Below are positions 1 through 20,938 of a stretch of DNA of 20,938 nt, piece by piece. Positions within the stretch are counted from its first letter, which is position 1. The number at the start of each line of letters is the position of its first letter. The stretch is from the IMG/VR virus record IMGVR_UViG_3300046656_000178, positions 1-20,938 of that record; one strand, 5' to 3'. Below the pieces are notes generated by a model. It searched no databases. It was not told the DNA's origin and worked only from the letters and a program-made list of their open reading frames with translations. A program made the translations under genes and the position numbers. The DNA is from a virus.

Positions 1-153
1 GTGGGTCGCGATCTCGATCCAGTGGGCTTCGAGCAGGGGCTGGATCTCGTCCCAGAACTCAGTGGTCAGCGGCTCCTGCTGGAGAGACCCGAGTCCTTCG
101 AGAACCAGCGGCGCAAACATGCCCCACATGATGCCCCCGGATTCGATCTTCAC
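1..153 (-). CDS. Partial minus-strand gene, possible GNAT-like acetyltransferase N-terminus
   Basis: No plus-strand frame before 195 reads like a protein or stops just before that gene, but the minus strand does. From GTG at 153 (or ATG at 129 or 120) it gives an acidic, amphipathic chain running off the left edge and including FWDEIQPLLEAHWIEIATH. The pattern of an E-x-x-PLL-x-x-HW-x-EIA segment is typical of the beginning of a GNAT-fold protein encoded beside terminase and portal genes in many tailed phages; this is recalled from the family, not searched. The acetyl-CoA site would lie outside the window, so function is not shown. In-frame stop on the minus strand lies near 216, limiting the start. 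No strong ribosome site precedes any candidate start. It would be the only minus-strand gene here, divergent from the gene at 195. GC3 alone cannot tell this frame from plus frame 2; the call rests on amino-acid composition. Confidence 0.42.
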   Translation of the reverse strand, partial: MKIESGGIMWGMFAPLVLEGLGSLQQEPLTTEFWDEIQPLLEAHWIEIATH

Positions 154-194
154 AAGCGCAGTGATTCCGCTAGGGTCAGGGCTGGAGATCCCCC

Positions 195-551
195 ATGTCA
201 GGAACCGCCGCCCCCGTCATCATCTTGCTCGACGGAGCGACTGCGGTCGCCGCAGGGCCGAGTATCGGGCTGCAGGGGGAGGCGATGGCCCTCGGCGGGC
301 AGACCCGGCAGCTGTTCAATTATCCGATCCACGTCAACGCTCGCATGATCGGAGGCACCAGCGCTACGGTCGTGATCGAGAAGTCGGTCGACGGCATCAC
401 CTGGACCCCGTGGGGGACCTTCGTGTTCACCTCGACCGGGATCCGGCCTGAGCAGTCGGGCATGGTGAACGTGAAGTACATCCGCGCGAACGTGACCGCC
501 ATCGCTGGCGGGGGTGCGATCAACTGCTACGCGAGAATCGGGCAGGGATGA
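195..551 (+). CDS. Small beta-rich virion protein upstream of portal
   Basis: 118 residues, start ATG preceded by GGAG seven bases upstream. The chain is almost devoid of long helices: alternating short hydrophobic strands, a block reading TVVIEKSVDGITWTPWG around residues 55-72, and a closing YIRANVTAIAGGGAI segment near 94-108. The S-x-DG-x-x-W turn followed by a Y-x-R-A strand is a common pattern in small Ig-like or jelly-roll phage structural proteins (decoration or neck proteins). The last bases overlap the portal start as ATGA, so it is translated together with the portal and presumably made in the late phase. The similar (K/R)Y(I/L)R strand near the end of the cement protein at 4509-4952 hints at a related fold, but identity is low. 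Role in the virion is not proven; head decoration or neck fibre are the likely options. Confidence 0.72.
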   Translation: MSGTAAPVIILLDGATAVAAGPSIGLQGEAMALGGQTRQLFNYPIHVNARMIGGTSATVVIEKSVDGITWTPWGTFVFTSTGIRPEQSGMVNVKYIRANVTAIAGGGAINCYARIGQG

Positions 552-2266
552 TCCTCCGGCATCGGCCGGGGATCGATCCCAACGATGGCGTCGCGCTTCG
601 GACCTATCTCGAATCTCTTCGGTCCTGGCTCTCGAATGAGCGTTCGAGCTGGGATACGCAGTACGTAGACCTCGCCCGGTTCTTCCTGCCGCGGTCGCCG
701 CGGTTCAACTACAACGATGTCGATCAGGGGTACCGCAAGGATTACTCGATCGTCGACAACACCGGAACCCAGGCGATCAACGTCTGCGCTGCGGGCATCT
801 TCTCGGCGGTCTCGTCTCCGGTGCGGACCTGGTTCCACATCAAGATGGCCGACGAGAAGCTGATGGACCTGCCAGAGGTCAAGGAATGGATCGACGAAGC
901 CGAAGACCGCTTGCGCGCGATCCTGATCAAGTCGAACTTCTATCAGACGATCCTCCGGTCCTACCAGGAAGAGATCCTGTACGGCACGACGGCGTTCTTG
1001 ATCGCTGAGGACGCGGAAGATGTGATCCGCTGCCATCCGTACCCGGTCGGCTCGTACTATATCTCGGGCGATGATTCGCTCCGGGTCGACTTCTGCATGC
1101 GGATCGTCAACATGACGAATCGCCAGCTCGTCGATCGGTTCGGGTACGCCCATGTTTCGGATTCGATGAAGTCGTACTACGACTCGAATGCGGGCGGCTT
1201 GAAGGAACAGTGGTGGCCGGTGGTCCATGTGATCAGCCGGAACTCGTACTACGACTATACCCTGGAATCGAAGCAAAAGCCCTGGAGATCGGTGTATTAC
1301 GAGATGAACTCGTTCAACGCCAAGCAGGGATTGCTGTCCCAGTCAGGCTTCGACGAGTTCCCGGTGATGGTCGGCCGGTGGGACGTGACGGGCGAGAACT
1401 TCTACGGTAATTCCCCCGCGATGAATGCGCTCGGGGATCAGATGGCGCTTCAGCTCATGCAGAAGCGGAAGTCGCAGGCGATCGACAAGATGGTGAACCC
1501 GCCGATGGTCGGCAGCCCCATGTTGGCGAACCAGAAGATCTCGATCCTTCCTGGTGAAGTCACCTTCGCGGACATGCGCGACGGCAGCCCCGGCTTGAAG
1601 GCGGCGTACCAGATCGACTTCCATATCGATCACGTCATGCAGGACATCGCGGAGCATCAGAAGCGGATCAACGCCGCGCTCTACAAGGATATGTTCCTGC
1701 TGAATACCGAGTCCGATCGCCGGATGGTGACGGCGGAAGAGATCCGCGCTCGGCAGGAAGAGAAGATGCTGGTGCTCGGGCCGGTCGCGGAGCGGACCAA
1801 CGACGAGATCCTGGAACCGGCGCTTCAGCGCGTGATGGCGATCGCGATGCGCAAGGGCCTGATGCCTCCGCTGCCGCCGACCATGAGGGGCAAGACCTGG
1901 AAGCTGGAGTTCGAGTCGATCCTCGCGCAGGCGCAGCGCCTGTTCAGGACCGCGAACATCGATCGCTTGGCTGCCTTCCTCGGAACCGAGGTCGCGCTGA
2001 ACCAGGGCGTACTCGATATCTTCGATCTGGACATGATGGCGAAGGACTACGCCAAGCTGCTCGGCGTGCCTCCGAACATCGTGCGCGCCGACGATCAGAT
2101 CCAGGCGATCCGCAGCAGTCGCGCCGAGCAGGCAGCGAAGCAGCAGAACGCAGACAACGCGCTCAAGCTCGCGCAGGCAGGGAAGAATCTCGCCCAGGCT
2201 GACGTGGGCTCTGACAACGCGCTGACTCGTCTGATGCCGCAACTCGGCCAGCCGGCCGGAGCGTGA
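548..2266 (+). CDS. Portal (head-to-tail connector) protein
   Basis: 572 residues, the normal size of the T7/BPP-1-type connector family (Pfam 'Bacteriophage head to tail connecting protein'). The portal dodecamer occupies one capsid vertex, nucleates assembly with scaffold, is the channel for DNA packaging and later carries the tail. Family signs visible: N-terminal helix rich in W and E (LRSWLSNERSSWD), then LARFFLPRSPRF near residues 36-47, the T-x-x-x-AINVCAAGIFSAVSSPVRTWF block near 74-97, a PV(G/S)-x-YYIS segment near 165, WDVTGENFYGNSPAMNALGD near 278-297 and a long C-terminal helical region from about 420 ending in Ala/Gln-rich sequence. It starts in a 4-base ATGA overlap with the preceding gene and ends in a GTGA overlap with the next, so translation is coupled on both sides. 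No separate ribosome site with good spacing is present: AGGG abuts the ATG. Confidence 0.96.
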   Translation: MILRHRPGIDPNDGVALRTYLESLRSWLSNERSSWDTQYVDLARFFLPRSPRFNYNDVDQGYRKDYSIVDNTGTQAINVCAAGIFSAVSSPVRTWFHIKMADEKLMDLPEVKEWIDEAEDRLRAILIKSNFYQTILRSYQEEILYGTTAFLIAEDAEDVIRCHPYPVGSYYISGDDSLRVDFCMRIVNMTNRQLVDRFGYAHVSDSMKSYYDSNAGGLKEQWWPVVHVISRNSYYDYTLESKQKPWRSVYYEMNSFNAKQGLLSQSGFDEFPVMVGRWDVTGENFYGNSPAMNALGDQMALQLMQKRKSQAIDKMVNPPMVGSPMLANQKISILPGEVTFADMRDGSPGLKAAYQIDFHIDHVMQDIAEHQKRINAALYKDMFLLNTESDRRMVTAEEIRARQEEKMLVLGPVAERTNDEILEPALQRVMAIAMRKGLMPPLPPTMRGKTWKLEFESILAQAQRLFRTANIDRLAAFLGTEVALNQGVLDIFDLDMMAKDYAKLLGVPPNIVRADDQIQAIRSSRAEQAAKQQNADNALKLAQAGKNLAQADVGSDNALTRLMPQLGQPAGA

Positions 2267-2655
2267 GTAGCGAGGAAGATTTCGTCGCAGGGGATCCGCC
2301 GCCGATGATGGACGCAGCGAATCCGATCCATGTGCGGACGCTCGATCAGCTCATTCGGGATAAGTCGGACCAGGATGCCGCGGATCTGAAAGCGATCCTG
2401 GCCGGCGAGCCCGGGCGCCGATTCATCTTCCGCCTGCTGGATTACGTGAATCTCTACAGTTCGACGTTCAGCCAGTCGCACGCCACGATGGCGGGCCTCG
2501 AAGGTCGTCGAGAAGTGGGAATCTGGCTGATCAAAGCCCTGGAACAGGTGGATCCACTGGCGTATCCGCGGCTTCTGGCTGAAGGAATTGAACTGCGCCG
2601 GCTCGATCAGCAGATTCGGGAAGCGAGAATATCAGCAAAGACCGATTCGATTTGA
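2263..2655 (+). CDS. Bbp19-like small phage protein
   Basis: 130 residues from a GTG that overlaps the portal stop (GTGA). The central part, about residues 45-105, has the features of the Bbp19-like domain found in BPP-1-type phages directly after the portal: EPGRRFIFRLLDYVNLYSS, then a loop with the EGRREVGIWLIKAL helix and a DPLAYPRLLAEG segment. Molecular function of this family is unknown; position suggests a role in head assembly or packaging. Mainly helical, soluble, no signal peptide or membrane segment. The GTG has GGAG too close to serve as a normal ribosome site, so initiation probably depends on terminating portal ribosomes. An alternative internal start is ATG at 2305, with AGGGG about eleven bases upstream, which would remove 14 residues of acidic N-terminus outside the conserved part. 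Confidence 0.8.
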   Translation: MSSEEDFVAGDPPPMMDAANPIHVRTLDQLIRDKSDQDAADLKAILAGEPGRRFIFRLLDYVNLYSSTFSQSHATMAGLEGRREVGIWLIKALEQVDPLAYPRLLAEGIELRRLDQQIREARISAKTDSI

Positions 2656-2690
2656 TTTGACTTGTCGACATTCGACTTAATAGTCGCGGC
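2656..2690 (+). promoter_or_regulatory. AT-rich gap with candidate internal promoter before scaffold
   Basis: One of only two gaps over 30 bases between plus-strand genes here, and clearly richer in A and T than its surroundings. It contains TTGACT at 2657-2662 and TAATAG at 2678-2683, a sigma70-like pair with a short 15-base spacer, and CATTCGACTTA at 2669-2679. A near copy of the latter, CATTCGACCTA, lies in the gap before the tail fibre at 17116-17126. Both are preceded by CTTGT (3 and 9 bases upstream) and lie 22 and 26 bases before the ATG. This suggests a shared promoter or operator element ahead of the head operon and the fibre operon. That is inference from two copies. The polymerase (host or phage-encoded) is unknown. 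Confidence 0.35.
2673..2686 (+). repeat. Short perfect inverted repeat before scaffold start
   Basis: CGACT, a four-base TAAT loop, then AGTCG: a perfect 5-bp stem ending four bases before the scaffold ATG. It occupies the place where a ribosome-binding site would normally be, and no GGAG-like sequence is present. It might be a small hairpin affecting initiation, a binding site for a dimeric regulator, or chance. There is no T-run after it, so it is not an intrinsic terminator. Confidence 0.4.
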
Positions 2691-3419
2691 ATGCCCGCTG
2701 CGGTCGCTGAACCAGTTGCACCTGCTCCAGCCGTTCCGCCGGCCACCACGCTTCCCGCCGGTACCGCTTCTCTTCCGCCGATGCCGGCTCCTTCTTCGCC
2801 GGCACCTGTGCCAGTCGTTGCAGAAGTTCCAGCCGGCGCAAAGCCTGCTGAGGTACCGGCGGCTGGCAGATCGCTGCTCGCGGACGAGCCCGTTGTCGCC
2901 GGGGCACCGCCGGCGACCGCCGCGGCTCCCGAGGCCTGGGGCCTGAAGGCCCCCGAGAAGTCGCTGCTCACCGCCGACGATCTGACGGGCATCGAGAAGT
3001 GGGCGAAGGACTCAGGCTTCTCGAAGGAGCAGGCCCAGAAGTACGTCGAGCGCGAGAGCGCCGGCCGGGCTGCCAATGCCGAGGCCGCCAAGACCCAGCA
3101 GGACACCGCCTACAAGGCGCTCTACACGACCTGGGGCGATGACCTGAAAGCGGACAAGGAGTTCGGCGGCGAGAAGCTGCCCGAGACCCTGGCCGCGGCC
3201 AAGAAGGCCCTGCGCGTGTTCGCCTCGCCCGAGGAACGCGCCTTCCTCGATTCGACCCCGTTCGGGAACAACCCGATCCTGGTTCGGATCCTCGCCCGCG
3301 CGGGCGCCAAGATTTCCGAAGACTCGTTCGTTGCGGGCGCCGGCAACCCGGCGCCTCCCAAGTCCCCGTCGCAGATCGCCTACGGCTCTGACCACGCCAA
3401 ACCCTCGTCGTTCCGCTAG
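2691..3419 (+). CDS. Capsid assembly scaffolding protein
   Basis: 242 residues placed immediately before the major capsid gene, the standard scaffold position. Residues 1-80 are a low-complexity Pro/Ala/Val arm without predicted structure; residues 85-180 are charged and helical (KSLLTADDLTGIEKWAKDSG, then an Ala/Glu/Lys-rich helix that may form a coiled coil). The segment DLKADKEFGGEKLPETLAAA near 150-170 and a following STPFGNNPILVRILARAG near 190-208 match the usual pattern of podovirus scaffolds (tryptophan, D-x-E-(F/L)-GG, then G-N-x-P-x-L). The end is basic (SFR), fitting the capsid-binding C-terminal helix of scaffolds. It would act inside the procapsid as a temporary core and leave before DNA packaging. 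The ATG has no clear ribosome site; the sequence before it holds an inverted repeat. The stop overlaps the capsid gene's ribosome site. Confidence 0.8.
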   Translation: MPAAVAEPVAPAPAVPPATTLPAGTASLPPMPAPSSPAPVPVVAEVPAGAKPAEVPAAGRSLLADEPVVAGAPPATAAAPEAWGLKAPEKSLLTADDLTGIEKWAKDSGFSKEQAQKYVERESAGRAANAEAAKTQQDTAYKALYTTWGDDLKADKEFGGEKLPETLAAAKKALRVFASPEERAFLDSTPFGNNPILVRILARAGAKISEDSFVAGAGNPAPPKSPSQIAYGSDHAKPSSFR

Positions 3420-3424
3420 GAGAG
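3418..3424 (+). promoter_or_regulatory. Strong ribosome-binding site of the major capsid gene
   Basis: AGGAGAG, six bases before the capsid ATG and overlapping the scaffold stop codon TAG. It is the best Shine-Dalgarno match in the window, as expected for the most abundant virion protein, and would let ribosomes ending on the scaffold reinitiate. Confidence 0.8.
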
Positions 3425-3430
3425 TTTCCC

Positions 3431-4480
3431 ATGGCCGCACTCGCCACGACTGTCGATACGCTCATCAACTGGGCGAAGATGCGCGATCCCGACCTCAAGG
3501 CGGCGATGATCGTCGAGTTGCTCAATCAGAGCAACGAGATCATCCCCGACATGCGGTGGATGGAAGGCAACCTGCCGCTGGGCAACCGCACTACGGTGCG
3601 TGTCAGCCTGCCGACCGTCTACACCCGCCAGATCGGCCAGGCCGTCGCCACCTCGACGAGCCGCAGCCAGCAGTTCGATGATTCCTGCGCGATCATCGAG
3701 GCGTGGAACGAAGTCGACTGCAAGCTCGCAGACCTCGAAGCCGACTCGGGCCAGTACCGCTTCCAGCAGATGCTCCCGTACTTCGAGGCCATGAGCCAGA
3801 AGTTCGCGTTCCTCTTCTGGTACGGCGACACCACCCAGGATCCGACCCAGTTCTTCGGCATGTCCAGCCGCTACGCGACGGTCAATCCCTCGACGGCGGC
3901 CAGCGCCCAGAACGTCATCGACTGCGGCGGCACCGGCTCGGTGAACGGCAGCATGTGGCTGATCACCCACGGCGAGCGGGCGACCACCGGCATCTTCCCC
4001 AAGGGCTCGAAGGCCGGCCTCCAGCACCAGAACCTGGGCATGATCCCCTCGACGGTCGCCGCCGGCTACCCCAGCCAGCGCCTGATGGTCTACGCCGACC
4101 AGTACACCTGGGATGCGGGCGTGGCGGTCAAGGACTGGCGCTGGAACGTGCGCGCCTGCAACATCGACATGACCAACCTGACCACCGAGTCGGGCGCGGC
4201 CGATCTGCTCAAGACCATGGCCAAGATGCTCTACCGCCTGCCGTCGATCGGCATCCCGGCGAGCACCACCGGCAACCCGATGTCGAGCATCACCCTGCCC
4301 GGCAGCCTCGCGTTCTACTGCAACCGCACGATGCGCGAGATGCTGCACATCCAGGCGCTGAACAAGACCGCGAACCAGCTCACCATCGAGACCATGGACG
4401 GCCAGAAGGTGCTCACCTTCCTCGGCATCCCGATCCGCAACTCGGACCAGCTCCTGTCCACCGAAGCTCGCGTCGTCTGA
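3431..4480 (+). CDS. Major capsid protein (BPP-1/GP7-like, HK97 fold)
   Basis: 349 residues, normal for this capsid family. Forms the icosahedral shell. Conserved blocks of BPP-1 (Bbp17) and related podovirus capsids are easily seen in order: MRDPDLKAAMIVELLNQSNE (about 16-35), EGNLPLGNRTTVRVSLPTVY (about 45-64), CAIIEAWNEVDCKLADLEA (about 85-104), FAFLFWYGDTTQDPTQFFGM (about 124-143) followed by SRYATVNP, DCGGTGSVNGSMWLITHGE (about 165-183), GIFPKGSKAGLQHQNLGMI (about 187-205), DWRWNVRACNIDMTNL (about 236-251) and FLGIPIRNSDQLLSTEARVV at the C-terminus. No protease or delta domain is fused, so a separate scaffold is expected and is present upstream. Codon choice is nearly all C or G in third position, stronger than in portal or tail genes, fitting high expression. 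Start chosen by the AGGAGAG ribosome site. Confidence 0.97.
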   Translation: MAALATTVDTLINWAKMRDPDLKAAMIVELLNQSNEIIPDMRWMEGNLPLGNRTTVRVSLPTVYTRQIGQAVATSTSRSQQFDDSCAIIEAWNEVDCKLADLEADSGQYRFQQMLPYFEAMSQKFAFLFWYGDTTQDPTQFFGMSSRYATVNPSTAASAQNVIDCGGTGSVNGSMWLITHGERATTGIFPKGSKAGLQHQNLGMIPSTVAAGYPSQRLMVYADQYTWDAGVAVKDWRWNVRACNIDMTNLTTESGAADLLKTMAKMLYRLPSIGIPASTTGNPMSSITLPGSLAFYCNRTMREMLHIQALNKTANQLTIETMDGQKVLTFLGIPIRNSDQLLSTEARVV

Positions 4481-4508
4481 TCCACCCTTCCGCGCCAGGA
4501 ACTCCCCC

Positions 4509-4952
4509 ATGATCCTCGACATCAGCACGCAGCTCGCTACGGCCTTCGCCCCGACTCTCGTCGCGGCGACCCCGGCGCCGAACTACCTGGACCTCCTCGC
4601 CCTGGCCGACGCGGGCATGGGCGCGGACTGGATCTGGTACACCAACGTGAAGACCCTCTTCACGTCGGCCGGCGCCGCCACCCTCGACCTGATCCTCCAG
4701 GGCAACGCCACTGATCCGACCTTCGCGGCCGGCAACGTGACGGTGCTCGACTCGGGCGTCATCGCCCTGGCCGCCCTGGTCAAGGGCTACGAGCTGAAGC
4801 TCAAGTACCCTCGCGGATTCAACGTCCGCTACCTGCGGGTGGTCGCCACCATCGGGACCGCGGCCATGACCGCCGGTGCCATCGACTCCTGGCTCACCAA
4901 CGACGACATGCAGGACGTTCGGGCCTACCCGGCCGGCTACTCGGTCGCCTGA
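4509..4952 (+). CDS. Bbp16-like capsid cement protein
   Basis: 147 residues directly after the capsid gene, the place and size of the BPP-1 cement protein (Bbp16). Members sit as trimers or dimers on the outside of the expanded shell and lock neighbouring capsid proteins. Visible features: N-terminal LDISTQLATAFAPTLVAAT, the conserved LDLLALADAGMGADWIWYTN turn near 28-46, a beta-rich core with LDLILQGNATDPTFAAGNVT (about 57-76), and VRYLRVVATIG near 109-119. Jelly-roll-like, no signal or membrane segment. AGGA eight bases before the ATG is a good ribosome site. Third positions are mostly C/G like the capsid gene, fitting equal dosage with it. Assignment rests on remembered family pattern plus position. 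Confidence 0.83.
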   Translation: MILDISTQLATAFAPTLVAATPAPNYLDLLALADAGMGADWIWYTNVKTLFTSAGAATLDLILQGNATDPTFAAGNVTVLDSGVIALAALVKGYELKLKYPRGFNVRYLRVVATIGTAAMTAGAIDSWLTNDDMQDVRAYPAGYSVA

Positions 4953-4963
4953 TAGGACTCACC

Positions 4964-5230
4964 ATGCTCTCAGTCGCTGCTCGCCCTGCTCTGGAAGTCA
5001 GAGCCGTCCGCATGGGCACCTATCCCGATCCCGGGGAACTCCGCGCCAAGGTGCGGTACCCCGGGGATGTCTTCGTACTGCGCTCCGAAGAGGAGTACGC
5101 GGACGCCACCGAGGTCCACGGCTGGATGCAGTGGACCAGTGAGGTCTCGATCGCGGAGAAGGAAGCCCAGATCCCAGCGACCACTGTCCCGAACCGGGTC
5201 CAGAACCCGCTCATGGGCGTGATTCCGTGA
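4964..5230 (+). CDS. Small conserved phage protein between cement and adaptor genes
   Basis: 88 residues with AGGA six bases before the ATG. Residues 13-40 read as VRAVRMGTYPDPGELRAKVRYPGDVF. The 'lG-x-Y ... R-x-x-GD-x-F' string followed by a W-M segment (HGWMQWTSE, near 52-60) is typical of a small protein of unknown role often found after the cement gene in BPP-1-like phages. Soluble, beta-type, no signal peptide. A head- or neck-associated role is likely by position only. Ends seven bases before the next gene. Confidence 0.75.
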   Translation: MLSVAARPALEVRAVRMGTYPDPGELRAKVRYPGDVFVLRSEEEYADATEVHGWMQWTSEVSIAEKEAQIPATTVPNRVQNPLMGVIP

Positions 5231-5237
5231 GTCTCGG

Positions 5238-5936
5238 GTGACCACGCCGCTATCGGCGGTGACCATCGTCAACATGAGCCTGACGAGGATCGGGTCTACG
5301 GCCCTGATCACTTCGTTTGGTGACACCACCGACGCCGCCGCGCAAGCCAACCTTTGGTATGACCAGTGTCGGGAAGCCCTCCTGCGGGACTTCTCGTGGC
5401 CCTGGACCCTGAAGTATGCCCTGCTGACCCAGGTCAGCGTGACTGGCGTGCGGGCGAATGCCGAATGGCAGTTCAGTTATCGCTACCCGACCGACTGCCT
5501 GTTCATCCGGCGGCTCCTGGTCACGCAGCTGCCTCCGATCACGCCGCCGCTCACCACCTCGCCGCCGTCGTTCCCGAACATCCCGACGCCCTGGCGCCGC
5601 GAGGATGGCGATCCCTATCCGATTCCGTTCGAGGTCGGGCACGATGTCGATGGCCGGCTGATCTACACGGACCAGTACCTGGCCTCGGTGAAGTACGTCC
5701 AGAACACCGAGGATCCGACCCAGTTCTCGAACGACTTCGTGGACCTCCTGTCCTGGCGCCTGGCGGTCGAGTTCGCCTACGGCCTCGCGATCAGCGACAC
5801 CCGCCGCAAGGTCGCGCAGGAGATGTACGAGAAGGTCCTGATGAAGGCCCGGGCGAACGCGCTCAACGAAGCGCAGCGGGATCAGCCCTATGTCGAGAAC
5901 AATAGCGAGTTCGTCCGCGCGCGATTCGGGGGCTAG
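5238..5936 (+). CDS. Head-tail adaptor (tail tubular protein A-like, T7 gp11 type)
   Basis: 232 residues. Opens with the family signature VNMSLTRIGSTALITSFGDT near residues 11-30, then AQANLWYDQCREALLRDFSWPWTLKYALL (about 36-65). The Y-x-x-x-R-x-x-LL-x-x-F-x-W-x-x-A pattern is the hallmark of the podovirus adaptor that forms a dodecameric ring under the portal and joins it to the nozzle. The middle is a Pro-rich loop (residues 95-120) and the end is a helical bundle with ALAISDTRRK-like sequence and NEAQRDQPYVENNSEFVRAR close to the terminus. Start is a GTG without a good ribosome site; an ATG at 5274 would remove the conserved first helix, so the GTG is preferred. Three bases separate it from the nozzle gene. 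Confidence 0.85.
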   Translation: MTTPLSAVTIVNMSLTRIGSTALITSFGDTTDAAAQANLWYDQCREALLRDFSWPWTLKYALLTQVSVTGVRANAEWQFSYRYPTDCLFIRRLLVTQLPPITPPLTTSPPSFPNIPTPWRREDGDPYPIPFEVGHDVDGRLIYTDQYLASVKYVQNTEDPTQFSNDFVDLLSWRLAVEFAYGLAISDTRRKVAQEMYEKVLMKARANALNEAQRDQPYVENNSEFVRARFGG

Positions 5937-5939
5937 GCC

Positions 5940-8726
5940 GTGCCCTCGCTCAAGCAAGTCGGGTTCAGCGGCGGCATCATCAGCCCACAGCTCCGTGGTC
6001 GAACAGATCAGACGAAGTACGCGGGCGGGCTCAAGACCTGCGATAACTTCATCGTCACCCGATTCGGCTCTGCTGAGAATCGTTCGGGATCGGTATTCGA
6101 CGGAGAAGTGAAAGACAGCACGCAGAAGATTCGGGAAATCCCGTTCATCTTCAATGCGACCGTCTCGTACATGCTGGAGTTCGGAGACAGCTACATCAGG
6201 CCCTGGAAACGCGGCGCTCGGATCGATATCTCAGGTCAGCCGGCCTGGGGCTTCGCGACCATCTATTCCCAGGGGGCCCTCGTCACCTATCTCGGCGTGA
6301 CGTACTGGTCGCGTACGAACGCGAACCAGTTCAACCAGCCTGACATCAGTCCGACGCAGTGGTATCCGCAGGCCGGGGATCTCCTGGAGATCCCGACGTA
6401 CATCCCGCAAGCGGCGCTCGCGGACATGCAATACGTTCAGCAGAATGACATCATGACCGTGGTGAACCAGCTATTCTACCCCGGCGTGCTGAAGCGATTC
6501 TCGGACACCGTGTGGCAATTCGGGCAGTTCGTGAACAGCACTGGCATCGACGCGCCGACCGGCGTCACGCTGGTCATCGGTGTCGGGCCATCTCCATCTC
6601 CAGTTGCGCCTGCCGTTGGGACAGCGGTCGGTGGGGATGGGGCAGGAGCCAAGAGTCAATATGTAGTGACCGCTTGGACCGTAGGACCGGCGGCAGAAGG
6701 CGCCCCCTCCGCGGTGATGACGGCCACCGTCGGTGCTGCGACGGCTGCATTCCCGGTGGTGGTCACTTGGGGGAACGTGGCCGCAGTGGACGGATATGCT
6801 GTCTACAAGAAAAATCTCGTCGGGATATTCTACATCGTCGCCGTCATCAAGACCGGAGTGCTGACCTTTACCGATACCGGGATTCAGCCAGCCGTGCCGC
6901 TGCGGAAGCTCCAGGATGTCCCGACCGGGACGATCCTATTCGACTATGTGGTGACGGCGGTCAGCTCCATCAACGGCGCGGAATCCCTTGCCAGTGCTTC
7001 TGCGACGGGACTCGGAAATACTCCAACGGATGCGAATCCGAATGTGATTTCCTGGAACGCCGTCACTGATGCGAGCAAGTACAACATCTATCGGAAGATC
7101 GCCGGGATCTATTCGTTCGTCGGTTCGACTCCGTTGCTCACCTTCAGCGATCCGAACATCCTACCGGATTCCAACATCCAGCCCCCGGTTCAGCTCCCGC
7201 TATTTGGGTCGGTGAATGATTATCCAGGCGTCGTCGGCTACTATCAGCAGCGGCTCGGATTCGCGAACACCATCAATCAGCCCCAGACCGTCGAGTTCTC
7301 GCGCGTGGGGGCCACCGCTGACTTCAGCGTGTCGACTCCCGTGCAGGAGAATGATGCGGTCCAGTTCACCATCGCTGGCCGCCAGGTGCAGGAAGTTCGC
7401 GCGCTGGTCGACAACGGGAAGCTGATCATCCACACCAGCGGCGGTGAGTATGTCGCGAATGGGAATCAGGCCGGGCAAATCACGCCGACGGCAATCAGCT
7501 TGGCGCAGCAGGGATCGGCCGGTTCTGAGTTCATCCAGCCCGCGGTCATCGGCTCGACCGATCTGTTCGTGCAGGCGCGCGGGACGATCATTCGGGATCT
7601 CCGGTTCTCGATCCAGACGACGAGCTACAACGGGAAAGACCTGACGATCTTCGCTCCCGCGCTATTCGCGAAGTCGAACATCGTCGACATGGACTGGCAG
7701 CAGATCCATAATTCGATCTTGTGGGTCGTGCTCGATACCGGCGTTTTGCTCGGGCTGACCTACATCCCGGAGCAGGAAATCTGGGGCTGGCATCGGCACC
7801 TGACCGGCGACGGGGACAAGATCGAGAACGTGGTCGTGGTTCCTGAAGGCGAGCAGGATGTCGTCTACCTGTGCGTGAAGCGGACCATCAACGGCACCAC
7901 GAAGCGGTATATCGAGCACTTTGCCAAGCGGGAGTTCAATGACATCACGCTCGATGCGATATTCACCGATTCGGCTCTGACCTATGACGGCCGGAACACC
8001 GGGCCGACGACGATGACGCTCACCACCGGCGGAGGCTGGACGCCTGCTGACAACCTCACGCTAACCAGTAGTGTAAACTTCTTCTCGGCCGGCGATGTCG
8101 GGAACATGATCGTCTTGCAGCGAATCGTCGATGGTGTCGTGCTCGATTCGGTTCGACTCGCGATCACCGGCTATACCAGCCCGACCGTCGTCACTGTGCA
8201 GTCGGGCAAGATCGTGCCTACCTGGGCGCAGGCCCTCGCGCTCACGACCTGGGGCAAGGGCGTCCATCAGTTCTCTGGGATCGATCATCTTGAAGGCCGG
8301 ACCATTGGCGGCCTCGGGGACGGCTCCGTAATCCCGGAGACGACGGTCGTCGCCGGGGCGTTTACTACCGCACTGAACTATGTAGTGTTGACAGTCGGGC
8401 TCCCGATCCAAGCCGATCTCGAAACGCTGCCGATCGAGAACTCGCAGGGCGAGACGATCTCGAACAAGAAGGTCTCAGTCATCGAGCTGACCGCGATCTT
8501 CTACGACACCCGAGGTGGATTCTACGGCCAGGACTTCGAGCACCTGCAACCCTTGGTCCAGCGGGCGAACGAGCCTTGGTCGGATCCGACGTTCCTTCTG
8601 ACTGGCCCCAAGCGGATTCCGGTGCAAGGTTCCTGGCAGACGACCGGACAGTTGGCGATCCGCCAATCCGATCCGCTCCCGATGGGTATCAGCGCCCTGG
8701 TGAACACCGTTCAGGTAGGAAACTGA
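5940..8726 (+). CDS. Tail nozzle (tail tubular protein B-like) with Fn3-like insertion
   Basis: 928 residues from GTG, with GGGGG seven bases upstream. The N-terminus FSGGIISPQLRGRTDQTKYA, then CDNFIVTRFGSAENRSGSVF (about 38-57) and IREIPFIFNATVSYMLEFGD (about 66-85), is the 'GG-x-ISP ... Nf-x-V-x-x-G-x-x-xRxG' opening of podovirus nozzle proteins, which form a hexameric tube below the adaptor and gate DNA release. The core resumes after about residue 418 with YYQQRLGFANTINQPQTVEF and SVSTPVQENDAVQFTIAG, also typical. Between, residues about 217-418 hold two tandem Fn3-like domains. C-terminal part (700-928) is beta-rich, with ETISNKKVSVIELTAIFYDT near 840-860. The family is usually shorter (T7 gp12 is under 800 residues); the extra length is largely the Fn3 pair. 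The next gene begins one base after the stop. Confidence 0.87.
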   Translation: MPSLKQVGFSGGIISPQLRGRTDQTKYAGGLKTCDNFIVTRFGSAENRSGSVFDGEVKDSTQKIREIPFIFNATVSYMLEFGDSYIRPWKRGARIDISGQPAWGFATIYSQGALVTYLGVTYWSRTNANQFNQPDISPTQWYPQAGDLLEIPTYIPQAALADMQYVQQNDIMTVVNQLFYPGVLKRFSDTVWQFGQFVNSTGIDAPTGVTLVIGVGPSPSPVAPAVGTAVGGDGAGAKSQYVVTAWTVGPAAEGAPSAVMTATVGAATAAFPVVVTWGNVAAVDGYAVYKKNLVGIFYIVAVIKTGVLTFTDTGIQPAVPLRKLQDVPTGTILFDYVVTAVSSINGAESLASASATGLGNTPTDANPNVISWNAVTDASKYNIYRKIAGIYSFVGSTPLLTFSDPNILPDSNIQPPVQLPLFGSVNDYPGVVGYYQQRLGFANTINQPQTVEFSRVGATADFSVSTPVQENDAVQFTIAGRQVQEVRALVDNGKLIIHTSGGEYVANGNQAGQITPTAISLAQQGSAGSEFIQPAVIGSTDLFVQARGTIIRDLRFSIQTTSYNGKDLTIFAPALFAKSNIVDMDWQQIHNSILWVVLDTGVLLGLTYIPEQEIWGWHRHLTGDGDKIENVVVVPEGEQDVVYLCVKRTINGTTKRYIEHFAKREFNDITLDAIFTDSALTYDGRNTGPTTMTLTTGGGWTPADNLTLTSSVNFFSAGDVGNMIVLQRIVDGVVLDSVRLAITGYTSPTVVTVQSGKIVPTWAQALALTTWGKGVHQFSGIDHLEGRTIGGLGDGSVIPETTVVAGAFTTALNYVVLTVGLPIQADLETLPIENSQGETISNKKVSVIELTAIFYDTRGGFYGQDFEHLQPLVQRANEPWSDPTFLLTGPKRIPVQGSWQTTGQLAIRQSDPLPMGISALVNTVQVGN
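6588..7193 (+). repeat. Two tandem Fn3-like domains coded inside the nozzle gene
   Basis: Codes for residues about 217-418. Copy 1 has YVVTAW near its start, VTWGNVAAVDGYAVYKK in the middle and LTFTDTGIQP at the end. Copy 2 has YVVTAV, ISWNAVTDASKYNIYRK and LTFSDPNILP in the same order. The order of strands and the W ... Y-x-(V/I)-Y-(K/R)-K pattern fit fibronectin type III-like domains. The DNA of the copies is diverged, so the duplication is old or was acquired as a pair. Base use is somewhat more A/T-rich than in the flanking nozzle core (for example aaa, aat and ata codons). Confidence 0.65.
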
Positions 8727-8727
8727 C

Positions 8728-9273
8728 ATGATGGATGCAGGCGCTGGGGGCGGCGAAGGAGCCCCGATCCAATCATCGAGCGGAGGCGTATTCAACGCCT
8801 CGCCGTACATCACCGCCGCGGGCGGGATCCTCTCGGCCTACGGGCACTACAAGTCGGGCCGCTACAACCAGGCGGTCGCCCGGTACAACGCCAGCCTCGC
8901 CCGGATTCAGGCGGCTCAGGCCCTCGAAGCCGGGCGCCAGGGGGAGAACGTTCGGGATCTCAAGAGCCGGCTCGCCCAGGGAGAGATCGCCTCGAACTTC
9001 GCCGGCCAAGGCGTCGTGGTAGGCGCCGGCACCAGCCGGGCGGTCATGGATACCGAAGCCTCGCTGTCCGAGATGGACAAGCTGATGATCGGGATCAACG
9101 CTCGCCGCTCGGCGTTCGGATATCAGTCTGCCGCGGCCGAGCAGGAACAGCGCGGCGAGTTCGCTCGTCGTGAGGGGGACGCCAACGCGATCAGCACGCT
9201 GCTCGACACCGGAGCGCAGCTCGAACTGCAATCGGATCGTGCGTACCAGGGCCGCGGAAGCCAGAACCCCTAG
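8728..9273 (+). CDS. Internal virion protein, T7 gp14-like (ejected core protein)
   Basis: 181 residues; ATG one base after the nozzle stop, with AGGA seven bases upstream. After a short Gly-rich start, residues 30-60 read YITAAGGILSAYGHYKSGRY, a small Gly/Ala hydrophobic stretch followed by RYNQAVARYNASLARIQAAQ, a long Ala-rich amphipathic helix. Then DLKSRLAQGEIASNFAGQGV (about 78-97) and VVVGAGTSRAVMDTEASLSE, and Ala/Glu-rich helix to the end. This matches the small ejected proteins of T7-like and BPP-1-like phages (T7 gp14), which sit in the head core and insert into the outer membrane on infection. The gene order (nozzle, small, medium, giant internal protein) gives independent support. 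Not a classical transmembrane protein; no signal peptide. Confidence 0.8.
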   Translation: MMDAGAGGGEGAPIQSSSGGVFNASPYITAAGGILSAYGHYKSGRYNQAVARYNASLARIQAAQALEAGRQGENVRDLKSRLAQGEIASNFAGQGVVVGAGTSRAVMDTEASLSEMDKLMIGINARRSAFGYQSAAAEQEQRGEFARREGDANAISTLLDTGAQLELQSDRAYQGRGSQNP

Positions 9274-9275
9274 CC

Positions 9276-11156
9276 ATGCCAGCATTCCCTTCGGAACTCC
9301 CGGGTGAACAGGTCCAGGTCCAGCCCACCGCTGGGCTCGGAATGGATGCGACGCCGACGGCCTATGGCGCCGGGATCGGCCGGTCGATCCGCAACATCGG
9401 TGAAGTCGAGAGCAAGCTCTACCGGGACGAGGAAGCCCGGCAGGACAACGTGGCCGTGATGGCCGCCTACAACAAGATGTCTGACTGGACGCTCAAGAAT
9501 CTCTATCACCCCGACACCGGGATCCTGAACAAGAACTTGGGCGCGGACACCGCTCCTGAAGTCGACAAGACCCTGACCGACTACGACGCCACGGTCTCGA
9601 AGGTCCGGTCGGGCCTCGACCCCCGCCAGCAGAGCGCGTTCGACCGCATGCAGCGGGAACACTACTTCCAGGTCAAGCACCAGCTCTATGGCTACGAAGC
9701 AAAGCAGAACCGCGAGTATGCGGATCAGCAGACTTCGACTCTGATCCAGAATCAGCACGATGCCGCGGTGCAGCATGCTCGGATCGGGGATCTCCCTGGT
9801 GATGAATCCAGCGCCTGGGCACACCGGGTTGAAGACAACATCAGCATCTCGAATGCGGCGATCCGAGATTCAGCAGCTCGCAATGGACTGCCCGCCGAAG
9901 CGGTCCAACAGCAGGTACAGGCGAACACCAGCGCGATCCATATGCAGGTGATGAGCGAGCTGATGGCGAATGATCAGACCCAGGACGCCAAAGCCTGGTA
10001 CCAGGAGCATGCCAGCGATCTGATCGGGCGGGATGCGATCCAGGCTGCCCGTATGCTGAAGTCCGGGGAGACCAAGGACGAATCGCGTGCGATCAACGAT
10101 TCGATCCTCGCAGAGCAGCGCACCGAATACGAGAAGCCAGCGGTCCCTGATCCGGCTGGAATCCTCGGAGTCCAGGAGCGGCCGGAGCCGACACTGGCTG
10201 ACGCCCTCGCGCGGCTCGAAGCTCGGAACATCAAGGATACCCCGACCTACGACCAGACGAAGGAGCGCCTGCGCCAGCACTACACGCTGGAAGCCGCCGC
10301 GAAGCATCAGGAGCAGGCCGAGCTGATGCAGCAGGCCGATGACCAGCTTCGCGCTCCGAACAGCAACTTCGACATCTCGGCCGATGTGCTCGGCAAGCTC
10401 GATCCGAAGAACCTGAAGGCGGCTTTGGCAAATCAGAAGAATGCGCGTGAAGGCGGGCTGATCGTCAGTGACGAGAGCACGAAGCTCATGTTGCGGACGA
10501 TGGCGGCCGAGCCTTCGCAATGGGATCAGTTCGCGCAGCTCATTCCCCAGGAGTACGATTCCAAGCTCAACAAGGCGGATCGCGCGGCATTCCTGAACGA
10601 GATCGCCCATGTTCGCGGGCAGGTCGAGAAGCGAGATCAGCGGCTATCCCAGGGCATGGTCGCTACTCAGATCGCTTCCAGAATCTTCCAGGAGAACAGC
10701 CTGACGCTCCCCCAGGGAGCCCCGGGAACGTCCGATGCCCCGGGCGGCGCGAATTACACCGCGATGGCGGCCAAGCGGAATGCCTTCATGGATCAGCTCA
10801 ACCGTTCGGTGAATGCCGATGCGGTAATCAAGAAGCGCGAGCTGAACGAAGAAGAGATCCAGGCGCATGCGAACAAGCTGTTCGCTCAGGTATCCTGGCA
10901 GGCCCCCGCAACGACCTTCTGGGACGAGTTCAAAGCCTATGGCACCCCCGAAGGGAAAGCTGTCGTCATGCGCACGGCTCCAGCGTATCTCGCCCCAGGC
11001 GCGGCGAAGCGGGCCTACCGGATTCAGGATATCCCGATCCACATCAGAACCGCGATGGAGAAGACCTTCCAAGACAAGGGAGTGAAATACGATCCGAGCC
11101 GGATCGTCGAGGAGTACAACATCCAGGTCCAGGAACGTGCCAATGCCCAACCCTGA
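9276..11156 (+). CDS. Internal virion protein, medium (T7 gp15-like position)
   Basis: 626 residues, Gln/Ala/Glu-rich and almost wholly helical, with several long charged helices that could form coiled coils (for example EEARQDNVAVMAAYNKMSDW near 50-69 and ERLRQHYTLEAAAKHQEQAE near 325-345). No enzyme motif, signal peptide or membrane span seen. The place between the small gp14-like protein and the giant internal protein is that of T7 gp15, a periplasmic channel component; sequence resemblance to T7 gp15 itself is not claimed. The N-terminus (GEQVQVQPTAGLGMDATPTA, near 9-28) has the Q-V-x-P pattern common at the start of podovirus internal proteins. The ribosome site is weak (GGAAG too far upstream), so translation probably follows from the previous gene, two bases away. 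Its last bases overlap the next gene. Confidence 0.85.
   Translation: MPAFPSELPGEQVQVQPTAGLGMDATPTAYGAGIGRSIRNIGEVESKLYRDEEARQDNVAVMAAYNKMSDWTLKNLYHPDTGILNKNLGADTAPEVDKTLTDYDATVSKVRSGLDPRQQSAFDRMQREHYFQVKHQLYGYEAKQNREYADQQTSTLIQNQHDAAVQHARIGDLPGDESSAWAHRVEDNISISNAAIRDSAARNGLPAEAVQQQVQANTSAIHMQVMSELMANDQTQDAKAWYQEHASDLIGRDAIQAARMLKSGETKDESRAINDSILAEQRTEYEKPAVPDPAGILGVQERPEPTLADALARLEARNIKDTPTYDQTKERLRQHYTLEAAAKHQEQAELMQQADDQLRAPNSNFDISADVLGKLDPKNLKAALANQKNAREGGLIVSDESTKLMLRTMAAEPSQWDQFAQLIPQEYDSKLNKADRAAFLNEIAHVRGQVEKRDQRLSQGMVATQIASRIFQENSLTLPQGAPGTSDAPGGANYTAMAAKRNAFMDQLNRSVNADAVIKKRELNEEEIQAHANKLFAQVSWQAPATTFWDEFKAYGTPEGKAVVMRTAPAYLAPGAAKRAYRIQDIPIHIRTAMEKTFQDKGVKYDPSRIVEEYNIQVQERANAQP
11131..11134 (+). 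promoter_or_regulatory. Ribosome-binding site deciding the start of the giant internal protein
   Basis: AGGA lies eight bases before ATG at 11143 but only two bases before GTG at 11137. The normal spacing favours the ATG, making a 14-base overlap with the end of the preceding gene. Confidence 0.55.
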
Positions 11157-14100
11157 CCAGGAGGCAGAAGCCGACCAGTTCGCCGCTGGTCTCTCGACTC
11201 GACTCGAACAACAGGCTGCGAATCCTCCGGCCGCCCCGACGGCTGAAGACGAGGATGTCGCTTATCACACCAAGCGGACGGCTGAGGTCGCGGATCAGTT
11301 CGTCGGCGCGCAGAAGGCCCTGCTCGCGTCGAGCTTGTCGGCTGCTGTCGAGTCCAAGCCAGAGCATAAGTCGAAAGTCGTCGCGCTCGCAGACAAGTTG
11401 AACTTGTCGGCGGATGTGGTCGAGCAGAGTTACGACTACCTGAATCAACGCGTCCAGCTCCAGGACGCCGATTACCAGAAGCTCCTGGACCATCATCCCG
11501 AGATGGCGACCTGGCTGACGGTTCCCGAGAACGCTGCGCTATCGCACGACGATCTGCCAGTCCTGCGGATGATGGACAACGTGACTAAGCGGATGGATGG
11601 GAAGCCCCACGATCCGACCGGGATCCTGCCTGACGGCTATATGTTCAAGCCGGATGGCACGATCCGGGGACCGCTTCGGGAAGACGGTAGCGAGCCGACG
11701 GTCTACAAGTCGATCGATTCGCTGCGGGAGAAGTTCCAGCGCGACGAAGCCGATCAGCATGTGACCGACGTTCTGAACGAGCGGCTGGCTGAACATCTTC
11801 AGCGCAGTTCCTGGTTCCCGAACATCGAAGCCGGCGCGGCGTCGTCGATCGCGTCCACGTTCTCGGCCGTCGAATCGATCTTCGGAGAGCCCCGCGGGGC
11901 CGGGGCGGCGCTCGACGCTCGTCGGTTGTTCGAGTCCCAGCTCGCTGCCCAGTCGGCCAGCCAGCCAGGCGTGATCGGCGGCGCAAGTCGAATGATCGGC
12001 TCGCTGATCGGTGACGCGCCGTTGTATCTGTTTGGCGGCGAAGTCGCTGGTGTCACGGATCTGGTGAAGTCGCTGACCGTCGCCAAGGCGCTGGCGACCC
12101 GCCTGCCGGCCGTGGCCCAGAGCGAGTACCTGGCCGATGCCTTCCGAACGGCGGCGGTCTACGCTCCGATCGGCATCCGTAGTGGGATCACCACCGGCCA
12201 GGACGAAGGACTCCAGTTCGGAGTCATCAATGGTCTGATCAACACCTTCGTCCCGGCGGCAGCAGGTTCCCGTCTCGGTATCCCGGCGGCCCTGCTCCAA
12301 GGCGAAGAAGCGATTGCCTCGACGCCGTGGCTCGGGGCGGCTAGTCGGCTCGCGGCGCATGTCGGATCCCAGGGCGGGATCATGGCTGCCACCGAGCTGG
12401 CGAACGCGATCCATGAAGTCACTGCTGGCGTCGATCCTGATGCCCTGAAGTCCGCGAATCTGATCCCTCGCCTGATGCAATCAGGCTTCGCGGGCGGGGT
12501 CTTGGCCGGGGCGTTCCATCTTCCTGGGATGATCCATGCCCAGATGGGCCGCCAGCAGATCGCCGCGCGCGCGGCTCTGCTCGATGCCGACTCCTTGGGC
12601 ACCCTGGTCGAGCTGGCTCAGGCCTCGAAGTTGAATCAGCGCAGCGGTCAGCGGGCGAAGGATCTGCTGGAGAAGCAGCTCGGAGAGACGAACTCGGAAC
12701 GGCACTTCCAGTCGGATGACTGGGAAGGTATCGCCAAGGATGCCGGGATGACCGGCGATGAACTCGCCGCGGCGATGAATGTCGAGGAGCAGTGGCGAGT
12801 CGCCAAGTCCGCGGGCTCGTCGATGCAGGTCAAGACGGCTGATCTGGTCATGGGCCTCGCGGGCATGAAAGAGGAGAAGGGGATCACTTCGATCCTCCAG
12901 GCGTCACGCAAGGCCCCTGAAGCGACCAGTGGTGCCGAGGCGTTGGAGTTCTACAAGACCGCTCCCGGTGAAATCGAAGCTGGCCTGAAGAAGCTGAAGG
13001 AGGACATCGCAGAGGAAGCCGGGCGGGTCACGGAGACTGATCCGATCTATCAGGACTTCCTCGCCAAGGTACTCGACGCCGGGCGTCCGATCCAGGAAGC
13101 CCGGGACGATGCCCGGATCATGGCTGCTCGGTTCAATGTCCGGGCGATCCGTTGGAACGTCGGCGCGGCCGCGCGCGGAGCCCCCGAGCAGGTTCCGTTC
13201 GCAGAGTACCAGAAAAATATCCTCGGGGTCTTCGGGCCCAGGAATCTACCCGAGGCTCTGAAGGAGCCAGCAGACGTGGCGCTGGCCCAGCCAAGCCCTG
13301 AGCAAGAGCTGGCCGGTGGTGGATTCGTCAAGCGCCGCGGCGCGAAGGAGCCAGAGACTCCGACGCCGATCACCGGGGCCAAGGTCCTGCCGGAAGGCGA
13401 ACCGAAGCCCCCGACAGAGCCTCTGAAGCAGCCAGGCAAGAAGACGCCGCGCGGGTACTATGATCCGGTTCGGAAAGTCATCGTCCTGACTGAGCACCAG
13501 AATCTCTCGACGGTGCTCCATGAGATGGGGCACTCGTTCCTGGAACTGATGAACAAGGATGCGCAGGATCCGCTCGCTCCTGAATCATTCCGAACGGACT
13601 TCAAGACCGTGCTCGACTTCTTGGGCGTGAAGTCCTGGGCCGAAGTCGGCAAGGAGCAGCACGAGAAGTTTGCTCGGGCATTCGAGACCTATCTCATGGA
13701 AGGCAAGTCGCCGTCGCCGGAACTTGCCTCCACGTTCCAGCGGTTTGCGATCTGGCTCAAGAATGTCTACCGGGGCATGAAGGGACTGGTCGCGCTGACT
13801 CCTGAAGTCACTTCAGTATTCGATCGCACCTTGGCGACTGACGAAGCTATCGCGCGCGCGAAGGAGGATCTGGGACAGACCAGCACCTTCTTCAAGGACG
13901 AAGCCGACTTCGGTCTAGGGGCCAAGGAATGGGAACGCTACCTGAAGCTGAATCAGCAGGAGAAGGACACGCTCTACGCTTCGGTGTTCCGAGAAGCGAT
14001 GCGGGCGATCCGGCATGAGAATAGCCGGGTCTACGCTCGGGAACGCGCATCGGCTACCGCTCGCGCAACCGATATCATCAACGCCAAGCCGGAGAGCCGG

Positions 14101-17100
14101 GCGGAAGACTTCTTCGTCAAGGGGATCGGCGCTGATGGCAAGACCCTGACCGAGAAGCCCAAGCTCGATCGGAAGGACATCACCGATTCGTTCGGAGAGA
14201 CCGCCTGGAAGGATCTCCCGCGCGGAACCACTGAGGAGGGCGGGCTCAGTCTGAAAGCGGCGGCCGACGCCGTGAATACCGTGCTGGGCTACCAGCATTT
14301 CAAGGACGGATCCGATCTGTTCCAGGCCCTCTCGAAGCGGGTTGATCGGAAGCAGGCCATCAAGCAGTTGGCTGATGATCTGATCAAAGCGGAGAATCCA
14401 GAGCTGACTCCTGACCAGATGATCGAGCGGGCGCTGGACGCCGTGCATGAGAACCAGGCAGCGGCGGATCTCCTGAATCTGCGTTCCGCTGCCCTGGCGT
14501 TCAAGGCCAAGCGTCGGGCGGAATCCACGAAGCAGATCAAGCAGCTCGCGGAGACGATCATCGGGGGCATGGGCCATCGGGATGTGAAACCGAATCGATA
14601 CCTGCTCGGTCAGCGCCGGGGCAACATCGATGCGCAGAAAGCCTTCTTAAAGGAGGACTTCTCGGGGGCCTTCATGGCTGCCCAGAAAGCTGAACTGAAC
14701 TTCCATCTCTACAAGGCGGCGCTCGAAGCCCGGAAGACGATCACGAAGACGGCTGGATTGATGGACGATGCGGGGCGCACGTCCACGCGCGAGATGCTGG
14801 GGAAGGCCGGCGGCGAAAGCTGGCGCGTCAGGCTCGCGGACGGTGAGCTGTACCCTGAGACCTTCTGGAATCAGCCCGAAGCCGCGGATACCGCCAAGGC
14901 GACCGGCGGCGAGATGATCGCTGGTCCGACCTATCTTAGCGCCATGGACGAACTGCATGGCTTCTGGACGAATCGCGCGGTTCGGGATCGTCTGACTTCT
15001 GGTCAGGTCGATAGCTTCTATCGGGAAGCGAAGTCGATCATGCACCAGGCCCGGGAAGCGTCCTCGATCCGAATCCGCGGCGAGCAGCAGAAGCTGGCTG
15101 ATGTGTCCGAGCCCCTAGTTGCCAGCGGGAATATCCACGCCAAGCCAGTCAAGCTCCGGCCCTGGTCGGCCAGCCTCTGGGACAAGACCGGGAAGTACGC
15201 GCTCGCCAAGTTCGATGCCTTCCATCGGAAGATGTCGTTCGTCGTCCGGGAAATGGATGGCGAGAAGGAGGGCGGCGTCGGATTCGATTACCTCGTGCGG
15301 CCAGTTAACGCCGCTGGGGATCACGAACTGACGCTGAAAATCCAGAACTCGACCGAGATGCAGCGACTCGTGGCGGAGTGGGGCAAGGGCGGGAAGCTAC
15401 ACAGCTCGGAGTTCATACCGGCCCTCGGCGGCCCCATGAGCCTCGAAACCAAGATCATGGTGTTCCTGAACTGGGGATCGACGAAGAACCGGGAACGAGT
15501 CCTGACTGCTGGGATCAACGGGCATACCGTCACCAAGGAGCAGATCGAGGCCGTCATCAAGACCCTCGACAAGTCGGACATCACCTTCGCGAAGGGCGTG
15601 GCGAATCTGATCAACAGCCACTGGCCCGCGCTGAAAGGCGTGACCGAGCGCCTGACCGGATTGCCCCCTGAGAAGCGGGACGAGCTGCCGATCGAGACGG
15701 CGTTCGGCACCATGGATGGGCACTATTTCCCGCTCGTCTACGATCCTGAAGCATCGGCGCGGTATCTCGATATCTCGCTGAAGGCCGCGCCTGCGCGCAA
15801 CCGATCGACTCCCTGGGCTGGATTCACGAAGCACACGGTCGAGACCACGGGCCGCCCGCTCCTGTTCGATTCCCGGGCGATCTTCCGGCACCTCGATGCG
15901 ACGGCGCACTTCATCAGTCACGCCGAATACGCCGCCGACGCGAACAAGATCCTGAACGATGCCAGCTTCAAGGAGATGATGATCGGCCGCTATGGCATGG
16001 ACGCCTACAAGGTCCTACGCGATACGATCCAGGCCGTGAACCGTGGGCCACAAGGGCCGCAGAATCTGGCCGAGTCGATCATTCGCTGGCTGCGAATCAG
16101 ATCCGGCATGGCCGTGATGGGCTTCAACGCCATGTCCGGCTCGTCGCAGCTGTTCGGGATGTCCCAGTCGATGGAACGGGTCGGTGCGGCGAACTATCTC
16201 AGAGCCCAGCTCCAGGTGATGGCGAACGCCGCATCCGTCGAATCCTCGTCGGCCATGGTCAAGTCGATGTCCGAGATGATGCGGAATCGAGACGCCGCCC
16301 GCGTTCCCGAAGCGATCGAATCCCTGGACGTGCTGAAGGGTACGCCCGACTGGGTTCGGCAGCATGCCTACTGGATGATGAACAAGATGCAGTGGCTGGT
16401 CGACGTGCCGACCTGGGTCGCTGCTCACGAACTCGCGGTGAAGGACTTCCCCGGCGACGCCGCCAAGTGCGTGGCGCTTGCAGATCAGGCGGTTCTGGAG
16501 ACGCAGGGATCCGGCATGATGAAGGATCTGGCCGGCGCCCAGCGGGCGAACGAGTTCGTGAAGACCCTGATGCAGTTCGGGAGCTTCTTCAGTTCGACCT
16601 ACAACATGCTTCGGCCCGGGATCACGAACGCGACCTTCAAGGATCCGTCCAGCATCGCCCGCTTGGCGGGATCGTTCTGGATGCTGGTCAGCCTGCCCGC
16701 GGTCGCTATGTCCGTGTTCCAGGAGACAGTTCGCAAATCCCCCGAGAACAATGGGTCCGCGAAGTATTGGGCAGAGCACCTGGGGGCAGCGAACCTGGGC
16801 TACCTGCTGAACACCGTGATCCTCGGGCGTGAGCTGTCGGGAGCCCTGGCTGGATTCGACTACAAGGGCCCATCGGGCATGCGCGCGTTCTCGGTCCTGT
16901 CGGATCTGATCAAGCAGGTCGGACAGGGAAAGGCCGACCATGGGCTCGAACGGGCCGCATTGTCTGCGACCGGCCTGTTCTGGGGACTGCCCTCGAATCA
17001 ATTGCAGCGAATCATCGACGGGATCATGTACGATATCGAGCACGGCAGCGTGAATCCGCTGCCGGCGATCTATGGCCCGCCCCCGAAACGGCATCCCTGA
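11143..17100 (+). CDS. Giant internal virion protein with gluzincin-type peptidase motif
   Basis: 1985 residues, about 28% of the window. Counted from ATG 11143. Residues 1-280 are charged and helical. Residues about 285-465 hold Gly/Ala-rich hydrophobic stretches (for example GFAGGVLAGAFHLPGMIHA near 448) that could insert into a membrane. Residues 793-797 are HEMGH, a zinc HExxH site, with E841 in HEKFARAFETYLMEGK a plausible third ligand, the gluzincin arrangement. Then comes a PSPELASTFQRFAIWLKNVY helix, as in peptidase domains of other phage giant proteins. GTMDGHYFPLVYD near 1522-1534 and the IRSGMAVMGFNAMSGSSQLF block near 1650-1670 are further phage-type blocks. FWMLVSLPAVAMSVF near 1845-1859 is a hydrophobic helix. 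In role it corresponds to T7 gp16, ejected ahead of DNA to form the inner-membrane end of the channel. T7 gp16 has a transglycosylase; here I see a peptidase instead. Activity is inferred, not shown. Confidence 0.92.
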   Translation: MPNPDQEAEADQFAAGLSTRLEQQAANPPAAPTAEDEDVAYHTKRTAEVADQFVGAQKALLASSLSAAVESKPEHKSKVVALADKLNLSADVVEQSYDYLNQRVQLQDADYQKLLDHHPEMATWLTVPENAALSHDDLPVLRMMDNVTKRMDGKPHDPTGILPDGYMFKPDGTIRGPLREDGSEPTVYKSIDSLREKFQRDEADQHVTDVLNERLAEHLQRSSWFPNIEAGAASSIASTFSAVESIFGEPRGAGAALDARRLFESQLAAQSASQPGVIGGASRMIGSLIGDAPLYLFGGEVAGVTDLVKSLTVAKALATRLPAVAQSEYLADAFRTAAVYAPIGIRSGITTGQDEGLQFGVINGLINTFVPAAAGSRLGIPAALLQGEEAIASTPWLGAASRLAAHVGSQGGIMAATELANAIHEVTAGVDPDALKSANLIPRLMQSGFAGGVLAGAFHLPGMIHAQMGRQQIAARAALLDADSLGTLVELAQASKLNQRSGQRAKDLLEKQLGETNSERHFQSDDWEGIAKDAGMTGDELAAAMNVEEQWRVAKSAGSSMQVKTADLVMGLAGMKEEKGITSILQASRKAPEATSGAEALEFYKTAPGEIEAGLKKLKEDIAEEAGRVTETDPIYQDFLAKVLDAGRPIQEARDDARIMAARFNVRAIRWNVGAAARGAPEQVPFAEYQKNILGVFGPRNLPEALKEPADVALAQPSPEQELAGGGFVKRRGAKEPETPTPITGAKVLPEGEPKPPTEPLKQPGKKTPRGYYDPVRKVIVLTEHQNLSTVLHEMGHSFLELMNKDAQDPLAPESFRTDFKTVLDFLGVKSWAEVGKEQHEKFARAFETYLMEGKSPSPELASTFQRFAIWLKNVYRGMKGLVALTPEVTSVFDRTLATDEAIARAKEDLGQTSTFFKDEADFGLGAKEWERYLKLNQQEKDTLYASVFREAMRAIRHENSRVYARERASATARATDIINAKPESRAEDFFVKGIGADGKTLTEKPKLDRKDITDSFGETAWKDLPRGTTEEGGLSLKAAADAVNTVLGYQHFKDGSDLFQALSKRVDRKQAIKQLADDLIKAENPELTPDQMIERALDAVHENQAAADLLNLRSAALAFKAKRRAESTKQIKQLAETIIGGMGHRDVKPNRYLLGQRRGNIDAQKAFLKEDFSGAFMAAQKAELNFHLYKAALEARKTITKTAGLMDDAGRTSTREMLGKAGGESWRVRLADGELYPETFWNQPEAADTAKATGGEMIAGPTYLSAMDELHGFWTNRAVRDRLTSGQVDSFYREAKSIMHQAREASSIRIRGEQQKLADVSEPLVASGNIHAKPVKLRPWSASLWDKTGKYALAKFDAFHRKMSFVVREMDGEKEGGVGFDYLVRPVNAAGDHELTLKIQNSTEMQRLVAEWGKGGKLHSSEFIPALGGPMSLETKIMVFLNWGSTKNRERVLTAGINGHTVTKEQIEAVIKTLDKSDITFAKGVANLINSHWPALKGVTERLTGLPPEKRDELPIETAFGTMDGHYFPLVYDPEASARYLDISLKAAPARNRSTPWAGFTKHTVETTGRPLLFDSRAIFRHLDATAHFISHAEYAADANKILNDASFKEMMIGRYGMDAYKVLRDTIQAVNRGPQGPQNLAESIIRWLRIRSGMAVMGFNAMSGSSQLFGMSQSMERVGAANYLRAQLQVMANAASVESSSAMVKSMSEMMRNRDAARVPEAIESLDVLKGTPDWVRQHAYWMMNKMQWLVDVPTWVAAHELAVKDFPGDAAKCVALADQAVLETQGSGMMKDLAGAQRANEFVKTLMQFGSFFSSTYNMLRPGITNATFKDPSSIARLAGSFWMLVSLPAVAMSVFQETVRKSPENNGSAKYWAEHLGAANLGYLLNTVILGRELSGALAGFDYKGPSGMRAFSVLSDLIKQVGQGKADHGLERAALSATGLFWGLPSNQLQRIIDGIMYDIEHGSVNPLPAIYGPPPKRHP

Positions 17101-17141
17101 CCTTGTTTTCCCCCTCATTCGACCTACGTTCGAGATAATCC
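17101..17141 (+). promoter_or_regulatory. Gap with candidate promoter element before the tail fibre
   Basis: The longest gap between plus-strand genes (41 bases). It has a T-run then C-run (TTTTCCCCC), CATTCGACCTA at 17116-17126 matching CATTCGACTTA before the scaffold gene in 10 of 11 bases, a TTCGA repeated at 17119-17123 and 17130-17134, and GATAAT at 17134-17139, a good -10-like hexamer only two bases from the ATG. No -35 hexamer lies at the right distance, so a standard sigma70 promoter is not supported; a leaderless transcript or a phage polymerase site is possible. GAG near 17132-17134 is the only ribosome-site-like sequence, and it is weak. Confidence 0.38.
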
Positions 17142-18653
17142 ATGACCGTCCCGAATCAGACGAACGAGTGGACCTACACCGGGAACGGCGTTCAGACAGC
17201 CTTCCCGTACACGCAGCGGATCTTCCAGGCGGCCGATCTGGTCGTGACCACGATCGTCGGCGGGGTCGTGACGACTCTGACCCTGAACGTCGATTACACC
17301 GTCACCGGCGTCCTATCCTACACCGGCGGCGATGTGGTCCTGGTGAGCGCCCTGGCGAACCTGGGCACGATCAACATCGCCCGGGACCCCGCCGAGGTCC
17401 AGCTCAGCGTCTTGCAGGATCAGCAGCCCTACCTGGCAAAGGTGGTCGAGAACGCCGTCGACCTCCTGACGATGATGATTCAAGCGGTGCGAACGATTCT
17501 ATCGCGCACGCTCACCCTCCCGCCGGGCTCGTCGGCCTCGACCGTCCTCCCGCCGCCGATCGCCACCGATCTCCTGGGCTGGGACCTGGGCGGCACCTTC
17601 ATCACGAACTGGCCCCAGGCCACCGTCGCCGCGGTCAACAACACCGTCCTGCCCACCGTGGACCGCTTCCTGTCTGGGGTCGACTACACCCCGGGCGTGA
17701 CCACCGCGTTGACCCTCTCAGCCAATCCCCAGTCGATCCTGAACACGAACGTCGCCTTCGACGGCACAGTGCAGCAGCAGGCCACCTATTCGATCTCGGG
17801 CACGACCATCACCTTCTCCAGCCCGATCCCCGTCGGGGTCGCCGCGGTCCAGGTCCAGCAGTACCCGAAGGTCTTCTTCCCGGCGCTGGCTGATGGGTCA
17901 GTAACGACCCCGAAACTAGCAAACGGCGCGGTGACGGACGCCAAGCTCCGCAACGGGGCGGCCTGCTCGGTCATTGGCCGGGCGGCGAACTCGATCGGCG
18001 TCGAAGCCGACATCGCCGCCGCTGAAGACACCGTGCTGCTCCGCAATGGGAACGTGGTCAAGTTCGACAAGGTGGATACCGACCAGCTCGCCGTGACCGG
18101 CGTCGCGGCGGCAACCTACACGAACCCGACCATCCAAGTCGGGGTCGACGGTCGGATCATCGCGGCGGCGAATGGCGCCGGGCTGGGGATGATCATCCTC
18201 GAAGACCAGAAAGCGAATGGAACCCCAGCCCAGGGCCTGACTTCGCTGACCTGGGTCAAGCGCGAGCTGAATACTGAAGTCCTCGATACGAACGGCGATT
18301 GCGCTCTGGGCGCGAACAGCTTCGTGCTCGCCGCTGGAACCTACGACATCGCCGGCCGTGCTCCGGCCTACAAGGGCAACCGGCACAAGCTCGTGCTCTA
18401 CAATGCGACCGACAATCTCCTGGTCCTCGCCGGTGAATCGGCGTACGTCCCTTCCGCGGATGGACAGACGGAAGCCTTCCTCTCTGGGCGGTTCACGATC
18501 GCCGCGGGCAAGACCCTGGAAATCTGGCACTTCGCGGCGAACGGCGTCGCGGGCGGCGGCGGCGTGGAGACCAACGTCGTCGGCACCGGGCTCCCGGTCG
18601 CAGCAGCCGTGGCTGAAGTCTACACGCACATCGAACTCGTGAGGCGCGCATGA
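17142..18653 (+). CDS. Tail fibre with podovirus N-terminal anchor and C1q-like end
   Basis: 503 residues. Residues 1-125 are a virion-anchoring domain: YTGNGVQTAFPYTQRIFQAA (about 12-31), LTLNVDYTVTGV, then INIARDPAEVQLSVLQDQQP and the helix VENAVDLLTMMIQAVRTI. The 'TaFpY ... DL-V ... LT-x-x-x-DY-x-V-x-GV' pattern is standard for podovirus fibres that attach to the short tail. Residues about 200-243 form a second small beta module (FDGTVQQQATYSISGTTITF). Residues about 249-269 are a repeated linker (DGSVTTPKLANGAVTDAKL) and residues about 365-503 a beta-rich C-terminal domain resembling C1q/TNF-type jelly rolls, a likely trimeric receptor-binding head. The linker uses codons rare elsewhere here (tca, gta, aaa, cta, gca), perhaps marking a recombination joint. 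The stop overlaps the next start as ATGA. Confidence 0.88.
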   Translation: MTVPNQTNEWTYTGNGVQTAFPYTQRIFQAADLVVTTIVGGVVTTLTLNVDYTVTGVLSYTGGDVVLVSALANLGTINIARDPAEVQLSVLQDQQPYLAKVVENAVDLLTMMIQAVRTILSRTLTLPPGSSASTVLPPPIATDLLGWDLGGTFITNWPQATVAAVNNTVLPTVDRFLSGVDYTPGVTTALTLSANPQSILNTNVAFDGTVQQQATYSISGTTITFSSPIPVGVAAVQVQQYPKVFFPALADGSVTTPKLANGAVTDAKLRNGAACSVIGRAANSIGVEADIAAAEDTVLLRNGNVVKFDKVDTDQLAVTGVAAATYTNPTIQVGVDGRIIAAANGAGLGMIILEDQKANGTPAQGLTSLTWVKRELNTEVLDTNGDCALGANSFVLAAGTYDIAGRAPAYKGNRHKLVLYNATDNLLVLAGESAYVPSADGQTEAFLSGRFTIAAGKTLEIWHFAANGVAGGGGVETNVVGTGLPVAAAVAEVYTHIELVRRA

Positions 18654-19120
18654 GTACGACTCACATTCCGGGACAATTGATCGAAGACGCCTCGATCTCC
18701 AGTGCGAAGATCGCACTGCTGGCGATCATCACGGCGCTGCTCGCTGACGGAGCGGTCACTCCGGTCAAGATCGCCACCGGAGCCGTTCAACCGGCAAAGC
18801 TCGCGCAGATGATCACGCTGGCGGGATCGGGAACGATCACACTCGATGCCTCGGCCGGGGCTCGATTCAAGACGACTCTCACCGCATCGAGCACGATGGC
18901 CGCGTTCTCGGCTCCCGCCGACGGGAACACGCTGATCCTCGCCGTGACCCAGGGCGGAGCAGGGAGCTATACCTTGGCCTTCAACGCAAACGTCAGATAC
19001 ACCGCGACGGTCCCGAGCATCACGCTCTCGACCGCGGTCGGCAAGACGGACTACATCGGGTTCTATTACAACGCGGTCGATGCCAAGTGGGACATCATCG
19101 CCTTCACTCCGGCGGCCTAA
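18650..19120 (+). CDS. Short fibre-like protein (tail fibre accessory or tip)
   Basis: 156 residues, ATG in the ATGA overlap with the fibre gene and GTGAGG five bases upstream. Starts MSTTHIPGQLIEDASISSAK, a helical linker with DGAVTPVKIATGAVQPAKL at residues 33-51, the same kind of repeat seen in the fibre linker. Residues about 60-156 are a beta sandwich: ITLDASAGARFKTTLTASST, then PADGNTLILAVTQGGAGSYTL, and TDYIGFYYNAVDAKWDIIAF at the end. This GTITLDA ... DY-x-GF-x-YN-x-x-x-x-KWD layout is common in the C-terminal parts of phage fibre and tailspike proteins. It probably forms a trimeric head that joins the fibre or a second fibre. No chaperone or enzyme motif is seen, so it is a structural and host-binding candidate. 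Confidence 0.8.
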   Translation: MSTTHIPGQLIEDASISSAKIALLAIITALLADGAVTPVKIATGAVQPAKLAQMITLAGSGTITLDASAGARFKTTLTASSTMAAFSAPADGNTLILAVTQGGAGSYTLAFNANVRYTATVPSITLSTAVGKTDYIGFYYNAVDAKWDIIAFTPAA

Positions 19121-19121
19121 C

Positions 19122-19700
19122 ATGGCAGCGGTCACCTGGAATCCTGCCGACAAAGCTGCTGGCGTCACGCTGGCGGTGGGGAACTTGGACGCTACCGCCA
19201 TCGCCCACGCCAATGTGCGGGCCACCCTCTCGCGCGGAGCGGGACGCTGGTATTTCGAGGCGCAGGCATCGTGTGATCCGTTCGGTGCATACACCAGTGT
19301 TGGGCTCGCTAGCGCCATCGCGTCTCTCACCACCACTCTCGGGCAGGACGTTGAATCGTGGGCCCTCTTCGCCAATCAGACCGCCGGAAACGGAACCCTA
19401 TTCCATAACGCTGCGCCGACCGTATTCCCGACCGTCATCTATATCGGTGGCTGGTACGGATTTCTGTACGATGGCACCGCTGGGAACTTCGAGATCTTTG
19501 ACATTACGGGATCGCTTGGATCAGTTTCCGGAGTAGCTGGAACGCTGTTCCCGATTTGTGGCGGCATCGCTACTGGTCAGGAGACCCTCGCGAATTTTGG
19601 CGCCAGCCCTTTCTCCTATGCCATTCCAGCCGGGGCTCTCGCCTGGGATACTCCTGCCATCCCTCCCGGCGCTTCCGGCGCTTTCTTTGGACTGATGTAA
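19122..19700 (+). CDS. SPRY-like putative receptor-binding protein, first copy
   Basis: 192 residues; the ATG follows the previous stop after one base and a longer in-frame start at 19080 would overlap the previous gene and add an unnatural Ser/Pro start, so it is rejected. Starts AAVTWNPADKAAGVTLAVGN. Residues near 40-60 read GRWYFEAQASCDPFGAYTSV, then GLASAIASLTTTLGQDVESW, then FHNAAPTVFPTVIYIGGWYG and FLYDGTAGNFEIFDITG. The order R-x-W-Y-F-E ... G-x-A ... LG-x-D ... SW ... GF-x-x-D fits a B30.2/SPRY-like concanavalin-type sandwich, a fold used in phage fibre tips and in protein or glycan binding. The end AIPPGASGAFFGLM is nearly the same as in the next gene, so the two are paralogues. Codon choice is more mixed than in the capsid genes. 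Exact ligand is unknown; host-surface binding is inferred from the cassette position. Confidence 0.78.
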   Translation: MAAVTWNPADKAAGVTLAVGNLDATAIAHANVRATLSRGAGRWYFEAQASCDPFGAYTSVGLASAIASLTTTLGQDVESWALFANQTAGNGTLFHNAAPTVFPTVIYIGGWYGFLYDGTAGNFEIFDITGSLGSVSGVAGTLFPICGGIATGQETLANFGASPFSYAIPAGALAWDTPAIPPGASGAFFGLM

Positions 19701-19701
19701 T

Positions 19702-20301
19702 ATGACTGCATGCACTTGGGATCCAGCACACGCAGGAGCGAGCGCCTCGTTCTCGAACGGGAACAAGACGGTCGCCATCGGCAGTGCCCAGTCCCTCCGC
19801 GGAACTGTCGGGTATTCCGATGTGAAGCGCTTCTTCGAGGTGAAGTACGCCGCCAATGCCGGAGCACCGCAGGCTGCGGTCGTCGGGCTGGCCGAGATCG
19901 GTGTCGATGTGACCGCCGGCCTCGGCGCCGGTGTCATCGCTCATGGCTACTCCTGGGGCTATTACGAAAACTCTGGCGAGATCCTCTATAACAACGGTGC
20001 AGTCGCCTATGGCGCAGTATTCACCACGCTGGATCTGATCGGCATCCTCTTCGATCCCATCGTCGGCACGCTGACGTGGTACCTGAATGGCGTCTCTCAG
20101 GGGCTCTATACCAACGCCGCCCTGATCGGCTTCACTGGATTCCCCGCCGCTTCGGCGGCAAGTGGATCTGCGAACAAGCTGACCTACACCCTGCGCTGCT
20201 CTTTGGCCGATATCGTCGGCCCTATCCCCGCCGGTTCGATTGCGTGGGACGCTTCTGTTATTCCCCCCGGCGCCTCCGGCTCCCTCTTTGGCGTGATGTG
20301 A
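19702..20301 (+). CDS. SPRY-like putative receptor-binding protein, second copy
   Basis: 199 residues, ATG two bases after the start of the gap following the previous gene. Residues near 35-55 read VGYSDVKRFFEVKYAANAGA (compare WYFE in the first copy), then VVGLAEIGVDVTAGLGAGV, GYSWGYYENSGEILYNNGAV (about 80-99), LDLIGILFDPIVGTLTWYLN (about 108-127) and NGVSQGLYTNAA. The D-x-IG-(I/V)-x-x-D-x-x-x-G-T-(L/I)-x-(W/F)-x-x-NG string is the classic SPRY core and is clearer here than in the first copy. The end VIPPGASGSLFGVM repeats the first copy's end. Two adjacent paralogues with diverged middles suggest duplication followed by change of specificity, or a hetero-oligomer. No strong ribosome site, so translational coupling is likely. 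Function as adhesin is inferred. Confidence 0.8.
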   Translation: MTACTWDPAHAGASASFSNGNKTVAIGSAQSLRGTVGYSDVKRFFEVKYAANAGAPQAAVVGLAEIGVDVTAGLGAGVIAHGYSWGYYENSGEILYNNGAVAYGAVFTTLDLIGILFDPIVGTLTWYLNGVSQGLYTNAALIGFTGFPAASAASGSANKLTYTLRCSLADIVGPIPAGSIAWDASVIPPGASGSLFGVM

Positions 20302-20312
20302 AAGGGCTACCG

Positions 20313-20938
20313 ATGCGAATCCTGCTCCTCCTGATGCTGGCTGTCTGCGGGTTCTCGGTCGAGACGCCGGTGCTCGGCTCTGGCGTCGCTCCTGGTGCCA
20401 CCGGAGGCTCCCCCACAGGGGCCGCCGGTGGGCAGCTGGGAGGGACCTATCCGAATCCATCGGTGATCGCCTCATCGATCGCGAGCGGCACCATCAACGG
20501 AACAAGCGTTGGCGCGACCACGCCCTCGACCGGGAAGTTCACCAGCCTAGAGGCGACGCTCAATCTCACGCTACCGATCACCTCGGCTACCGCAGGATCG
20601 ATCTACGTAGGCGCGACCCGGTTCATGCATGACTATGGAACGCACAACGCATTCCTCGGATTCGATGCAGGCAACGTCACCACCACAACCGACTTCAGCA
20701 CTGGAGTAGGGCAAGATGCGCTCAAGGTGCTCACATCCGGTCTCTACAACACGGCCATCGGCGGGAATTGCGGGCAATCCCTGACGACTGGGAGCGACAA
20801 TGTTGCCGTCGGCGTGAGTTCGATGCGCGACATGACGGGAAGCGACAATTGCGTCTACATCGGCGTGGGATCCGGCGAGAGCGCGACCGGTAATGACAAC
20901 ACCATGGTCGGTGAAGTATCCGGGCGCGTGATCTCCGG
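20313..20938 (+). CDS. Fibre-like protein with signal-peptide-like start and NTAIG-type repeats, partial
   Basis: 208 residues visible; runs off the right edge without a stop. AAAGGG lies six bases before the ATG. Residues 1-16 (MRILLLLMLAVCGFSV) look like a bacterial signal peptide: one Arg, then a leucine core. LAVC at 9-12 resembles a lipobox but has Val where Gly/Ala/Ser is usual, so lipidation is doubtful. Residues 20-45 are Gly/Pro-rich, then GGQLGGTYPNPSV (about 39-51), a linker common in phage and bacterial fibres. From about 112 come repeats of 16-18 residues with an N-x-x-x-G step (NAFLGFDAG, NTAIGGNCG, NVAVGVSS, NTMVGEVSG), like the head repeats of YadA-type trimeric adhesins and phage fibres. 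Could be a phage fibre with a decoy or scaffold N-terminus, a cargo (moron) adhesin, or a fibre captured from a host adhesin gene. The C-terminus, which may include an intramolecular chaperone, is not in the window. Confidence 0.82.
   Translation, partial: MRILLLLMLAVCGFSVETPVLGSGVAPGATGGSPTGAAGGQLGGTYPNPSVIASSIASGTINGTSVGATTPSTGKFTSLEATLNLTLPITSATAGSIYVGATRFMHDYGTHNAFLGFDAGNVTTTTDFSTGVGQDALKVLTSGLYNTAIGGNCGQSLTTGSDNVAVGVSSMRDMTGSDNCVYIGVGSGESATGNDNTMVGEVSGRVIS

What the first reader, a model, noticed from the sequence alone, without database searches (positions are those of the whole stretch)
13519..13671. Gluzincin-type zinc-peptidase motif inside the giant ejected protein
HEMGH at residues 793-797 and E841 in HEKFARAFETYL form a plausible metal site. 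T7-type ejected proteins commonly carry a cell-wall lytic transglycosylase; here the visible catalytic signature is proteolytic. A peptidase ejected into the envelope could cut peptidoglycan peptides, an envelope protein, or the ejected proteins themselves, or inactivate a host defence protein on entry.
Basis: partly seen in the sequence, partly recalled or inferred. Interest (0 to 1): 0.55.

Follow-up and report, generated by a model that had tools for sequence, protein, structure and literature searches.

The report
Zinc-peptidase hinge in phage ejection protein
A giant protein that this short-tailed phage probably ejects into its host carries a very strongly conserved zinc-peptidase domain of an already described kind, and the same peptidase-plus-core unit turns up in small mobile elements that look like phage satellites.

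Summary
The motif is real. HEMGH lies at window 13519-13533 (residues 795-799 of the 1987-aa ORF; 793-797 from the second Met). Alone, HExxH is weak evidence (280 of 5000 shuffles have one), but it is invariant: 109 of 109 relatives with the domain and 80 of 80 prophage-type loci. In 20 full-length relatives, 12 of 14 invariant columns fall in this domain. AlphaFold2 puts HExxH and E843 on two confident helices. The best structural neighbours are zincins: anthrax lethal factor, IrrE and PPEP (Z 6.2 at most, so suggestive only). The domain joins a variable half (LPD22 and, in relatives, ART, PBECR, GNAT or ParB domains) to a ~1,100-aa helical core with weak but co-located resemblance to T7 gp16. 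A zincin in polyvalent ejected proteins is published (Iyer 2017), so this is a new member of a known kind. The upstream gene carries the cell-wall-hydrolase-like domain, so peptidoglycan is not the favoured target. New: three satellite-like elements keep zincin plus core under purifying selection but lack the variable half. Freeing that cargo therefore cannot be the domain's only role.

The parts
11137..17100 (+). giant ORF, 1987 aa, phrog_9880 family; LPD22 near the N terminus, zincin in the middle, helical core at the C terminus
11332..11592 (+). LPD22, large polyvalent protein associated domain 22 (residues 66-152)
   Evidence: Pfam PF18834 E 1.7e-11, 44.6 bits against cutoff 28.6; 16 of 20 relatives match it
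13444..13791 (+). zincin-type domain (about residues 770-885)
   Evidence: alignments A1, A3, A4, AF2 model, VIA-align neighbours
13519..13533 (+). HEMGH, residues 795-799: two predicted zinc ligands and the catalytic glutamate
   Evidence: invariant H-E-x-x-H
13663..13665 (+). E843 in HEKFARAFETYL, predicted third zinc ligand
   Evidence: invariant in 28 of 28 rows and 20 of 20 full-length rows
13849..17097 (+). conserved helical core (residues 905-1987)
   Evidence: AF2 model of residues 771-1970, mean pLDDT 82; near-constant length in relatives
15310..16314 (+). part of the core that aligns structurally with PhiM1 and T7 tetrameric ejection protein (residues about 1392-1726)
   Evidence: VIA-align 8vb2_A Z 5.7 over 201 residues, 7eyb_I Z 5.0 over 192; hhalign with the T7 gp16 family E 0.0031, Prob 10
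15718..15744 (+). G-x-Y-x-P-x-x-x-D motif (residues 1528-1536) that aligns with the T7 gp16 motif GTYVPHVYD
   Evidence: G1528 invariant, Y1530 and P1532 nearly so
9276..11156 (+). upstream structural wall-hydrolase-like protein, 626 aa
   Evidence: phrog_10475 endolysin E 3.2e-21; positional counterpart of BPP-1 bbp11
8728..9273 (+). small internal virion protein, 181 aa
   Evidence: phrog_418 E 2.5e-22

Best explanation
The motif is the active site of a zincin metallopeptidase domain of the lethal-factor/PPEP/IrrE-like fold, embedded in a virion-packaged giant protein of a podovirus. The domain sits at the hinge between a variable 'polyvalent' N-terminal half (cargo) and a conserved helical core of T7-gp16 type. 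Zinc would be held by H795, H799 and E843, with E796 as the general base. The most likely job is processing the phage's own ejection machinery: the peptidase cuts a defined peptide site in the giant protein itself or in a partner ejected protein, in the head or during or after ejection, so that the core can work and, where cargo is present, cargo can be freed. Shown: sequence, invariance, position at the hinge, predicted fold, and retention with the core under purifying selection in elements without cargo. Inferred: virion packaging, zinc binding, proteolysis, substrate and timing. My confidence that it is a real zincin domain is about 0.9; the score below is for the whole mechanism.
For: Invariant H795, E796, H799, E843 in 20 of 20 full-length proteins, with 12 of 14 invariant columns between residues 791 and 878. 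HExxH in 109 of 109 loci with the domain and 80 of 80 genome loci. AF2 model: HExxH on helix 29-49 and E843 (model residue 82) on helix 78-94, block pLDDT 91 and 96. All of the first 23 VIA rows are zincin-family proteins: lethal factor, IrrE and PPEP/Zmp1 (row 20 is lethal factor's N-terminal fragment). Hinge position: in 84 ORFs with both ends the part before HExxH spans 38-2531 aa (sd 440) and the part after E spans 215-1357 aa (sd 115). Among 20 relatives ART-PolyVal occurs in 6, PBECR5 in 2, GNAT in 2 and ddrB-ParB in 1, N-terminal of the zincin wherever I located them. Core resemblance to T7/PhiM1 ejection protein. Satellite-like copies lacking cargo keep zincin plus core with dN/dS 0.05-0.07. 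Iyer 2017 (PMC5512222, passages) proposes autoprocessing for zincins of phage polyvalent proteins and cites processing of P1 DdrB.
Against: No activity, zinc binding or cleaved virion product has been seen. N4 vRNAP, a comparable giant with a zincin, is packaged uncut according to Iyer 2017. No cleavage site was identified. VIA Z values (at most 6.2) and Foldseek E (0.25 at best) are below the level that proves a fold. The gp16 link rests on Z 5-5.7, hhalign Prob 10 and a search in which unrelated helical proteins scored alike.
Confidence: 0.42

Rival explanations
1. The zincin's main job is to release the N-terminal cargo domains (ART, PBECR nuclease, GNAT, ParB) from the core after ejection, as in a polyprotein.
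For: It sits between a highly variable N-terminal part and a near-constant core; cargo-type domains lie N-terminal of it in relatives; Iyer 2017 proposes this.
Against: Three satellite-like copies have only 99 to 157 residues before HExxH and no cargo, yet keep the site under purifying selection. LPD3 lies C-terminal of the zincin in two proteins (L184, L198).
Confidence: 0.25
2. The zincin is an effector that cuts a host protein on entry: an envelope protein, or a cytoplasmic defence or regulatory protein.
For: Fold neighbours include site-specific host-protein endopeptidases (lethal factor) and IrrE (their functions are recalled). The other domains of these giants are predicted effectors.
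Against: Invariance across phages of very different hosts and retention with the core in cargo-free elements fit a machine-intrinsic substrate better than a fast-evolving host target.
Confidence: 0.18
3. The zincin cuts peptidoglycan peptide bridges to help the ejection channel through the wall.
For: Two enzymes with complementary wall cuts would be economical; an endolysin-like protein is encoded beside it.
Against: Fold neighbours are protein endopeptidases, not wall endopeptidases; a wall-hydrolase-like domain is already present upstream; the family also occurs in a virus assigned to Methanomicrobiales, whose hosts lack murein (recalled).
Confidence: 0.07
4. The HExxH/E site is structural (a bound metal holding the hinge) and not catalytic.
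For: No activity is known to me for this family or for the N4 counterpart; the passages I read of the N4 vRNAP structure preprint report the motif and no activity.
Against: The glutamate of HExxH is not a zinc ligand, yet it is invariant in all rows examined, which is what catalysis requires.
Confidence: 0.08

Closest known systems
Zincin-like MPTase domains of phage polyvalent proteins (Iyer et al. 2017, PMC5512222)
   Same: HExxH on one helix, glutamate on the next; in giant phage proteins with LPD, ART, PBECR and ParB domains; predicted to be ejected
   Different: I could not compare with their 12 clades (their alignments are not held); no Pfam model reached its cutoff for this domain in the one member tabulated, and the best E-value among all 28 members was 0.0021
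Phage N4 virion RNA polymerase gp50, C1 zincin followed by C2 helical domain (PMC12633501)
   Same: A zincin followed by about 1,100 mostly helical residues in an ejected giant
   Different: Polymerase domain absent here; profile similarity weak (zincin hhalign Prob 24, E 8e-4; core not detected)
Anthrax lethal factor / PPEP (MEROPS M34) catalytic domains
   Same: Best structural neighbours (Z 6.2 over 98 residues; Z 4.6 over 95); E-x-F-A-x-A-F-like third-ligand helix (recalled for lethal factor)
   Different: Pfam ATLF below cutoff (14.5 against 27.4 bits); different host protein and setting
IrrE/ImmA (M78)
   Same: Z 4.7 over 70 residues; E-x-x-A-x-x-F pattern (recalled)
   Different: Pfam Peptidase_M78 matches only 2 of 28 members, best E 0.036
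T7 gp16 / PhiM1 tetrameric ejection protein
   Same: Gene position after the internal virion proteins; core aligns at the same place by structure and profile
   Different: T7 gp16 carries the transglycosylase itself (PhiM1 paper passage) and has no zincin (recalled)
Phage-inducible chromosomal islands (PICI)
   Same: Three elements with integrase, primase and small terminase; one bounded by 48-bp repeats at a tRNA
   Different: They also carry a giant ejection-type protein; none of the papers listed by my two searches was about that

Membership tests
Gluzincin (zincin with HExxH plus downstream glutamate) | HExxH conserved | tested here: met
   28 of 28, 109 of 109, 80 of 80
Gluzincin (zincin with HExxH plus downstream glutamate) | Glutamate third ligand on a following helix | tested here: met
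   E843 invariant in 28 of 28 and 20 of 20; on helix 78-94 of the model
Gluzincin (zincin with HExxH plus downstream glutamate) | The three ligands within coordination distance | not testable with these tools
   Model coordinates are not exposed; only secondary structure and structural neighbours
Gluzincin (zincin with HExxH plus downstream glutamate) | Zinc-dependent peptidase activity | not testable with these tools
   needs the bench
Peptidase family M34 (lethal factor/PPEP) | Family profile match | tested here: not met
   Pfam ATLF E 0.029, 14.5 bits against cutoff 27.4
Peptidase family M34 (lethal factor/PPEP) | Fold similarity | tested here: inconclusive
   best VIA neighbours, Z 6.2 over 98 and Z 4.6 over 95 residues, under the Z 8 guide
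Peptidase family M78 (IrrE/ImmA) | Family profile match | tested here: not met
   Peptidase_M78 matched 2 of 28 members, best E 0.036
Polyvalent protein with MPTase (Iyer 2017) | Multidomain giant with LPD and effector domains plus a zincin | tested here: met
   LPD22 in the window and 16 of 20; ART 6, PBECR5 2, GNAT 2, ddrB-ParB 1 of 20
Polyvalent protein with MPTase (Iyer 2017) | Belongs to one of their 12 MPTase clades | not testable with these tools
   Their alignments are not held; the N4 comparison gave Prob 24, E 8e-4
T7 gp16-type ejection protein | Gene order: internal virion protein, further internal protein, giant protein, tail fibre | tested here: met
T7 gp16-type ejection protein | Homologous core | tested here: inconclusive
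   VIA Z 5.7 and 5.0 at the same place; hhalign E 0.0031, Prob 10
T7 gp16-type ejection protein | Present in virions and ejected | not tested
   No proteomics located in the papers read
PICI-type satellite (elements G001, G002, G125) | Integrase, primase and TerS, without head or tail genes | tested here: met
   head and tail genes tested with 80 ORFs from ten phage sources and, for G001 and G002, PHROG scans of selected ORFs
PICI-type satellite (elements G001, G002, G125) | Attachment-site repeats | tested here: inconclusive
   48-bp repeats at tRNA-Asn in G002; none found for G001 or G125
PICI-type satellite (elements G001, G002, G125) | Induction and packaging by a helper phage | not testable with these tools
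   needs the bench

The most novel reading that the evidence does not exclude
A family of phage satellites supplies its own copy of a podovirus giant ejection protein, cut down to zincin plus core, next to its own small terminase. It would thereby replace or edit the helper's ejection protein so that satellite DNA is delivered, with the zincin acting on the helper's or its own ejection proteins. The zincin-core pair would be the minimal ejection unit, and the polyvalent N-terminal half of phage versions optional cargo.
Probability: 0.45. Interest if true: 0.72.

Novelty: new member of a known kind. Interest (0 to 1): 0.45.

Why it matters
Zincins are described as the commonest domain of phage polyvalent proteins (Iyer 2017, passages), yet I found no substrate or activity for one in the passages and listings I read, beyond the DdrB processing that Iyer cites. 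This family gives a compact, testable case: an invariant site between cargo and an ejection core in isolated phages such as BPP-1, Pseudomonas AF and Caulobacter SR18. The satellite-like elements separate the zincin from the cargo and so make the 'cargo release' hypothesis directly testable.

Tried and rejected
Chance motif: rejected by conservation, although 280 of 5000 shuffles contain HExxH.

Sequence matches in the PDB: none for P0001 at E up to 1. For profile A1 only weak unrelated or zincin rows at E 0.06 or more. For A5 one irrelevant row at E 0.39.

A direct homology test with N4 vRNAP: zincin weak and misaligned at the third ligand; core not detected. N4 solved chains exist, but VIA-align leaves out chains over 3,000 residues, so no structural comparison with the full-length chains was possible.

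Foldseek on the 1200-residue model gave no E under 0.001; most VIA rows are unrelated helical proteins.

Literature: my searches for BPP-1, AF, Carin-1 and UFJF_PfDIW6 virion proteomics found no mass-spectrometry evidence for the giant in the passages read. UFJF_PfDIW6 g16 is listed as unknown and possibly structural (PMC8951688, passages). For satellites with ejection proteins, two searches (listings only) returned no such report; the library lacks most subscription journals.

Rows dropped: L004 and L024 (near-duplicates) and L030 (domain not found in the stretch fetched) from A1; several near-duplicates from A3 (83 of 89 available sequences including the window) and from A5 (64 sequences including the window; long-spacing and near-duplicate loci left out). 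The C-length range includes two odd ORFs: L060 (reading frame broken just before the zincin) and L063 (short).

Full report
OBSERVATION. The 1987-aa ORF at 11137-17100 contains a single HExxH, HEMGH, at 13519-13533 (residues 795-799). HEKFARAFETYL begins at residue 842. Shuffling shows that the pentapeptide alone is unremarkable (280 of 5000).

CONSERVATION. HExxH and the later glutamate are invariant in 28 aligned sequences and in 109 of 109 loci with the domain, of 110 loci scanned. HExxH is kept in 80 of 80 genome loci. The loci were selected by a pattern at the later glutamate, so only HExxH is an independent test there. In 20 full-length proteins 14 columns are invariant; 12 of them lie between residues 791 and 878 and include H795, E796, H799 and E843. 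This stretch holds the most conserved block of the protein. Between the window and its closest relative (L002) dN/dS is 0.13 in the domain, 0.16 in the core and 0.20 in the N-terminal part.

FOLD. An AlphaFold2 model of residues 762-924 from 83 sequences (mean pLDDT 82.8) places HExxH on helix 29-49 and E843 on helix 78-94, in blocks of pLDDT 91 and 96. VIA-align lists only zincin-family proteins in its first 23 rows: lethal factor (Z up to 6.2 over 98 residues, 5.5 A), IrrE (Z 4.7 over 70, 3.4 A) and PPEP-2/PPEP-1 (Z 4.6 and 4.5). Row 20 there is lethal factor's N-terminal fragment. Foldseek alone is not significant (best E 0.25), and Z is below the tool's guide of 8, so the fold class rests on the combination of motif, model and neighbours. 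Against viral models the domain matches giant proteins of uncultured Caudovirales with E down to 6e-8. The Pfam models closest to the window's domain are ATLF (E 0.029), Peptidase_M3 and DUF6782, all below cutoff. The distance between the ligands could not be measured.

SETTING. The order is portal-type adaptor, a protein matching a PHROG 'protease' family, major head protein, tail proteins, internal virion protein (8728-9273), an endolysin-family protein (9276-11156), the giant protein, then a tail fibre. BPP-1 has the corresponding order, with bbp11 annotated as containing a transglycosylase and bbp10 as the giant. So the zincin accompanies a wall hydrolase by position; I did not test the catalytic type of the window's upstream protein. 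The giant carries LPD22.

ARCHITECTURE. In 84 ORFs with both ends the part before HExxH runs from 38 to 2531 aa (sd 440) and the part after the glutamate from 215 to 1357 aa (sd 115). Among 20 relatives LPD22 is in 16, ART-PolyVal in 6, PBECR5 in 2, GNAT in 2, and ddrB-ParB, PBECR1 and LPD23 in 1 each. Where I located them (seven proteins scanned, six with hits) they lie before the zincin. Two further proteins have LPD3 after the zincin. Several genome loci have the zincin without a detectable core (L121, L158, L173, L177), so the domain is modular.

CORE. A 1200-residue model of residues 771-1970 (64 sequences, mean pLDDT 82.0) is mostly helical. Among 915 chains aligned, the PhiM1 pre-infection ejectosome protein is second (Z 5.7, 201 residues) and a chain titled 'core proteins' (T7 gp16, recalled) eighth (Z 5.0, 192 residues), both on about model residues 600-950. 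Profile comparison with the T7 gp16 family gives E 0.0031 and Prob 10 over 97 columns at the corresponding place, aligning a G-x-Y-x-P-x-x-Y-D motif; T7 gp16 alone gave E 0.025 at the same place. Each line is weak. Their agreement in position makes a gp16-type core likely, not proven.

SATELLITE-LIKE ELEMENTS. In two bacterial contigs the protein is 1347 or 1288 aa, with only 157 or 99 residues before HExxH, and its neighbours are an integrase, a primase/helicase and a small terminase. The genomes are a gammaproteobacterial symbiont of Stewartia floridana and Ca. Thiodiazotropha endoloripes (titles). The primase, TerS and zincin-core proteins of the other two are 82-98% identical to those of G002, whereas their integrases are only 24.5-27.6% identical. 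One element is bounded by exact 48-bp repeats at a tRNA-Asn, about 18.5 kb apart; in G125 a tRNA-Lys adjoins the integrase. Of 80 ORFs from ten phage sources only giant genes match these elements, and the PHROG scans of selected ORFs in G001 and G002 gave no head or tail family other than TerS and the giant. Only one zincin copy was found in each of G001, G002 and G125. dN/dS of the giant is 0.05 (G002-G125) and 0.07 (G002-G001). A decayed prophage is less likely, because the same module recurs with different integrases and under purifying selection. Attachment sites were not found for G001 or G125 by exact-match search.

MECHANISM. The glutamate of HExxH is invariant, which points to catalysis. 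Retention of the zincin with the core where cargo is absent argues that cargo release is not its only job. I therefore favour processing of the ejection machinery itself (0.42), then cargo release (0.25), a host protein target (0.18), a structural metal (0.08) and peptidoglycan (0.07). No step beyond sequence and predicted structure is shown.

KNOWN AND NEW. Iyer et al. 2017 (PMC5512222; passages) describe zincin MPTases as the commonest domain of polyvalent proteins, unify the N4 vRNAP one with lethal factor, and propose processing before packaging, processing after ejection, or action on host proteins. The N4 vRNAP structure preprint (PMC12633501; passages) describes a zincin-motif C1 domain followed by a large helical C2, the same order as here. 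The finding is thus a new member of a known kind. The possible novelty is the use of the zincin-core unit by satellite-like elements, which I did not find reported in two literature searches.

Noticed in passing
L155 1210-13050; L169 916-12795; L204/L205 (G002:C21 24096-42649); L258 (G125): Three satellite-like elements (integrase, primase/helicase, TerS) carry a 1288-1347-aa zincin-plus-core ejection-type protein and no detected head or tail genes.
   Followed up: partly
L022 1416-2150 (Xanthomonas phage Usaquen): The HExxH-to-E spacing is 135 instead of 48; the insert looks ART-like by eye (VYHGG...). Pfam gave no hit for the whole protein, so this is untested.
   Followed up: no
L060 4003-11732: The reading frame is broken just before the zincin (1337-aa ORF then an overlapping 1258-aa ORF in another frame): a sequencing error or a natural split.
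   Followed up: partly
L121, L158, L173, L177: Zincin domain without a detectable gp16-type core in the locus.
   Followed up: partly
L184 1012-1123 aa of the ORF; L198 1715-1823 aa of the ORF: LPD3 lies C-terminal of the zincin.
   Followed up: no
L027 (BK063671, vir555): A virus assigned to Methanomicrobiales carries the family, so it may reach archaeal hosts.
   Followed up: no
L025 (PQ492659): A record with podovirus-type giant genes is filed under Inoviridae in its taxonomy line: probably a misassignment.
   Followed up: no
relatives of the giant in public records: Names such as 'crystallin beta/gamma motif-containing protein' and 'lysin' are used for this family; they hide the zincin.
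   Followed up: no
window 2691-3419: A 242-aa protein matching a PHROG 'protease' family (E 1.1e-37) sits before the major head protein.
   Followed up: no
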